NCBI RefSeq assembly: GCF_004323595.1
Contig: NZ_AP019373.1
Coordinates: 124,001 to 188,000 of the forward strand
DNA from: Sulfuricystis thermophila
GTDB taxonomy: Bacteria > Pseudomonadota > Gammaproteobacteria > Burkholderiales > Rhodocyclaceae
Length of the DNA: 64,000 nucleotides
Direction of reading: 5' to 3'
The number at the start of each line of letters is the position of its first letter. The stretch's first letter is position 1. The position numbers and the translations under genes are program-made. Under the pieces are notes generated by a model, which made no database searches, was not told the DNA's origin, and was given only the letters and a program-made list of their open reading frames with translations. Below are positions 1 to 64,000 of this stretch, piece by piece.

Positions 1-1
1 T

Positions 2-373
2 GCGCAGCTGCGTCGCTGGGTGCGCGCGGCGCAGGAGAAGCCCGTCACCGTCACGGTGCGCTTCGTCGATGCGGATGAAGGCCGCGCACTCAACCGCGCC
101 TATCGCGGCAAGGATCATGCGACGAACGTGCTCTCCTTCGTCTATGAGGACGAGCCGGTGGTCGGCGATCTGGTCATCTGCCTGCCGGTGGTGCGGCGCG
201 AGGCGGTCGAGCAGGGCAAGGCCTTGCGCGCGCATCTGGCGCACATGGTGGTGCATGGTATGCTTCATCTGCAAGGATACGACCACGAGACGAACGAAGC
301 CGATGCTGCGCGGATGGAAGCGCGCGAGCGAACCATCCTGGCCCGTTTCCGCATCCCCGATCCTTACGCTTAA
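2..373 (+). CDS. ybeY: YbeY endoribonuclease (5' end outside window)
   Basis: This is the C-terminal part of the YbeY single-strand endoribonuclease, a zinc enzyme of 16S rRNA 3'-end maturation and ribosome quality control. The frame is open to the left edge, so the N-terminus lies outside the window; a GTG at position 20 is internal. The family signature [11 protein letters not shown] supplies the three zinc-binding histidines, and the preceding NVLSF block is also typical. It is followed by ybeX and lnt, the usual proteobacterial order. Its TAA stop lies inside the first bases of a dispersed repeat. Confidence 0.95.
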
Positions 374-555
374 CGCGCATGGCGGCAATCGGCACCCGCA
401 GAGGATGAAATACCCATGCGCAAAAATAGACGCCCGCCCTCCCCCAGCCCCTCCCTCGCGGGAGGGGAGACTATCAGCGCGGCTTGCGCCGCGAAGGTAG
501 GCTGCCGTCGTGGAAACGATCGTTTCGTTGCCTCACTTTTCACCTTGTAATGCAC
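371..555 (+). repeat. Dispersed repeat of about 185 bp, copy 1
   Basis: This spacer between ybeY and ybeX is related, in inverted orientation, to the stretch at about 20889-21070. A 38-bp core is identical (391-428 against the complement of 21014-21051). Similarity continues through a C-rich tract, a GGCTGCCGTC block and the tail. Both copies end just before a gene start in the same orientation (ybeX here, gatC there). A short frame at 405-500 could encode 31 residues starting MKYPCAKI. The two copies differ by amino-acid-changing substitutions right after that, so coding is not supported. Confidence 0.75.
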
Positions 556-562
556 TTAAACC

Positions 563-1408
563 ATGGACCCTTCCCGAAGTCGCCCGTCATTGCTGGAACG
601 TCTCTCGCTGCTACTGCTCGGCGAGCCCGAAGACCGCGAACAACTGCTGCAGCTGTTGCGCAAGGCGCACGACCGCAACCTGATGGATGCCGATGCGCTC
701 TCCATCATCGAAGGCGCCCTGGCGGTCTCCGAAATGCAGGTGCGCGACATCATGGTGCCGCGCGCGCAGATGGATGTCGTCTCGATCCACGATCCGCTCG
801 AGAAGATCGTCGATTTCGCGCTCGATACCGCCCACTCGCGCTTTCCGGCGATCGGCGAGAGCAAGGACGACGTGATCGGCATCCTGCTCGCCAAAGACCT
901 GCTGCGGCCGTTCGCCGGCCGCGAGTTCGACCTGCGCGACAGCCTGCGGCCGGCGGTGTTCATTCCCGAATCGAAGCGCTTGAATGTCCTGCTACGCGAA
1001 TTCCGCGCCTCGCGCAATCACATGGCGATCGTCGTCGATGAATACGGCGGTGTCGCCGGGCTCGTCACCATCGAGGACGTGCTCGAGCAGATCGTCGGCG
1101 ACATCGAGGACGAATACGACTTCGACGAATCGGTGGGCAACATCGTGCTCGACAACGCGGGCCGTTACCGCGTCAAGGCGATCACCGAGATCGCCGACTT
1201 CAACGCCGCCTTCGGCACACATTTCTCGGACGAGGAGTTCGATACGGTCGGCGGGCTGGTGATCAAGGCGCTCGGCCGCCTGCCGAAGCGCAATGAGGTC
1301 GTTGTCATCGATGGCCTGCGCTTCCAGGTGCTGCGTGCCGACAGCCGGCGCGTGCACACGCTGCTGGTCGATCCGCAAAAGCGGCTGCCCATCGATTCCG
1401 CTTCATGA
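563..1408 (+). CDS. ybeX: CorC/HlyC-family protein YbeX with two CBS domains
   Basis: This 281-residue protein has paired CBS domains at about residues 60-190 (motifs VRDIMVPRAQMD and HMAIVVDEYGGVAGLVT) and a C-terminal CorC_HlyC transporter-associated domain at about 200-275. That is the soluble YbeX architecture without a membrane DUF21 domain. The family has been linked to magnesium/cobalt efflux and, through ybeX, to ribosome metabolism; the exact role is unsettled. It lies between ybeY and lnt and overlaps lnt by four bases (ATGA), so translational coupling is likely. No strong Shine-Dalgarno precedes the ATG, which directly follows the dispersed repeat. Confidence 0.92.
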   Translation: MDPSRSRPSLLERLSLLLLGEPEDREQLLQLLRKAHDRNLMDADALSIIEGALAVSEMQVRDIMVPRAQMDVVSIHDPLEKIVDFALDTAHSRFPAIGESKDDVIGILLAKDLLRPFAGREFDLRDSLRPAVFIPESKRLNVLLREFRASRNHMAIVVDEYGGVAGLVTIEDVLEQIVGDIEDEYDFDESVGNIVLDNAGRYRVKAITEIADFNAAFGTHFSDEEFDTVGGLVIKALGRLPKRNEVVVIDGLRFQVLRADSRRVHTLLVDPQKRLPIDSAS

Positions 1409-2865
1409 GGCAGGCATTGTTCGCCGCGGGCCTGGGCGCGGCGACGGTCCTCGGCTTCGCACCCTTCGAGCTCTTCGCGCTGCCGGTCTTCACCCTCGCG
1501 CTGTTGTTCCGCCTCTGGCAGCGCGCGCCCTCCGCTCGCGCTGCCGCCGGTTTGGGATTTGCCTGGGGCCTGGGCTTCTTCCTCACCGGTGTCTCGTGGG
1601 TTTATGTCAGCCTGCATGACGTCGGCGGCATGGCCGCGCCGCTCGCCGTCGTCGCAACACTGCTGTTTTGCGCCTATCTCGCGCTGTTTCCCGCGCTCGC
1701 CGCCTATCTCGCCTGCCGTCTCGCCAGCGCCGACTTTGTCCGGCAGTCACTGCTGTTGGCCGGGCTGTGGACGCTGACCGAGTGGCTGCGCGGCTGGCTG
1801 TTCACCGGCTTTCCGTGGCTGGCGATCGGCTATTCGGCCACCCCGCCGAATCCGCTCGCCGGCTTCGCGCCGGTGCTGGGCATCCACGGCATGAATTTCC
1901 TCGTCGCGCTCGTCGCCGCGCTATTCGCCCATGGCACGGCGAGCAGGTCGCGCACGGCGGGTGTGCTCGCCACGGTCGGGTTGATCGTGGGCAGCGGCCT
2001 GCTCTTGCGCGGCATGGACTGGACGCAGCCCACCGGCGCGCCGCTGAAAGTCGCGCTTCTCCAAGGCAACATTCCGCAGAGTCTCAAGTGGCGGCCGGAA
2101 AATCTGCAGCGGTCGATCGACAGCTATCTCGATTTGGCGCGACAGCATCCCGCGGCCCTCACCGTGTTGCCGGAAACTTCGATTCCGCTGTTCTTCGACG
2201 CACTGCCGCGTGAAATTCGGCAAGGACTCGCTCAGCACGGCGACGTGCTCTTGGGGATCGCGATCCGCCACCGCGAGGGCGGCTATGTGAATGGCGCGGT
2301 GGCGCTCGGCCAAGCGGGGGCGCAAAGCTATGCCAAGCGGCATCTGGTGCCGTTCGGCGAATACATCCCGCCGGGATTTGCCTGGTTCTTCGATCTGGTG
2401 AGCATCCCGATGGCGGATTTCTCGGCCGGCCCGCCGCGCCAGGAACCGCTTGACCTTGCCGGGCAGAAGATCGCGCCGAACATCTGTTACGAAGACCTGT
2501 TCGGCAACGAGATACGCGCCGCGCTGCCCGCGGCGACATTACTGGTGAATCTCTCGAACACCGCCTGGTTCGGCAACTCGCTTGCCCAGCCGCAGCATTT
2601 GCAGATTTCCCGCCTGCGCGCCCTCGAGACCGGACGCATGATGCTGCGCGCGACGAACACCGGGATGACGGCGGCGATCGCGCCCGATGGCCGCGTGCTC
2701 GCCGCCCTGCCGCCCTTCACGCGCGGGGCGCTGATCGTCGAGGCACAAGGTTTTGCGGGCATCACGCCTTATCTGCGCTGGGGCGATGGCCTGGCTTTGC
2801 TGCTCGCGATTGGCGCCATTTTGCCAGGGTGCTTCGCGGCTTACCGGAAGCGGCGCAGCCGCTAA
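1405..2865 (+). CDS. lnt: Apolipoprotein N-acyltransferase
   Basis: Lnt transfers an acyl chain from a phospholipid to the N-terminal cysteine of lipoproteins in the inner membrane. The 486 residues have hydrophobic helices over about 1-200 and a nitrilase-like domain. The expected catalytic Glu-Lys-Cys set is visible as E257 (LPETSIP), K311 (AKRHLVPFGEY) and C361 (NICYEDLFG). A last membrane helix lies near 455-480. The start overlaps the ybeX stop. This window also encodes probable lipoprotein substrates (RlpA and the 18484-19020 product). Confidence 0.96.
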   Translation: MRQALFAAGLGAATVLGFAPFELFALPVFTLALLFRLWQRAPSARAAAGLGFAWGLGFFLTGVSWVYVSLHDVGGMAAPLAVVATLLFCAYLALFPALAAYLACRLASADFVRQSLLLAGLWTLTEWLRGWLFTGFPWLAIGYSATPPNPLAGFAPVLGIHGMNFLVALVAALFAHGTASRSRTAGVLATVGLIVGSGLLLRGMDWTQPTGAPLKVALLQGNIPQSLKWRPENLQRSIDSYLDLARQHPAALTVLPETSIPLFFDALPREIRQGLAQHGDVLLGIAIRHREGGYVNGAVALGQAGAQSYAKRHLVPFGEYIPPGFAWFFDLVSIPMADFSAGPPRQEPLDLAGQKIAPNICYEDLFGNEIRAALPAATLLVNLSNTAWFGNSLAQPQHLQISRLRALETGRMMLRATNTGMTAAIAPDGRVLAALPPFTRGALIVEAQGFAGITPYLRWGDGLALLLAIGAILPGCFAAYRKRRSR

Positions 2866-2889
2866 AATCCGGCTTTCGGCGAGAAAATC

Positions 2890-3813
2890 ATGAAACCCAC
2901 CTTCCAAGAAATCATCCTGCGCCTGCAAAGCTTCTGGGATCGGCAGGGCTGCGCGCTCTTGCAACCCTACGACATGGAAGTCGGCGCCGGCACTTCGCAT
3001 ACCGCCACCTTCTTGCGCGCGCTCGGCCCCGAGCCGTGGAAGGCCGCCTATGTGCAGCCTTCGCGGCGACCGAAGGACGGCCGCTATGGCGAGAACCCGA
3101 ACCGTCTGCAGCACTACTACCAATATCAGGTGGTGCTAAAGCCCGCGCCCGAGGACATCCTCGATCTCTATCTCGGCTCACTCGAAGCCTTGGGCTTCGA
3201 TCTCAAGCAAAACGACGTGCGCTTCGTCGAAGACGACTGGGAAAATCCGACGCTCGGTGCCTGGGGCTTGGGCTGGGAAGTGTGGATGAACGGCATGGAG
3301 ATCACGCAATTCACCTACTTCCAGCAGGTCGGCGGTATCGATTGCAAGCCGATCACCGGCGAGATCACCTATGGTCTGGAGCGCCTGGCGATGTATCTGC
3401 AGGGGGTCGAGAACGTCTTCGACCTCGTCTATGCACCGGGCATCAGCTACGGCGATGTGTTCCACCAGAACGAGGTCGAGCAGTCGGCCTACAACTTCGA
3501 GCACAGCGATGTCGAATTCCTGCTCACCGCCTTCGGCGCACACGAAAAACAGGCGCAATACCTGATGGAGCAGCAGCTCGCGCTGCCGGCTTATGAGCAG
3601 GTCTTGAAGGCCGCCCACACCTTCAACCTGCTCGATGCGCGCGGTGCGATTTCGGTGACCGAGCGCGCCGCCTACATCGGCCGCATCCGCACGCTCGCCA
3701 GAAGCGTGGCGCAAAGCTATCTCGAATCGCGCGCCCGGCTCGGCTTCCCGATGGCGCCGCAGGAACATGCCGCCGAAGTGCTGGCGAAACTGAACGAGAA
3801 GAAGGCAGCCTGA
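2890..3813 (+). CDS. glyQ: Glycyl-tRNA synthetase alpha subunit
   Basis: GlyQ is the catalytic class II aminoacylation subunit of the bacterial alpha2beta2 glycyl-tRNA synthetase. Its 307 residues match the usual length. Characteristic stretches are [21 protein letters not shown] near the N-terminus and [19 protein letters not shown]. It starts 24 bp after lnt and is separated by two bases from glyS, so the subunits are presumably co-translated in equal amounts. Confidence 0.98.
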
Positions 3814-3815
3814 CC

Positions 3816-5918
3816 ATGACGACGAAAAATTTGCTCGTGGAACTGTTCGTCGAGGAGCTGCCGCCGAAGGCGCTCAAGAAACTGGGTGAGGCCTTCGCCG
3901 CGACACTCGCTGAAAAGCTCAAGGCCGCCGGCCTCGTCGATGAGACGGCCGTCACCGCCTACGCCTCGCCCCGGCGTCTCGCCGTGCATCTGGCCAACGT
4001 GCTGGCCAAGGCAGCCGATAGGCCCATGCAGCAGAAGCTGATGCCGGTCGCCGTCGGACTCGATGCCCACGGCAATCCTACGCCGGCGCTGCTCAAGAAA
4101 CTCGCCGCGCTCGGGAAAGATGCCTCGGTCGTGCCGAGCCTCAAACGGCAGATGGACGGCAAGGCCGAGGCGCTGTTCCTCGACAGCGTCGTGCCCGGCA
4201 TGACCCTGCAAGAGGGCTTGCAGGCCGCGCTGGAAGCCACGCTCGCCAGCTTGCCGATCCCGAAGGTGATGAGCTATCAACTGCAGGACGGTTGGACCAC
4301 CGTGCATTTCGTGCGCCCTGCGCACCGCCTCGTCGCGCTTCATGGCGCCGAGGTGGTGCCGGTCTCGATCCTGGGGCTGACGGCCGGCCGCGAGACCCAG
4401 GGCCACCGCTTCGAAGCCAGCGCCCATCCGCTGGTGATCCGCGAGGCCGACAGCTACGCAGAGCAGATGGAAGCAGAGGGCGCGGTGATTCCGGGCTTTG
4501 CCGCGCGCCGCGCCGAGATCGAACGGCAGCTCAAAGAGGCTGCGCTCAGGGAAGGCCTGCAGCCGATCGCGGACGAGGCACTGCTCGACGAGGTCACCGC
4601 CTTGGTCGAACGGCCGAACGTGCTTCTCTGCCAGTTCGAAAAAGAGTTTCTCGACGTGCCGCAGGAATGCCTGATCCTGACGATGAAGGCGAACCAGAAG
4701 TATTTTCCGCTGCTCGATGCCACCGGCAAACTCACCAACAAGTTCCTCGTCGTCAGCAACATCCGGCCCACTGACCCCTCGGCGGTGATCGGCGGCAACG
4801 AGCGCGTGGTGCGTCCGCGGCTGGCGGACGCGAAGTTCTTCTTCGACCAGGACCGCAGGAAATCGCTGCTGGACCGCATTCCGGGCCTGGCGAAAGTGGT
4901 CTATCACAACAAGCTCGGCAGCCAGGGCGAGCGCGTCGAGCGTGTCGCACGGCTGGCGCGCATGATCGGCGAGCGGCTCGGCAGCGCAGAGCTCGCCCAT
5001 GCCGCGGACCGCGCCGCGCTGCTGGCCAAGGCCGACCTGCTGACCGACATGGTCGGCGAGTTCCCCGAGCTGCAGGGCATCATGGGCCGCTATTACGCAC
5101 TGCATGACAATGAACCCGTCGAGATCGCCGACGCGATCGAGGATCACTACAAGCCGCGCTTCGCTGGGGATGATCTGCCGCGCGGCGACGTCGGCCTCTG
5201 TGTTGCGCTCGCCGACAAGCTGGAGACGCTGGCCGGACTGTTCGGTATCGGCCAGTCGCCTTCCGGCGACAAGGATCCCTTCGCGCTCCGCCGTCACGCG
5301 CTGGGCGTGCTGCGCATGCTGATCGAGAAAGAGCTCGCGCTGCCGCTCGATGACCTGATCGAAGCGGCCTTCGCCGTGTTTCCTGCCGGAATGCTGCGCG
5401 ATGCGCGGCACGAGCTCGAGAGCTTCGTGTTCGAGCGCCTGGCAGGGATGCTGCGCGAGCAGGGCTACACGGCCCAGGAAGTGGATGCAGTGTTGTCGTT
5501 GCGCCCGGTGCGCATCGATCAGGTGCCGAAGCGGCTCGCCGCGGTGCGCGCCTTCGCCCGGCTGCCGGAAGCGGAAAGCCTCGCCGCCGCCAACAAGCGG
5601 GTCGGCAACATCCTCAAGAAGGCGGAAGGCGTGGTGGCACCGACGGTCGATCCGACGCTCTTCAGCGAGGAGGCCGAGCGTGCTCTCCATGCGCAGCTGA
5701 CTGCGATCAAGCCGGAAGCCGACGCGCTCTTCGAGCTGGGCGACTACACCGCATCGCTGGCAAGGCTCGCCGCGCTCAAAGTCTCGGTGGACGCGTTCTT
5801 CGACGACGTGATGGTGAATGTCGAGGATGCGGCGCTGCGCGCCAACCGGCTGGGCTTGCTGGCGATCCTGCATCAGGCGATGAACCGCATCGCCGATCTC
5901 TCGCGCCTCTCCGCTTGA
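3816..5918 (+). CDS. glyS: Glycyl-tRNA synthetase beta subunit
   Basis: GlyS is the tRNA-binding partner of GlyQ. The 700 residues start with LLVELFVEELPPKALKKL, the family hallmark, and end with the DALR anticodon-binding domain (about 590-695, with FFDDVMVNVED). The central region contains ILTMKANQKYFP and GNERVVRPRLADAKFFF. It belongs to the glyQ-glyS-gmhB-plsC row common in betaproteobacteria. Very long open frames on the opposite strand here are codon-bias shadows. Confidence 0.98.
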   Translation: MTTKNLLVELFVEELPPKALKKLGEAFAATLAEKLKAAGLVDETAVTAYASPRRLAVHLANVLAKAADRPMQQKLMPVAVGLDAHGNPTPALLKKLAALGKDASVVPSLKRQMDGKAEALFLDSVVPGMTLQEGLQAALEATLASLPIPKVMSYQLQDGWTTVHFVRPAHRLVALHGAEVVPVSILGLTAGRETQGHRFEASAHPLVIREADSYAEQMEAEGAVIPGFAARRAEIERQLKEAALREGLQPIADEALLDEVTALVERPNVLLCQFEKEFLDVPQECLILTMKANQKYFPLLDATGKLTNKFLVVSNIRPTDPSAVIGGNERVVRPRLADAKFFFDQDRRKSLLDRIPGLAKVVYHNKLGSQGERVERVARLARMIGERLGSAELAHAADRAALLAKADLLTDMVGEFPELQGIMGRYYALHDNEPVEIADAIEDHYKPRFAGDDLPRGDVGLCVALADKLETLAGLFGIGQSPSGDKDPFALRRHALGVLRMLIEKELALPLDDLIEAAFAVFPAGMLRDARHELESFVFERLAGMLREQGYTAQEVDAVLSLRPVRIDQVPKRLAAVRAFARLPEAESLAAANKRVGNILKKAEGVVAPTVDPTLFSEEAERALHAQLTAIKPEADALFELGDYTASLARLAALKVSVDAFFDDVMVNVEDAALRANRLGLLAILHQAMNRIADLSRLSA

Positions 5919-5927
5919 TCGCCGCCC

Positions 5928-6470
5928 ATGCCCGCGACGAAGCTGATCATCCTCGACCGTGACGGTGTCATCAACCAGGACTCCGAGCTCTACATCAAGT
6001 CGCCCGAGGAGTGGATCCCCATCCCCGGCAGTCTCGAAGCGATCGCGCGGCTCAACCAGTGGGGGTTTCGCGTCGTCGTAAGCACCAATCAGTCCGGCAT
6101 CGGCCGCGGTCTCTTCGACATGGATACGCTGAACGCGATCCATGACAAGATGATCAAGGCAGTCGCCCACGCCGGCGGCGCGATCGATGCGATCTTCTTC
6201 TGCCCCCACACCAACGCCGACAATTGCGCATGCCGCAAGCCCAAGCCCGGCATGCTGAAGGAGATCGCCGCGCGCTACAACGTCAGTCTCGCCGGCGTGC
6301 CGGTGGTCGGCGATTCCTTGCGTGATCTCGAATCGGCGGTGGCGGTGGGCGCGCAGCCGATCCTGGTGCTGACCGGCAAGGGCAGGAAAACCGAGAAAGA
6401 TGCTGCACTGCCAAGCCACACGTTGGTCTTCCCCGACCTGGCGACCGCCGTGCAGAAACTCACGGCGTAG
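5928..6470 (+). CDS. gmhB: D-glycero-D-manno-heptose 1,7-bisphosphate 7-phosphatase
   Basis: GmhB removes the 7-phosphate of heptose bisphosphate in the ADP-heptose pathway for lipopolysaccharide inner core. The 180-residue HAD enzyme starts with the nucleophile motif ILDRDGVINQD, then the SxNQSG loop (VSTNQSGIGRG). The zinc-binding loop FFCPHTNADNCACRKPKPGM with Cys-His-Cys-Cys is typical of GmhB. A VVGDS block supplies the acidic motif. It begins nine bases after glyS. Confidence 0.95.
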   Translation: MPATKLIILDRDGVINQDSELYIKSPEEWIPIPGSLEAIARLNQWGFRVVVSTNQSGIGRGLFDMDTLNAIHDKMIKAVAHAGGAIDAIFFCPHTNADNCACRKPKPGMLKEIAARYNVSLAGVPVVGDSLRDLESAVAVGAQPILVLTGKGRKTEKDAALPSHTLVFPDLATAVQKLTA

Positions 6471-6483
6471 AGAGGCCCGCTGA

Positions 6484-7239
6484 ATGAATCTGCTGCGCTC
6501 TTCGCTCTTCATGCTGGTGATGGTGCCGTCGCTGGTGCTGGTCGTCGCCTTGCTGTTGTTGCTGTTCTGGTTGCCACTGCGCAGCCGGCGGCTGCTCGTG
6601 ATGCCCTGGGTGCGTTTCGTGATGTGGCTGACCGAACATCTGCTCGGCATCCGCATGCGCATCATCGGTGCTGAGAATGTGCCAGCCGGGCCCTGTGTGA
6701 TTTTGGCCAAGCACCAGTCGGCCTGGGAGACCTTCGCGCTGCAGTTGATCTTTCCGCTCACCTCATTCGTCTACAAGCGCGAGCTCAACTGGCTGCCGTT
6801 CTTCGGCTGGGGCATGAAGCTGATGCCCTTCGTAGCCATCGACCGCACCTCCGGCAAGGCGGCGTTGAAGCAGGTCATCGAGCGGGGCAAGCAACGGCTG
6901 GCCGAAGGGTATTCGGTGGTGGTCTTTCCGGAAGGCACGCGCGTCGCGCCAGGGCAGAGGCGCGATTTCAAGATCGGCGGCGCGATGCTCGCCGTCGCCG
7001 CGAAGGTTCCGGCCGTGCCGGTGGCGCACAATTCCGGCGAATGCTGGCCGCGCAAGGCGTTCATCAAGCGTCCCGGCATCGTCACGGTGAGCATCGGCAC
7101 GCCGATCGACACTGCCGGCCGCAACGCCGGCGAGGTGAATGCGCTCGCCGAAGCCTGGATCGAGGCCGAAATGCGTCGCATCAGTCCACATCTCTATCGC
7201 GATGCCGAAGCGAGACCCGCAACTGAGACTGCGGCTTGA
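6484..7239 (+). CDS. plsC: 1-acyl-sn-glycerol-3-phosphate acyltransferase
   Basis: This membrane acyltransferase makes phosphatidic acid from lysophosphatidic acid. The 251 residues have an N-terminal membrane anchor (about 7-32). The catalytic His is in AKHQSAWET, a variant of HX4D in which the acidic residue is Glu, common in betaproteobacterial homologues. The second motif is VVFPEGTRVAPGQ and a later one VPVAHNSG. It follows gmhB by 13 bp. A second, broken PlsC-like gene at 36491-37308 belongs to another pathway. Confidence 0.92.
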   Translation: MNLLRSSLFMLVMVPSLVLVVALLLLLFWLPLRSRRLLVMPWVRFVMWLTEHLLGIRMRIIGAENVPAGPCVILAKHQSAWETFALQLIFPLTSFVYKRELNWLPFFGWGMKLMPFVAIDRTSGKAALKQVIERGKQRLAEGYSVVVFPEGTRVAPGQRRDFKIGGAMLAVAAKVPAVPVAHNSGECWPRKAFIKRPGIVTVSIGTPIDTAGRNAGEVNALAEAWIEAEMRRISPHLYRDAEARPATETAA

Positions 7240-7669
7240 TGCCGTCGCCCACGATGCCGACACCGCCTGGCGGGACGGCGCGCGTGTCGCCTATCTCGGC
7301 GGCTGGCTCACGCTCGAGCTCGATACCGACCGGCCGGGGCCCGAACGGGTGGGTGATGCATTGCACTTGCCTTTGCCGCCCGCTGCGACACCGCGGCAGA
7401 TCCGCGACATGACGGAGGCCTGGCTGCGTGACGAGGCGCTGCGCGTGTTGCGCGACTCGGCGCTGGCAACACGGCACCCGGATGCCGCAACGCTGCGGAT
7501 CGTGCTGAGTTTCAGCCGTCATGGGGATTGGGCGCAGCGCGATGGCGGTGTGCTGCGCTGCTACTGGCGGCTGATCGAGCAACCGCTGCCCGTCATCGAG
7601 CAGGCGCTTTGCCGGGCGATGGCCGAGGGGGCGCCCGCCGCCGTCGAAGACCTGTTTGCCCTGGTCTGA
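7202..7669 (+). CDS. Uncharacterised protein upstream of YgjP-type metallopeptidase
   Basis: I do not recognise the family. The frame codes for 155 residues from ATG 7202, overlapping the plsC 3' end by 38 bp, and its TGA stop overlaps the ATG of the next gene. The protein is soluble, rich in Arg, Leu and Asp, with no signal peptide and no metal motif. The start GARVAYLGGWLTLELDT followed by a Leu/Pro segment loosely resembles the N-terminal beta-rich part of YgjP-like proteins, but the HExxH core is absent. Overlaps on both sides suggest it is translated within this operon. Confidence 0.6.
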   Translation: MPKRDPQLRLRLDAVAHDADTAWRDGARVAYLGGWLTLELDTDRPGPERVGDALHLPLPPAATPRQIRDMTEAWLRDEALRVLRDSALATRHPDAATLRIVLSFSRHGDWAQRDGGVLRCYWRLIEQPLPVIEQALCRAMAEGAPAAVEDLFALV

Positions 7670-8415
7670 TGCCCGATCAGCTCGAACTGTTTCGCCAGCT
7701 GCCACCGCAGGATACCCGGCCGGGAAAGCAGCATTACCTTCTCATCGCTGGCCACATCGTCGCTTATACGCTGCGGCGCGACCGGCGCCGACTCGCCATG
7801 CGCATCGACGAGCGCGGGCTCAGTGTCGGCGCGCCGCGCAGCGTGACGCTCGCGGAAATCGAGGCGTTCATTCGTGGGCATGGCGCCTGGGTGCTGGAAA
7901 AACTCGCCGCCTTCGCGGCCCAGGGCGCCCGCCGGCATCTGCCGATCTTTGACGGCGCGCGCCTGCCGCTGCTCGGCGGCGAAGTGTGCGTGCGCGTGAC
8001 CCACGGCGCCAATCGCGGCGTCTGGAGCGAGGGCGAGCTCTGGCTTGCCGCGCGGCCCGATGCCGATCTGTCGGCACTGACGCGACGGGCGTTGCAACGG
8101 CGTGCGCTCGAACACTTCCGGCCCCGGCTGGTCGAGATGGCCGCACGCATCGGCCAGATGGCGCCACCCTTGGCCTTGAGCTCGGCGCGCACGCGCTGGG
8201 GCAGCTGCAGCCTGCGAAGCGGCATCCGGCTCAACTGGCGCCTGATCCATCTCGCCCCGGCGACGATCGACTACGTCATCGCCCATGAAGTCGCGCATCT
8301 CGTCGAGATGAACCACAGCCCGCGCTTCTGGCAGGTCGTGGAACGGCTTTACCCCGACTGGCGTGCCGCGCGCGCACGGCTCAGGCAAGAGGGTGCCGCG
8401 TTACCGCTGATCTGA
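7669..8415 (+). CDS. YgjP-like (DUF45/M48-related) metal-dependent hydrolase
   Basis: A 248-residue YgjP/DUF45 protein. The C-terminal half carries the zinc site YVIAHEVAHLVEMNHSPRFW, an HExxH motif followed by a third His in NHSPRFW. Just before it lies TRWGSCSLRSGIRLNWRL, also a family hallmark. The N-terminal part (about 25-130) is the WxxK-type beta-rich domain. No substrate is established for the family. ATG 7669 overlaps the previous stop. Its end overlaps the convergent cyclase gene by 15 bp. Confidence 0.88.
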   Translation: MPDQLELFRQLPPQDTRPGKQHYLLIAGHIVAYTLRRDRRRLAMRIDERGLSVGAPRSVTLAEIEAFIRGHGAWVLEKLAAFAAQGARRHLPIFDGARLPLLGGEVCVRVTHGANRGVWSEGELWLAARPDADLSALTRRALQRRALEHFRPRLVEMAARIGQMAPPLALSSARTRWGSCSLRSGIRLNWRLIHLAPATIDYVIAHEVAHLVEMNHSPRFWQVVERLYPDWRAARARLRQEGAALPLI

Positions 8416-9834
8416 GGCCGCGGACAGGCGCGCCGCGAGAAAACGTTCGAGGTGGCGGTCGGTGATGCTGATGTGGCTGATGAACCAGTCGAGCAAGAGG
8501 AACTGACAGCGGAAGGCCAGGCGCAGCGGCGAGACGACGCCGGTGGCGATCTCGTTGCGCAAATCCGCGAGGAAGGCGCCGAACTTGAGATGCTGCTGAT
8601 GGTGTTCGGCGCGCGGGGAGGGTGGGTAGCCGTGTGCTTCCATCAGCCGTTCTTCGGTGTCGAAGTGCTCGGCGGTGATTTCGACGAGGCGAGCGATCAG
8701 CCGTTCGGCCTGAGCGGCCGTCTCTGCTTGCAGTGCTTCGGCGAGGGCGACGATGTGGTCGAAGATCAGCCGGTGCATTTCGTCGAAGGCGGGGAAGTCG
8801 AGAGAATATTCCGGCTGCCAGGTGGCGAAGCCGTCGCTTTCGGAAAGGCCGGCGGAATCGACCTGGCCGGGATGCCGGCAACGCTGCCAATAGACGGATG
8901 CCGGGGCGTCGCCCGGCGTGCGTTCGAGGCATTCGGCAAACAGCCGCCGTGCTTCCTCGCTGCGGCGGAAATGGTAGTGGGCGAGCGCGTCCTCGAAGAT
9001 GTCCAGACTGGCCAGCTTCGCGGCCTTGAGCGGCGCCGGATCGGCATCGAAAACCTCGTAGATCGATTGCGCCAGATGCTTGCCGCGCACCCGTACCCGA
9101 TCGATGAAGCGGATCGAGAAGCTGCCGGGATCGCGGATGCTGTTCAAGGTGTGCTGCGTGATGAGGATCGGCGTCTGCCAGGTCTTGGTCAGCGTCTCGA
9201 CGCGTGCCGCGAGATTGACCGCGTCGCTGATCACGGTGACTTCCATGCGCTTGTCGCCCCCGATCACGCCGAGCATCAGGAGGCCGGAATTGAGCCCGAT
9301 GCCGATGCGGATCGGCTGCTCTGGGTGCGGCTCGGGCAAGCCGGCAAGCCCACTCGCGCGGTGGGTATTGAAGCGCTCCAGTTCGGCGAGCATGCCCAGC
9401 GCCGCACGCAGCGCGTCGTCGCCCCGCGAGGGAAACAGCGCCATCACCGCATCGCCGATGTATTTGTCGATGAAGCCGCCATGCGCGAGCACGACGGGCT
9501 CCATGAAGGAGAGATAGGCGTTGATGAAATCGAAACACTGTTGCGGCGACATCCGTTCCGACAGCGAGGCGAAGCCGCGGATGTCGGAGAACAGGATCGT
9601 CATCTTCTTTTCGGCCTGATTACCCCAGTCGACATCGAGGATGCTGTCCTTGCCGAGGAGTTCGATCAGTTGCGGCGGCACGAAGCGGGCGTAGGCCGTT
9701 TGCAGATCGGCAAGGCGTTTTTCCACCCCGTGACGTGTCGCGATCTCGGCCTCGAGACGCGCCCGCAGGCGTTTGAGCTCGTCCGTGGCGTCGTCGCCGA
9801 GAGGGGGTTCGCCTGGCCTGGCTGGGTTCGTCAT
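8401..9834 (-). CDS. Class III adenylate/guanylate cyclase fused to a hemerythrin domain
   Basis: This 477-residue protein has three parts. A short N-terminal coiled segment (about 10-60) precedes a class III nucleotide cyclase domain (about 65-270) with the metal-binding aspartates in ILFSDIRGFASLSER and KYIGDAVMALF and the VISDAVNLAARVE block. The C-terminus (about 345-470) is a bacteriohemerythrin with a full set of iron ligands: DEMHRLIFDH, HFDTEERLMEAHGYP, EHHQQH and HISITDRH. Hemerythrins bind O2, or sense iron or oxygen, at a di-iron centre, so oxygen-controlled cyclic nucleotide production is a reasonable inference. The start at 9834 was chosen for the AAGGG motif upstream; a longer frame would begin inside a tRNA-derived repeat. 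Confidence 0.88.
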   Translation of the reverse strand: MTNPARPGEPPLGDDATDELKRLRARLEAEIATRHGVEKRLADLQTAYARFVPPQLIELLGKDSILDVDWGNQAEKKMTILFSDIRGFASLSERMSPQQCFDFINAYLSFMEPVVLAHGGFIDKYIGDAVMALFPSRGDDALRAALGMLAELERFNTHRASGLAGLPEPHPEQPIRIGIGLNSGLLMLGVIGGDKRMEVTVISDAVNLAARVETLTKTWQTPILITQHTLNSIRDPGSFSIRFIDRVRVRGKHLAQSIYEVFDADPAPLKAAKLASLDIFEDALAHYHFRRSEEARRLFAECLERTPGDAPASVYWQRCRHPGQVDSAGLSESDGFATWQPEYSLDFPAFDEMHRLIFDHIVALAEALQAETAAQAERLIARLVEITAEHFDTEERLMEAHGYPPSPRAEHHQQHLKFGAFLADLRNEIATGVVSPLRLAFRCQFLLLDWFISHISITDRHLERFLAARLSAASDQR

Positions 9835-9857
9835 CGCCCTTCGTTTCGCAAGTTGCA

Positions 9858-9897
9858 TGGTGGGCCCGCAGGGGCTCGAGCCCAGGACCAAAGGATT
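9858..9897 (-). repeat. Duplicated tRNA 3' end (40 bp)
   Basis: Read on the minus strand, these 40 bases match the 3' part of the tRNA gene at 9958-10034, from the anticodon-stem 3' side through the T arm, acceptor strand and CCA, with two mismatches. The copy lies exactly 100 bp downstream of the genuine 3' end. A short direct repeat of a tRNA 3' end is what tRNA-targeting integrases leave, but no integrase lies nearby, so this could be an old scar or a failed tandem duplication. Confidence 0.85.
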
Positions 9898-9957
9898 CTG
9901 GGACTACTTCAATGACCACGGCGCAGCGGCCCTCGTCAGCGGCCGCGGCGAGAATGC

Positions 9958-10034
9958 TGGTGGGCCCGCTGGGGCTCGAACCCAGGACCAAAGGATTATG
10001 AGTCCTCTGCTCTGACCGACTGAGCTACAGGCCC
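9958..10034 (-). tRNA. tRNA with CAT anticodon (probably tRNA-Ile2, else elongator tRNA-Met)
   Basis: The 77-nt gene folds as a full cloverleaf with encoded CCA. The acceptor stem is GGGCCTG/CGGGCCC, the anticodon arm is GAGGA-CTCATAA-TCCTT and the T arm is CTGGG-TTCGAGC-CCCAG. The CTCATAA loop gives a CAT anticodon. The TTGGTC run after the anticodon stem resembles the lysidine-modified isoleucine tRNA that reads AUA, but elongator tRNA-Met cannot be excluded by eye. It is not initiator tRNA, because the three G-C pairs before the anticodon loop are absent. Confidence 0.95.
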
Positions 10035-10044
10035 GCCGCGACCG

Positions 10045-10050
10045 ATTATA
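10045..10050 (-). promoter_or_regulatory. -10 element of the tRNA gene
   Basis: On the minus strand this is a perfect TATAAT located 10 bases before the tRNA 5' end, a normal distance for a tRNA promoter. I see no good -35 match at 16-18 bp, so only the -10 is claimed. Confidence 0.6.
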
Positions 10051-10077
10051 AGCCGGGTGTAACACGCGACCCAGGCA

Positions 10078-11664
10078 TCAGGAGCCTTCGGAGGCAGGCA
10101 GGATCCAGAAAAGTCGGCGCTGGCGAGACGGCACACTGACGGCCGGCAGCTCGCGGTCGAGGATTTCCATCGTCGCGCGGCCGACGTATTCGCCGGCGGT
10201 GTCGTCCATCTTGCTCGAGTATTCGAGCGCGCGCAGATAGGCGCGGCCGATCAGCCGGCCCAAGGGCGGCGGGTTGTAGAGCAGTTTCTTGATGATGAAC
10301 GGGTTGAGCGTCAGCGGATCGTAGTTCTTCGGCAGATAGCCGCTCGCGATCAGCCGCTTCTCGACCGGGGTGTTGGGCTGCACGCCGACGAAGAAGATGA
10401 ACGGCAGCACCTTGTCGCGGCCGAACAGCGCATAGAGTTCCTCGATGCGCGCCATCGTCGCCCGCAGCGTCGCCGGGGTTTCGCCCGGCGCATTGAGCGG
10501 CAGATACAGCTTCACCCTCAGGTCGGCATACTCGCCGCTCATCGCTTCCTTGAAGTAGCGAAAAGCGCCCATCTGCTGTTCGAGTTCGTAACCGAGCGTC
10601 AGGCTCTCGATCATCTCCTGCGAGCCGGTGAAGGACAGATCGAGGCTTTCCAGACCGGAATCGAGCATCTTGCGCGCGATCGCCGGCGTCATGTAGTTGA
10701 GGCGCAGATAGCCGGTCCACCGCACCTTGACTCGACGCGCGAGCATTTCGTCGAGGATCGCCTCGGCATGCGCCATGCTGCGCCGGGTCGAACAGAACTG
10801 TGCGTCGGTGAACCAGATGCGCTTGACGCCATACTGCTTGTTGAGAATCTCGACCTCTTTGGCGACCTCGACCGGATCGCGATAGCGCTGCCGGGCACCC
10901 TCGATCTTGTTGTAGAGGCAGAAATGGCACTGGAACGGGCAGCCGCGCTTGGTATGCACGCCGATCGTGGCATCCGGCCCGAGGTATTCTCGGAAGGACG
11001 GAAAGATCGATTCGATGTAAGCGAAATCGACCGCCGTGAGCTGGCCGAGATCGAAGTTTTCCTCGGCCGGCCGGTGATGCACCGTGCCGGCATGATTCTT
11101 GTAGTAATGGTGGCCGGCTGGTGTTTCCGCACCATCGACGATCGACAGCATCGCCGCCTCGCCTTCGCCGACGACGACGACCGTGTCAGTCGGACAGCGC
11201 TCGGCGACGTAGCGGCCGAAGATCGACACCGCGGTGCCGCCGACGACCAGCCGCGTTTGGGGCGAGAGCTTGCGCACCAGCTTCAGGTAGCCGAGATTGC
11301 GCAGTCGCTGGCTGGCATAGTCATAGATGATGCCGATCGCCTGCCAGGCCGCTTTGAGGCGCTTGAACGGATTCGGCGAATGGTCGTAATTCATCACCAC
11401 GTCGAGCGCATCGTTTTCCGGATGCGGCCCGAAGGTCTGCATGTTGCGCCACGAGAAGGCGATCACGTCGGGTTGCAGTTCGCGCACACGGGCGATCAGG
11501 GCAGCCTTGCGTTGGCGCGGTGGAATCACGGCGAGATCGAGGATCTCCTGCCGGACGTCCGGACGCTGCTTGTGGATGAAATCGGCCAGATAGACGATGC
11601 CGCCCGGCCAGATCTTCCAGACGGGGAAGCGCACATAGAGGACGGAACGGGCTGGGATTGGCAT
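10078..11664 (-). CDS. B12-binding-domain radical SAM protein
   Basis: A 528-residue protein. An N-terminal Rossmann-like cobalamin-binding-type domain (about 1-185, with LVVGGTAVSIFG and VVVGEGEAAM) is followed by a radical SAM domain whose cluster motif is RGCPFQCHFCLYN near residue 245. The substrate cannot be read from sequence; homologues of this layout include methyltransferases and cyclases acting on lipids or cofactors. Start 11664 was chosen over upstream codons because MPIPARSVLYVRFPVWK begins the conserved domain. The last 20 residues run through a copy of the 26-bp dispersed repeat, so the C-terminus may be a recent addition. It is preceded by a 154-bp AT-rich spacer. Confidence 0.85.
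   Translation of the reverse strand: MPIPARSVLYVRFPVWKIWPGGIVYLADFIHKQRPDVRQEILDLAVIPPRQRKAALIARVRELQPDVIAFSWRNMQTFGPHPENDALDVVMNYDHSPNPFKRLKAAWQAIGIIYDYASQRLRNLGYLKLVRKLSPQTRLVVGGTAVSIFGRYVAERCPTDTVVVVGEGEAAMLSIVDGAETPAGHHYYKNHAGTVHHRPAEENFDLGQLTAVDFAYIESIFPSFREYLGPDATIGVHTKRGCPFQCHFCLYNKIEGARQRYRDPVEVAKEVEILNKQYGVKRIWFTDAQFCSTRRSMAHAEAILDEMLARRVKVRWTGYLRLNYMTPAIARKMLDSGLESLDLSFTGSQEMIESLTLGYELEQQMGAFRYFKEAMSGEYADLRVKLYLPLNAPGETPATLRATMARIEELYALFGRDKVLPFIFFVGVQPNTPVEKRLIASGYLPKNYDPLTLNPFIIKKLLYNPPPLGRLIGRAYLRALEYSSKMDDTAGEYVGRATMEILDRELPAVSVPSRQRRLFWILPASEGS
10109..10134 (+). repeat. 26-bp dispersed repeat, copy in the radical SAM gene 3' end
   Basis: The block reads GTCGGCGCTGGCGAGACGGC with flanking A and CAC. 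It belongs to a family with copies near 26774, 32314, 34991, 36661, 46090, 50115, 56185 and 63021. Here it encodes part of the non-conserved C-terminal tail of the radical SAM protein. Confidence 0.8.
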
Positions 11665-11818
11665 GGGGATGGACGGGATTTCTTCTTTTTTTTTGCAGCT
11701 CAAGCTTTGAGCATAGAGCAATTCTGCTCGTTCGGATATGCCCCTTTTTGGGTATATAAGGAAATACTAAATAACAGGTGAAACGCTGCCAGCGCGTACC
11801 ACAACCTCTGACGGGTTT
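11665..11818. other. AT-rich spacer upstream of the radical SAM gene
   Basis: This 154-bp spacer is clearly richer in A and T than its surroundings. It contains a nine-base A run on the minus strand, a small hairpin with arms GCTCAA/TTGAGC near 11698-11712, and TATATA-like stretches near 11752-11760. It probably holds the promoter of the radical SAM gene, but no -35/-10 pair stands out. I see no gene here. Confidence 0.5.
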
Positions 11819-12124
11819 TCAGCGCTTGAAAGGCGCCAGAACCCGTGCTGGGAAATTGGCCCGCCAGAACTGCCAGGCGAGAAAAGCACGCTTGCCCCAG
11901 CGCCACAGGAAGCGTCGGGTACCTGGCCGCACCGCCGCCAGGAGCGCGATGCCGGTGGCGACGATCTCGGGATGTCGCTTCACCCAACGCGCACCGTCGT
12001 GCAGACTGTCGGCCGCATCGAAGAGCGGCGTAAGACCTTGCAGATGACCCCCCAGGGCCAGACGCTGGCCCGCAGCTTCGAGTTGCAGCCGCTGCTTTTC
12101 CAATGCCAGTTCGAGCGCATTCAT
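11819..12124 (-). CDS. YqjK-like protein
   Basis: A 101-residue protein. The N-terminal 30 residues (LALEKQRLQLEAAGQRLALG) form an amphipathic helix, followed by a weakly hydrophobic stretch (about 50-65) and a basic C-terminus (FLWRWGKRAFLAWQFWR). Length, layout and the nearby DUF883 and YqjE genes point to the YqjK family, whose function is unknown. A GAGAGG motif precedes the ATG. It is separated from its usual partners by a chemoreceptor gene. Confidence 0.6.
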   Translation of the reverse strand: MNALELALEKQRLQLEAAGQRLALGGHLQGLTPLFDAADSLHDGARWVKRHPEIVATGIALLAAVRPGTRRFLWRWGKRAFLAWQFWRANFPARVLAPFKR

Positions 12125-12199
12125 CTCATGTTCCTCTCATTATTGGACTGCACGTCCCTGGATCATGCGTCGGCAGGCAAAGCTCATCGAAAAGATGCT

Positions 12200-13900
12200 T
12201 CAGTCGGTGCGATAGCCAATGCGGAAACCACCCCAGTGCCGGCCTTTGACATAAATGGGCGCTGAGATGTCGTGCATGATTTCGCCAGTATCGCGACGAT
12301 AGGTCTGCAACAGAAATGGTGTCTCGTGTGCGCCGCAGCGTTTGCCGACCGGATCGTCGAAGATGCGCTTGGTGCGGTTGCCGAGCATGTCCTTCTGCTC
12401 ATCTCCGGTCAAGGGTTGAGAATAACGTCGGTTGTGGGTCGGCACGTAGCCATTGACGTCGCAAGCGATCGCGTAGGCGAGGGCTTTCTCTTTGTCGAGA
12501 AGGGGCTCCTGCACCTGCGGCAGCAGTCGGTCGGTCAGCGCGTCGTAGCGCGTATGGAACTTCTGCGGCCGGGTGTTCGGGATCGGGACATAGTTCTGGT
12601 CGAACAGGTCAGCAAATCCGATTTCGCCGCGCTCGACCGCAGCTTCGAGCAGGCGGCCGATTTCGGCCGCGGCGTTACGCACCAACTCCGGCATGCGCAT
12701 GTGCAAAGCCAATGCTTCCTCGCCACGGAGGCCAAGCTTGAAAATGGTTCCGACCTCTTCGAGGTTGGTCGCCAGATCATCGAGCCGGCGGGTCTCTTCG
12801 AGGGTCAGGTTGGCTCCTTCGCTGTTGCGATCGGCGAGAGCCATGATGTTGGTGACGAGCTCGGCGATCTCGCTGGTATGCTGTGCCTGGGTCTGCGCCG
12901 CACGGGCAATCAGTTCGACCTTGGCAGTCGTCTCTTCGGCACCCTGTTTGATCAGCTCGAGCGCGGCTGCCGCCTGGCGCGCAAGCTCGGCGCCATTGCG
13001 CGCCTGTGAGGAACCCTCGCGAATCGAGGCGATCGCGTTTTGCGTCTCGCTCTGGATCGCGCTGATCATTGCACTGATTTCTCCGGTCGCGGCGCTGGTC
13101 CGCTCGGCGAGCTTCCTCACTTCGTCGGCGACGACGGCAAAACCGCGCCCTTGTTCCCCGGCACGCGCGGCCTCGATGGCTGCGTTCAGGGCGAGCAGAT
13201 TGGTCTGGTCGGCGATCTCGCGGATCGTCGATGCAATACCGGAAATCGCTTCGGAACGTTCGCCGAGGCTGGCAACGACCAGTGCCGACTGTTCGACGGA
13301 GCGGGCGATACGTTCGATTTCGGCGGATGCTTCTTCGACGATACGCGCGCCGTGTGCCGATTGTTCCCTGGCCTGTTGGGCGATCTGCGCGCTTCCCTCG
13401 GCGTTGACGGCGACTTCGTTCATGCGGCCCGCCATCTCTGAAACGGCTTCGGCGGCGGCTTCGGCCGCAGCATTCTGTTCCTGAGACCCCTGCGCCGTGC
13501 TCTCCGCTTCGCGCATCAGCTTGTCGGCCATCTTCGCGACCTGGTCGGCGTTGAAGACGATGCGGGTCGTGATGCTGTGGAAGGTCGCCAACAGTTCGTT
13601 GTAGGCCGTCGCGACCGGGGCGACCGGGCTGTCTGCCGGGGGAACGACTTGCCGTGTCAAATCACCGTCTTTGCGCGTCGTCTCGATCGCTTCACGCAAC
13701 AGCTCGAGCGGTCGCCCGAAAGCGCCCGACAGCATCAGGGTAGGCACGAGAACTGCTGCGATGCCCAACACTGCGTAGAAAAAGACGATCGCCGCCCCGG
13801 GGTCGCCGCCCGCGAGATGAGCCCCCCAGACTCCCGCACCGGCGACGAGCAAAGCAAAAACCAGCAGCAACAGGCGCCGCCACGTTGAAATACCCGACAT
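12200..13900 (-). CDS. Methyl-accepting chemotaxis protein with C-terminal sensory domain
   Basis: A 566-residue chemoreceptor. Two N-terminal membrane helices (about 8-28 and 35-57) have almost no periplasmic loop, followed by a HAMP-like linker. The signalling domain (about 115-400) has the hallmark hairpin tip [41 protein letters not shown]. After it comes about 150 residues of a separate domain ([18 protein letters not shown] to HWGGFRIGY) resembling the C-terminal Cache/PAS-like sensor of some MCPs. Sensing is therefore probably cytoplasmic. GAGGAGTGGAGG before the ATG is a strong ribosome-binding site. It sits inside a yqjD/yqjE/yqjK-like group. Confidence 0.9.
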
Positions 13901-14117
13901 GCCTCCACTCCTCTTTCCGGGGCCGTTCAGTGTGCCTTTGCCCTCGCCACCGACTTTCCCTGTTGTGATTGCAGCAACAATGATACCTACGGGTGAGAAA
14001 TATTGCCACGAGTGGAAACGGGGTCAGTTGTCAGAACTTGGCGAGATCGGCTCAATCGCGAGACTGGATCTGAAGCAATTCTCATCCTGAGCAAGTGGGT
14101 GGCGAAGAGGAGGTCTA
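13901..14117. other. Spacer without recognised gene
   Basis: This 217-bp stretch between the chemoreceptor start and the yqjE-like gene stop has no convincing frame, hairpin terminator or repeat that I can see. The 80 bases next to 13900 presumably carry the chemoreceptor promoter. Confidence 0.5.
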
Positions 14118-14504
14118 CTAAACGCCGTCCTCGTTGCGCAATGCCGCCTCGTCGCGCTGTAGCTCGGCCAGACTGGCGGCAAAGAGGCGCGAGCCCTGCT
14201 TGAGCAGGCGTAGGGCCACCCAGCTGGCGATCAGGGCGGCGAAGAGGAACAAGGCCGTGAAAATACCCAACGCGAGCACGCGGTGGCTCTCCCACAGCAA
14301 CACGGTGAGGAAGACGCCCAGAAAGGCGAGGCCGAGCACCCCGGACAGGATTGCCAGGCCTCCCCACAACAGCAGCCCGGTGATACGCCCGACTTCTTCC
14401 TGCGCTTCGACCTTGAGAAGCTCGAGGCGAGTGCGGATCATTGCGACGCCGGTCGTCGCAAGTCCGCGCAGGGATGCCAGCAGGCCGGGAGAAGCGTCAG
14501 GCAC
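14118..14504 (-). CDS. YqjE/phage-holin-family inner membrane protein
   Basis: A 128-residue protein of the YqjE (DUF1469, holin superfamily III-like) family. It has an N-terminal cytoplasmic helix (GLLASLRGLATTGVAMIRTRLELLKVEAQEE), two membrane helices at about 42-68 and 75-98, and a charged tail. E. coli relatives sit beside YqjD, a ribosome-associated membrane protein of stationary phase, but the role of YqjE is unproven. The DUF883 gene ends 18 bp upstream, so the pair is likely one transcript. Confidence 0.85.
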   Translation of the reverse strand: MPDASPGLLASLRGLATTGVAMIRTRLELLKVEAQEEVGRITGLLLWGGLAILSGVLGLAFLGVFLTVLLWESHRVLALGIFTALFLFAALIASWVALRLLKQGSRLFAASLAELQRDEAALRNEDGV

Positions 14505-14522
14505 GCTTGACTCCCGCCTCTC

Positions 14523-14834
14523 TCAGCGCCGGCCGATCAGCAGGCCGACGATGAAACCTAGCCCTGCGGCGATGCCGACGGAGCGCCAGGGATTGTCCTG
14601 CACATAGTTGTCGGCGGCGCGGCCGACCTGCTTGGCTCTATCGACCAAGGCCGCTTCGGCGTCGGCGAGACGCACTTTCGCATCGGCCAGACGGCTCTGG
14701 ATGCGCGCGCGCAGGTCGGCAGCCTTGTCGCCCGCCACGTTGGCGGTGGCGCGCAGCAATTCCTCGGCATCGGCGACGACCACCTTGAAATCGGCGATCA
14801 GTTTTTCTTTGTTGACTTCGGCCATTTCGGTCAT
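14523..14834 (-). CDS. DUF883 (YqjD/ElaB-type) membrane-anchored protein
   Basis: A 103-residue DUF883 protein. It has a long charged amphipathic helix (about 5-75) and a single C-terminal membrane segment that begins with DNPWRSVGIAAGLGFIVG and ends in RR, the family signature. E. coli YqjD and ElaB use this tail to attach to the inner membrane and bind ribosomes in stationary phase. An internal ATG at 14825 is an alternative start. It lies directly upstream of the yqjE-like gene. Confidence 0.88.
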   Translation of the reverse strand: MTEMAEVNKEKLIADFKVVVADAEELLRATANVAGDKAADLRARIQSRLADAKVRLADAEAALVDRAKQVGRAADNYVQDNPWRSVGIAAGLGFIVGLLIGRR

Positions 14835-14908
14835 TTTCAGCTCCTTGGCAGTGACGATTGCATCGCGAGGAATTCATTCTCGCACAGAAAACGGGATGTC
14901 AATTCGAA

Positions 14909-15700
14909 CTATGGCCACGCATATCCGATTGTCAAGGGGGCGTGGTCCGAAAAGCGCGCCGCTTTGTAGACCTCCGCAAAGCGCGCCTTTCCGGCGATGC
15001 CGGGCGTGGCGAGCTGGTAATCGATGCGCCAGCCGACGTTCTTCGCCCAGGCCTGGCCGCGGTTGGACCACCAGGTGTACCCTTCGCCTTCGGCATCGGG
15101 GTAGAGCCGGCGATAGACGTCGACCCAGCCGAGCTCATCCTTGACGCGGGCGATCCAGGCACGCTCCTCGGGCAGGAAGCCGGAGTTTTTCTGGTTCGAT
15201 TTCCAGTTTTTCAGGTCTTTCTCCGTTGGTGCGATGTTCCAGTCGGCGCAGATGACCATTTCACGGCCGGTTTTGCGCGCTTCGTCGCGCAAGGCGGCCA
15301 GATGGGGGAAGAAGACCTCCATGAAGCGAAACTTGGCGGCCTGGCGTTCGGGGGAGGAAGAGCCCGAGGGCACATACAGCGAGATCACGGTCAGCCCCGG
15401 CCAGTCGCAGCGCAAGAACCGCCCCTCGGCATCGAACTCTGCGATGCCGATGCCCTCGGTGACACGCTGCGGGGCATGGCGCGCATAAAGCCCGACGCCG
15501 CTGTAGCCTTTCTTCTCGGCAAAGTGGAAATAGCCGTGATAACCAGCCGGATGGTGCTCGGCAGGCGACAAATCGGCATCCTGCGCCTTGAGTTCCTGGA
15601 CGCAGACGATGTCGGCATCCTGGTGCGCGAGCCAGTCGAGCCAGCCCTTTTTGACTGCGGAGCGGATGCCATTCAGATTCAGCGTGACGATTTTCAGCAT
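14909..15700 (-). CDS. xthA: Exodeoxyribonuclease III
   Basis: This is an AP endonuclease and 3'-5' exonuclease of base excision repair, 263 residues. Motifs in order are LNLNGIRSAVKKGWLDWL, VCVQELKAQ (metal-binding Glu), VGLYA, ICADWNIAPTEKDL (catalytic Asp/Asn), WWSNRGQAWAKNVGWRIDY and SDHAPLTIGYAWP at the C-terminus (catalytic His). The start at 15700 fits the conserved N-terminus MLKIVTLNLNG; a longer frame exists but would run through pyrE. It is divergent from pyrE with only 13 bp between the start codons. Confidence 0.96.
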   Translation of the reverse strand: MLKIVTLNLNGIRSAVKKGWLDWLAHQDADIVCVQELKAQDADLSPAEHHPAGYHGYFHFAEKKGYSGVGLYARHAPQRVTEGIGIAEFDAEGRFLRCDWPGLTVISLYVPSGSSSPERQAAKFRFMEVFFPHLAALRDEARKTGREMVICADWNIAPTEKDLKNWKSNQKNSGFLPEERAWIARVKDELGWVDVYRRLYPDAEGEGYTWWSNRGQAWAKNVGWRIDYQLATPGIAGKARFAEVYKAARFSDHAPLTIGYAWP

Positions 15701-15713
15701 GTAGAATGATCCG

Positions 15714-16367
15714 ATGATGAGCGAGGCAAACGATTTCAGCCGCGACTTTATCGCGTTCGCCTGCGAGCGGGGGGTGCTGCGCTTTGGCGAGTTCAAGACC
15801 AAGGCCGGCCGCCTGTCGCCGTATTTCTTCAATGCCGGGCTGTTCAACGACGGTGCTTCGCTGGCGCGGCTGGCGGATTTCTATGCACGCGCGATCATCG
15901 CTGCCGGGCTTTCGATCGACATGCTGTTCGGGCCGGCCTACAAGGGCATCCCGCTGGTGGCGGCGGTGGCGATCAAACTGGCCGAGCGCGGCCGCAATCT
16001 CCCTTTCGCCTTCAACCGCAAGGAAGTCAAGGATCACGGCGAGGGCGGCAGCTTGATCGGCGCGCCGCTCGCGGGACGCGTGCTGATCGTCGATGACGTG
16101 ATTTCCGCCGGTACCTCGGTGCGCGAATCGGTCGAGATCATCCGCGGCGCCGGCGCGATCCCGGCAGGGGTCGTGATTGCGCTGGACCGCCAGGAACGCG
16201 GCACGGGCGCTTTGTCCGCCGTGCAGGAAGTCGAACGGGAGCTGGGGCTGCCGGTCATTGCCGTCGCGCGCCTTGCCGACCTGATCGACTATCTGTCGGG
16301 CCAGCCGTTGCTCACGGAAAACCTCGCGGCGGTTCGCCGCTATCGGGAGGTGTATGGTGTCGATTGA
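15714..16367 (+). CDS. pyrE: Orotate phosphoribosyltransferase
   Basis: PyrE converts orotate and PRPP to orotidine 5'-phosphate in pyrimidine synthesis. The 217 residues show the typical start [22 protein letters not shown], the orotate loop GPAYKGIPL, the catalytic loop ([14 protein letters not shown]) and the PRPP-binding motif [18 protein letters not shown] 15714 and ATG 15717 are adjacent, and either may be used. The next gene overlaps its end by 14 bp. Confidence 0.97.
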
Positions 16368-16971
16368 ATTCCGTACCCTACTGTGCGCCATCGGCCTGAC
16401 TCTGGCTCTGCCGGCTGCGGCGCGCATCGTCTGTTGTGACGTGAATGGCAAGCGGGTGTGCGGCGATCCGCCGCCGCCGGTGTGTGACAACCGGGCGAAG
16501 ATCATCTATCTCAAAGGCGGGTTGTCCAAGGAAATCGAGGCACCGCTCACGCCCGAGCAGCGGGCCGCGCGCGAGGCCGAGGAGGCGCGCAAGAAGGAAG
16601 AGGCCAGGCTTGCCGCCGAACAGGCGCGCAAAGACCGCGCGCTGCTCGACAGCTTCACGAGCGTCAAGGAGCTCGACGCGGCGCGCGACCGGGCGATCGC
16701 CGATCTCGAAAAGAATGCCGAGCAGGCGAAGAACCGCCTCGAAGCCGCCCTCGCCAAACAGAAGAAACTCGATGACGAGAAAGAGTTCTACCTCAAGAAG
16801 CCGCTACCGGCGGTGCTGAAGAAACAGATCGAAGAAAACGAACGCGAAATCGCCACGCAGCGTCAGGCGCTCGAACAGAAAGAGCGGGACGTCGCCGCGG
16901 TGCACGAGCGTTTCGCCGCCGACCGGGAACGTTACCTGCAGCTCACCGGAAAGGCCACAGCCAGGAAATAG
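16354..16971 (+). CDS. Secreted DUF4124-like coiled-coil protein
   Basis: A 205-residue protein of unknown function. An N-terminal signal peptide (about 1-23, cleavage near PAAARI) is followed by a Cys-rich segment [20 protein letters not shown] resembling DUF4124. The rest (about 60-200) is a highly charged coiled coil rich in Glu, Lys, Ala and Arg. It overlaps pyrE by 14 bp in another frame, so coupled translation is possible. A periplasmic location is inferred. Confidence 0.75.
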
Positions 16972-17033
16972 CCTGCCCGTGCCGGTCGACCAGCGCCGAG
17001 TTTTCACTGGGGCTTTGGCGGCAATGGCCCGCT

Positions 17034-18473
17034 TCAGCTGGAGAGCTTCCTGCGCAACAGTTCGTTGACCTGCTGCGGATTCGCCTTGCCCTTGGTCGCC
17101 TTCATCACCTGACCGACCAGCGCGTTGAAGGCCTTTTCCTTGCCGGCGCGGAATTCCTCGACCGATTTCGGATTGGCGGCGATCACCGCGTCGACGATCG
17201 GTTCGATCGCCGCAGTGTCCGTCACCTGCTGCAAGCCCCGCGCGGCGATGATGGCGTCGGCGTTTTCGCCTTCGCCATTCCAGAGCGCATCGAACACTTC
17301 CTTGGCGAGCTTCGAGGAGAGCGTGCCATCGCTGATGCGGCGGATCATGCCAGCGAGTTGCGTGGCCGAGATGGGGCTTTGGCCGATGTCCTTTTCCTCA
17401 CGATTGAGCCGTGCGGCGAGTTCGCCCATCACCCAGTTGGCGCAGAGCTTGGCGTTTTCCTTGCCGGCGGCGGCGACGGCATCCTCGAAATAACGCGCCA
17501 CCTCGCGCGTCGCGGTGAGCGTCGCGGCATCGTAATCAGACAGGCCATATTCGGTTTGCCAGCGCGCCTGCATCGCCTGCGGCAGCTCGGGCAGGCCGGC
17601 TTTCACCTCGGCGATCCACTGCGGCTCGATTTCCAGCGGCAACAGGTCGGGGTCGGGGAAGTAGCGGTAATCGTGCGCGTCTTCCTTGCTGCGCATTGCG
17701 CGCGTCTCGCCGCTGTCTGGATCGAACAGCACGGTGGCCTGCTGGATCGCGCGGCCTTCCTCGAGCTCGTTGATCTGCCACTGGATTTCGAAGTCGATCG
17801 CCTGTTGCAGGAAACGGAAGGAATTGAGGTTCTTGATCTCGCGCCGCGTGCCGAAGGGCTCGCCCGGCCGGCGCACCGAGACGTTGGCGTCACAACGGAA
17901 CGAGCCTTCCTGCATGTTGCCGTCGCAGATGCCGATCCAGGTGACGAGCGTGTGCAGTGCCTTGGCATAGGCGACAGCCTCGGCGGACGAGCGCATGTCG
18001 GGCTCGGAGACGATTTCGAGCAGCGGCGTGCCGGCGCGATTGAGGTCGATGCCGGTCTTGCCGTGGAAATCCTCATGCAAGGATTTGCCGGCATCCTCCT
18101 CGAGATGGGCGCGGGTCAGCCGGACGAATTTTTCCGTGTCATTGACGCGGATCGTCAGGCCTCCGCCGGAGATCACCGGCGTTTCATACTGGCTGATCTG
18201 GTAGCCCTTCGGCAGATCGGGATAGAAGTAGTTCTTGCGGGCGAAGATCGAGCGCGGCGCGATCTCGCCACCGACGGCGAGACCAAACTTGATCGCGCAG
18301 ACCACCGCCTCGCGGTTCAGGACCGGCAGCACGCCCGGCAGCGCGATGTCCACCGCGCAGGCCTGGCGGTTGGGTTCCGCGCCGAAAGCGGTGCTGGCGC
18401 CGGAGAAGATTTTCGATCGGGTGAGCAGCTGGACATGGGTCTCCAGCCCGATCACCACTTCCCATTGACTCAT
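17034..18473 (-). CDS. gatB: Asp-tRNA(Asn)/Glu-tRNA(Gln) amidotransferase subunit B
   Basis: GatB is the kinase/tRNA-binding subunit of the GatCAB amidotransferase, which turns misacylated Glu-tRNA(Gln) and Asp-tRNA(Asn) into the correct species. The 479 residues start [22 protein letters not shown] and contain [18 protein letters not shown] and [13 protein letters not shown]. The C-terminal YqeY-like tail ends in [13 protein letters not shown]. Start 18473 is set by this conserved N-terminus. It is the last gene of gatC-gatA-lipoprotein-gatB. Confidence 0.97.
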
Positions 18474-18483
18474 GGACAACCCT

Positions 18484-19020
18484 TCATGAACAACGCCCCT
18501 TCCGGTTGTCGACCAGAATGGGCCACAGATAATCGACCGCATCGCCGCCACATTCGGCGCGACAATCGCGGAAGGCGACGGTGACCTGATCGCCCTGCTC
18601 CCACAGACTGACCTTGCAGGACGATTTTTGTGAGGCGAGCACGACGATCGGCAGACGCTCGATCTGCCGAAAATCGGCGAGGTTGAAGCGGCAGCTGCCG
18701 CGCTTGGGGATATCGACGCGCGCTTCGAGCCGTTCGACGTGCGCATCGGTGACGGCCAAGGCGAGCTGGCCAGCGTAACCGGTTTCCTTGTCGACGAAGC
18801 CGCAATTCACCTGGGTATTCAGCGCGCGCCCCGAGATCGGCTTCAAGCCCCGCTTGGCCAGATAGGCCAGCGTCTCCTTTTTCAGCACGGGCGCTTGGGG
18901 TGCAGCCTGCGGTGCAGTCGGCGCAGGCGCAGGGGTGGGGGCGGTGGGTGCGGGAGGAGGTGCCGTGGCACAACCGGCCAGCCAGACCGTCAGTGCGCAC
19001 GCCGCCACCCGCCCGAGCAT
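18484..19020 (-). CDS. Predicted lipoprotein between gatA and gatB
   Basis: I do not recognise this 178-residue protein. A lipoprotein signal ends in the lipobox LAGC at residue 17. A Pro/Ala/Thr-rich linker (about 18-45) joins it to a small domain with seven cysteines ([29 protein letters not shown] and a C-terminal RKGRCS), likely disulfide-bonded in the periplasm. It lies in the gat transcript, four bases from gatA and ten from gatB, although nothing suggests a role in tRNA amidation. Lnt from this window would be expected to acylate it. Confidence 0.75.
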
Positions 19021-19024
19021 CGAT

Positions 19025-20482
19025 TCACTCCTCGAGGCCAGCGGGCATCCGCCGATGCCAGTCCGTCGCCTGTTGATAGCGATGGGCGACATTGAGCATC
19101 TTCGCCTCGGCAAACCACGGCGCGATGATTTGCAGCCCCACCGGCAGGCCCTCATCGAAACCGCAGGGGATCGACATCGCCGGTAGTCCGGCGAGATTGA
19201 CGGCGATCGTGTAGATGTCGGAGAGGTACATCTGGACCGGATCGGCGCCCTTTTCGCCGAAGCGAAAGGCGGGCGTCGGCGTGGTCGGCCCGATGATCAC
19301 GTCGCAGGAAGCGAACGCAGCCCGGAAGTCCTCGGCGATCAGCCGGCGCACCTGCTGGGCTTTCAGGTAATAGGCGTCGTAATAGCCGTGCGAGAGCACA
19401 TAGGTGCCGATGAGGATGCGCCGCTTGACTTCCGGCCCGAAACCTTCGGCGCGGGTCTTCTCGTACATCTCGATCAGGTCGCGGTATTCGGCGGCGCGAT
19501 GGCCGTAACGCACGCCGTCGAAGCGCGCGAGATTCGAGCTCGCCTCGGCCGGCGCGATCACGTAGTAGGCCGGCACCGAAAGATTGGAATTGGGCAGCGA
19601 GACCTCGACGGTGGTCGCGCCGAGCCTGCGGTATTCGGCCAGCGCCGCCTCGACCGCGGCGCGCACGCCAGTACTCATGCCGGCGCCGAAAAACTCCTGC
19701 GGCAGACCGATCTTCAGGCCAGCGAGGGGCTTGTTGAGATCGCGCGTGTAGTCTTCGGCAGGGCGGTCGAGCGAGGTCGAGTCCCGTGCGTCGAAACCGG
19801 CCATAGCATTCAAGAGCAGCGCGCAATCCTCGGCGGATTTGGCCATCGGCCCGCCCTGATCGAGGCTGGAGGCGAAGGCGATCATGCCAAAGCGCGAGAC
19901 CACGCCATAGGTCGGTTTCAGGCCCGTCAGACCGCAAAGTGCCGCCGGTTGGCGGATCGAGCCGCCCGTGTCGGTGCCGGTGGCCGCGGGTACGAGGCGT
20001 GCGGCGATCGCCGCCGCCGAGCCGCCCGAGGAGCCGCCCGGCACACGCGCCAAATCCCAGGGGTTCTTCACCGGACCAAAAAATGAAGTCTCGTTCGACG
20101 AGCCCATCGCGAACTCGTCCATGTTGCACTTGCCGAGCAAGACCATGCCGGCCGCGGCCATCTTCTCGACGACGTGGGCGTCGTAGGGAGAGACGAAGTT
20201 GGCGAGCATCTTCGAGCCGCAGGTGGTGCGCCAACCTTGGGTGCAGAAGATGTCCTTGTGCGCCAACGGAATGCCGAGCAGGGGTGCCGTCTCGCCAGCG
20301 CCGAGTTTGGCGTCGGCGGCACGCGCGAGGCTGAGCGCCTTCTCGCGGTCGATGGTGATGAAGGCGTTGAGCGTCGGGTTGAGTTTTTCGATGCGGTCGA
20401 GGAACAGCGTCGTCAATTCGACGCTGGAAATCTTCTTTTCCGCCAGCGCGGCGGCGAGTTCCTGGAGAGACGAATTGATCAT
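19025..20482 (-). CDS. gatA: Asp-tRNA(Asn)/Glu-tRNA(Gln) amidotransferase subunit A
   Basis: GatA is the glutaminase/amidase subunit that supplies ammonia to GatB. The 485-residue amidase-signature enzyme shows the catalytic Lys76 in AHKDIFC, Ser151 in [11 protein letters not shown] and nucleophile Ser175 in [15 protein letters not shown] 20482 gives the usual N-terminus [12 protein letters not shown]. The spacer to gatC (20483-20546) carries a short GC-rich repeat. The stretch [11 protein letters not shown] resembles the 26-bp repeat family but also fits normal GatA sequence. Confidence 0.97.
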
Positions 20483-20502
20483 GGAGCGAAGCGACCACAA
20501 AG

Positions 20503-20541
20503 TTTCCCCTCCGAGAGGAGGGGCTGGGGGAGGCGGGCGAT
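20503..20541 (-). repeat. GC-rich repeat fragment before gatA
   Basis: Read on the minus strand this matches the C-rich middle of the 185-bp repeat at about 430-466 (CGCCCGCC then CCCCCAGCCCCTCC and a GAGAGG-type hairpin arm). Its inverted CCCCTCC/GGAGGGG arms can pair. It lies directly upstream of gatA. Confidence 0.55.
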
Positions 20542-20546
20542 CTGTT

Positions 20547-22189
<1,643 letters not shown>

Positions 22190-22265
22190 GTTTCGCTCCG
22201 GTAAGGTGTGCGGTGGCATGGTGCCCATGCCACGCTGAACCATCGGGGGGAGAAATGCAGTCTTG

Positions 22266-23183
22266 ATGTCCGTCGCAGGTCATTCGCCTCCACCATTTTT
22301 CAAGCGCGGGCCGGCGCCACTGGTGCGGCTGACCTTTTTCCTCGCGCTATCCGTGGCGGCGATGGTGGCCGATCTGCGCTTCAAGATACTGGAACCGGCA
22401 CGCGCCGCGGTCGCCGCGCTGCTCTGGCCGTTGCAGAAGGCGGTGATGCTGCCGGTCGAGGGTGCCGGCGAGGCCGGCAGCTATTTTGCCGATCTGGCGC
22501 GCCTGAAAAAGGAAAACGAGGAACTGCGCACCCGGGCACTGGCCCAGGCCAATCAGCTCCTGCGCCAGACGCATCTCGATCAGGAAAACCGTCGCCTGCG
22601 CGCCTTGCTCGAGATGCGCGAGCGACTGGACGCTCCCGCCCTGGCCGCCGAAATCCTCTATGCGGCTCGCGACCCGTTTTCCCGCCGCATCGTCATCGAC
22701 CGCGGCATGACGCATGGCATCGAGGCCGGCCAGCCAGTGATCGACGAGGTCGGCGTGATCGGCCAGGTGACGCGCGTTTATCCCTTGACCAGCGAGGTGA
22801 CCCTGCTGACCGACAAGAACCAGGCCATTCCGGTGCAGGTGCAGCGCAATGGTCTGCGCGCGGTGCTCGCCGGTGCGGGCAATGGCTTGCTGGAATTGAA
22901 GTTCCTGCCGGCCAATGCCGACGTCGAGCCGGACGACGTGCTGGTCACCTCGGGATTGGATGGCGTTTATCTGCCTGGCCTGCCGGTGGCGCGTGTGACG
23001 AGGATCGATCGCGACAACTCGTTCGCCTTCGCGCGCATCGAATGCACACCCGTGGCCGGTGTCGAACGCCAGGGACAGGTGCTGGTGCTCGGCAAACGTG
23101 TCGCACCGCCACCGCCCGAAGAGCGGAGCGAGGAACTTCCCAAGACCGGCAAGGGTCGCAAGCCGCGAGGCCAGAAAAAATGA
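22266..23183 (+). CDS. mreC: Rod shape-determining protein MreC
   Basis: MreC is a bitopic membrane protein that activates PBP2 in the elongasome. The 305 residues have one membrane helix (about 23-43), a coiled coil with LKKENEELRTRALAQ (about 80-115) and the periplasmic beta domain with RRIVIDRGMTHGIEAGQPVI. The tail is Lys/Pro-rich. An adjacent TTG at 22263 could also start translation. mreD overlaps its end by four bases. Confidence 0.95.
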   Translation: MSVAGHSPPPFFKRGPAPLVRLTFFLALSVAAMVADLRFKILEPARAAVAALLWPLQKAVMLPVEGAGEAGSYFADLARLKKENEELRTRALAQANQLLRQTHLDQENRRLRALLEMRERLDAPALAAEILYAARDPFSRRIVIDRGMTHGIEAGQPVIDEVGVIGQVTRVYPLTSEVTLLTDKNQAIPVQVQRNGLRAVLAGAGNGLLELKFLPANADVEPDDVLVTSGLDGVYLPGLPVARVTRIDRDNSFAFARIECTPVAGVERQGQVLVLGKRVAPPPPEERSEELPKTGKGRKPRGQKK

Positions 23184-23704
23184 TCCAGCCCACCCATTCC
23201 TCACGGCGCATCCTGTTGCCGGCGCGCACCTGGTTCATCTATCTGTCATTGCTGGTGGCGGCCTTGCTGAACCTGATCCCGCTCGGCCGCCTGCCCGGCG
23301 TGCCCGACTGGGTGGCGCTGGTGCTGGCCTTCTGGTGCATCCATCAGCCGTTGAAGGTCGGCATGGCAGCCGCTTTCTGCTTCGGGCTGGCAATGGATGT
23401 CGCCCATGCGGCCGTGATGGGCCAACATGCCTTCGCCTATGTGCTGCTCGCCTTCTTCGCCGCCGGCTGGTCGCGCCGCGTGCTCTGGTTCCCGCTCGCC
23501 CAGCAGGCGCTGCACGTGCTGCCGATGCTGCTCGGCACGCAGCTCGTGATGCTCCTGATCCGTCTCGCCACCGGTGCCGAGTTTCCCGGCCTCAGTTACT
23601 TCCTGTCGAGCTTCACCGCCACGCTGCTCTGGTATCCGGCGAGCTACCTCCTCCTGCTGCCGCAGTATCAGCCGGTCGAGCGCGATGAGACCCGACCCAT
23701 CTGA
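23180..23704 (+). CDS. mreD: Rod shape-determining protein MreD
   Basis: MreD is the integral membrane partner of MreC. The 174 residues contain five or six hydrophobic helices and the family-typical stretch GLAMDVAHAAVMGQHAFAYVLLAF. ATG 23180 overlaps the mreC stop and its own stop overlaps mrdA, so translation of the set appears coupled. Confidence 0.93.
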   Translation: MIQPTHSSRRILLPARTWFIYLSLLVAALLNLIPLGRLPGVPDWVALVLAFWCIHQPLKVGMAAAFCFGLAMDVAHAAVMGQHAFAYVLLAFFAAGWSRRVLWFPLAQQALHVLPMLLGTQLVMLLIRLATGAEFPGLSYFLSSFTATLLWYPASYLLLLPQYQPVERDETRPI

Positions 23705-25596
23705 TGCAGATCAAGGACGCGCAGGAAGGGCTGGAACAGTTCAACCGCCGCGTGGCAAGCGCGGGGGCACTGGTGCTCGTCTGCTTCGCGATCCTGTTCG
23801 GGCGCTTTTTCTGGCTGCAGGTGATCCAGCACGATTATTACCGCACGCGTGCCGAGGACAACCGCATCTCGCTGGTGCCGATCGTGCCCAACCGCGGCCT
23901 GATCGTCGATCGCAACGGCGAGGTGCTGGCGCGCAACTATTCGGCCTACACGCTGGAAATCACCCCTTCGCAGGTGCCCGATCTCGAGGCGACGATCGAC
24001 GCTCTGGCGGAATTTATCACCATCGAAGCGAAGGACCGCAAGCGCTTCAGGAAACTGATGGAAGAGAGCAAGCGCTTCGAGTCGCTGCCGATCCGCACGC
24101 GCCTGACCGACGAGGAGGTGGCGAAGTTCATCGCCCGCCGCTATCGCTTTCCCGGCGTCGACATCAAGGCGCGGCTGTTCCGTCAGTATCCGAAGGGCGC
24201 CTTCGCCTCCCACGTGCTCGGTTACATCGGCCGCATCACCGAGCGCGATCTGGCGCGGATCGAGGACAACGAGCAGGAGGCCAACTATCGCGGCACCGAC
24301 TACTTTGGCAAATCCGGTCTCGAACAGCATTATGAGTTCGAGCTGCATGGCACGAGCGGCTTCGAACAGGTCGAGGTCGATGCCGGCGGCCGGGCGGTGC
24401 GCTCGCTGGCACGGGTCGCGCCGGTGCCGGGCAACAATCTGACGCTGACGCTGGATGCCAAACTGCAGGAAATCGCCGAGCAGGCCTTTGGCGATCGGCG
24501 CGGCGCGCTGGTCGCGATCGAACCGTCTACCGGCGGCATCCTCGCGCTGGTCTCGGTGCCCAATTACGATCCCAACCTGTTCGTCGATGGCATCGCCGCA
24601 GTTGACTGGCAGGCGCTCAACGAAGCGGCGGACAAGCCGATGATCAACCGGGCCTTGAACGGCGCCTATCCGCCGGGCTCGACCTTCAAGCCGTTCATGG
24701 CGCTCGCCGCACTTCATTACGGCAAGCGCCGGCCCGAACAGGCGATCGTCGATCCGGGCGGCTTCAATTTTGGCGGCCACTTCTTCCGTGACGACAAGAA
24801 GGGCGGGCATGGCCTCGTCGATATGTACAAATCCATCGTCGTCTCCTGCGACACCTACTACTACATGCTCGCCAATGACATGGGCATCGACGCGATCGCC
24901 GCCTTCATGGGCGAGCTGGGCCTGGGCAGCAAGACCGGTATCGATATCGAGGGCGAATCGGAAGGCGTGTTGCCCTCGCCGGCGTGGAAGAAGAAGCGCT
25001 TCAAGCGGCCGGAGCAGCAAAAGTGGTATGCCGGCGAGACGATCTCGATCGGCATCGGTCAGGGCTACAACGCCTATACGCCGATCCAGCTCGCCCAGGC
25101 GGTGGCGACGCTGGCCAACGACGGCGTGATGTTCCGCCCGCACCTCGTCAAATACATCACCGACACGAAGAGCGGCGAGAAGCGTTTCATCGAGCCGCAA
25201 CCGATCAAGAAACTGCCCTGGAAGCAGGAACACATCGACGTGATCAAGCGCGCGATGATCGGCGTCAATAAAGAAGGCACCGGCGCGCGCGCCTTCGCCG
25301 GGGCCGAATATGTCTCCGCCGGCAAGACCGGCACGGCGCAGGTGTTTTCCTACAAGGGCGCCGAGCACAAGACGGAGACCATGAAGGCTCATCTGCGCGA
25401 CCATGCGCTGTTCATTGCCTTCGCGCCGGCCGATCAGCCGAAGATCGCGCTGGCGGTGCTGGTCGAGAATGGCGGCTTCGGTGCCCAGGCCGCCGCGCCG
25501 ATCGCGCGCCAGGTGTTCGACTACTATCTGCTTGGCAAGCTGCCCAAGGGCATGGCGCCGACCGACGAGGCCGCCGTGGAGGCCGATCCCGAATGA
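23704..25596 (+). CDS. mrdA: Penicillin-binding protein 2 (elongation transpeptidase)
   Basis: PBP2 is the essential transpeptidase of lateral wall synthesis. The 630 residues have a membrane anchor (about 20-42), a dimerisation domain with the start RTRAEDNRISLVPIVPNRG and the transpeptidase domain. The active-site serine is S326 in YPPGSTFKP, the SxD motif is SCDTYYY and the KTG motif is SAGKTGTAQ. The start overlaps the mreD stop and the end overlaps rodA by four bases. Confidence 0.97.
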   Translation: MQIKDAQEGLEQFNRRVASAGALVLVCFAILFGRFFWLQVIQHDYYRTRAEDNRISLVPIVPNRGLIVDRNGEVLARNYSAYTLEITPSQVPDLEATIDALAEFITIEAKDRKRFRKLMEESKRFESLPIRTRLTDEEVAKFIARRYRFPGVDIKARLFRQYPKGAFASHVLGYIGRITERDLARIEDNEQEANYRGTDYFGKSGLEQHYEFELHGTSGFEQVEVDAGGRAVRSLARVAPVPGNNLTLTLDAKLQEIAEQAFGDRRGALVAIEPSTGGILALVSVPNYDPNLFVDGIAAVDWQALNEAADKPMINRALNGAYPPGSTFKPFMALAALHYGKRRPEQAIVDPGGFNFGGHFFRDDKKGGHGLVDMYKSIVVSCDTYYYMLANDMGIDAIAAFMGELGLGSKTGIDIEGESEGVLPSPAWKKKRFKRPEQQKWYAGETISIGIGQGYNAYTPIQLAQAVATLANDGVMFRPHLVKYITDTKSGEKRFIEPQPIKKLPWKQEHIDVIKRAMIGVNKEGTGARAFAGAEYVSAGKTGTAQVFSYKGAEHKTETMKAHLRDHALFIAFAPADQPKIALAVLVENGGFGAQAAAPIARQVFDYYLLGKLPKGMAPTDEAAVEADPE

Positions 25597-26687
25597 GTGA
25601 GTGGCTGCACAAAATCTGGCGAATGGTCGTTGCGCCGATCGACTGGCCGCTGCTGGGCTTCACGGCGCTGCTGCTGATCCTCGCCACCGTCGCGCTGGCC
25701 AGCGCCTCGCCGGAGCGGCTGGGCGCGCATTTCATCAATCTCGGCGTCGCGCTGCTGGTGATGCGCGCCGTCGCCCAGCTGCCGCCACAACGGTTGATGC
25801 ACATCGCGGTGCCGGTGTATCTGCTCGGCCTCTTGTTGCTGATCGCCGTGGCGCTGTTCGGCGACGTTTCGAAAGGTGCGCGCCGCTGGCTCAACCTGGG
25901 CTTCATGCGCATCCAGCCCTCGGAGCTGATGAAGATCGCGATGCCGCTGATGCTCGCCTGGTATTTCCAGAAACGCGAGGGCCTGCTCGTCTGGCGCGAT
26001 TGGTTCGTCGCCACGCTGTTACTCCTCGTGCCGGTGGCGCTGATCGCCCGTCAGCCCGATCTGGGTACCGCGGTGTTGGTGTTCGCCGCCGGCTTTTTCG
26101 TGATCTTCCTCGCCGGCCTGTCGTGGAAGGTGATCTTCGGTTTGCTCGGGCTGGCGGCCGCCGCTGCGCCCTTCGCCTGGAACCTGCTCCACGACTATCA
26201 ACGGCAGCGCATCCTGATGTTGCTCGATCCGGAGAAAGACCCGCTCGGCAAGGGCTTCCACATCATCCAGTCGACGATCGCGATCGGCTCCGGCGGCCTC
26301 TTCGGCAAGGGCTGGGGGCAGGGCACGCAGGCGCAGCTCGAGTTCATCCCCGAGCGGCATACCGATTTCATCTTCGCCGTGTGGTCCGAAGAATTCGGTC
26401 TGGTCGGCAATGCCGTGCTGTTGATCCTCTACCTGTTGTTGATCGGCCGTGGCTTGCAGATCGCCCTGCAGGCGCCGACGCTGTTCACACGCCTCTTGGC
26501 CGGCGCGGTGACGCTGATCTTCTTCACCTATGCCTTCGTCAACATGGGCATGGTCTCCGGCATCCTGCCGGTGGTCGGCGTGCCGCTGCCCCTCGTCAGT
26601 TACGGCGGCACGGCGCTCGTCACCCTTTGCCTCGGCATCGGCATCCTGATGTCGATCCACAAGAATCGTATGCTGGTGCAGAAATGA
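25593..26687 (+). CDS. mrdB: Peptidoglycan glycosyltransferase RodA
   Basis: RodA is the SEDS-family glycan polymerase working with PBP2. The 364 residues contain about ten membrane helices. Visible family motifs are KGARRWLNLGFMRIQPSELMK, QPDLGTAVLVF and, in the last loop, GVPLPLVSYGGTAL. It overlaps mrdA and rlpA by four bases each. Confidence 0.97.
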   Translation: MSEWLHKIWRMVVAPIDWPLLGFTALLLILATVALASASPERLGAHFINLGVALLVMRAVAQLPPQRLMHIAVPVYLLGLLLLIAVALFGDVSKGARRWLNLGFMRIQPSELMKIAMPLMLAWYFQKREGLLVWRDWFVATLLLLVPVALIARQPDLGTAVLVFAAGFFVIFLAGLSWKVIFGLLGLAAAAAPFAWNLLHDYQRQRILMLLDPEKDPLGKGFHIIQSTIAIGSGGLFGKGWGQGTQAQLEFIPERHTDFIFAVWSEEFGLVGNAVLLILYLLLIGRGLQIALQAPTLFTRLLAGAVTLIFFTYAFVNMGMVSGILPVVGVPLPLVSYGGTALVTLCLGIGILMSIHKNRMLVQK

Positions 26688-27622
26688 AGCGGATCCTCCC
26701 CCTTTCCCTGTCGCTGCTGCTCGCTGCCTGCGGCGCCCAGCCGCCCAAGCCTGCCGTGCAAACCCCCGCCGTGGGTGCCGTCCCGCCAGCGCCGACTTTG
26801 AGTGAGAAAAAACCGCTGGTCACGAAAAAGGGGGGCGGCTTCTATCTCGACGACGGACCGCTCGATCACTCGATCGATCTGGCGGCGATCCCCGATGCCG
26901 TGCCCAAGCCTGAGCCGCTGCACCGCTTCGCCAACCGGCCCTATGCGGTGTTCGGCCGCGACTACGTGCCGCTCACCGATGCCACCGGTTACCGGCAACA
27001 GGGCGTGGCGAGCTGGTATGGCCGGCGTTACCACGGCCAGAAGACTTCGAGCGGCGAACCCTATGACATGTTCGCGATGACCGCCGCGCATCCGACGCTG
27101 CCGATCCCATCTTATGCACGCGTCACGCGCGTCGACACCGGCAAGTCGGTGGTGGTGCGCATCAACGACCGCGGCCCTTTTCTGCATGAGCGGCTGATCG
27201 ATCTGTCCTATGCCGCAGCCTGGAAGCTCGGCCTCACCGACAACGGCAGCGGGCTGGTCGTCGTCGAGAGCGTGCAGCCCGGAGAAGCAGTCACGACGAT
27301 CGCCCAGACGGCGCCTTCCCTGCCGTCGGCGCAAGCCGCCGCAGTCGGCCCGACGCCCGAGCCGCCGGCAGTGCTGAACGACGTGGTTGAAAAAGGCGGC
27401 CACTACCTGCAGCTCGGCGCTTTCGCCAGCCGCGACAACGCCGAGGCGCTGAAGGCCAAGCTATATCGCGATCTCGGCGAACTCGGCGACAAGCTGGTGG
27501 TCAGAAGCGCGGGCAGTCTGCATCGGCTGCAGCTCGGCCCATGGCCGGATGTGGCCGAGGCGCGCCGGGTCGCCGAACGGCTGAAGCTCGCCTTCGATCT
27601 GCCCAGTATGCTCGTGAAATAG
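26684..27622 (+). CDS. rlpA: RlpA septal-ring lytic transglycosylase lipoprotein
   Basis: RlpA cleaves denuded glycan strands at the septum. The 312 residues start with a lipoprotein signal (lipobox LLAACG, Cys near residue 16). A double-psi beta-barrel domain (about 100-190) has GVASWYGRRYHGQKTSSGE and VVRINDRGPF, and a SPOR domain at the C-terminus (about 235-312) has YLQLGAFASRDNAEALKAKL. The linker right after the lipobox contains an in-frame copy of the 26-bp repeat, encoding VPPAPTLS. Confidence 0.95.
   Translation: MKRILPLSLSLLLAACGAQPPKPAVQTPAVGAVPPAPTLSEKKPLVTKKGGGFYLDDGPLDHSIDLAAIPDAVPKPEPLHRFANRPYAVFGRDYVPLTDATGYRQQGVASWYGRRYHGQKTSSGEPYDMFAMTAAHPTLPIPSYARVTRVDTGKSVVVRINDRGPFLHERLIDLSYAAAWKLGLTDNGSGLVVVESVQPGEAVTTIAQTAPSLPSAQAAAVGPTPEPPAVLNDVVEKGGHYLQLGAFASRDNAEALKAKLYRDLGELGDKLVVRSAGSLHRLQLGPWPDVAEARRVAERLKLAFDLPSMLVK
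26774..26799 (-). repeat. 26-bp dispersed repeat, copy in rlpA
   Basis: This copy reads GGTGCCGTCCCGCCAGCGCC plus GACTTT on the plus strand, close to the family consensus. It is read in frame as GAVPPAPTL in the flexible linker behind the RlpA lipobox, where extra residues are likely tolerated. Confidence 0.8.
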
Positions 27623-27673
27623 CCGTCACACGCGGCAAGGTATACTTTTCCGAAATCTCAACGGTGAATCTCC

Positions 27674-28807
27674 ATGCGTTTTCTTCTCCTGCTGCTTTCC
27701 CTGCTTTCCCTGAATGCTTTCGCCCAGACCAGCGAACCGCCGCCGCCGCTGGCCGCGCGTGCCTGGCTGCTGATGGACCAGACCACCGGCCAGATCCTCG
27801 CTGCCTCGAATCCCGAAATGAAGGTCGAGCCGGCCTCGCTGACCAAGATCATGACTTCCTACGTCGTCTATGGTGCGCTGCGCGATGGCAAGCTCAAGCT
27901 CGACCAGATCGTGCCGGTGTCGGAAAAAGCCTGGAAGGCGCCCGGTTCGCGCATGTTCATCGCGCCGGACCAGCAGGTCACCGTCGATGCGCTGCTCTCC
28001 GGCATGGTGGTGCAATCGGGCAACGATGCCTCGATCGCGCTCGCCGAGGCGGTCGCCGGCAGCGAGGAAGCCTTCGCCAACCTGATGAATGCCGAAGCGA
28101 AGCGGCTCGGTCTGACCAACACCCATTTCGTCAACGCCACCGGCCTGCCGGACTCGGCGCACATGACGACGGTGGTCGATCTCGCCAAGCTGACCACGGC
28201 GCTGATCCGCGATTTCCCCGAGGAATACAAGCGTTATGCGGTCAAGGAATTCACCTGGAACAAGATCAAGCAGCCCAACCGCAACCGGCTGCTGTGGCTC
28301 GACCCGGCGATCGACGGCGTCAAGACCGGGCATACCGATTCGGCGGGCTATTGCCTGGTCGCCTCGCGTTTCGATGGCGTGCGGCGATTGACCACCGTCG
28401 TCGTCGGCACGGCTTCCGACAATGCGCGGGTACAGGAAACGCTGGCGCTGCTGCACTACGGCGCACGCGCCTTCGATGCGGTCAAACTCTACGACAAGGG
28501 CCAGGCGCTGACTCAGCTCAAAGTGTTCAAGGGCCAGCAGAACACCGTCGGCGCCGGCTTCGCCCAGGACTTCGTGCTCTCCCTCCCCAAAGGCGTGGCG
28601 AGCAACCCCGAACGCATCAAGGTCGAGGTGGTGAGCCGTCAACCCTTGCTCGCACCGGTCAAGCAGGGCGATGTGGTCGCCACGCTGAAGCTCACCGTCG
28701 ATGGCCAGTCCTGGGGTGAACACCCCCTGATCGCGCTCGCCGACGTGCCGCTGGCCGGCTTCCTTGGCCGTGCCTGGGACGGTCTCAAGCTCTATTTCCA
28801 GAAATGA
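27674..28807 (+). CDS. dacA: D-alanyl-D-alanine carboxypeptidase (PBP5/6 type)
   Basis: This low-molecular-weight PBP trims the terminal D-Ala from peptidoglycan peptides. The 377 residues have a signal peptide (1-17). Active-site motifs are S55-L-T-K58 in PASLTKIM, S115-G-N in VQSGNDAS and K217-T-G in GVKTGHTDSAG. A PBP5-type C-terminal beta domain ends in an amphipathic membrane-binding helix (LAGFLGRAWDGLKLYFQK). A TATACT box at 27640-27645 may be a -10 for a promoter in the 51-bp spacer; no -35 is evident. Confidence 0.95.
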   Translation: MRFLLLLLSLLSLNAFAQTSEPPPPLAARAWLLMDQTTGQILAASNPEMKVEPASLTKIMTSYVVYGALRDGKLKLDQIVPVSEKAWKAPGSRMFIAPDQQVTVDALLSGMVVQSGNDASIALAEAVAGSEEAFANLMNAEAKRLGLTNTHFVNATGLPDSAHMTTVVDLAKLTTALIRDFPEEYKRYAVKEFTWNKIKQPNRNRLLWLDPAIDGVKTGHTDSAGYCLVASRFDGVRRLTTVVVGTASDNARVQETLALLHYGARAFDAVKLYDKGQALTQLKVFKGQQNTVGAGFAQDFVLSLPKGVASNPERIKVEVVSRQPLLAPVKQGDVVATLKLTVDGQSWGEHPLIALADVPLAGFLGRAWDGLKLYFQK

Positions 28808-29664
28808 CCCTCTGCTATCTCGATGGCCGTTTCCTACCGCTTGCCGAGGCGAAAGTCTCGCCGATGGATCGCGGCTTTCTGTTCGGTGACGGTGTCTATG
28901 AGGTGATTCCGGTCTATTCGCGCCGGCCGTTCCGGCTCGACGAGCATCTCGCGCGGCTGCAGAAAAGCCTCGATGCGATCCGGCTTGCCAATCCGCTCGC
29001 GCCGGATGCCTGGCGTGCCGTCGTCGACAGACTCGTGAATGAGGCCGAGTGGAGTGATCAGTCGGTCTATCTGCAGGTCACGCGCGGGCCGATGGCGGTG
29101 AGAAACCACGCTTTCCCCCCGATCGTCGCTCCGACGGTGTTCGGCCTCGTCGAACCGCTCGTCCCCCCTTCCGCCGAGCTGGTCGAGCGCGGCGTGACGG
29201 CGATTTCCGCGGCCGATTTCCGCTGGCTGCGCTGCCATGTCAAGGCGACATCACTGCTGGCCAACTGCCTGTTGCGCCAGATGGCCTGTGATGCCGGCTG
29301 CGCCGAGACGGTGATGTTCCGTGACGGCATCCTCAGCGAAGGCGCGGCATCCAATATCTTCGTCGTCAAAAACGGCGTGCTCTTGGCGCCGCAGAAGAAC
29401 CATCTGATGCTTTCCGGCATCACTTACGACGTGGTGCTGGAACTCGCCGCGACGCAGGGTTTGCCGACCGAGGTGCGCGACATCTTGGCAGAGGAAGTGC
29501 GCCAGGCCGACGAGCTGTGGTTGACCTCTTCGACCAAGGAGGTGCTGCCGATCGTCACGCTCGACGGCCGACCGATCGGTGCGGGCAAGCCCGGGCCGGT
29601 GTTCCGGCAGATGTATCGCTGGTATCAGGATTTCAAGCGGACGGTGATGTGCGGCCATGACTAA
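28804..29664 (+). CDS. dat: D-amino acid aminotransferase (PLP fold type IV)
   Basis: This class IV aminotransferase probably makes D-glutamate or D-alanine, which fits its place in a cell-wall operon. The 286 residues begin LCYLDGRFLPLAEAKVSPMDRGFLFGDGVYEVIPVY and include the PLP-lysine segment WLRCHVKATSLLANCL. ETVMFRDGILSEGAASNIFVVK and ELWLTSSTKEVLPIV follow. It overlaps dacA by four and ybeD by eight bases. A branched-chain or aminodeoxychorismate-lyase role cannot be fully excluded from motifs alone. Confidence 0.9.
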   Translation: MTLCYLDGRFLPLAEAKVSPMDRGFLFGDGVYEVIPVYSRRPFRLDEHLARLQKSLDAIRLANPLAPDAWRAVVDRLVNEAEWSDQSVYLQVTRGPMAVRNHAFPPIVAPTVFGLVEPLVPPSAELVERGVTAISAADFRWLRCHVKATSLLANCLLRQMACDAGCAETVMFRDGILSEGAASNIFVVKNGVLLAPQKNHLMLSGITYDVVLELAATQGLPTEVRDILAEEVRQADELWLTSSTKEVLPIVTLDGRPIGAGKPGPVFRQMYRWYQDFKRTVMCGHD

Positions 29665-29923
29665 ACAGGAAACGCTGTTCGAGTTTCCCTGCGACTTCCC
29701 GATCAAAGTGATGGGCGCAACGCGCGAGGGTTTCGCACAGGCCATCGTCGAGATCGTGTCGAAACACGCCCCCGATTTCGATGCCGCCACGGTCGAGATG
29801 CGCCCCTCGCGGGCCGGCCATTATCTTTCCGTCACCTGCGTCATCCGTGCGACTTCCAGGCCGCAGCTCGATGCGCTCTACCGCGAACTGACCTCCCACC
29901 CGTGGGTGAAAATCGTCTTGTAG
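29657..29923 (+). CDS. ybeD: YbeD (DUF493) family protein
   Basis: An 88-residue DUF493 protein with the typical motifs [26 protein letters not shown] and HPWVKIVL at the very end. The fold is ACT-like and suggests a regulatory role, but none is proven. It sits between the D-amino acid transaminase and lipB, as in many proteobacteria (dacA-ybeD-lipB). Confidence 0.93.
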
Positions 29924-30513
29924 TGCGCCGGCTCGGCCTCGTCGAGTATGAGCCGACCTGGCACGCGATGCAGGCCTTCACTGCCCAGCGTGACTCGGCA
30001 ACCCCCGACGAGCTCTGGCTGTGCGAGCATCCGCCGGTGTTTACCCTCGGCCTGGCCGGCAGACCCGAGCACCTGCTCGAGGACATCGGCATTCCCGTGG
30101 TGAAGATCGACCGCGGCGGGCAGATCACCTACCACGGTCCCGGCCAGCTCGTGGCTTATCTGCTGCTCGACTTGAAGCGCCGCGGCCTCACCGTGAAGAC
30201 GCTCGTCCATCGCATGGAGCAGGCAGTGATCGATCTCCTCGCCGACTACGGCATCGCGGCAGAACGGCTCTCCGGCGCACCGGGCGTCTATGTCGACGGC
30301 GCGAAGATCGCCGCGCTGGGGTTGAAGATCAAAAACGGCTGCTGCTACCATGGCCTGGCGATCAACGTCGCGATGGATCTTGCCCCTTTTGCGGCGATCA
30401 ACCCTTGCGGCTACGCCGGGATGGCGGTGACGCAGCTTTCCGCCTTCAAATCCGCCATCACCCTCGAGCAAACGGGAGAACGGCTGATCGAAAAGCTCGG
30501 TAATGTGCTGTGA
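29923..30513 (+). CDS. lipB: Octanoyltransferase LipB
   Basis: LipB moves octanoate from acyl carrier protein to lipoyl domains. The 196 residues have [20 protein letters not shown], the [14 protein letters not shown] signature, the lysine in [15 protein letters not shown] and the catalytic Cys in [14 protein letters not shown] place the start at GTG 29923, which overlaps the ybeD stop by one base and gives the usual N-terminus [13 protein letters not shown] 29902 is an upstream alternative. Its pathway partner lipA is now separated by ccdAB. Confidence 0.94.
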
Positions 30514-30582
30514 GAACCGTTTGGCAAGAGCCGACTTCCGTTTTGGCGACGCTGCGCATAATATGTGCTCTGGAGGCCGATC

Positions 30583-30834
30583 ATGAAAACCGCTGTGCAA
30601 AGAACCACTGCCAAACGTCCGATCAATCTGCTGCTGAGTGAAGAGATCGTCGATCGCGCGCAACGGCTGACCGACGACCTTTCCGCAACCGTCGATGGAT
30701 TGCTATCCGATTTTGTGGCGCGACGGGAAGCGGCCAATCTGTCCCGCCGACAGCAAGCGATGATGGTCGCCGAAGCCTGGAACCGCTTCGAGTCAGAGCA
30801 CGGCTCCTTCGCCGACGAATACGCGACGCTGTGA
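30583..30834 (+). CDS. ccdA: CcdA-family antitoxin
   Basis: An 83-residue antitoxin. The N-terminal ribbon-helix-helix-like part (AKRPINLLLSEEIVDRAQRL) would bind DNA and repress the operon. The C-terminal tail WNRFESEHGSFADEYATL matches the toxin-wrapping segment of CcdA (consensus WNxxxxxxGxxADEFxxL). CTGGAGG stands before the ATG. The 69-bp spacer after lipB has a TAATAT stretch at 30558-30563 that could be a -10. It is a foreign-looking insertion in the lip locus. Confidence 0.9.
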   Translation: MKTAVQRTTAKRPINLLLSEEIVDRAQRLTDDLSATVDGLLSDFVARREAANLSRRQQAMMVAEAWNRFESEHGSFADEYATL

Positions 30835-31160
30835 GTCAATTCGATGTCCATCGCAATACCGGCCAGCGACGGATAGCGATCCCCTATGTCGTGATCGTGC
30901 AGTCCTCTTTTTATGACGCATCGCGTCGCCGTGTCGTCGTGCCGCTGGTGGCAGCCGACGAGTTGGCGAGAGTCGTTTCCCTGCCGGTCTCGCCGATCAA
31001 TCCGGCGTTCTGCATCGAGGGACGCGAGGCGATATTGAACCCACTCGAAATCGTCTCGATTCCCGTCGAAGCCCTCGGCGAACGAGTCGCCTCACTCGCA
31101 ACCCAGGGGGATGCGATCATCGCGGCGCTGGATGAACTGTTTAGCCGGGCCTGGAATTGA
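30831..31160 (+). CDS. ccdB: CcdB-family toxin (gyrase poison type)
   Basis: A 109-residue CcdB homologue starting at GTG 30831, which overlaps the ccdA stop. The block FDVHRNTGQRRIAIPYVVIVQSSFYDASRRRVVVPLV matches the CcdB N-terminal sheet, and LNPLEIVSIPVEALGERVASL the second half. Plasmid F CcdB kills through a C-terminal Trp-Gly-Ile that inserts in DNA gyrase. Here the end is FSRAWN, so the Trp is present but the Gly-Ile is not, and potency is uncertain. Its TGA stop is also the left copy of a candidate target-site duplication. Confidence 0.88.
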   Translation: MSQFDVHRNTGQRRIAIPYVVIVQSSFYDASRRRVVVPLVAADELARVVSLPVSPINPAFCIEGREAILNPLEIVSIPVEALGERVASLATQGDAIIAALDELFSRAWN

Positions 31161-31368
31161 ACCCAGATTGTCCATTAGACCGGGCTGACTTACCATGAGC
31201 ATGCGAAACGATCATTTCATTGCCCTACACGGCGGCTTTCGGGCTGCGGGCGGCATCGTAGCACCCCCGCTCCTTGCCAATAGACACCGTTATTGGCTCG
31301 TCGCGGGGGCGCAAACCTGCTCGCCCTCGCCATCGAAATCCGCTCGTGTTCCAATGGACAATCTGGGT
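31161..31368. mobile_element. MITE-like element of 208 bp between ccdB and lipA
   Basis: The stretch has perfect 16-bp terminal inverted repeats, ACCCAGATTGTCCATT at 31161-31176 and its complement at 31353-31368. TGA flanks both sides (31158-31160 and 31369-31371), as expected for a 3-bp target duplication. It has no coding capacity. An inner hairpin (31264-31309) lies within. Removing the element and one TGA would place the lipA start four bases after the ccdB stop. No transposase or second copy is in the window, so mobility is inference. Confidence 0.6.
31264..31309. other. Two-step hairpin inside the MITE-like element
   Basis: Outer arms CCCCCGC/GCGGGGG (31264-31270, 31303-31309) enclose an internal loop and an inner stem GCCAATA/TATTGGC with an eight-base loop. 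No T-run follows on either strand, so it is not a classical terminator. It would form in RNA read into lipA. Confidence 0.7.
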
Positions 31369-31375
31369 TGAAAAC

Positions 31376-32308
31376 ATGACCAAACAAAAAGGCGCCGCCA
31401 AGACCGCGCGTATCCCGATCAAGATCGTGCCGGTCGCCGAGCCGTTGAAAAAGCCCGACTGGATCCGCGTCAAGGCCGGCAATTCCGCCACGCGCTTCGG
31501 CGAGGTGAAGTCGATCCTGCGCAGCCACGGCCTGCACACGGTCTGTGAGGAGGCCACCTGCCCGAACATCGGCGAATGCTTCGGCCATGGCACGGCCACC
31601 TTCATGATCCTGGGCGATCTGTGCACACGCCGCTGCCCGTTCTGCGACGTCGGCCATGGCGTGCCGTTGCCGCCCGACCCCGAGGAGTCGGCCAAGCTCG
31701 CCACTACCGTCGCGGCGATGAAGCTGAAATACGTCGTCATCACCAGCGTCGACCGTGACGATCTGCGCGATGGCGGCGCGGGGCATTTCGCCGCCTGCAT
31801 CCATGCGATCCGTGCGGCCACACCGACGACGAAGATCGAGATCCTCGTGCCGGATTTTCGTGGCCGACTGGAGATCGCGCTCGACATCCTGGCGCAGGAG
31901 CCGCCCGACGTGATGAATCACAATCTCGAAACCGTGCCACGGCTTTACAAGCAGGCCCGTCCCGGCGCCGACTATGCGCACTCGTTGAAGCTCTTGCAGG
32001 CATTCAAGCATCGCCAGCCGCACATTCCGACCAAGTCCGGGCTGATGGTGGGCCTGGGCGAGACCGACGAGGAGATCCTCGCGGTGATGCGCGACTTACG
32101 CGCCCACGACGTCGAGATGCTGACCATCGGCCAATATCTCGCGCCATCGAATCATCATCTGCCGGTCGTGCGTTATGTGCATCCGGACGTCTTCAAGAGG
32201 TATGCGGACGAGGCGAAGAAGATGGGCTTCACCCATGCTGCCTGTGCGCCGCTGGTGCGCTCGAGCTATCACGCCGATCTGCAGGCGCACGACGCTGGCG
32301 TGGCCTAG
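31376..32308 (+). CDS. lipA: Lipoyl synthase
   Basis: LipA inserts two sulfurs into octanoyl groups using two 4Fe-4S clusters. The 310 residues have the auxiliary-cluster cysteines C57, C62 and C68 ([14 protein letters not shown]), the radical SAM cysteines C83, C87 and C90 ([13 protein letters not shown]) and the C-terminal RSSYHAD motif with the cluster-binding serine. ATG 31376 lies seven bases after the MITE-like element; the start codon itself looks intact. It overlaps the convergent glycosyltransferase gene by four bases. Confidence 0.97.
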
Positions 32309-33495
32309 ATCTCGAAAGTCGGCGCTGGCAAGACGGCATCCGCATCGTCGTAACGGCGCTCGACCGCATCGATGAGCATCGTTTCGTAACGCTCGGCGAT
32401 GCTGTCCCAGCTCAGGTGGCGCACGCTGACGGCACAGGCGGCGCGGTCGATACCGCCGCGTGAAAGCCGCCGCACCGCTTCGCGGCTGACGCTGATGAAT
32501 GCGGCTGAATCGCCGGGTGCCACACGCCAGCCGTTGCGGCCCTCTGCGATCAACTCGCCGGCAGCGGCATGGTCGAAGGCGACCACCGGCAGGCCGCTCG
32601 CCAGTGCCTCGCTGACGACGTTGCCAAAGGTCTCGGTCAGGCTGGGAAAGAGAAACAGGTCGGCGCTGGCGTAATGTGTGGCAAGGTCTTCGCCGGTGCG
32701 CATGCCGCGGAACAGGACATCCGGGTAGCGGCGCGCCAACGCGAGTGCGGCCGGGCCATCGCCGACGCAGACCATGCGGGCGTCCGGCCATTCGTGACGG
32801 ATCGCCGCGAAGGCCTTGAATGCCAGCGCCAGATTCTTTTCCGGGGCGAGGCGGCTGACGACCAGACATACCGGCGCATCCGGACGTGCTCCCCATTCCA
32901 GGCGCAGCAGCGGTGAGCGGCGTGCCGGCGAAAACAACGCGGTATCCACCCCGCGCGAGAGCACCCGCACGTTGCAAAATCCCGCCTGGCCGAGCGCCAT
33001 GGCGAGACTGGCCGTCGGCACCAGGGTCGCGGCCGTGCGATTGTGGAACCAGCGTAAGTAAGATTCGATGCCGGGCTTGAGCCAGCCGATGCCGTAATGC
33101 CGGCTGTAACTGTGGAAGTTGGTGTGGAAGCTGGAAATCGTCGGGATGCCGAGCCGTCGCGCCGCCGAGAGCGCCGAATGGCCGAGCGGCCCTTCGGTGG
33201 CGACATGCACGATGTCCGGCATGGCCGTGCGCCACAGCGAGATGAGGCGCCGCATCGCCGGCAGGCCGAAACGCAGCTTGGGATAGAGCGGGATCGGCAG
33301 TCCCGGCACCAGCAGCCCGCCATCCAGCAAAGTTCCACTCAGCTCATTTCTTTGGTGTGGCCGCACGATGCTCACGGCATGGCCGCGGCTGCGCAGGCCC
33401 TCGGCCAGACGCCCAAGCGTCATCGCCACGCCATTGACTTCGGGTGGGTAGGTTTCGGTGACCAGCGCGAGCTTGAGGGGAATCGATACCGTCAC
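32305..33495 (-). CDS. GT4-family glycosyltransferase, candidate glycolipid synthase (third gene of the plcP operon)
   Basis: A 396-residue GT-B glycosyltransferase. The acceptor half starts [26 protein letters not shown] and the nucleotide-sugar half has [15 protein letters not shown] and [28 protein letters not shown]. This pattern is close to SQD2/PimB-like enzymes that glycosylate lipids. GTG 33495 overlaps the stop of the plcP-like gene in a GTGA, so the two are likely co-translated. A role in adding sugar to diacylglycerol released by PlcP is inference from context. The last residues [10 protein letters not shown] are encoded by a copy of the 26-bp repeat. Confidence 0.85.
32314..32338 (+). 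repeat. 26-bp dispersed repeat, copy at a glycosyltransferase 3' end
   Basis: This copy reads GTCGGCGCTGGCAAGACGGC with a GAAA leader. On the minus strand it encodes the last eight or so residues of the glycosyltransferase (VLPAPTF), just before the stop. Confidence 0.75.
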
Positions 33496-34259
33496 GCCAC
33501 CGCCCGTAACGGCACCACCTGCGTGCCGGCGTGGCGCCATTCGATCAGTTCGAGTGCGCCATTCAAATGCTCGACGATCGCGGTGCAGCTATCGACCCAA
33601 TCGCCGCAATTGACATACACCACGCCGTCCTTCTCGCGCAGCGCGGCACTGTGGATGTGGCCGCAGACGATGCCGTCGAGACCGCGCTCGCGCACCGTGC
33701 GAATGACGGCATCCTCGTAATCACAGATGAAGGAGACCGCCCGCTTGACGCGCCGTTTGGCATAACCCGCCAGCGACCAGTAGCCCGAGATGCGCAGGCT
33801 GCGACGCAACCAGGAAAGCCAGGCGTTCATGCGCACCAGCGCGTTGTAGCCGATGTCGCCGAGCAGGGCGAGCCAGCGATGATGGCGCGTGACCTGGTCG
33901 AACTCGTCGCCGTGCAGGAGCAGCAACCGCCGGCCGTCGGCGGTTTCATGCACGTGTTCCGCCACCAGCTGGATGTCGCCGAAACGCGCGCCGACATATT
34001 CGCGCAAGGCTTCATCGTGATTACCGGGAATCAGCATCACCTTCTCGCCGTGCCGGGCACGGCGCAGCACCTTTTGCACCACGGTGTTCTGCGCAGCGGT
34101 CCAATGGATGCCGCGCTTCATCGCCCAGAAATCGACGATGTCGCCGAGCAGGAACAGATGCTCGGCCTCGTAGTGACGCAAAAAAGCGAGCAGACTGTCG
34201 GCCTGGCAGCCGCGCGTGCCGAGGTGGATGTCCGAGAGGAAGATACTGCGCACTCGCAT
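33492..34259 (-). CDS. plcP: PlcP-like metallophosphoesterase (phospholipase C, LpxH superfamily)
   Basis: A 255-residue calcineurin-like phosphoesterase. All metal motifs are present: LSDIHLGTRGCQAD, LLGDIVDFW, IPGNHDEALREY, LLLLHGDEFD and CGHIHSAAL. General annotation would call it UDP-2,3-diacylglucosamine diphosphatase. However, the N-terminal block DIHLGTRGCQAD and the NCGDWVDSCTAIVEH segment agree with what I recall of PlcP, the PhoB-controlled phospholipase C of Sinorhizobium that turns phospholipids into diacylglycerol. Its position between two glycosyltransferases and opposite olsB supports this. Start 34259 fits MRVRSIFLSDIHLG. Assignment as PlcP rather than LpxH is likely, not certain. 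Confidence 0.78.
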   Translation of the reverse strand: MRVRSIFLSDIHLGTRGCQADSLLAFLRHYEAEHLFLLGDIVDFWAMKRGIHWTAAQNTVVQKVLRRARHGEKVMLIPGNHDEALREYVGARFGDIQLVAEHVHETADGRRLLLLHGDEFDQVTRHHRWLALLGDIGYNALVRMNAWLSWLRRSLRISGYWSLAGYAKRRVKRAVSFICDYEDAVIRTVRERGLDGIVCGHIHSAALREKDGVVYVNCGDWVDSCTAIVEHLNGALELIEWRHAGTQVVPLRAVA

Positions 34260-34391
34260 GTCCGGCAGCTTGCCGGGTGGATGCGACGCGAAGATGAAAA
34301 ATTCATGACGGAATGGTGACAATGATTTGGGGAAACGCTGAAGAAATCGACGTGAGCGGCCGGAGGGCAAGGCGCACGGAGCGCAGCAGAC

Positions 34392-35576
34392 TTATTCAGT
34401 GTTTCCTTGGTCTGTGACTCTGCGGCTTTCCAGCACCGTGCGATAAACCTCGGCCAGTCGACGGGCGCAGGCCGTGGTGGTCCATTCGTTGGCGAAGGTG
34501 CGTGCCGCGCGCCCCATCGCTTCGAGACGTTGCGGATCGTCGATCAACGCGGCCAGCGTCTCGCCGAAGGCAGGCGCCTCCTGCGGCGCCGGCAGCGCGC
34601 CGCGGCGCGGCTCGACGATCTCGCGCGTGCCCAGCGCGGAAAACGCCAGTACCGGCAGTCCGGCCGCCATGGCTTCGAGCAACACCAGACCCTGCGTCTC
34701 GGTGCGCGAGGCGAACACGAAGACGTCTGCCGCTGCGTAGCAGGCCGGCAATTCGCTGCGTCGGTCGAGATAGCCGACGAAGCGCACGTTCTGTGCGATG
34801 CCCAAGGCCGCCGCATGACGCTGCAAGGCCGGCAAGGCGGGACCTTCGCCGGCAATGACCAGGATCAGCTCCGGCAGCCATTTGAGCGCATGCGGCATGG
34901 CATCGAGCAGAAAGCCGATGTTCTTTTCATGAGCCGTGCGCCCGACGAACAAGGCCACCGGCGCTGAGGCAGGTATGGCGAAGCGGGTGCGAAAGTCGGC
35001 GTTGCCAGTACGGCACCCGGTGCGGAAATGCTCGACGGGGATACCGGTCGGCACGCGATGAAGCGGTGCGGTCACACCATAGCCGCGCAGCGTCTCATGC
35101 ATCGCCTGGGACGGGACGACCACGGCATCGAGCGCATTGCACTGGCCACGCGCGAGGCGGCGCGCGAAGGCGCGCAGCGCACCTTGCGGCAATGCCGGCA
35201 GGTAGTTGTGGAGGTATTCCTCGAAATGGGTGTGATAGGTGGCGATGCAGGGCAGGCCATGTCTGCGCGCATGAGACAGCCCGGCGTAGTGGGCAGCGAA
35301 GGGCGTCTGGACGTGCACCAGGTCGACCGCGGGTGCCCGGTTCAGCGTCTGGCGCAGGCGCCAGGGGTGCATCAGCCGGTCTTCCGGATCGAACGGCACC
35401 CGATGCGCCGGCACGCGATAAATGTGTTCGTCATCAGGGTGGGGGTTGGGGTACGCCGGTGCGATGAGACTGATCGTGATGCCTTCCGCCGCGAGCGCCT
35501 GCCGGAAAGACTCGATCGACGTCGACACGCCATTGATGCGGGGAAAAAACACGTCGGAGACCATCAGCACACGCAT
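34392..35576 (-). CDS. GT4-family glycosyltransferase (first gene of the plcP operon)
   Basis: A 394-residue GT-B enzyme starting MRVLMVSDVFFPRINGVSTSIESFRQAL, with TYHTHFEEYLHNYLP in the acceptor half. The donor half has VGRTAHEKNIGFLLDAM and VFVFASRTETQGLVLLEAMAAGLPVLAF. This resembles diglucosyl/monoglycosyl diacylglycerol synthases and PimB-type enzymes. It is the first gene of the minus-strand group with the plcP-like gene and the second GT4, separated from the former by 132 bp. It is divergent from olsB, so the Pho-box-like array may serve both directions. Sugar and lipid acceptor are unknown. Confidence 0.85.
   Translation of the reverse strand: MRVLMVSDVFFPRINGVSTSIESFRQALAAEGITISLIAPAYPNPHPDDEHIYRVPAHRVPFDPEDRLMHPWRLRQTLNRAPAVDLVHVQTPFAAHYAGLSHARRHGLPCIATYHTHFEEYLHNYLPALPQGALRAFARRLARGQCNALDAVVVPSQAMHETLRGYGVTAPLHRVPTGIPVEHFRTGCRTGNADFRTRFAIPASAPVALFVGRTAHEKNIGFLLDAMPHALKWLPELILVIAGEGPALPALQRHAAALGIAQNVRFVGYLDRRSELPACYAAADVFVFASRTETQGLVLLEAMAAGLPVLAFSALGTREIVEPRRGALPAPQEAPAFGETLAALIDDPQRLEAMGRAARTFANEWTTTACARRLAEVYRTVLESRRVTDQGNTE
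34991..35017 (+). repeat. 26-bp dispersed repeat, degenerate copy in a GT4 gene
   Basis: GAAAGTCGGCG and CGGCACC ends match the family, with about five differences in the middle. On the minus strand it encodes GCRTGNADF in a loop between the two GT lobes. This is the weakest copy listed. Confidence 0.5.
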
Positions 35577-35632
35577 CGATACATCTTCGCGTGCAGATGT
35601 GACGACGATATTTCATCTCGCCGGCGCGGCTC

Positions 35633-35665
35633 GCGTCATCACTGCGTCACTGCCGAGTCAAATTT
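35633..35665 (+). promoter_or_regulatory. Pho-box-like direct repeats upstream of olsB
   Basis: Three units, GCGTCA, GCGTCA and GAGTCA, start at 35633, 35644 and 35655, exactly 11 bp apart. PhoB sites are 11-bp direct repeats of CTGTCA-type units, so geometry and the GTCA core fit, while the first two bases deviate. The array ends 58 bp before the olsB ATG. With the Pho-regulon neighbours it is a reasonable PhoB target. Confidence 0.55.
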
Positions 35666-35723
35666 CCGTAACGCCGTTTTCCTACAGTGCCGTTGCCCAA
35701 AACACTGACAAGGAGACCGGCAA

Positions 35724-36494
35724 ATGGAGACCCGGAACGAAAAGATCGAACACGCAGACCTGGAACGGCCTGCGCGCGCCAAACTGCACGTCGGCTTGGC
35801 AACCACCCCATCCGAAATCCTCGCCGCGCAAAAACTGCGCTGGCGTGTCTTCGCCGAGGAACTCGGCGCCACGCTGCCGACGCGCACGCCGGGCGTGGAC
35901 CAGGACTTCTATGATGCCTGGTGCGAGCATCTGATCGTGCGCGACGAAGCCAACGGACGCATCGTCGGCACCTATCGCATCCTCTCGCCACTGGCGGCAC
36001 GCCGTGTCGGCAGCTACTACTCGGAAAACGAATTCGATCTGACGCGCCTGGCGCATCTGCGACCGCGCATCGTCGAAGTCGGCCGCTCCTGCATCGATCC
36101 GGAATACCGCACCGGCGCGACGATCGCCTTGCTGTGGTCGGGCCTGGCGCGCTACATGATGGACAATGGTTACGAATATCTGATCGGCTGTGCCAGCATC
36201 GGCATGCAAGACGGCGGCCATAACGCGGTGGGCATCTACCATGCGCTCGCCGCGCACGAAGCGCCGCCCGAGTATCGCGTCTTTCCCCGCCACCCCTTGC
36301 CGCTCGATCGCATCTGGGCTTCGCCGCACCCGGAAGTGCCGCCGTTGATCAAAGGCTATCTGCGTGCCGGTGCCTGGGTTTGCGGCGAGCCGGCCTGGGA
36401 CCCGGATTTCAACACTGCCGATTTGTTGCTGTTGCTGCCGATGAGTCGTGTCAATGCGCGTTATGCCCGCCACTTCGTCGAGCGGCGGGTGTGA
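35724..36494 (+). CDS. olsB: OlsB-type ornithine N-acyltransferase (GNAT fold)
   Basis: OlsB transfers a 3-hydroxyacyl chain from acyl carrier protein to ornithine, giving lyso-ornithine lipid. The 256 residues show the family pattern: LRWRVFAEELGA, DQDFYDAWCEHLIVRD, GRIVGTYRIL, SYYSENEFDL, IVEVGRSCIDPEYR and EYLIGCASIGM. AAGGAGACC precedes the ATG. An acyltransferase gene overlaps its stop, the usual olsBA order. In several bacteria ornithine lipids rise under phosphate limitation, which fits the upstream Pho-box-like repeats. A related function with another amino-acid acceptor is possible. Confidence 0.85.
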   Translation: METRNEKIEHADLERPARAKLHVGLATTPSEILAAQKLRWRVFAEELGATLPTRTPGVDQDFYDAWCEHLIVRDEANGRIVGTYRILSPLAARRVGSYYSENEFDLTRLAHLRPRIVEVGRSCIDPEYRTGATIALLWSGLARYMMDNGYEYLIGCASIGMQDGGHNAVGIYHALAAHEAPPEYRVFPRHPLPLDRIWASPHPEVPPLIKGYLRAGAWVCGEPAWDPDFNTADLLLLLPMSRVNARYARHFVERRV

Positions 36495-37308
36495 AAGCCA
36501 TGCTCCGCGAGCTACGCACGGCATTTCGCATCACTCGCGTCGGGCTCCATCTCGGCTGGGGTGCGGCGACGGTCGCCGTGGTTTATCCGTGGCTCGATGA
36601 TCGCTGGCGGCGCGCGTTGAAACGGCGTTGGTCGCGTCAGCTGTTGGAAATGCTCGGCGTCAAACTCGGCGCTGGCGACACGGCACCACCGCCTGGGCTA
36701 ATCGTCTGCAACCACATCTCCTGGCTCGACATCTTCGTCATCAATGCCATCACGCCGGCTGCCTTCGTGGCAAAGGCGGAGGTGAAAGACTGGCCGCTGA
36801 TCGGCTGGCTGTGCGCACGCACCGAAACACTCTTTCTCGAGCGTGGCTCGCGCACCTCGGCGCGTCGCACGATCGAGGCCATGGTCGTACGCCTGAAGCG
36901 TGGCATTCACGTCGCCGTGTTTCCCGAAGGCACGACGACGGCTGGCGAGCACGTGCTCCGTTTCATGCCGCGCTGTTCCAGGCGGCGATCGAGGCACAAA
37001 CCCAAGTCGTACCCCTTGCGCTGCGCTATGCCGATCAGCGCGGCAACCCGAGCCGGGCAGCCGCCTACGTCGGCGACGTCACGCTGTGGCAATGTCTGTG
37101 CGCGATCGCGCGGGCAAACGGTTTGGTGGCGGAGTTGCGTGTGCTGCACGCACTCGAACCGCACGACGGTGTTCGCAGTGAATTGGCGCGACAATGTCGC
37201 ACAAGAATTCTCATGCATCTCGAAGGTCGTCGCTTCCTGCCGGTTCTGCCAGAGGAGGCCGCAGCGGTGGGCGAAGTGCCCGAGCTCGAAGTGCAACCCG
37301 TCCCATAG
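36491..37308 (+). pseudogene. olsA: OlsA-like lyso-ornithine lipid O-acyltransferase, frameshifted
   Basis: A PlsC-family acyltransferase that would complete ornithine lipid after OlsB. Frame one (GTG 36491 or ATG 36500 onward) encodes the N-terminal anchor, the HX4D motif CNHISWLD and VFPEGTTTAG. Conserved sequence then jumps to another frame near 36962-36966, continuing HAALFQAAIEAQTQVVPLALRY to the stop at 37308. Inserting one C in the GTTTCATG stretch restores a 272-residue protein. Without it, frame one ends at 37327 with an unrelated tail. It may be a real inactivation, a phase-variable site or a sequence error. A copy of the 26-bp repeat lies within. Confidence 0.82.
36661..36687 (+). 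repeat. 26-bp dispersed repeat, copy in the olsA-like gene
   Basis: The plus strand reads AAACTCGGCGCTGGCG then ACACGGCACC, three or four changes from consensus. It encodes LGAGDTAPPP, in the variable segment just before the catalytic HX4D motif. Confidence 0.65.
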
Positions 37309-37314
37309 TCCGCA

Positions 37315-37542
37315 ATGTCCGCAATGAATGGAGAACATTGCTGCCGTTGTTCTGCGCCGCTTTCACGCCGCGAGCGCCTGTTCGATTCCCTGTTATGCAC
37401 TGCCTGCGAACAGGAGCTCGGCGCCTATCACGGGCCTTTGCCCGATCCGAATCTGTCCTTCCCCGTGACGCCAAGACGTATGACGCTACACAGTACTGAA
37501 ACGGAGCCGGCATCCTCGGCAACGGATCTGCATACGTCATGA
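37315..37542 (+). CDS. Small protein with two CxxC pairs
   Basis: A possible 75-residue protein between the olsA-like gene and phoX. Residues GEHCCRCSAPLSRRERLFDSLLCTACEQEL contain two CxxC pairs about 15 residues apart, as in a zinc ribbon; the rest is polar and probably disordered. No strong ribosome-binding site is seen, and ATG 37324 is an alternative start. I do not recognise a family. Confidence 0.4.
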   Translation: MSAMNGEHCCRCSAPLSRRERLFDSLLCTACEQELGAYHGPLPDPNLSFPVTPRRMTLHSTETEPASSATDLHTS

Positions 37543-37576
37543 ACACGCCAACAGCCCAACTTGGAGAGAACCAACC

Positions 37577-39481
37577 ATGAGTTTCGCCACCCGAACGATC
37601 GTCGCCGCCTTGGCAGGCGCCTTTGCCGCGGTCACGCCCCTGAGCGTCGTTGCCGCACCCCCCAAACCCGTCAGTGTCGAATTCACCCCTACCCCCGCCC
37701 CGCAGACGGACGATGAAATGATCGCCACCTACACCCGCTCGCTGGCCAAGGTGACCTTTTCGAACGGCAAGACGCGCGACTATCCGCTTTCCTACGTCAC
37801 GCTGTTCAAGAACACCGATCCCGTCGCGCGCGTCAATGGCAAGACGTATCCGGCCGGGCAGATTTTCGATGCCCACATGAACCCGGTCATGGAGCCGCAA
37901 GGCGATCCGGCGCTTGCCGAAACGGCCGATGCCAACACCCTGATCACGCTGGGTGGCAAACTGTTCCTCGTCACCCACTGGGAGTACGACGATGTGCTCG
38001 CCACCGGCGAAGAGGCGAGAAAGTCGAAATCCTGGTATGCGCGCATGCCGATGACGATGAGCCTGTCCGAAATCGTCCAGGACAAGAAAAGCGGTCGCTT
38101 GAAGCTCAAGCGCCAGCAGCCGATCGACTTCTCCGCCGTGCAGGGCGGCTGGATCTTCTGCAATGCATCGCTGACGCCGTGGAATACGCATCTGGCCGGC
38201 GAGGAAGACTACGACCTCTACTTCGTGCCGGGCGAAAAGGAGTTCAAGAAAACCCAGGCGGGCCTCAAGCCGATGAGCGAGGTCTATTTCCGCGGCGAGA
38301 AACAAGCCAATCCCTACCACTACGGCTATCACGTCGAAGTCGAGGTGAACAAGGACGGCACTTACCAGGTCGTCAAGCATTACGAAATGGGCCGCGGCAC
38401 CTGGGAGATGGCGCAATTCGCCAACGATGGCCGCACCGCGTTTTATGGTGATGATGGCAACTATGCGGGACTCTTCATGTTCGTCGGCCACAAGGCGAAT
38501 GACCCGGCCGCCGGCGGCACGCTATATGCCGCGAAATGGCTGCAAACCTCGCCGGACGGCAGCGATGGTGGCACGGCCGACCTGCAATGGGTGAAACTCG
38601 GCAGCGCGACTCATGACGAGATCAAGGCGCTGATCGATGCCGGCATCACGATCAACGACATTTTCGAACTGTCGCTGAGTGAAAAACCGGACTTCGTGCC
38701 CACCCGCGCCGGTTCCGCCGAGACGATCTGGCTGAAGCTGAAGCCCGGCATGGAAAAGGCCGCGGCCTTCCTCGAAACACGCCGTTACGCGGCTTATCTC
38801 GGCGCGACCACCGAATTCACCAAAGGCGAAGGTGTGGCGATCGATCACGCCGGCAAGAAGCTCTACTATGCGATGAGCTACATCCAGGGGCCGATGAAGG
38901 CCAACGACGGCGGCCCGGTCGATCACATCCGCCTCAAAGAAAACCAGGCCGGCGCAACCTATACCCTCGATCTCGCCGGTGGCCAGAAAGATACCGAGGG
39001 TAATCTTATCGACTCCGCATACGTGCCGGTGCGCGCCTATGTCGAGCCGGCACTCTTGGGTCGCCCGATCGCCGCCGATGCGCTCGGCAACACTGCCGAT
39101 CCGGAAGCCATCGCCAACCCGGACAACCTGTTCTATGTCGAGAAGATGCGTACGCTGTTCATCGGTGAGGACTCGGGCACACACGTCAACAACTTCGTCT
39201 GGGCTTACAACGTCGATACCAAGAAGCTCTCGCGCATCTTGAGCGTGCCTGCCGGTGCCGAGGCCACGGGACTCAAAGTCGTCGAGAATCTCAACGGCCA
39301 TGCCTACATCCTCTCCAACGACCAGCACCAGGGGAGTGACTGGGCGAAGGGCATGAGCCAGGCGCTCAAGGATCGTTTGATGCAACGTGCCGGCGATAAA
39401 TGGGGACGCAATCGCCACGGCGTGCCGTTGTGGCATCTCGAATCGCGTGTCGGCTATATCGGCGGGCTACCGGGTTTTTGA
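37577..39481 (+). CDS. phoX: PhoX-family (DUF839) alkaline phosphatase
   Basis: A 634-residue exported protein related to PhoX, the calcium- and iron-dependent phosphatase induced by phosphate starvation. A Sec-type signal peptide (about 1-26, ending VVAAPP) is seen; there is no twin-arginine motif, unlike many PhoX proteins. FCNASLTPWNTHLAGEEDYD corresponds to the Cys/Glu-containing metal segment of PhoX. Later blocks are WEMAQFANDGRTAFYGDD, ATTEFTKGEGVAIDH and MRTLFIGEDSGTHVNNFVWAYN. A GGAGAG motif precedes the ATG. It lies tail to tail with phoR. The DUF839 assignment is firm, phosphatase activity is inferred. Confidence 0.82.
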   Translation: MSFATRTIVAALAGAFAAVTPLSVVAAPPKPVSVEFTPTPAPQTDDEMIATYTRSLAKVTFSNGKTRDYPLSYVTLFKNTDPVARVNGKTYPAGQIFDAHMNPVMEPQGDPALAETADANTLITLGGKLFLVTHWEYDDVLATGEEARKSKSWYARMPMTMSLSEIVQDKKSGRLKLKRQQPIDFSAVQGGWIFCNASLTPWNTHLAGEEDYDLYFVPGEKEFKKTQAGLKPMSEVYFRGEKQANPYHYGYHVEVEVNKDGTYQVVKHYEMGRGTWEMAQFANDGRTAFYGDDGNYAGLFMFVGHKANDPAAGGTLYAAKWLQTSPDGSDGGTADLQWVKLGSATHDEIKALIDAGITINDIFELSLSEKPDFVPTRAGSAETIWLKLKPGMEKAAAFLETRRYAAYLGATTEFTKGEGVAIDHAGKKLYYAMSYIQGPMKANDGGPVDHIRLKENQAGATYTLDLAGGQKDTEGNLIDSAYVPVRAYVEPALLGRPIAADALGNTADPEAIANPDNLFYVEKMRTLFIGEDSGTHVNNFVWAYNVDTKKLSRILSVPAGAEATGLKVVENLNGHAYILSNDQHQGSDWAKGMSQALKDRLMQRAGDKWGRNRHGVPLWHLESRVGYIGGLPGF

Positions 39482-39494
39482 GTGTTGCGTGAAT

Positions 39495-40742
39495 TCAAAC
39501 ACTGCGCTCCACAGGAAAGCGGCAGGTGAACGTGCTACCGCGACCGGGCACCGAGGTGATCTCGAGTCTGCCGCCATGGCGCGCCAGCACATGCTTGACG
39601 ATCGCCAAACCCAGCCCGGTGCCACCCGAAGCGGTTGCGCGGCCCTTGTCGACGCGGTAGAAGCGCTCGGTGAGGCGCGGGATGTGTTCGGCGGCGATGC
39701 CGATGCCGGTATCGGTGACGGAGAAGGTGGGCTGGCCATCGACGATGCGCCAGGCCAGCGTGATCCTGCCGCCGGCCGGGGTATAGCGTACGGCGTTGAA
39801 GATGAGATTGCCGAAGGCGCTGCGCAGCTCATCCGCGCTGCCGCGCAGCTTGGCGTCCGACAGCTCGGCGGTCTCGATCGTATGCTGCCCCGCCGAAAGG
39901 GCGAGTGCCTCGGTACGCAGCGCTGCCACGAGAGCGGCGATATCGACGGTTTCATCGCTGGGCGGCAGCTCGCTGTTTTCCAGACGCGACAGGGTCAGCA
40001 GGTCGGCGATGAGGCGCTTCATGCGTTCGGCCTGTTCGGCCATCAGGCGGATGAAGGCGCGCGCCGCCTCGCCCGTCGGCGGCGTGGCGGTGTCGAACTG
40101 TTCGAGAAAACCCGAGATCACGGTCAGTGGCGTGCGCAGTTCGTGCGAGACGTTGGCGATGAAATCCCGGCGGATGGTTTCGGTACGCACCTGTTCGGTG
40201 ACATCGGTGGAGACGAGCAGCGTTTCCCCTTCGGAAAAGGGGATGAGTATGACCGACAACACGCGCTCGCCATCGTTGCCGGCGACGCGCAGCTGGGCGG
40301 ATTGCCGGCTGGGATGGGCACGATAGGCGGCGGCCAGCTGCTGGAATTCACTTTGCCGGATCAGTTGGCTGACCAGGGTGCCGGGATCGCGCGCCGCATC
40401 GAGGGCGAAGTGTCGGCACGCCGCATCGTTCAACCAAACGATGCGCAATTGCCCGTCGAGCAGCATGACGCCGGCTGGCAGGGCCTGGATGGTGAGGCGG
40501 AAGCGTTCGAGTGCATTGCCGAGCTCGAACTGCTGGCGGCGCTCTTGCTTGCGCAGAGCCTGCAAGCGGGAAAAGATTTCGCGCCAGGCCCCGCTGCCAT
40601 CCGGAATGGTTTGCAGCTCGGGGGCGGCGAGCCAATCGCGCAGCGCGTTGCGCTGGCGGATCTGGCCGGCGAGAGCAGCGCCCAGGGCGATGACCAGCGC
40701 AGCCAGCAGCAGGAGTGGCCAGAGGGTGGTTTCACCGCTCAT
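39495..40742 (-). CDS. phoR: Phosphate-regulon sensor kinase PhoR
   Basis: PhoR phosphorylates PhoB when the Pst system signals low phosphate. The 415 residues have one N-terminal membrane segment (about 8-28), a PAS region (about 85-190) and a HisKA domain with FIANVSHELRTPLTVISGF. The ATPase domain has NLIFNAVRYTPAGG, VTDTGIGIA and GTGLGLAIVKHVL. There is no large periplasmic domain, as usual for PhoR. The start overlaps phoB by four bases. It is the last gene of pstSCAB-phoU-phoB-phoR. Confidence 0.95.
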   Translation of the reverse strand: MSGETTLWPLLLLAALVIALGAALAGQIRQRNALRDWLAAPELQTIPDGSGAWREIFSRLQALRKQERRQQFELGNALERFRLTIQALPAGVMLLDGQLRIVWLNDAACRHFALDAARDPGTLVSQLIRQSEFQQLAAAYRAHPSRQSAQLRVAGNDGERVLSVILIPFSEGETLLVSTDVTEQVRTETIRRDFIANVSHELRTPLTVISGFLEQFDTATPPTGEAARAFIRLMAEQAERMKRLIADLLTLSRLENSELPPSDETVDIAALVAALRTEALALSAGQHTIETAELSDAKLRGSADELRSAFGNLIFNAVRYTPAGGRITLAWRIVDGQPTFSVTDTGIGIAAEHIPRLTERFYRVDKGRATASGGTGLGLAIVKHVLARHGGRLEITSVPGRGSTFTCRFPVERSV

Positions 40743-41434
40743 CGGGACGGGCTGGCGAGCTTATAGCCGATGCCGCGTACCGTCTCGATCAGTTGTTCAC
40801 CCACCGGACCGAGTCCGGCGCGCAGACGGCGGATATAGACATCGATGGTGCGGTCTTCGAGAAAACGATGATCGCCGCGCAGCGCGTTGAGCAGTTGGTC
40901 GCGGGTGAGCGCCCGGTTCGGGTGGTTCATCAGATATTGCAACAGCTCGAATTCCGTCGGCCCGAGCGTAACGGGCTGACCGTGGCAGGTGACGGTGCGT
41001 GAGCCCGGATCGAGCCGTACCGGTCCGATCTCCACCGGGTCGCCAGCCAGATGCGGGGCACGGCGGCGCAGCACGGCGCGGATACGCGCGATCAGTTCCT
41101 TGGGTGAAAACGGCTTGCTGACGTAGTCGTCGGCGCCGATCTCCAGGCCCTGAATGCGATCGGCCTCTTCGCCGCGCGCCGTGACCATGATGATCGGCAG
41201 CTCGCGCGTGCGTGCTTCACTGCGCAAGCGCTTTGCCAACACGCTGCCCGACATGCCGGGCAGCATCAGGTCGAGCAACACCAGCGCCGGCAGGCGCTGC
41301 CGGATTTCCTCCAGCGCCGCCTCGGCGGAAGGGACGATCACGACCTCGAAGGCTGCCTGCTCCAGCGAGTAGCGCAGCAGCTCCTGGATCGCGGCCTCAT
41401 CCTCGACGACGAGAATGCGCGCCCGCCCGCTCAT
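40739..41434 (-). CDS. phoB: Phosphate-regulon response regulator PhoB
   Basis: PhoB is an OmpR-type activator that binds Pho boxes. The 231 residues have a receiver domain with the phospho-acceptor Asp in VLLDLMLPGMSG and the Lys in YVSKPFSPKEL. The winged-helix domain has TEFELLQYLMNHPNRALTRDQLL and RTIDVYIRRLRAGL. Start 41434 overlaps the phoU stop. Likely targets in this window are the sites at 45927-45944 and perhaps 35633-35665. Confidence 0.96.
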   Translation of the reverse strand: MSGRARILVVEDEAAIQELLRYSLEQAAFEVVIVPSAEAALEEIRQRLPALVLLDLMLPGMSGSVLAKRLRSEARTRELPIIMVTARGEEADRIQGLEIGADDYVSKPFSPKELIARIRAVLRRRAPHLAGDPVEIGPVRLDPGSRTVTCHGQPVTLGPTEFELLQYLMNHPNRALTRDQLLNALRGDHRFLEDRTIDVYIRRLRAGLGPVGEQLIETVRGIGYKLASPSR

Positions 41435-42138
41435 TGTGCGGCAGCCTCCTGCTCCAGCTCGTCGAGCTTCAAGTGACGCACGTCGCGGCCCTTGACGATG
41501 AAGATTACATCGCGGGCGATGTTCTTGGCATGATCGCCGACGCGCTCCAGCGACTTGACGCTGAAGATGATGTCGAGCGCCGACGAGATTGTGCGCGGGT
41601 CTTCCATCATGTAGGTGACCAGCTCGCGCGTGATGGAGCGGAAATGCTGGTCGATCTCCTTGTCCCGGCGGACGATATCGAGGGCGGTATTGGCATCCAT
41701 GCGCACGAAGGCATCGAGCACGTCGTGGAGCATCGTGGCGCACTGTTCACCCATGTGGCGTACCGCCATGATCTGCGGTGTGGTGACGGCCAGTTCGCGC
41801 TCCATGATCTTGCGCGCCGCCTTGGCGATCTTCTTGGCTTCGTCGCCGATGCGTTCGAGGTCGGTGACGGTCTTGCTGACCATCATGATCATGCGTAGAT
41901 CGACGGCGGTCGGCTGGCGCCGGGCGATGACGTGGGTGCAGGCAGTGTCGATCTCGATTTCGAATTTGTCGACTTCGGCATCGCGCGCGATGACGCGGTC
42001 GATGAGATCAGTATCGCCTTCAACGAGCGCCCGGGTGGCATCCCTGACCTGTTCCTCGACCAGACCACCCATGCGCATCAGCTGGGCGCGCAGGTCGTCG
42101 AGTTCGGAGTCGAATTGTTTGTAAAGGTGTTCGCTCAT
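41431..42138 (-). CDS. phoU: Phosphate transport regulator PhoU
   Basis: PhoU links the Pst transporter to PhoR and keeps the regulon off when phosphate is plentiful. The 235 residues start HLYKQFDSELDDLRAQLMRMGGLVEEQ and contain two three-helix PhoU repeats with the metal-binding motifs ERIGDEAKKIAK and ERVGDHAKNIARDVIF. It lies nine bases downstream of pstB and overlaps phoB by four. Confidence 0.96.
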   Translation of the reverse strand: MSEHLYKQFDSELDDLRAQLMRMGGLVEEQVRDATRALVEGDTDLIDRVIARDAEVDKFEIEIDTACTHVIARRQPTAVDLRMIMMVSKTVTDLERIGDEAKKIAKAARKIMERELAVTTPQIMAVRHMGEQCATMLHDVLDAFVRMDANTALDIVRRDKEIDQHFRSITRELVTYMMEDPRTISSALDIIFSVKSLERVGDHAKNIARDVIFIVKGRDVRHLKLDELEQEAAAQ

Positions 42139-42147
42139 GGTCCCTCC

Positions 42148-42939
42148 TCAGCCAAAGCGGCCGGTGATGTAGTCCTCGGTGCGTTTGTCTTTCGGCTTGA
42201 TGAAGATTTCGTCGGTGACGCCGAATTCGATCAGCTCGCCGAGATACATATAGGCGGTGTAATCCGAGACGCGCGCCGCCTGCTGCATGTTGTGGGTGAC
42301 GATCAGGATCGTCACCTTCTTCTTCAGCTCATGGATCAGTTCCTCGATGCTGGCCGTGGCGATCGGATCGAGCGCCGAGGTCGGCTCGTCGAACAGCAGC
42401 ACCTCGGGATCGGTCGCCAGTGCCCGTGCGATGCACAGGCGTTGTTGCTGCCCGCCGGAGAGCGCGAAAGCCATGTCGTGGAGACGATGTTTCACTTCGT
42501 CCCAAAGGGCGGCGGCACGCAATGCCTCCTCGACTTTGTCGTCGAGGAGCGAACGTTTGGTGATGCCGCGCACGCGTTGTCCGTAGATGACATTCTCGTA
42601 GATCGACTTGGGAAAGGGATTCGGCTTCTGGAATACCATCGACAGGCGCATGCGCACTTCGATGGGATCGACGCGCGGATCGACGAGATTCGTGTTGTCC
42701 GGATAGAGGATCAGCTCGCCCTCGTAGCGGTTGCCGGCATACAAATCGTGCATGCGGTTGAAGCTGCGCAAGAGCGTGCTCTTGCCGCAGCCCGAGGGAC
42801 CGATCAGCGCGGTGACCTGGTTTTCGCCGAGTTGCAGGTTGATGTTCTTGAGCGCGTGGAACCCGCCGTAATAGAAGTTGAAGTTTCTGGTCTCGGCTTT
42901 GACTTTGGCCGGGGTTGGCGGAAGTTTGGGCGTGTTCAT
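42148..42939 (-). CDS. pstB: Phosphate ABC transporter ATP-binding protein PstB
   Basis: PstB powers the high-affinity phosphate importer. The 263 residues contain Walker [12 protein letters not shown], the signature [15 protein letters not shown], Walker [13 protein letters not shown] and the switch His in VTHNM. The N-terminal [15 protein letters not shown] is typical. Start 42939 is preferred; ATG 42951 would overlap pstA. Confidence 0.97.
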
Positions 42940-42944
42940 CGGGG

Positions 42945-43874
42945 TCACCATTTGATGTTCTTGCGCAGGCGGTAGCGCAGCCAGATGGCCAGTGCGTTCA
43001 TCGCCAGCGTCATGGCGACGAGGATCGCGCCGGCGGCAGCGGCGTTTTGGTGAAAGGCAGAATCGGGGCGCGAGGTCCAGTTGAAGATCTGGATCGGCAT
43101 CACCGTAAAGGGCGCCTTCAGCCATTCGAAATTGAGGAAGGGTGCGGTGTCGGTGATCGGCGATGGCGGCAGGAAAGCGATGAAGGTGAGCGCGCCGATC
43201 GTGATGATCGGCGCCGTCTCGCCGATCGCGCGCGACAGGCCGAGGATGATGCCGGTCAGGATGCCGGGCATCGAATAGGGGATGATGTGGTCCCGGATGG
43301 TCTGCCACTTCGTCGCGCCGAGGCCGTAAGCAGCCTCGCGGATCATCTGCGGGATGGCGCGGATCGCTTCGCGTGTGGCGACGATGACCATCGGCAGGAT
43401 CAGCAGCGCCAGCGTGAGTCCGGCGGTCTGGATGCTCTGGCCGAGGCCAAAGGAATAGACGAACAGGCCCAGCGCCAGCAGGCCATAGATGATCGAGGGC
43501 ACGCCGGCGAGGTTGTTGATGTTGATTTCGATGAGATCGGTCAACCAGTGGTTGGGCGCGTATTCCTCGAGCCAGATACCGGCGGCGACGCCGAGCGGTA
43601 CGGCGACCACGGCCGTGACGAGCATCACCAATACGCTGCCGACCCAGGCCGACAGGATGCCGGCCTGGGTGGCGCGGCGCGAGGGGAACGCGGTGAAGAA
43701 CTCGGGACGCAGGCGGTCCCAGCCGGTGATGATCATGTCGGCGAACAGCGCGGCGATGGTGGCGAAGGCGATCACCAGGCACAGGACGCCGAGTGTGGTG
43801 AATAGCCAGTCGCCCCGCTTGCGTTTGGCGATGTTGGCGCGGATCAGGGCAATTTCTTCGGCGGCCAGCGACAT
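42945..43874 (-). CDS. pstA: Phosphate ABC transporter permease PstA
   Basis: This is the second membrane subunit of the phosphate importer. The 309 residues have six predicted membrane helices, first at about 22-45. The permease coupling loop is [25 protein letters not shown], and [17 protein letters not shown] is close to the PstA consensus. It follows pstC by one base. Confidence 0.96.
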
Positions 43875-43875
43875 C

Positions 43876-44814
43876 TCAATACCTTTCGCGATAGCGGCGT
43901 TGCAGCCAGAAGCCGAGTAGGTTGAACGCGAGTGTGAAGATCATCAGCGTCAGCCCGGCAGCGAAGATCGTGTTGTAGCCGACCGAACCGTGCGGCAAGT
44001 CGCCGAGCGCCACCTGGACGATGAACGAGGTGATCGTCGCCGCCGGTTCCAGGGGGTTCCATACCAGATTCGGCTGCATACCCGCGGCGATGGCAAGGAT
44101 CATCGTCTCGCCCACGGCGCGCGCGATGGCGAGGATGTAGGCGGCGGCGATGCCCGAGATCGCGGCGGGTAGCACCACCCTGAGCGCCGTCTGCAAACGG
44201 GTCGCACCCATCGCGTACGAGCCTTCGCGCAGCGCCATCGGCACGGCGCGCATCGCATCCTCGGAAATCGAACTGACGATCGGGATGATCATGATGCCCA
44301 TCACGATGCCGGCCGACAGCAGGCTGAAGCCTGGCAGCGACGGGATGAACCGCTGCAGCAACGGCGTGACGAACAACAGCGCGAAAAAGCCGAAGACCAC
44401 GGTGGGAATGCCGGAGAGTACTTCGAGGACCGGCTTGGCGATCTCGCGCGCATGCGGGCTGGCGAATTCGGACAGGTAGATCGCCACGGTCGTGCCGATC
44501 GGAATGGCGACCAGCAGCGCGACCAAGGAGCTGACCGCCGTGCCCGAGAGCAGCACGATGATGCCGAAATGGGCATCGTCGAACAACGGCGTCCACTGGG
44601 TGTCGGTGAGGAAATCCCACAGGGGCACCTGACTAAAAAACACGAAAGATTCCTTGAGCAGCACATAAACGATGCCCAGAGTGACCAACACCGATATTGC
44701 GGCGGCGGCGAACAGGATCGCCTCGATGATGCGCTCCTTGACATGGCGGCTGGCACGCTTGGCAAGGCGATCGCTGATCGGCCGGGAGGCGGGTGCTGCA
44801 GGCAGGGATGACAT
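43876..44814 (-). CDS. pstC: Phosphate ABC transporter permease PstC
   Basis: This is the first membrane subunit of the importer, 312 residues with six helices. Motifs include VPLWDFLTDTQWTPLFDD, MRAVPMALREGSYAMGATRLQTALRV (coupling loop) and ARAVGETMILAIAAG. Start 44814 (MSSLPAAP) avoids an unconserved extension. It is separated from pstS by a 72-bp spacer with a strong hairpin. Confidence 0.96.
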   Translation of the reverse strand: MSSLPAAPASRPISDRLAKRASRHVKERIIEAILFAAAAISVLVTLGIVYVLLKESFVFFSQVPLWDFLTDTQWTPLFDDAHFGIIVLLSGTAVSSLVALLVAIPIGTTVAIYLSEFASPHAREIAKPVLEVLSGIPTVVFGFFALLFVTPLLQRFIPSLPGFSLLSAGIVMGIMIIPIVSSISEDAMRAVPMALREGSYAMGATRLQTALRVVLPAAISGIAAAYILAIARAVGETMILAIAAGMQPNLVWNPLEPAATITSFIVQVALGDLPHGSVGYNTIFAAGLTLMIFTLAFNLLGFWLQRRYRERY

Positions 44815-44835
44815 GATGGGCTCCGTTCGCAACGA

Positions 44836-44865
44836 CGCTCCGGGGCCGTTGCCGAACCCGGAGCG
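44836..44865 (-). promoter_or_regulatory. Intercistronic hairpin between pstS and pstC
   Basis: Perfect 8-bp arms CGCTCCGG/CCGGAGCG enclose a 14-base loop, with no T-run after it. Such stems after a binding-protein gene often protect the upstream message or reduce read-through, so that more binding protein than permease is made. The role here is inferred from position. Confidence 0.6.
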
Positions 44866-44886
44866 CAAGCCATGCAAGGCGTCAGT

Positions 44887-45873
44887 TTACAGCTTGGCTT
44901 CGCGTGCAAGGAGATCGTCGATCTTGATGCCGACCTCGTTCTTACCACCGAAGGCGGTGCCGAGCTTGCCTTTCTTCAGATGCTCGGCGGCGACTTCATA
45001 GGCTTTCGCCGGCAGCGGCACATACTTGACTTCCTTGGCCATGTTGGCGCCGTGTTTCAGGTAGAACTCGACGAATTCCCTGACCTCGGGACGCTTGTAG
45101 GCGGCCTCGCTGACATAGATGAAGATCGGGCGCGATAGCGGGTTGTAGCTGCCGTCGATCACTGCGGCTTCCGAAGGGGCGACAGCCTTGCCGGCGGCAT
45201 TGACGATCGGTACGGCTTTCAGCTTGTCCTGGTTTTCGGCGTAGTAGGCATAGCCGAAGTAGCCGATCGCATTCACATCGCGCGCCACACCCTGCACGAG
45301 CACGTTGTCGTCTTCCGAAGCGGTGTAGTCACCCCGCGAGGATTTCGCCTTACCGACGACGGCTTCGGTGAAATAGTCGAACGTGCCGGAATCGGCGCCA
45401 GCGCCGAAGAGCTTGAGCGGCGCATTCGGGAAGGTGGGGTTGACCTGGTTCCAATGGGTGATCTTGCCTTGCGCGGCCGGTTCCCATAGGGTCTTCAGTT
45501 CGGCGACGGTCAATTGCTTGATCGGGCTCTTCGGATTGACCACGACGGTCAACGCGTCGAAGGCGACCGGCAGCTCGTAGTACTTGATGCCGGCCTTGGC
45601 GCAGTCTTCCATTTCCTTCTGCAGAATGGGGCGCGAGGCATCCTGGATGTCGGTTTCGCCGCGGCAGAATTTCTTGAAGCCGCCGCCGGTGCCGGAAATG
45701 CCGACGGTGACCTTGACGGCGCCCTTCTTGGCCTTCTGGAACTCTTCGGCGACGCCTTCGGTGATCGGATAGACGGTCGACGAGCCGTCGATCTTGACGA
45801 TTTGGGCCTGGGCGGCGCCGGCGGCCATCAGGCCGGCGAGGGCAACGAATACGGTTTTACGGATGAGATTCAT
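44887..45873 (-). CDS. pstS: Phosphate-binding periplasmic protein PstS
   Basis: PstS captures phosphate for PstCAB. The 328 residues have a signal peptide (1-23, ending AAGAAQAQ), then [21 protein letters not shown] and the phosphate-binding segments [13 protein letters not shown] and [23 protein letters not shown] follows. ATG 45873 has AAGGAGCC upstream. The open frame continues far upstream on this strand, but that is antisense to rep and not part of the gene. A Pho box lies 54 bp upstream. Confidence 0.97.
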
Positions 45874-45926
45874 GTCGGCTCCTTGGTGTTTTCCTGTTGA
45901 AGTGCTGCGCATTTTGCTGGCCGATT

Positions 45927-45944
45927 GTGACAGCCCCATGACAG
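45927..45944 (-). promoter_or_regulatory. Pho box upstream of pstS
   Basis: On the minus strand this reads CTGTCATGGGGCTGTCAC, two CTGTCA units 11 bp apart, an almost perfect match to the PhoB consensus. It ends 53 bp before the pstS ATG. PhoB activation of the pst-pho operon is expected. Confidence 0.9.
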
Positions 45945-45962
45945 ATTCGAAATGGCGCGATA

Positions 45963-46091
45963 AACTCCGTCGCCGAGAAGGCGCTCGACGGCCTCTACCT
46001 GATGATCGCCGAGGAAGAAAAGGCGATTCGCGAAAACCCGGTCGGCGCCGCCGGCAATCTGGCGCAGAAGGTGTTCGGCGCGCTGAAGTGA
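45963..46091 (+). pseudogene. C-terminal remnant of a DUF4197 protein
   Basis: An open stretch without start codon encodes 42 residues ending in TGA. VAEKALDGLYLMIAEEEKAIRENP and LAQKVFGALK agree with the C-terminus of DUF4197 proteins. In-frame stops upstream (45939-45941) and the pstS promoter directly before it show the rest of the gene is gone. A copy of the 26-bp repeat starts at its stop codon. It marks a rearrangement junction between the pst operon and rep. Confidence 0.72.
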
Positions 46092-46115
46092 AAGTCGGCG
46101 CTGGCGGGACGGCAC
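46090..46115 (+). repeat. 26-bp dispersed repeat, intergenic copy before rep
   Basis: A near-consensus copy reading AAAGTCGGCGCTGGCGGGAC then GGCACC, starting in the stop codon of the DUF4197 remnant and 31 bp before rep. It is one of two copies not read within a protein. Confidence 0.85.
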
Positions 46116-46146
46116 CGACCACCCCGTCAGACCACAACCGCTCTCC

Positions 46147-48126
46147 ATGCAAGGACTCAACCCACCCCAACGGGAGGCGATCCGTTATCTCGACGGTCCG
46201 CTCTTGGTGCTGGCCGGCGCCGGCTCCGGCAAGACGCGCGTGATCACCGAGAAGATCGCCTATCTGATCGGCGAAGTCGGCCTGCAGCCCGCGCACGTCA
46301 CGGCGATCACCTTCACCAACAAGGCCGCGCGTGAGATGAAGGAGCGCGTCGCCAAGCGCGTCGGCGAGCGTGCCAGCGAAGTGAATATCAGCACCTTCCA
46401 CGCGCTGGGCGCGAAGTTTCTGCGCATGGAGGCCAAGGCGGCGGGCTTGAAACCCGGCTTTTCGATTCTCGATGCCAGCGATACTTCGGCGCTGTTCGCC
46501 GAGCTGATGAAGGATGCCGACAAAGCGCGCGTGAAGCTGATCCAGCAGCGCATCTCGTTGTGGAAGAATGCGCTGCTCGGCCCCGAGGACGTCGTTCCCG
46601 CGGACGACCTCGAAGCCGGCGCGGCCCGCGTCTATGCCGACTACGAACGCACGCTTCATGCCTACCAGGCCGTCGATTTCGACGACCTGATCATTAAGCC
46701 GGTGCGGCTGCTCGAACAGGACGAAGAAATCGCCGCGCGCTGGCGCACACGCATCTGGCACCTCTTGGTCGATGAATACCAGGACACCAACCGCTGCCAG
46801 AACCGGCTGATGCGCTTGCTCACCGGCGAGCGCGCCGCGTTCACCGCGGTGGGCGACGACGACCAGTCGATCTATGCCTGGCGCGGCGCCGACGTCGAAA
46901 ACTTGAACCAGCTCGCCGCCGACTATCCGCGTCTCAAGGTCGTCAAGCTCGAACAGAACTACCGCTCGACGACGCGCATCCTCAAGGCGGCCAACAGCGT
47001 GATCCGCCACAATCCCAAGCTGTTCGAGAAGAAGCTCTGGTCGGACAAGGGGCATGGCGAGGTGATCCGCGTCATGGCCTGCCGTGACGATCAGCACGAG
47101 GCGGAATGGGTGGTCACGCGGCTGCTGGCGCACAAGTTCGAGACACGCGGCCGCTGGCGCGACTACGCGATCCTCTATCGCGGCAATCATCAGGCGCGCC
47201 TCTTCGAGCAGCAGCTACGCGCCCACAAGGTGCCCTATCGGCTCTCCGGTGGTCAATCCTTTTTCGACAAAAGCGAGATCAAAGACCTCACCAGTTATCT
47301 GCGTCTGTTGGCGAATCGTGAAGACGATCCGGCCTTCATCCGCGCCGTCACCACGCCCAAGCGGGGTATCGGCGGCACGACGCTCGAAGCGCTCGGCCAG
47401 GCGGCGGGACGACGTCACATCGGCCTGTTCGCGGCGATCTGCGCGCCGGGCATCGAGCTCGAAATCAAGGCCGCACCCCTGGCTGCTTTGCGCGAATTCG
47501 CCGCCTTCATCGATCGCATGGCATCGCGCGCCGAGCGCGAACCGGCAGGACAGGTGCTCGCCGACTTCCTCAAGGCGATCGGCTACGAGGCTTGGTTGCT
47601 GGAAAGCATGGAGCCGCGTGAGGCCGAAGCGCGGCTTGCCAACGTGCGCGACTTCGTCCAATGGCTGGCGGCGAAAGGTGAGGAGGAGAACAAGACCCTC
47701 CTGGAACTGGCGCAGACCGTGGCGCTGATCACGATGCTCGACCAGGAAGAGGCAGATGCCGACGCGGTGCAGCTCGCCACCTTGCACGCGGCGAAGGGGC
47801 TGGAATTCCGCCATGTCTTCCTGGTCGGCGTCGAGGAGGGCATCTTGCCGCACCGCGAGGCCATCGACGCCGGCAACATCGAGGAAGAGCGGCGGCTCAT
47901 GTATGTCGGCATCACGCGCGCGCAGCTCTCCCTCAACGTGAGCTGGTGTCTGAAGCGCAAACAGGGCAAGGAGATCGTCGAGCGCACGCCGTCGCGTTTC
48001 ATCGCCGAGATGGGCGACGATGTCAGACACGAGGGTCAGGGTGCCGTCCCGGAAGCAGAGACTGTCGACAAGGCCGCCGGCAATGCGCGGCTGGCGGCCT
48101 TCAAGGCGCTGTTGAAACAGCCTTGA
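46147..48126 (+). CDS. rep: ATP-dependent DNA helicase Rep (UvrD/Rep family)
   Basis: A superfamily 1A 3'-5' helicase of 659 residues, the usual Rep length. Motifs in order are LNPPQREAI (Q motif), LAGAGSGKT (Walker A), [25 protein letters not shown] (Walker B), [34 protein letters not shown] and [12 protein letters not shown]. Rep helps replication forks pass protein blocks. Its 3' end overlaps the convergent cca gene by 26 bp. Confidence 0.94.
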
Positions 48127-49318
48127 TCGCCGCCACGCGCGCTTCATGAATGCGCGCGGGAATCTGCTGCGGATCGGCGCAAGCTTTGGCGATCGCGCCG
48201 GCATCGACGGCCTGCGCCGCGGCGAGTGCCTGCCGCCAGCTGCGGGCCGCCGCGTAGTCCTTGTCTTCCCAGCCAAGCCGGCCGCGGTAATCGGCTTCGC
48301 AGGCCGCGAGGATTTCCGTGAAGCGGGCCGGACGGCGCAGCGCATCGCAGCGCTCCAGAATCTTAAGCTGCGTTTCTGGGCGCAGTTCGGCGACCTTGTG
48401 GAGGTCGCCGTGGAAGCGCGCCACCAGGAGCGCGAGATCACGGCAGGCGGCCGGCACCTTGAGACGTGCGGCGAGCGGCTCGATGAGCGCGACGCTTTTC
48501 TGCTCGTGGCCGACGTGGCGCGGCAGGATTTCGGCCGGCGTCATCCCCTTGCCCAGATCGTGGGTGAGCGCGGCAAAGCGCGCCGGCAGGGAGAGATTCA
48601 GGCGCGCGGCCATGTCGATCACCATCATCACATGCACGCCGGTATCCACCTCCGGATGGTAGTCGGCGCGCTGCGGCACGCCCCAGAGACGATCGAGCTC
48701 CGGCAACAGTTTCGCCAGTGCGCCGCAGGCGCGCAGAGACTCGAACATCCGCGAGGGGCGGTGCTCCATGAGGCCCCGCGCCAGCTCCTGCCAGACGCGT
48801 TCCGGCACCAGGTGATCGACCTCGCCGTTTTCCACCACCGCGCGCATCAGGGCCAGCGTCTCCGGCGCGATGGAAAAGTCGGCGAAGCGCGCGGCAAAAC
48901 GCGCGACGCGCAGGATGCGCACCGGATCCTCGGCGAAGGCCGGCGAGACGTGGCGCAGGATCTTCTTCTCCAGATCGGCGCGGCCGCCGAAAGGGTCGAT
49001 CAGCGTGCCGTCCTCGGCCTTGGCGATCGTATTGATCGTCAGGTCGCGGCGCGCCAGATCCTCCTCCAGCGTCACCTCGGGCGAGGTATGAAAAGTGAAG
49101 CCGTGATAGCCGCGGCCGCTTTTCCGTTCGGTGCGTGCCAGGGCGTATTCCTCATGCGTGCGCGGGTGCAGGAACACCGGGAAATCCTTGCCGACCGGCG
49201 TAAAGCCGCGGGAGAGCATTTCTTCAGGGGTGCTGCCTACCACCACCCAGTCGCGATCCTGCACCGGCAGGCCGAGCAGTTCGTCGCGCACTGCGCCGCC
49301 GACGCAGAAAACCTTCAT
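48101..49318 (-). CDS. cca: CCA tRNA nucleotidyltransferase with HD domain
   Basis: This enzyme adds or repairs the CCA end of tRNAs. The 405 residues begin [33 protein letters not shown], with the GG and DxD-type metal motifs. [16 protein letters not shown] lies at the tRNA-nucleotide site, and an HD-domain phosphohydrolase follows ([12 protein letters not shown]), as in the multifunctional gammaproteobacterial and betaproteobacterial type. It overlaps the next minus-strand gene by four bases (ATGA). Confidence 0.96.
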
Positions 49319-50193
49319 TGCTTGGCGAGATAGCCCGGCGCCACCGCTTCGAGCGGCGTGGCGGCCAGACCGAAGGGCAGCGTGCAGCCTTGCGGACAGA
49401 CGTTCGGTACCTGCATCGAACGCACGTTGTCACGCGTCATCGGACCGTTGGGCAGCCATTCCATGACGAATGCCTGCAGATAGGAAAGCGCGAGGGGCAA
49501 ACCGATGATCGGGCGTGGATGGCCGGAAAGCCAGCCGGTATAGGCGACCAGCTCGCGCAGGGTATAGACGCGCGGACCACAAAGCGGATAGGTTTGTCCC
49601 TGGCTTTCGGGATGATCGAGACTGGCGACGATGGCCGAGACGACGTCCTCGACCCAGACCGGCTGGAAGCGCGCCTCGGGACAGGCGAGCGGCACCAGCG
49701 GCGCGAGCTCGAGCAGCGAGGCGAACAGCGTCAGGAAGCTGTCGCCGCGGCCGAAGATCACCGAGGGCTGGAAGATCGTCGCTTGCGGATAGGCGGCCTT
49801 CACCGCCGCCTCGCCTGCGGCCTTGCTCTGCAGATATTCGGAGGGGGCATCCGGCGCGGCGGCGAGCGCCGAGATGTGGATCAGCCGCGGAACATTGGCC
49901 GCGGCGGCGGCGCGGGCGATTTTCCCTGGCAGCTCGACGTGCGTGCGCTGGAAATCGCCTTTGAGGATGCCGACGAGGCTGACGACCAGATCCTGTCCGG
50001 CCATCAGTCGGGCCAGCGTGGCCGGGTCATGCACGTCGGCTTCGATGACGCTGGCGGTCGGCAGGACGGTGAGATGTTTCGCCCGTTCGCGGCGGCGCGT
50101 CGGCAGTGTCAGCGCAAAGTCGGCGCTGGCGAGACGGCACGCCAGCGCGCTGCCCAGAAAGCCGGTGCCGCCGATCAACAAAGCGTTCTTCAT
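49315..50193 (-). CDS. Complex I NDUFA9-like NAD(P)-binding protein
   Basis: A 292-residue extended short-chain dehydrogenase related to the NDUFA9 subunit family. The N-terminal dinucleotide fold has [44 protein letters not shown] and [21 protein letters not shown] are also typical. These bacterial proteins have no settled function; quinone or NAD(P)-related roles have been proposed. It overlaps cca and slt by four bases. Residues SADFALTLP are encoded by a copy of the 26-bp repeat. Confidence 0.85.
50115..50140 (+). repeat. 26-bp dispersed repeat, copy in the NDUFA9-like gene
   Basis: A near-consensus copy reading AAAGTCGGCGCTGGCGAGAC then GGCAC. On the minus strand it encodes residues just after the dinucleotide-binding loop, an odd place for an insertion, since the spacing to the next beta strand should matter. 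Confidence 0.75.
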
Positions 50194-52142
50194 GGCAGGT
50201 TTTCCGCGGGAGTATCACCAAAACCGCGCGGGCGAATGGTGCCGAGCCGCGCCGTCAGCGAAGGCGCCGCTCCTTCCATCACGATGGCATAGTGCATCGC
50301 ATTCGCCATCACCTTCTTCACATAATCGCGCGTTTCGTTGAACGGGATCGTCTCGGCGTAGATCGCGCCTTCGAGCGGCACGTCGGCACGCCATTTGCGC
50401 GCCCGCCCAGGTCCGGCGTTGTAGGCGGCGGTGGCGAGCACGGGGTGGTCATCGAGACTGTCCATCACCATGCGCAGGTAGTTCGTGCCGAGCGTCACGT
50501 TGATGTCCATGTCGGTGACCTTGCCCGGATGGTAACTGGTCAGGCCGATCTTTTTCGCCACCCATTTCGCAGTGGCGGGCATCAGTTGCATCAGACCCTT
50601 GGCGCCGGCGCTCGATTTCGCGTCCATCACGAAGCGGCTTTCCTGGCGCATCAGCCCATACACCCAGGCGGGATCCAGTGCGACCTCGCGCACGCGCGGC
50701 GCGACTTGTTCGAAAAACGGCGTCGGATAGCGCAGCGCGAAATCGTGTTCGGCGCGGGTGCGCTCGGCGGTGTTGATCGCACGGTCGATGACCTCGTTGC
50801 GGCGGGCAAGATCGGCGGCGGCCAAAAGCTGCCGGTCGTTCATGCCGGCCAGCGCCCAGTTCCACTCGCGCACGCCCTCGTTGCGCAGTTCGGCGCGGAT
50901 CAGCGCCAGCGCACGTATCAGCGTGGGATGGCTTTCGGCCTCACGACGCTCTTCGGGGCTCGGCGGCTGGGCGGGTGGCGGCAGACCGATCCGCTGCCCG
51001 AGCGCCTCGCTGGCGAGGATGCCATAGAAATCGTCCTTGCCGGCGATCTGCCGATAAAGCATTTGCGCCTCATCCGACCTGCCGAGCGCGGCCAGGGCCC
51101 GCGCGCGCCAGTAGCGCCATTCCGGCCGGTCGGTCAGCGTTGCGGGAAGCTGGGCGCTCGCGCGCAACACCCCCTGCCAGTCGCCGGCGCGCAAGCTCGC
51201 GCGGATGCGCCAGCCATGTTGTTCGTCGTCGAAGCGTGCGCCGAGCTGCTCTGCGCGGTCGAACCAGTCGACCGCCTCGGCTTGGTGGGCCAGTGCGGCG
51301 GCGAGCGCGAGGCGTCCCCAGACGAGAGCACGCAGATCGGCGGGCAGCCGCGCCTCGATCTCCTGCCAGCGCGCTGCGGCGACATGCACGTCGGAGCGGG
51401 CCATACGCAGAATGGCGAGCGCGATGAGTTCGCCACCGTGGCGCTGGGTGGCGAAACGTTCGCTCAACCGTATCGCAGCCCGGACCGGATGCTCGGCAAT
51501 GTCGTCCAGCTCGCGCATCGTGGGCGCCTTGCCGTCGGGCAGCCAGCTGGCGAGGACCCTCGCTTCCTTGAGCTTGCCGCCCGCCCATTGGCGGAACAGG
51601 CGCTCCCACAACATCTCGCTCGGCAGCTCGCCTCTCGCTGCGAGGCGCCCCAGCGGTGACAGGCAGCTCGTGGCGAGCGGCTGCGGGGAGGCCAGGATCG
51701 CCAGCGCATCCTTTGACGCCTCGGGCTCACCGAGCTGCAAGCGCGCTTCGAGACCGCGGCAGAGGCTTTCCGCATCGGGTCGCTGCAAGCGGGCGAATTG
51801 TTCGCGCGCGCGTTGCCAGTCCTGCCGTTCGACCAGCCACTTGAGCCATTCGGCGCGCATCTTCTCGCCGAGCCAAGTGCCGGCCTCGCGCTCGACGAAT
51901 TCCGCGACACCTTCGTCCGAAGGATTCTTTCGGTCGGCGAGCTGCAGACTCAATTGAAAGTAACGCGCCCAAGCTGCGAGCGGATGTGTGCCCAGGCTCG
52001 CCACGGCATCGGCGAGTGCCGCGCGATCCTTCCTGGCATAAGCCTCGCGTGCGGCAGCGAAAGCCGCGTCTTCAGCCGCCGGTGCCGCCTGCAGCCAGGC
52101 CGGCAGGGTGATGAGTAGCACGGTGGCGAGGAAACGTTTCAT
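50190..52142 (-). CDS. slt: Soluble lytic murein transglycosylase
   Basis: Slt cleaves glycan strands in the periplasm, forming anhydro-muropeptides. The 650 residues have a signal peptide (1-19) and a long alpha-helical superhelical domain of TPR-like repeats (about 25-460). The C-terminal catalytic domain has the acid Glu in YGLMRQESRF and SSAGAKGLMQLMPATA, NVTLGTNYLRMV and AYNAGPGRARKW. Start 52142 is set by the signal peptide. It is divergent from the cyclo-ligase gene with 55 bp between. Confidence 0.95.
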   Translation of the reverse strand: MKRFLATVLLITLPAWLQAAPAAEDAAFAAAREAYARKDRAALADAVASLGTHPLAAWARYFQLSLQLADRKNPSDEGVAEFVEREAGTWLGEKMRAEWLKWLVERQDWQRAREQFARLQRPDAESLCRGLEARLQLGEPEASKDALAILASPQPLATSCLSPLGRLAARGELPSEMLWERLFRQWAGGKLKEARVLASWLPDGKAPTMRELDDIAEHPVRAAIRLSERFATQRHGGELIALAILRMARSDVHVAAARWQEIEARLPADLRALVWGRLALAAALAHQAEAVDWFDRAEQLGARFDDEQHGWRIRASLRAGDWQGVLRASAQLPATLTDRPEWRYWRARALAALGRSDEAQMLYRQIAGKDDFYGILASEALGQRIGLPPPAQPPSPEERREAESHPTLIRALALIRAELRNEGVREWNWALAGMNDRQLLAAADLARRNEVIDRAINTAERTRAEHDFALRYPTPFFEQVAPRVREVALDPAWVYGLMRQESRFVMDAKSSAGAKGLMQLMPATAKWVAKKIGLTSYHPGKVTDMDINVTLGTNYLRMVMDSLDDHPVLATAAYNAGPGRARKWRADVPLEGAIYAETIPFNETRDYVKKVMANAMHYAIVMEGAAPSLTARLGTIRPRGFGDTPAENLP

Positions 52143-52197
52143 CTTGTGACGACTCCGCTCGAATCTTTTCAGATTAGCATAGTGCGAGAGGCCCACC

Positions 52198-52797
52198 ATG
52201 ACCGAGAAAACCCGCCAAACCGCCGTTGATCCAGATGCCCTACGGGCGAGGCTGCGACGCGAGATGATTGCCGCGCGCATGGCGATGCCGGCGGCGGCGC
52301 ATCGGGCCGCCAGCGTGGCGGTCTGCCATCATCTCGGCGAGTTCCTGCTGGCGCGGCCGGCGGGGATGATCGCTTTCTGTTTGCCGATACGCGCCGAGGT
52401 GGATTGCCGCCCGTTGATCGAGCGGCTGCTCGCGGCCGGCTGGCAGGCCGCGATGCCGGTGGTGCGGGCGCTGAATGCGCCGATGGAGTTTTTCGCCTGG
52501 TGGCCGCAGGCGCCGATGAGCGTCGATCCCTACGGTATCCCGGTGCCGGCGACACATCGCACGCGCGAGCCGGAGGTCCTGCTGCTGCCCCTCGTCGCCT
52601 TCGACGCGGCGGGTTATCGTCTCGGCTACGGGGGCGGTTATTTCGATCGCACGCTGGCGGCGATGCGCGCGCATCCGCTGACGATCGGCGTCGGTTTCGA
52701 TCTGGGCGCGGTGGACGATCTGCAGCCCCAGCCGCACGACATCCCGCTCGACCTGATCGTGACGGAAAGCGGAATACGCAGCTTCAAGCACCCCTGA
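52198..52797 (+). CDS. 5-formyltetrahydrofolate cyclo-ligase
   Basis: This enzyme recycles 5-formyl-THF to 5,10-methenyl-THF using ATP. The 199 residues show LRREMIAARMAMP at the N-terminus, VLLLPLVAFDAAGYRLGYGGGYFDRTL (the ATP/substrate signature) and HDIPLDLIVTESGI at the end. In gammaproteobacteria this gene follows 6S RNA, but the 55-bp upstream spacer here is too short for one. Confidence 0.93.
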   Translation: MTEKTRQTAVDPDALRARLRREMIAARMAMPAAAHRAASVAVCHHLGEFLLARPAGMIAFCLPIRAEVDCRPLIERLLAAGWQAAMPVVRALNAPMEFFAWWPQAPMSVDPYGIPVPATHRTREPEVLLLPLVAFDAAGYRLGYGGGYFDRTLAAMRAHPLTIGVGFDLGAVDDLQPQPHDIPLDLIVTESGIRSFKHP

Positions 52798-52830
52798 TCG
52801 CGCCACTCGATAGCCAGAAAGTCATAGACA

Positions 52831-54018
52831 ATGGAGCCTGCCCAAATGAAAACCTCGAACGCCATTCCGTTGATCACCCTCGCGCCGGTACTCGATGCCC
52901 GGCATGCCTGGGTCGCCTTGCGGCTGACGGCCGAAGCGCCTTTCGACACTGCCGGATTGCAGCGTCTCATCGAGGATTGCTCGCTGGCCGGCGTGTTGGG
53001 CACGCTGCCCTGTATCGTGCCGGCCGACCCGCTGCGCATCGATCCCGCGCTGACGAAGGATTTGCCGCGTGATCGTCTGATCCTGTTGTTCTCCTGGCAG
53101 ACAGGGGCGGAGGCAGCGCATCGCGAGACCCTGCAAGCCTTACGCAAGGCCGGGTTCGGTCTGATGGCCGCCGGCGTGCCGGCCGAGAATGCGGCATTGG
53201 CGCCCGAGATCACTTCCCTCGCGGTGGCCTGCCCCGGCAGCAGCGCGCCGGAACACCTGGTCAGGCTGCTGGTCGAGCGTCCCGGCCCGCATCTGGCGCT
53301 GGGCACGACCGAGAAGGTGTGCCCTGGATTTTGCCGCTTTCACTGGCTCGCCGGGCATTACGCGGGGATGGCTCTCCCGACGATGACGGGCGATCCGGCC
53401 ATGCGCAGCCAGCTGCTCCGTCTGCTGGCGCTGATCACCGCCGATGCCGAGCTGACCCAGATCGAGGCGGTGTTCAAGCGCGATGCCTACCTCTCCTACA
53501 AGCTATTGAGATTGGTGAATTCGGTCGCCTTCATGCCGAGGCGGCGGATCGAGAATTTTTCCCAGGCGCTGATCATGCTCGGGCGACGTCAACTGCTGCG
53601 CTGGGTGACGCTGCTGCTGTTCGCCCGACCGCCCGGAAGCGAGTTCGGCAACCCGCTGCTGCCGCTGGCCGCGCTGCGCGGCCAATTGCTCGAATCGATC
53701 GCCCGGCGGCGCGGCATGACGCATGACCAGTTCGACCAGGCCTTCATGACGGGGATGTTCTCGCTGCTCGATCAATTGTTCGGCCAGCCGCTGGCGGAAA
53801 TCCTCGCCCCGCTCAATCTCGCCAAGGAGATCGAGCAGGCGCTGCTGGGCCGGCATGGCGAGCTCGGCCTTTTCCTGAAGACAGCCGAGACCGCGGAACA
53901 GGACGACCTGCCGGCGCTTGCCGCAGCGCTCGCTTCGCTCGGCATCGATCGGGAAGCCTGGGCCGCGATGCTGATCGATGCGGCCGGCTGGGCAGCGCGG
54001 GTCGGCAGGGAAGCCTGA
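52831..54018 (+). CDS. HDOD-domain signalling protein with degenerate EAL-like N-terminus
   Basis: A 395-residue protein of the YuxH-like arrangement. The N-terminal part (about 1-190) aligns in general shape with EAL domains but lacks EAL and the other catalytic motifs. The C-terminal HDOD domain (about 195-380) has VFKRDAYLSYKLLRLVNSVAF and RIENFSQALIMLGRRQLLRWVTLLLFA. HDOD proteins act as scaffolds in signalling rather than enzymes. ATG 52846 has a better GGAG upstream and may be the true start. It is 11 bp upstream of the GGDEF-EAL gene, suggesting partnership. Confidence 0.85.
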   Translation: MEPAQMKTSNAIPLITLAPVLDARHAWVALRLTAEAPFDTAGLQRLIEDCSLAGVLGTLPCIVPADPLRIDPALTKDLPRDRLILLFSWQTGAEAAHRETLQALRKAGFGLMAAGVPAENAALAPEITSLAVACPGSSAPEHLVRLLVERPGPHLALGTTEKVCPGFCRFHWLAGHYAGMALPTMTGDPAMRSQLLRLLALITADAELTQIEAVFKRDAYLSYKLLRLVNSVAFMPRRRIENFSQALIMLGRRQLLRWVTLLLFARPPGSEFGNPLLPLAALRGQLLESIARRRGMTHDQFDQAFMTGMFSLLDQLFGQPLAEILAPLNLAKEIEQALLGRHGELGLFLKTAETAEQDDLPALAAALASLGIDREAWAAMLIDAAGWAARVGREA

Positions 54019-54029
54019 CCGGGAGGGCT

Positions 54030-56171
54030 ATGGCCGAGCACGAGAATCCCTTTCCCCTGCCAGCCATCCCCAGCCTCGAACAGGCGCGCGCGATGTGTGC
54101 GGCGGCGCGCGCGGTATCCGGCGCCTGCCAGCTCGCCAGCCAGGTCAAGGTGCTCGATCAGGTCCATGAGTCGATCATCACGATGGACCTCTCCGGCCAC
54201 ATCACCGGTTGGAACAAGATGGCCGAGAAAATGTTCGGCTATACCGCCGAAGAAGCGATCGGCAAGCACATCCTGTTCCTCTATGCCGATCCCGATGCCG
54301 AAGAGGACGCGGAATTCCGCGAGACGGCCTTTCTCGGTGAGAATGGCCACGAAATGGAAGTGCGCCGGCGCCGCAAGTCGGGCGAAGTGTTCTGGGCGAG
54401 CCTGCAGCTTTCCCTGGCTCACGACGAGAACGGCCAGCCGGTCGGCATCGTCGGTTATCTGTCCGACATCACTGCGCGCATCGAGACCGAAAAGACCTTG
54501 CGGCTGCATGCGCGCATCTTCGAGTTCAGCCAGGAGAGCATCCTGATCACCGGGCCGGACCGACGCATCCTGTCGGCGAATCCGGCATTCACGAAGATGA
54601 CCGGCTACACGGAAGAGGAAGTGATCGGCCGGCTGCCGACGCTCTTGCGCTCGGCGCGGCATCCACTGCATTTCTACGAAGAGCTCTGGCAGTGTGTCGA
54701 GGAAACCGGCAGCTGGCATGGCGAAATCTGGACCCGCCGCAAGAACGGCGAGGATTTCCCGAGCTGGGCCTCGATCAGCCTGGTGCGCAACCGCGAGGGC
54801 CGCATCTGCAACTATTTCTCGATCTTCGCCGACATCACCGAGCGCAAGGCAGCCGAGGAACGCATCCATCATCTCGCCTATTACGACAGCTTGACCGGCC
54901 TGCCCAACCGTGCGCTGCTGCACCGTCTGCTCGAACAGTCGCTCGCCGCATCGCGCCGTTACCGCCGCAGCGGTGCGTTGCTGTTCATCGACCTCAACCG
55001 CTTCAAGCCGATCAATGACAGTCTCGGCCATGCGGCTGGCGACCGGTTGCTGCAGCAGGTCGCCGAACGCCTGCGCACGGCGGTGCGCACCGAGGATGTC
55101 GTCGCCCGGCTCGGCGGCGATGAATTCGTCATCGCGCTGTTCGACATCGCGCGCCGCGAGCATGCGGCGCGGGTGGCGCAGAAGGTGCTCGATGCGTTGG
55201 AGCCACCCTTCCGTATCGAGGGGCACACGCTGCGTGTGGGTGCCGCGATCGGCATCAGCGTCTTTCCGCGTGATGGCAACACGCCGGAAACCCTGCTGCG
55301 CATGGCCGACATCGCGATGTATCGTTGCAAGGAAACCGGCCAGACCGGTTACATGTTCTTCAGCCAGGAGATGAACCGGCAGGCGCTCGAACGCCTGCGT
55401 CTCGAATCCGGCCTGCGCCAGGGCATCGCCCGCAACGAGCTGCGCCTGCTCTATCAGCCCAAGATCGATGTCGCCACCGGTCGTATCGCCGGTGCCGAGG
55501 CGCTGGTGCGCTGGCAGAACCCCGATCTCGGCCTGTTGCCGCCCGATGCCTTCATCCCAATCGCCGAAGAGACCGACCTGATCACCGACCTGACCGGCTG
55601 GGTGCTCGATGCCGCCTTGCAGCAGATGCGCGCCTGGGGGGAGGCTGGTTTGCAGCCTATGCGAATCGCGATCAATCTCTCGGCGCGCGATTTCCAACCC
55701 GGCTTGGCGGAACGGCTACAAGCCTTGCTGGAACGCCACGGCGTGGCGCCGGAACAAGTGCAGCTCGAGATCACCGAAAGCCTGCTGACCCAGCGCAATG
55801 CCATGGTCATGGAACTGATCGACAGCCTGGATGCACTGGGCGTTTCATTGGCATTGGACGATTTCGGCACCGGCTATTCGAGCCTCTCCTACCTCAAACG
55901 TTTCCCGATCGATACCTTGAAGATCGACCGTTCGTTCGTCAAGGGCATACCCGATGACGAGAACGACTGCGCGATCGCTCGGGCGATCATCAGCCTGGCG
56001 CACAGCCTCGATCTGCATGTCGTCGCCGAAGGGGTCGAGACGCGAGCGCAACTGGAGTTCCTCAGCCGGCTCGGCTGCCAGGAAATCCAGGGTTACCATT
56101 TCTCGCCGCCGGTGCCGCCAACGACGTTCGAAGAGATGCTCAAAGCCGGACTCACCATACCACCGCGTTGA
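54030..56171 (+). CDS. PAS-PAS-GGDEF-EAL cyclic di-GMP protein
   Basis: A 713-residue soluble protein. Two PAS domains with PAC motifs (about 45-155 and 165-280) precede a GGDEF domain (about 285-445) with intact LGGDEF and an EAL domain (about 455-705) with intact AGAEALVRW and DDFGTGYSSLSYLK. Both diguanylate cyclase and phosphodiesterase sites look complete; net activity cannot be predicted. GGGAGG precedes the ATG. It has no membrane segment, so it probably senses a cytoplasmic or redox signal. Confidence 0.93.
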   Translation: MAEHENPFPLPAIPSLEQARAMCAAARAVSGACQLASQVKVLDQVHESIITMDLSGHITGWNKMAEKMFGYTAEEAIGKHILFLYADPDAEEDAEFRETAFLGENGHEMEVRRRRKSGEVFWASLQLSLAHDENGQPVGIVGYLSDITARIETEKTLRLHARIFEFSQESILITGPDRRILSANPAFTKMTGYTEEEVIGRLPTLLRSARHPLHFYEELWQCVEETGSWHGEIWTRRKNGEDFPSWASISLVRNREGRICNYFSIFADITERKAAEERIHHLAYYDSLTGLPNRALLHRLLEQSLAASRRYRRSGALLFIDLNRFKPINDSLGHAAGDRLLQQVAERLRTAVRTEDVVARLGGDEFVIALFDIARREHAARVAQKVLDALEPPFRIEGHTLRVGAAIGISVFPRDGNTPETLLRMADIAMYRCKETGQTGYMFFSQEMNRQALERLRLESGLRQGIARNELRLLYQPKIDVATGRIAGAEALVRWQNPDLGLLPPDAFIPIAEETDLITDLTGWVLDAALQQMRAWGEAGLQPMRIAINLSARDFQPGLAERLQALLERHGVAPEQVQLEITESLLTQRNAMVMELIDSLDALGVSLALDDFGTGYSSLSYLKRFPIDTLKIDRSFVKGIPDDENDCAIARAIISLAHSLDLHVVAEGVETRAQLEFLSRLGCQEIQGYHFSPPVPPTTFEEMLKAGLTIPPR

Positions 56172-56184
56172 ACCTGTCCCATCT

Positions 56185-56210
56185 CGTGCCGTGCCGCCAG
56201 CGCCGACTTT
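56185..56210 (-). repeat. 26-bp dispersed repeat, intergenic copy
   Basis: CGTGCCGTGCCGCCAGCGCC followed by GACTTT in the 46-bp gap between the convergent GGDEF-EAL and patB genes. Lying between two stop codons, it cannot act on translation and could only affect RNA 3' ends or DNA. Confidence 0.78.
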
Positions 56211-56217
56211 GAGCGCC

Positions 56218-57345
56218 TCAAGCCGTGCAGGCTTTGCGGATGCGTTCCAGCGCCCGATCGAGCAAAGTGCGCGTCGTGCCGAAGTTGATCCGCACATACT
56301 GCGCGTAGGCGGAACCCGGCCCGAAGGCGGCACCGTCGGACAGACCAATGCCGGCCTCCTCGAAGAATGCGGCGGGATGTGCGAGGCCGAGTTCGCGGCA
56401 ATCGATCCAGGCGAGGAAACTCGCCTCGACGCGTTCCATCGAGAGATTGGGCAGCGCATTCACGACCTGCTCGACGCGTGCCGCATGGCTGCGCAAGGTA
56501 TCCAGCAATTGCGCACGCCAGGCGCCGCCCTCGCGCAACGCGGCCTCACAGGCGACGAGCCCGAGCACGTTCGGCTGCGGCACGATGCCGTGGGTGGCGC
56601 CCTCGAAGGCATGCCGTAGCGCCGCATCGGGAATGATCGCCCAGGCGCAGCCGAGGCCGGCGAGATTGAAGGTTTTCGACGGCGCCATCAGCGTGATCGT
56701 CCGCGCGGCGATTTCCGGCGCCAGCGCGGCGAACGGTGTGTGCCGGCCGGTGAGCGTCAGATCGCAATGGATCTCGTCCGAGCAGACGACGAGATCGTGC
56801 TTTTCCGCGAGTGCGGCGAGCTGCCACAATTCGTCGCTGCGCCAGGCACGCCCGACCGGATTGTGCGGATGACAAAGCAGGAATAGCCGGCTGCTGCGCA
56901 TGATCGCATCGGCGGCGGCAAAGTCCCAACCCCAGCCCGCTTCGCTCCTCACCAGCGGCAGCGTCATCAGCCTGCGCCGTGCCTTGAGTGGCGCCGACAG
57001 GAAAGGCGGATAGACCGGTGTGGCGGTGAACACCCCATCGCCTGCCATGCCGACCGCGTGGCAGGCAGCATGAAGGCCGGGCACCAGCCCCGGCAGCCAG
57101 ACGAGCCACTCTGCTTCGATGCGCCAGCCGTATTCTCGCTGGCAGTGCTCGATGACGGCCTCGACCAGCGATGGCCAGGGCTCGCCATAGCCGTACAGGC
57201 CACAGGCGATGCGTGCTTGCAGGGCGCCGACGACCGCCGGCGGTGCGGGGAAATCCATGTCGGCGACCCACAGCGGGATCACGTCGCGGCCGGCATACTT
57301 GCGCCAGCGCACCGAGTCTGGCGGCGGCGTGAAATCGAGGCTCAT
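56218..57345 (-). CDS. patB: PatB/MalY-type cystathionine beta-lyase
   Basis: A PLP-dependent C-S lyase of 375 residues. Motifs are VIPLWVADMDFPAPPAV near the N-terminus, LLCHPHNPVGRAW, VVCSDEIHCDLTL and the PLP lysine in LMAPSKTFNLAGLGCA. It would convert cystathionine to homocysteine, and related enzymes release sulfide or thiols from Cys conjugates. It overlaps ftsX by four bases in the same direction, an unusual partner. Confidence 0.92.
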   Translation of the reverse strand: MSLDFTPPPDSVRWRKYAGRDVIPLWVADMDFPAPPAVVGALQARIACGLYGYGEPWPSLVEAVIEHCQREYGWRIEAEWLVWLPGLVPGLHAACHAVGMAGDGVFTATPVYPPFLSAPLKARRRLMTLPLVRSEAGWGWDFAAADAIMRSSRLFLLCHPHNPVGRAWRSDELWQLAALAEKHDLVVCSDEIHCDLTLTGRHTPFAALAPEIAARTITLMAPSKTFNLAGLGCAWAIIPDAALRHAFEGATHGIVPQPNVLGLVACEAALREGGAWRAQLLDTLRSHAARVEQVVNALPNLSMERVEASFLAWIDCRELGLAHPAAFFEEAGIGLSDGAAFGPGSAYAQYVRINFGTTRTLLDRALERIRKACTA

Positions 57346-58217
57346 GCCCCTCGTCCGCGCCAGTCGCAGGCCAGCAATGCACCGCAGCCGCCGAGCAGGA
57401 CAGAAATTCCCAACATGGCGCCGATCTCACGCATGCCGGGCAACGCCAGCGTGAAATCGAAGCCATACAGGCCCGCGAGCTCCGCGACCGGCAGCCGCAA
57501 CCAGAGCATCGTCCCGCTGACGATCAGCCACGCCGTCAAGCCGCCAAAAAAGCCGAGCAGTAGACCTTGCCAGAGGAGGGCCGGTCGGCCGATGTCTGCG
57601 GCTGAAAAAGAGCCGGCATGCGCCTGGGCGCGCTCGATGGCCGCCCGCAGGCGCAAGGCGTTGAAGACGATCGCGATCAGCGCCAGCGTCAACAGGCCGG
57701 CAAGCAGCATGCCGCCGGCCTTCAGCAGACGGTTGATCGCGGCCAGACGGCGCGCCCAGTCGGCATCCACCTGGACATGCTCGATCTCGCGCCACTGGCG
57801 CACCGTCGCGGCCAGCGCATCGAGGGTGGCCGGATCGTCATCGGTCGGCGTGACGACGATCGCATCGGGAAAGGGATTGTCCGGCAGCACGGCGATTGCA
57901 TCCGCCAAGCCGCCGGTGCCCTTGGTTTTCATGCGCGTCAACGTGTCCTCGCGCTTGAGCAGCCGGGTCTTCGCCACACCTGGCAGGGCCTTGAGCCTCT
58001 CTTCGACGGCGAGCGAGGCCTTGCGCTCGGCAGCGACGGGTAAAAACACGGTCAGTTCCGGCGCGGCCGCCGTTCGCTGTGCCAGCGAGGCGAGAGGGGT
58101 GAGCAACAGATAACCGCCGACCGGCAGGGCACACAGCACGCCGATGCCGAGCATCGCCAGCAGGGTATCGACTGGCGCCGCGAACAACCGGCGCAGGGCG
58201 AGCAGCGCTGAAGCCAT
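57342..58217 (-). CDS. ftsX: Cell division protein FtsX
   Basis: FtsX with the ATPase FtsE regulates septal amidases. The 291 residues have an N-terminal membrane helix (about 17-42) and a periplasmic domain (about 55-150, VFLPVAAERKASLAVEERLKAL). Three more helices follow, with the permease motif LLLGFFGGLTAWLIVSGTMLWL. TGAGGAAG stands before the ATG. ftsE, normally directly upstream, is missing; a chemoreceptor gene is there instead. Confidence 0.9.
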   Translation of the reverse strand: MASALLALRRLFAAPVDTLLAMLGIGVLCALPVGGYLLLTPLASLAQRTAAAPELTVFLPVAAERKASLAVEERLKALPGVAKTRLLKREDTLTRMKTKGTGGLADAIAVLPDNPFPDAIVVTPTDDDPATLDALAATVRQWREIEHVQVDADWARRLAAINRLLKAGGMLLAGLLTLALIAIVFNALRLRAAIERAQAHAGSFSAADIGRPALLWQGLLLGFFGGLTAWLIVSGTMLWLRLPVAELAGLYGFDFTLALPGMREIGAMLGISVLLGGCGALLACDWRGRGA

Positions 58218-58222
58218 CTTCC

Positions 58223-60283
58223 TCAGACATGGAACTGCGCGGCCAGCACTTTCAGCTTTGCCGCCAGGGTGCCGACCCTGCGCGCCTCCTCGCTCGAACC
58301 CTGCGCCACCTCGGCATTGTGTGTCGCGCTTTGCGAAATACGTTCCATGTTGCCGGCGATCTCGCGCGTCGCGGCGCTGCTCTCGGCGAGCGCCGCGCCG
58401 ATCGATTCCACCGCCTGGCTGGCTTTCTGCACCGTCCGCTCGACGTTGGCAGCCATCTCGCCGGCATTGGCCGCGCTCTTCGCGCCTTCCGAGACGCTCT
58501 GACTGCTGGCCGCGACTTCGGCGGCCACCGAGCGGCTCACCTCCTGGATGCGCGCGATCATTGCCGCGATCTCCTGGGTCGAATTGCCGGTGCGTTCCGC
58601 GAGCTTGCGCACCTCGTCGGCCACCACGGCGAAGCCGCGGCCCTGTTCGCCGGCGCGTGCGGCTTCGATCGCGGCGTTCAGCGCCAAGAGATTGGTCTGG
58701 TCGGCGATCTCGCGGATCACCAGCACGACGCGGCTGATCTCCTCGGACATCGAGGCCAGATCGGCGATGCGCTGTTCGGTGTCGGCGACCGTGCGCGCGG
58801 CGCTCATGATGTGTTCGGCGGCGGCCCGGCTGGTCGCGGCGCTTTCGCGCGTCGCTTGAGCGGCTGCGGCCGCAGCTTCGAGCGCTTCCCGCGCATTGCC
58901 GCTCATCGCTTCGGTGGAGACGGAGAGCCCCTCGACGGCTTTGGCGATGTCTGAAATCGCGGCGGATTGCGTCTCGGCCGCCTTTACCGTGTCGTTGCTC
59001 GCGGTAATCAACTCGCCACTCGATTGATCCAGCGATCGCGCAGTCTGTTGGATCAGGCCGATGGCCTCGTGCAGGCGGTTTTTCAACATCGCGACGCGTG
59101 ACAGGATGACGGCGAATTCATCCTTTCCTTCGGCGCGGATCACCTGGGAGAGATCGCCACCGGCCATCACGCTGATGAGCCGTTCGGTTTCTCTGGCCTT
59201 GCGGCTGATGTGCACGAGGATGGCGGCTGCCAGAATGCCGCCCAGAATGACGGCGAGCAGCGCGAAGAGCAGGCTGCGCTGGCCTGCTGCCGCAGAGGCC
59301 GCCTTCAGATCGGCCAGCAGCTTCGGCGTCGTTTCGTCGAGACGCTTGATCTCGTCGAGCAACAGCGCCCGCATCTCGCGCCATTTCGGCGTTTCCTCCT
59401 TGACCAGCAGGCTCTTCGCCTCCTCGACTTTCCCGCTCTTGACGAGCTCGAAGAGCTGCTCGTGCAATTTTTTCTGCTCGGCGCGCAAGGCAATGATCCG
59501 CTCGGGCAGGCCGGACTTGAAGGTTTGCCGGTCGAGGGCCTCGGCCTGGGTAACGGCCTTCTCGAAGCTGGACGCGGCTTTCTGGTAATTGTCATAAGCC
59601 TGGGGATTTTGGGGATCCAGCATCGCGTTGCGCAGCGCCTGGCCCATTTGCAGGCCTTGGGCATACATGTTGTAAAAGTCGGTTTGGCGCGCCTGGTCCC
59701 TTTCGATGTAGTCGTGGTAGGAGGTCTCGATTCGGCCGGCGGAAAACTGACTCTCGATCAGCGCGCCGACCAGCAGCCCCATCACTAGCACCGCCACCAG
59801 GGCGAGACGGCTGCCGATCTTCATGTCGTCGAACCAGCCCCAGACGCGCTTTTGTTTCACCTGTCCCTCGTGCAGCCGGATCGAAGGATCCTGACGCATC
59901 TTCGCATAGAGCGCTTCGGCGGCGGCGACTTCCTCGCGGCTGGGCTTGGTGCGCACCGAGGTGTAGCCGCCGCCGGGCCGCGGCGTCACCGCAGCGCGCA
60001 CCCAGTAGTGGTCGCCATTCTTGCAGCGGTTCTTGACCAGGCCCGTCCAGGGGCGGCCTTGCTTGATCGTCTCCCACAGGTCGCGAAAGGCTTCCGGCGG
60101 CATGTCCGGGTGACGCACGATGTTCTGCGGTTGGCCGATCAGTTCTTCTTCGGTGAAGCCGCTGACGGTGCAGAAGTCGTCATTGACGAAGGTGATGCGG
60201 CCTTTCTCGTCGGTATGGGAGATGATCGCGATGTCGCTCGGGTATTGGCGTTCGATGCCGGTGACGGGTTGGTTGTTGCGCAT
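58223..60283 (-). CDS. PAS-domain methyl-accepting chemotaxis protein (Aer-like)
   Basis: A 686-residue chemoreceptor. The N-terminal PAS domain (about 10-120) resembles Aer-type sensors ([31 protein letters not shown] and [19 protein letters not shown]), suggesting redox or oxygen sensing. A membrane helix (about 155-178), a four-helix-bundle segment (about 180-345), a second helix (about 348-370), a HAMP domain and the signalling domain with [21 protein letters not shown] follow. It sits between the FAD dehydrogenase and ftsX. Confidence 0.93.
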
Positions 60284-60338
60284 GACGATTCCTCGCGGGG
60301 TTGTCGAATCCCGGCTATTTTTCCAGCGAAAGCGGTTT

Positions 60339-61949
60339 TCAGGAAGCCGCAATAAGGGCCAATGCCTCGGCCACTTCGATGCCATCGACGGCGGCGGAGA
60401 GGATGCCGCCGGCGTAGCCCGCCCCTTCGCCGGCCGGAAACAAGCCTTTGACGTTGAGGCTTTGATAGTCCTTGCCGCGGGTGATGCGCACCGGCGAGGA
60501 AGTGCGCGTCTCGACCCCAGTGAGCACCGCGTCGGGAAGCGCGAAGCCGCGGATCTGCCGGTCGAAGACGGGGATCGCTTCTTTGAGCGCGGCGATGGCG
60601 AACGCCGGCAGCGCCGTGGTGAGGTCGGTGGGCTTCACCGCCGGCTGGTAGGAGGGAACGACGTCGCCGAGATGCTCCGAGGGTCGCCCGGCGAGAAAAT
60701 CTTCCAACCGTTGCCCCGGCGCAGCGTAGTTGCCGCCGCCCAGCTCGAAGGCGCGGCGCTCCCAGCGGCGCTGGAACGCGACGCCGGCGAGCACGTCCTG
60801 CGCATCGAAGTCGGCCGGGGCGACATTGACGACCAGTGCGCTGTTGGCGTTGCGCTCGGCGCGCGAATACTGGCTCATGCCGTTGGTGACGACGCAGCCC
60901 GGCTCGGAGGTCGCCGCGACGACCTGGCCGCCGGGGCACATGCAGAAGCTATAGACGTCACGGCCGCTCGAGGCGTGGTAGACGAGCTTGTAATCCGCCG
61001 CGCCCAACAGCGGATGGCCGGCATATTTGCCGTAGCGCGCGCGGTCGATGAGCGACTGCGGGTGCTCGATGCGCAAACCCACCGCGAAAGGCTTGGCCTC
61101 CATGAACACGCCGCGCCGGCCGAGCATTGCGAAAGTGTCGCGCGCGGAGTGTCCCAACGCCAGCACGACGTGATCGGCGCGCACCGTCTCCCTAGTTTCG
61201 CCCGTCTGCAGGACGAGACCGCGCAGATGGCCGTCTTCGATGATGAGGTCTTCGAGGCGGGTCTGAAAGCGGATCTCGCCGCCCAGGGCCTCGATCTCGG
61301 CGCGCATCTTCTCGACCATCGAAACGAGCCGAAAGGTGCCGATGTGCGGGCGATTGACCCACAGGATTTCCTCCGGTGCCCCGGCCTTGACGAATTCGCT
61401 CAGCACCTTGCGGGAAAGATGCCGTGGGTCGCGGATCTGTGTGTAGAGCTTGCCGTCCGAAAACGTGCCGGCGCCGCCTTCGCCGAACTGGACATTCGAC
61501 TCGGGATGGAGGTTGTGGCGACGCCAGAGATCCCAGGTGTCCCGGGTGCGCTCGCGCACCTTTTTGCCGCGCTCCAGCACCAGCGGCTTGAAGCCCATCT
61601 GCGCCAGGATCAGCGCGGCGAAGATGCCAGCCGGGCCGAAACCGACGACGACCGGGCGCAGGAAATTTCCCTGCGGCGCACGGGTGACGAAGCGATAGCG
61701 CATGTCTGGCGTCGGCTTGACGTGCGGATCGTTGGCAAAGCGTGCCAGCACCGCCGCCTCGTCGGCGACTTCGAGATCGAGGCTATAGACGAACTGTAGC
61801 GCATTCTTCTTGCGCGCATCCGGGCTGCGTTTGAAGATTTCCAGCCTCAGCAGCTCGGCAGGTCTGATGCCGAGCCGCTCAAGGACGGCGGCGGTGAGCT
61901 CCTCCGCCGTGTGCTCCAGCGGTAGCCGCAGTTCGGTGACCCTGATCAC
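60339..61949 (-). CDS. FAD-dependent dehydrogenase of unknown substrate
   Basis: A 536-residue flavoprotein of the uncharacterised NAD(FAD)-utilising dehydrogenase type. An N-terminal lead domain (about 1-75) precedes [20 protein letters not shown], the FAD-binding motif. [21 protein letters not shown] and [14 protein letters not shown] are typical, and [21 protein letters not shown] closes the FAD site. I place the start at GTG 61949, overlapping the ftsY stop in GTGA, so the pair is translationally coupled. Function is not known. Confidence 0.88.
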
Positions 61950-62911
61950 GCGCCGAACAATGCCTCGACGAACGCGCGCGCCTTGAACGGCTGCAAGTCG
62001 TCGATGCCTTCGCCGACGCCGATGAAGCGCACCGGCTTCGGGCACTGGCGCGCAATCGCCGCGAGCACGCCGCCCTTCGCGGTGCCATCGAGCTTGGTGA
62101 CGATCAGCCCCGTGACATGGATCGCCTTGTCGAAGGCTTTGACCTGGGCAATCGCATTCTGGCCGATGTTGGCGTCGAGCACCAAGAGCACCTCGTGCGG
62201 CCCGCTGGGCTCCGCCTTCTGGATCACGCGGCGCACCTTGGCGATTTCCTCCATGAGATGCAGTTGTGTGGGCAGGCGGCCCGCAGTATCGGCCATCACG
62301 ATGTCCACCCCGCGGGCGCGCGCGGCGGAAATCGCGTCGAACACGACGGCGGCCGGATCACCACTCTCCTGGCTGACTACGGTGACGTCGTTCCTGCGTC
62401 CCCATTCGGCGAGCTGCTCGCGCGCCGCGGCGCGGAAAGTGTCGCCGGCGGCAAGCAGCACGCTCCGGCCCTCCTTCTGGAACTGCTTGGCGAGCTTGCC
62501 GATCGAGGTGGTCTTGCCGGCGCCATTGACCCCGGCGATCATGATGATGAACGGCTTGTGCGCGCCGACTTCGAGCGGCGCTTCCAGCGGCTTGAGGAGT
62601 TCCGTCATCAGGTCGATGAGCGCCGCGCGCAACTGGGCCGGCGCTTCGAGCTTTTCTTTCTTGACCTTCGCCTTGAGCTGATCGAGCAGCCATTGCGTCG
62701 CCTCGACGCCGCAATCGGCCATCAAGAGCGTCGCTTCGAGCTCTTCGAGCAGTTCGTCGTCGATCTTCGCGCGCGAAAAGAGTTCGGAAAGTGGGGTGGT
62801 GAGCGCGGCGCGCGTCTTCGCCAGGCCGGCTTTGAGGCGCTCGCTCCAGGAAGGCTTGGCGGCGTCAGGCGCTCGATCGACGGGCTTGTCTTTCTTCAGG
62901 AAACCAAACAT
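61946..62911 (-). CDS. ftsY: Signal recognition particle receptor FtsY
   Basis: FtsY is the SRP receptor GTPase for membrane-protein targeting. The 321 residues have a short charged N-terminus, the four-helix N domain (about 30-105) and the G domain with GVNGAGKTTSIGKLA (G1), LLAAGDTFRAAAREQL, MADTAGRLPTQ (G3) and VTKLDGTAKGG (G4). It is divergent from the M16 peptidase gene. Confidence 0.97.
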   Translation of the reverse strand: MFGFLKKDKPVDRAPDAAKPSWSERLKAGLAKTRAALTTPLSELFSRAKIDDELLEELEATLLMADCGVEATQWLLDQLKAKVKKEKLEAPAQLRAALIDLMTELLKPLEAPLEVGAHKPFIIMIAGVNGAGKTTSIGKLAKQFQKEGRSVLLAAGDTFRAAAREQLAEWGRRNDVTVVSQESGDPAAVVFDAISAARARGVDIVMADTAGRLPTQLHLMEEIAKVRRVIQKAEPSGPHEVLLVLDANIGQNAIAQVKAFDKAIHVTGLIVTKLDGTAKGGVLAAIARQCPKPVRFIGVGEGIDDLQPFKARAFVEALFGA

Positions 62912-62984
62912 GCGCGGGATGTGTCGTAAGAGGGTTGCGCGCTAAGATGCGCCTGCTCGATTCTATCAGCCGCTTGAAAAACTC

Positions 62985-64000
62985 ATGAAAAACAGATCGT
63001 TTCTCGCCTGCGCCCTGCTGGTTGCCGTCCTGCCGGCGCCGACTTTTGCAAACCCCTTCGAGACCACGCTGAAGAATGGTCTCAAGGTGATCGTCAAGGA
63101 AGACCACCGCGCGCCGACCGCCGTGCATATGGTCTGGTATCGCGCTGGCAGCATGGACGAGAAGGACGGCACCTCGGGTGTCGCCCATGTGCTCGAACAC
63201 ATGATGTTCAAGGGCACCAAGACCGTGAAACCAGGCGAGTTCAACCAGCGCGTCGCCGCAGCGGGCGGACGCGACAATGCCTTCACCAGCCTCGATTACA
63301 CGGCCTATTTCCAGATCGTGCCGAAAGAAGCGCTCCCTGAGATGATGCGGCTGGAAGCCGACCGGATGGCGAATCTCACGCTCAAAGCCGAGGAATTCAC
63401 CAGCGAAATCGAGGTCGTCAAGGAAGAACGGCGGCTGCGCACCGAGGACAACCCGCAGGCGCGCGTTTATGAAACCCTGAACGCCGCGGCTTTCCTGGCG
63501 CACCCCTACCGCCGGCCGATCATCGGCTGGATGAACGATCTCGACAACATGAGCTGGCGCGATGCGCGCGAGTGGTATCGCGCTTGGTATGCGCCGAACA
63601 ACGCCTATGTCGTCGTGGTGGGCGATGTCGATCATCGCGAGGTGTTCCGGCTCGCCGAAGCGACCTATGGCCGGCACAAGGCAAAACCCCTGCCGGAACG
63701 CAAGCCGCAGAAGGAACCGCCACAACGCGGCGAGCGACGCGCGATCGTCAAGGCGCCCGCCGAGCTGCCCTATCTTTTGATGGCCTGGAAGGTGCCCAAG
63801 CTCGTCGATATCGATCAGGATCGCGAGCCCTTCGCGCTCGAAGTGCTCGCAGCACTCCTCGATGGCAACGACGCGGCGCGTTTTCCCAAGCGCCTGGTGC
63901 GTAGTGAGAAGATCGCCCAGTCGGCCTCGGCCGGCTACGACGCGATCCTCCGTGGCGAAGCGCAATTCGTCCTCGCCGGCCAGCCGGCGGCCGGCCGCAC
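62985..64000 (+). CDS. M16-family zinc peptidase (3' end outside window)
   Basis: The first 338 residues of an exported M16 peptidase. A signal peptide (about 1-21) precedes the N-terminal domain with TLKNGLKVIVKEDHRAP, the inverted zinc motif HVLEHMMFKGT and the downstream Glu in EIEVVKEERR. GRDNAFTSLDYTAYFQIV is also typical. The frame is open at the window end. The end of the signal peptide ([10 protein letters not shown]) is encoded by a copy of the 26-bp repeat, as though the repeat now supplies the cleavage region. Confidence 0.95.
   Translation, partial: MKNRSFLACALLVAVLPAPTFANPFETTLKNGLKVIVKEDHRAPTAVHMVWYRAGSMDEKDGTSGVAHVLEHMMFKGTKTVKPGEFNQRVAAAGGRDNAFTSLDYTAYFQIVPKEALPEMMRLEADRMANLTLKAEEFTSEIEVVKEERRLRTEDNPQARVYETLNAAAFLAHPYRRPIIGWMNDLDNMSWRDAREWYRAWYAPNNAYVVVVGDVDHREVFRLAEATYGRHKAKPLPERKPQKEPPQRGERRAIVKAPAELPYLLMAWKVPKLVDIDQDREPFALEVLAALLDGNDAARFPKRLVRSEKIAQSASAGYDAILRGEAQFVLAGQPAAGR
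63021..63046 (-). repeat. 26-bp dispersed repeat, copy in the M16 signal peptide
   Basis: GTTGCCGTCCTGCCGGCGCC followed by GACTTT, three changes from consensus, read in frame as VAVLPAPTF at the signal peptidase region. Confidence 0.7.

Follow-up and report, generated by a model that had tools for sequence, protein, structure and literature searches.

A metallophosphoesterase gene in a 64,000-nucleotide stretch of the Sulfuricystis thermophila genome (here, the window) raises the question of whether it encodes the UDP-2,3-diacylglucosamine diphosphatase LpxH or PlcP, the enzyme with which a phosphate-starved bacterium strips phosphate from its own membrane lipids while neighbouring sugar-adding enzymes rebuild sugar lipids. 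Here, we conclude that the gene is very probably plcP (LpxH2 in older papers) and that its product would be an LpxH-fold, manganese-type metallophosphoesterase with phospholipase C action on the phospholipids of its own cell when phosphate is scarce. We infer this action on the membrane from the Pho-regulon setting of the gene and from an identity of approximately 50% to two PlcPs with published mutant evidence, compared here through copies from the same species.

The plcP reading frame lies on the minus strand and extends exactly from 34259 to 33492 (Table 1). The plus-strand reading of this interval meets a stop at codon 6, and an antisense frame of 262 aa lies opposite plcP at 33531-34319. 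The product has a calcineurin-like phosphoesterase domain, and a Pfam search returned Metallophos families only. The sequence-only reading had drawn attention to two motifs; both are present in the frame, i.e. DIHLGTRGCQAD from residue 10 and WVDSCTAIVEH from residue 221, and, in the consensus forms SDxHLGTRGCQA and GDWVESCTALVEH, both are family signatures across 43 aligned PlcP-type proteins. By alignment, the metal-ligand set of LpxH, of which PMC5016852 enumerates seven members, maps to D10, H12, D40, N80, H116, H201, and H203 of the window PlcP, and all seven are invariant in the 43 aligned PlcPs. PlcP is described as manganese dependent in PMC8231724.

Table 1. Features of the plcP region and the evidence on which their names are based
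Feature	Position	Strand	Description	Evidence
GT_A	32305..33540	minus	GT4 glycosyltransferase close to P. aeruginosa Agt2 (PA0842, glucuronosyl-DAG synthase)	identity, tree; frame overlaps plcP 3' end
plcP	33492..34259	minus	PlcP-type metallophosphoesterase, 255 aa, ATG start at 34259	tree, motifs, LpxH models well below cut-off
Tandem Pho-box-like element	34294..34322	minus	TTGTCAC-N4-CCGTCAT-N4-TTTTCAT	three heptamers, 11-bp spacing, in 132-bp gap upstream of plcP
GT_B	34392..35576	minus	second GT4 glycosyltransferase, TETQG motif	GT4 domain, tree, co-occurrence
olsB-like	35724..36494	plus, divergent from plcP cluster	N-acyltransferase (ornithine lipid)	NF052555, 168.3 bits, under cut-off 320
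olsA-like	36500..37308	plus	O-acyltransferase	NF052553, 106.3 bits, under cut-off 300; frame broken near 36960
phoX-like	37577..39481	plus	alkaline phosphatase	PF05787, 72.7 bits, cut-off 24
phoR	39495..40742	minus	phosphate sensor kinase	TIGR02966, 382.9 bits, over cut-off
phoB	40739..41434	minus	response regulator	TIGR02154, 286.4 bits, just under cut-off 296.2; adjoins phoR and phoU
phoU	41431..42138	minus		TIGR02135, 238.8 bits, over cut-off
Strong Pho box	45927..45944	minus	13/14, upstream of pstS-like gene (name read from translation)	window's strongest; internal yardstick for motif

That the protein is instead a second functional LpxH-type diphosphatase for lipid A is suggested by its fold class and metal ligands, which are those of LpxH, as well as by its best NCBIfam matches, which are LpxH models. 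However, its scores are far under both curated cut-offs (50.6 bits on TIGR01854, cut-off 190.35; 50.9 bits on the second LpxH model, cut-off 134), and the genome, a single 2.737-Mb contig rated 100% complete, already has a proper LpxH. This separate LpxH (G000:C1:1078429-1079094) scores 265.6 bits on TIGR01854, over the cut-off; the two genes adjoining it read, from their translations, as peptidyl-prolyl isomerases, and E. coli lpxH adjoins ppiB. A further match to the LpxH model, at G000:C1:2684140, has only 11.3 bits and was taken as chance. The search for another lpxH or lpxI that had been proposed together with the PlcP assignment thus recovered an LpxH and, for LpxI, no PF06230 match anywhere in the genome. 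The same division of scores is seen in 61 relatives, of which 58 have LpxH over the cut-off, one has it at 152.6 bits, and two are without a match, while their second, PlcP-type matches to the LpxH model reach at most 60.1 bits.

Over 238-240 residues, the window PlcP is 48.8% identical to the PlcP of Sinorhizobium meliloti and 51.3% identical to that of Pseudomonas aeruginosa; identity to LpxH is 22.0% for the E. coli protein and 26.4% for the genome's own. The metallophosphoesterase fold with a helical insertion is common to the window PlcP and LpxH. In a maximum-likelihood tree of 64 rows, which covers PlcP-type and LpxH-type proteins (LpxI has an unrelated fold), one branch with 100/100 support separates 46 PlcP-type from 18 LpxH-type rows, and the window PlcP falls on the PlcP side together with the S. 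meliloti and P. aeruginosa proteins, within a 19-row clade supported at 99/100; two rows (L080 and L072) have long branches and an uncertain placement. As the sequence-only reading had argued, the protein therefore lies in the PlcP branch and outside that of LpxH. The same division is found in block 3 of the five-block motif, which reads GNHDE at residues 79-83 of the window PlcP: GNH is present in 46/46 PlcP-type rows vs GNR in 18/18 LpxH rows, and this Arg is described as particular to LpxH in PMC3087551 and PMC5016852. Moreover, P. aeruginosa lpxH2 is reported not to compensate for the loss of E. coli lpxH (PMC3087551), and PMC5016852 argues for a different substrate of LpxH2. Based on the LpxH scores, the separate LpxH, the lack of an LpxI match in the genome, the tree, and the block 3 His, we rejected the LpxH and LpxI readings; a second lipid A diphosphatase is, in our estimate, extremely improbable.

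Two records supplied the references for PlcP. In S. meliloti strain Ak57 (L076), the plcP homologue has genes for a LuxR-type regulator and for an acyl-homoserine-lactone synthase nearby, which we take to be the sinR/sinI neighbourhood of S. meliloti plcP. In P. aeruginosa strain HPA0698 (L077), a glycosyltransferase gene lies directly downstream of plcP, the same arrangement as that given for PA3219-PA3218 in PMC8528852. The annotated genes have 270 codons (813 bp with the stop) in P. aeruginosa and 281 (846 bp) in S. meliloti; because these lengths agree with the 270 and 281 given for LpxH2 of the two species in PMC3087551, LpxH2 and PlcP are two names for the same proteins. The window PlcP has in common with these references the level of identity (49-51%), the motifs, the GNH block, the side of the tree, and the Pho-regulon setting, whereas it forms part of a sub-clade of its own and has Agt2-like and GT_B genes as neighbours.

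The product name UDP-2,3-diacylglucosamine diphosphatase, which the sequence-only reading had predicted for automatic annotation, stands under the match in 24/31 plasmid records, the remaining 7/31 being without annotation there. Both PlcP references, from S. meliloti and P. aeruginosa, are among these 24 records. This is a clear misannotation: the NCBIfam matches contain no PlcP model, and plcP copies from species where PlcP was studied bear the LpxH name. Metabolic models that use this name would enter two lipid A enzymes and overlook the recycling of phospholipids. As to the records themselves, the S. meliloti one (CP090106.1, 3.72 Mb) is titled pSymB, has the size of a chromosome, and is probably mislabelled. 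Similarly, L077, with plcP-agt1, and L117, with an agt2-type gene, are P. aeruginosa records filed as plasmids that, judged from gene order, are presumably chromosomal segments.

An AlphaFold2 model of the window PlcP has a mean pLDDT of 82.2, with a pLDDT near 50 in the poorly modelled helical insertion, which is the part expected to set lipid specificity. The 18 best solved structures for this model are LpxH, all of them loose fits (TM 0.51-0.56, rmsd 10-14), and the solved-structure search with the window PlcP returned LpxH chains and three weak unrelated matches. The closest solved structures, too, would thus fit a second LpxH. The poorly modelled insertion, the separate 19-row clade, and the partners unlike canonical Agt would be compatible with a PlcP-fold enzyme that acts on a different lipid, for instance phosphatidic acid or a phosphorylated intermediate of glycolipid synthesis, and that serves, together with GT_A and GT_B, a glycolipid pathway particular to the lineage. 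However, the window PlcP is closer to each of the two PlcP references than these are to one another (46.3% identity; 46% according to PMC8528852), its catalytic residues are invariant, and its context is that of the Pho regulon, so that we regard a different substrate as very unlikely and favor a phospholipase C acting on membrane phospholipids.

On the minus strand, the order of genes is GT_B, a 132-bp gap, plcP, and GT_A overlapping plcP. Facing the opposite direction are the olsB-like, olsA-like, and phoX-like genes, followed by phoR, phoB, and phoU on the minus strand and, past phoU, by genes that from their translations read as pstB, pstA, pstC, and pstS. The sister genome (L036) has an intact olsA that matches at 92% in its N-terminal part. 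The broken frame in the window reflects either recent pseudogene formation or an error of sequencing, and a real break may mean that the strain stops at lyso-ornithine lipid. The phoX-like gene lies between olsA and phoR in the window and has no match in the sister locus at E 1e-8. For betaine lipids as an alternative diacylglycerol sink, PF11899 was without a match in the window's genome.

The glycosyltransferase partners that had been put forward in favor of PlcP are present, as two GT4 genes flank plcP on the same strand, but neither is the canonical Agt, the most frequent neighbour of plcP. Agt was first demonstrated in Agrobacterium. The plcP-agt operon of SAR11, Erythrobacter, and Methylosinus resembles the window in having a GT4 gene beside plcP and a proposed glycosylation of diacylglycerol; however, canonical Agt has FPSxTDTFG, whereas the window has FPSLTETFG in GT_A and FASRTETQG in GT_B. 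PMC8231724 gives FPSxTDTFG as the motif of the Agt group; it is not absolute, because two canonical-Agt-group genes beside plcP (L154 and L179) read TETFG instead of TDTFG.

GT_A probably starts nearer 33490-33500, from where homology begins. It is 50.8% identical to a plcR-linked P. aeruginosa gene (L117) vs 35.1% to Agt1. This best match adjoins plcR and a gene for a phosphocholine-specific phospholipase C, and by gene order (PA0842-PA0844) we take it to be PA0842. An agt2 (PA0842) mutant is reported to lose glucuronosyl-diacylglycerol (PMC8528852). In 11 Pseudomonadaceae genomes picked because they carry PlcP, plcP and the best GT_A match (46-51%) are apart in 11/11, and a second match (30-40%) adjoins plcP in 8/11. 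In a tree of 80 glycosyltransferases, a quick search with SH-aLRT support only in which rows were labelled by best BLAST hit, short, weak, and identical rows were left out, and canonical Agt was held to at most 24 rows, GT_A/Agt2, GT_B, and canonical Agt are separate (98, 100, and 98), with GT_A grouping with the Agt2-type genes of Pseudomonas (98). By motif, identity, and tree, we ruled out GT_A as the usual Agt, and canonical Agt had no match at E 1e-60 in the window's genome.

GT_B is likely a diacylglycerol or glycolipid glycosyltransferase. By sequence, its closest PDB chain is a phosphatidylinositol monomannoside mannosyltransferase, presumably PimB', and that of GT_A is PimA, both of them lipid-acceptor enzymes. 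Two NDP-sugar dehydrogenases over their cut-off in the genome fit a supply of UDP-glucuronate and are not specific for it. As in the lipid renovation pathway of P. aeruginosa (PlcP-Agt1-Agt2), the window combines one PlcP with two GT4 enzymes, of which GT_A is Agt2-like; however, Pseudomonas agt2 is apart from plcP while the window GT_A overlaps it, and in place of an Agt1-type gene the window cluster has GT_B.

The tandem Pho-box-like element upstream of plcP has 16/21 matches to the consensus, a score attained in 7/3000 simulations of the gap, and the sister genome has 17/21 upstream of its plcP (L036). The element is off consensus, with 11/14 per heptamer pair. In a scan that took 34 of 45 plcP loci, just 13/34 reached at least 11/14 within 250 bp upstream; a sister-genus locus (L037) has 9/14, and the references from S. 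meliloti and P. aeruginosa have 10/14, a score reached or exceeded by 15% of background pieces. In six of the low-scoring loci (L043, L044, L048, L049, L050, and L052), plcP follows a same-strand glycosyltransferase gene. Candidate Pho boxes before olsB/GT_B and before phoX, at best 9/14, were unconvincing. When at most 3 mismatches were allowed, a scan of the whole window found 6 matches vs 2.59 expected; because as many were found in 7/100 shuffles, the argument for the element rests on its placement and spacing and not on the bare count.

Among 118 distinct plcP loci (119 less L119, a duplicate of L049), 37 are at least 60% identical to the window PlcP. Of these 37, 26 have GT_A or GT_B in the locus (16 of them both), 11 show no glycosyltransferase of the three kinds, and 0 have canonical Agt. 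Of the remaining 81 loci, 58 have canonical Agt, 2 have GT_A, and 21 have no such gene. The cultivable relative Aromatoleum toluclasticum, in locus L137, has a 65% PlcP together with a GT_A-type gene. These absences are soft, because the lengths of the flanks vary. OlsB lies in the locus in 9/37 of the former group vs 3/81 of the latter. In the window's family, PlcP is present in 82/121 genomes, i.e. 84 matches less two with 30-31% identity, of which G083 was dropped as that genome's LpxH and G093 on score alone. At E 1e-70 or 1e-60, these 82 genomes contain GT_A in 71, GT_B in 70, both in 62, canonical Agt in 3, and none in 2, such that 80/82 have at least one of the three. This strong co-occurrence of PlcP, GT_A, and GT_B singles out GT_B as an uncharacterised enzyme group. 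Nine of the 121 genomes (G029, G040, G041, G043, G051, G063, G091, G094, and G097) have GT_A and/or GT_B without a PlcP match, suggesting that these enzymes may also draw diacylglycerol from another source. At the phylum level, 149/398 genomes have a match at E 1e-20 or better.

We infer the regulation, substrate, and lipid products of the cluster as follows. PhoR-PhoB, encoded 5-7 kb away, would switch plcP on via the tandem Pho-box-like element; PlcP, by homology, would remove the phosphate headgroup of membrane phospholipids, leaving diacylglycerol; GT_A would put glucuronic acid on diacylglycerol; and GT_B would attach a further sugar (most likely glucose) either to diacylglycerol itself or to the glycolipid already formed. 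olsB would open an ornithine-lipid route to a second phosphorus-free lipid, though olsA looks broken here.

plcP beside non-Agt glycosyltransferases has been described for marine bacteria (neighbourhood types 3 and 5; PMC4796936) and for type Ia methanotrophs (PMC9239053), and the latter source also reports plcP transcripts in Methylotenera. In having such partners, these systems resemble the window. PlcP with non-Agt partners is thus known, also outside the alphaproteobacteria, and because such partners are already in print, the window cluster is best seen as an ordinary known pathway with mild variation: the gene content points to the known PlcP family in phosphate-starvation lipid remodelling, modestly varied by the pair of an Agt2-type enzyme and GT_B. 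Among the literature matches listed, we found no description of the GT_A and GT_B pair with plcP. We tentatively raise the possibility that the Agt2-type enzyme, together with GT_B (a PimB-like enzyme of the TETQG GT4 group), took the place of canonical Agt next to PlcP in the window's lineage. Under phosphate starvation, the cells would then produce a set of glycolipids, perhaps including a two-sugar or a new one-sugar lipid, so far undescribed for PlcP users.

The P. distasonis record (L080; Parabacteroides distasonis, NZ_OY725790, Bacteroidota) has a 38% identical PlcP-type gene on a very long tree branch, with a glycosyltransferase gene directly after it. Plasmid pTs417 of Candidatus Thiodictyon syntrophicum (L079) carries plcP and a divergent GT_B-like gene (49.7%) beside an IS1-family transposase, a setting that suggests a capacity of the plcP/GT_B pair for horizontal movement.
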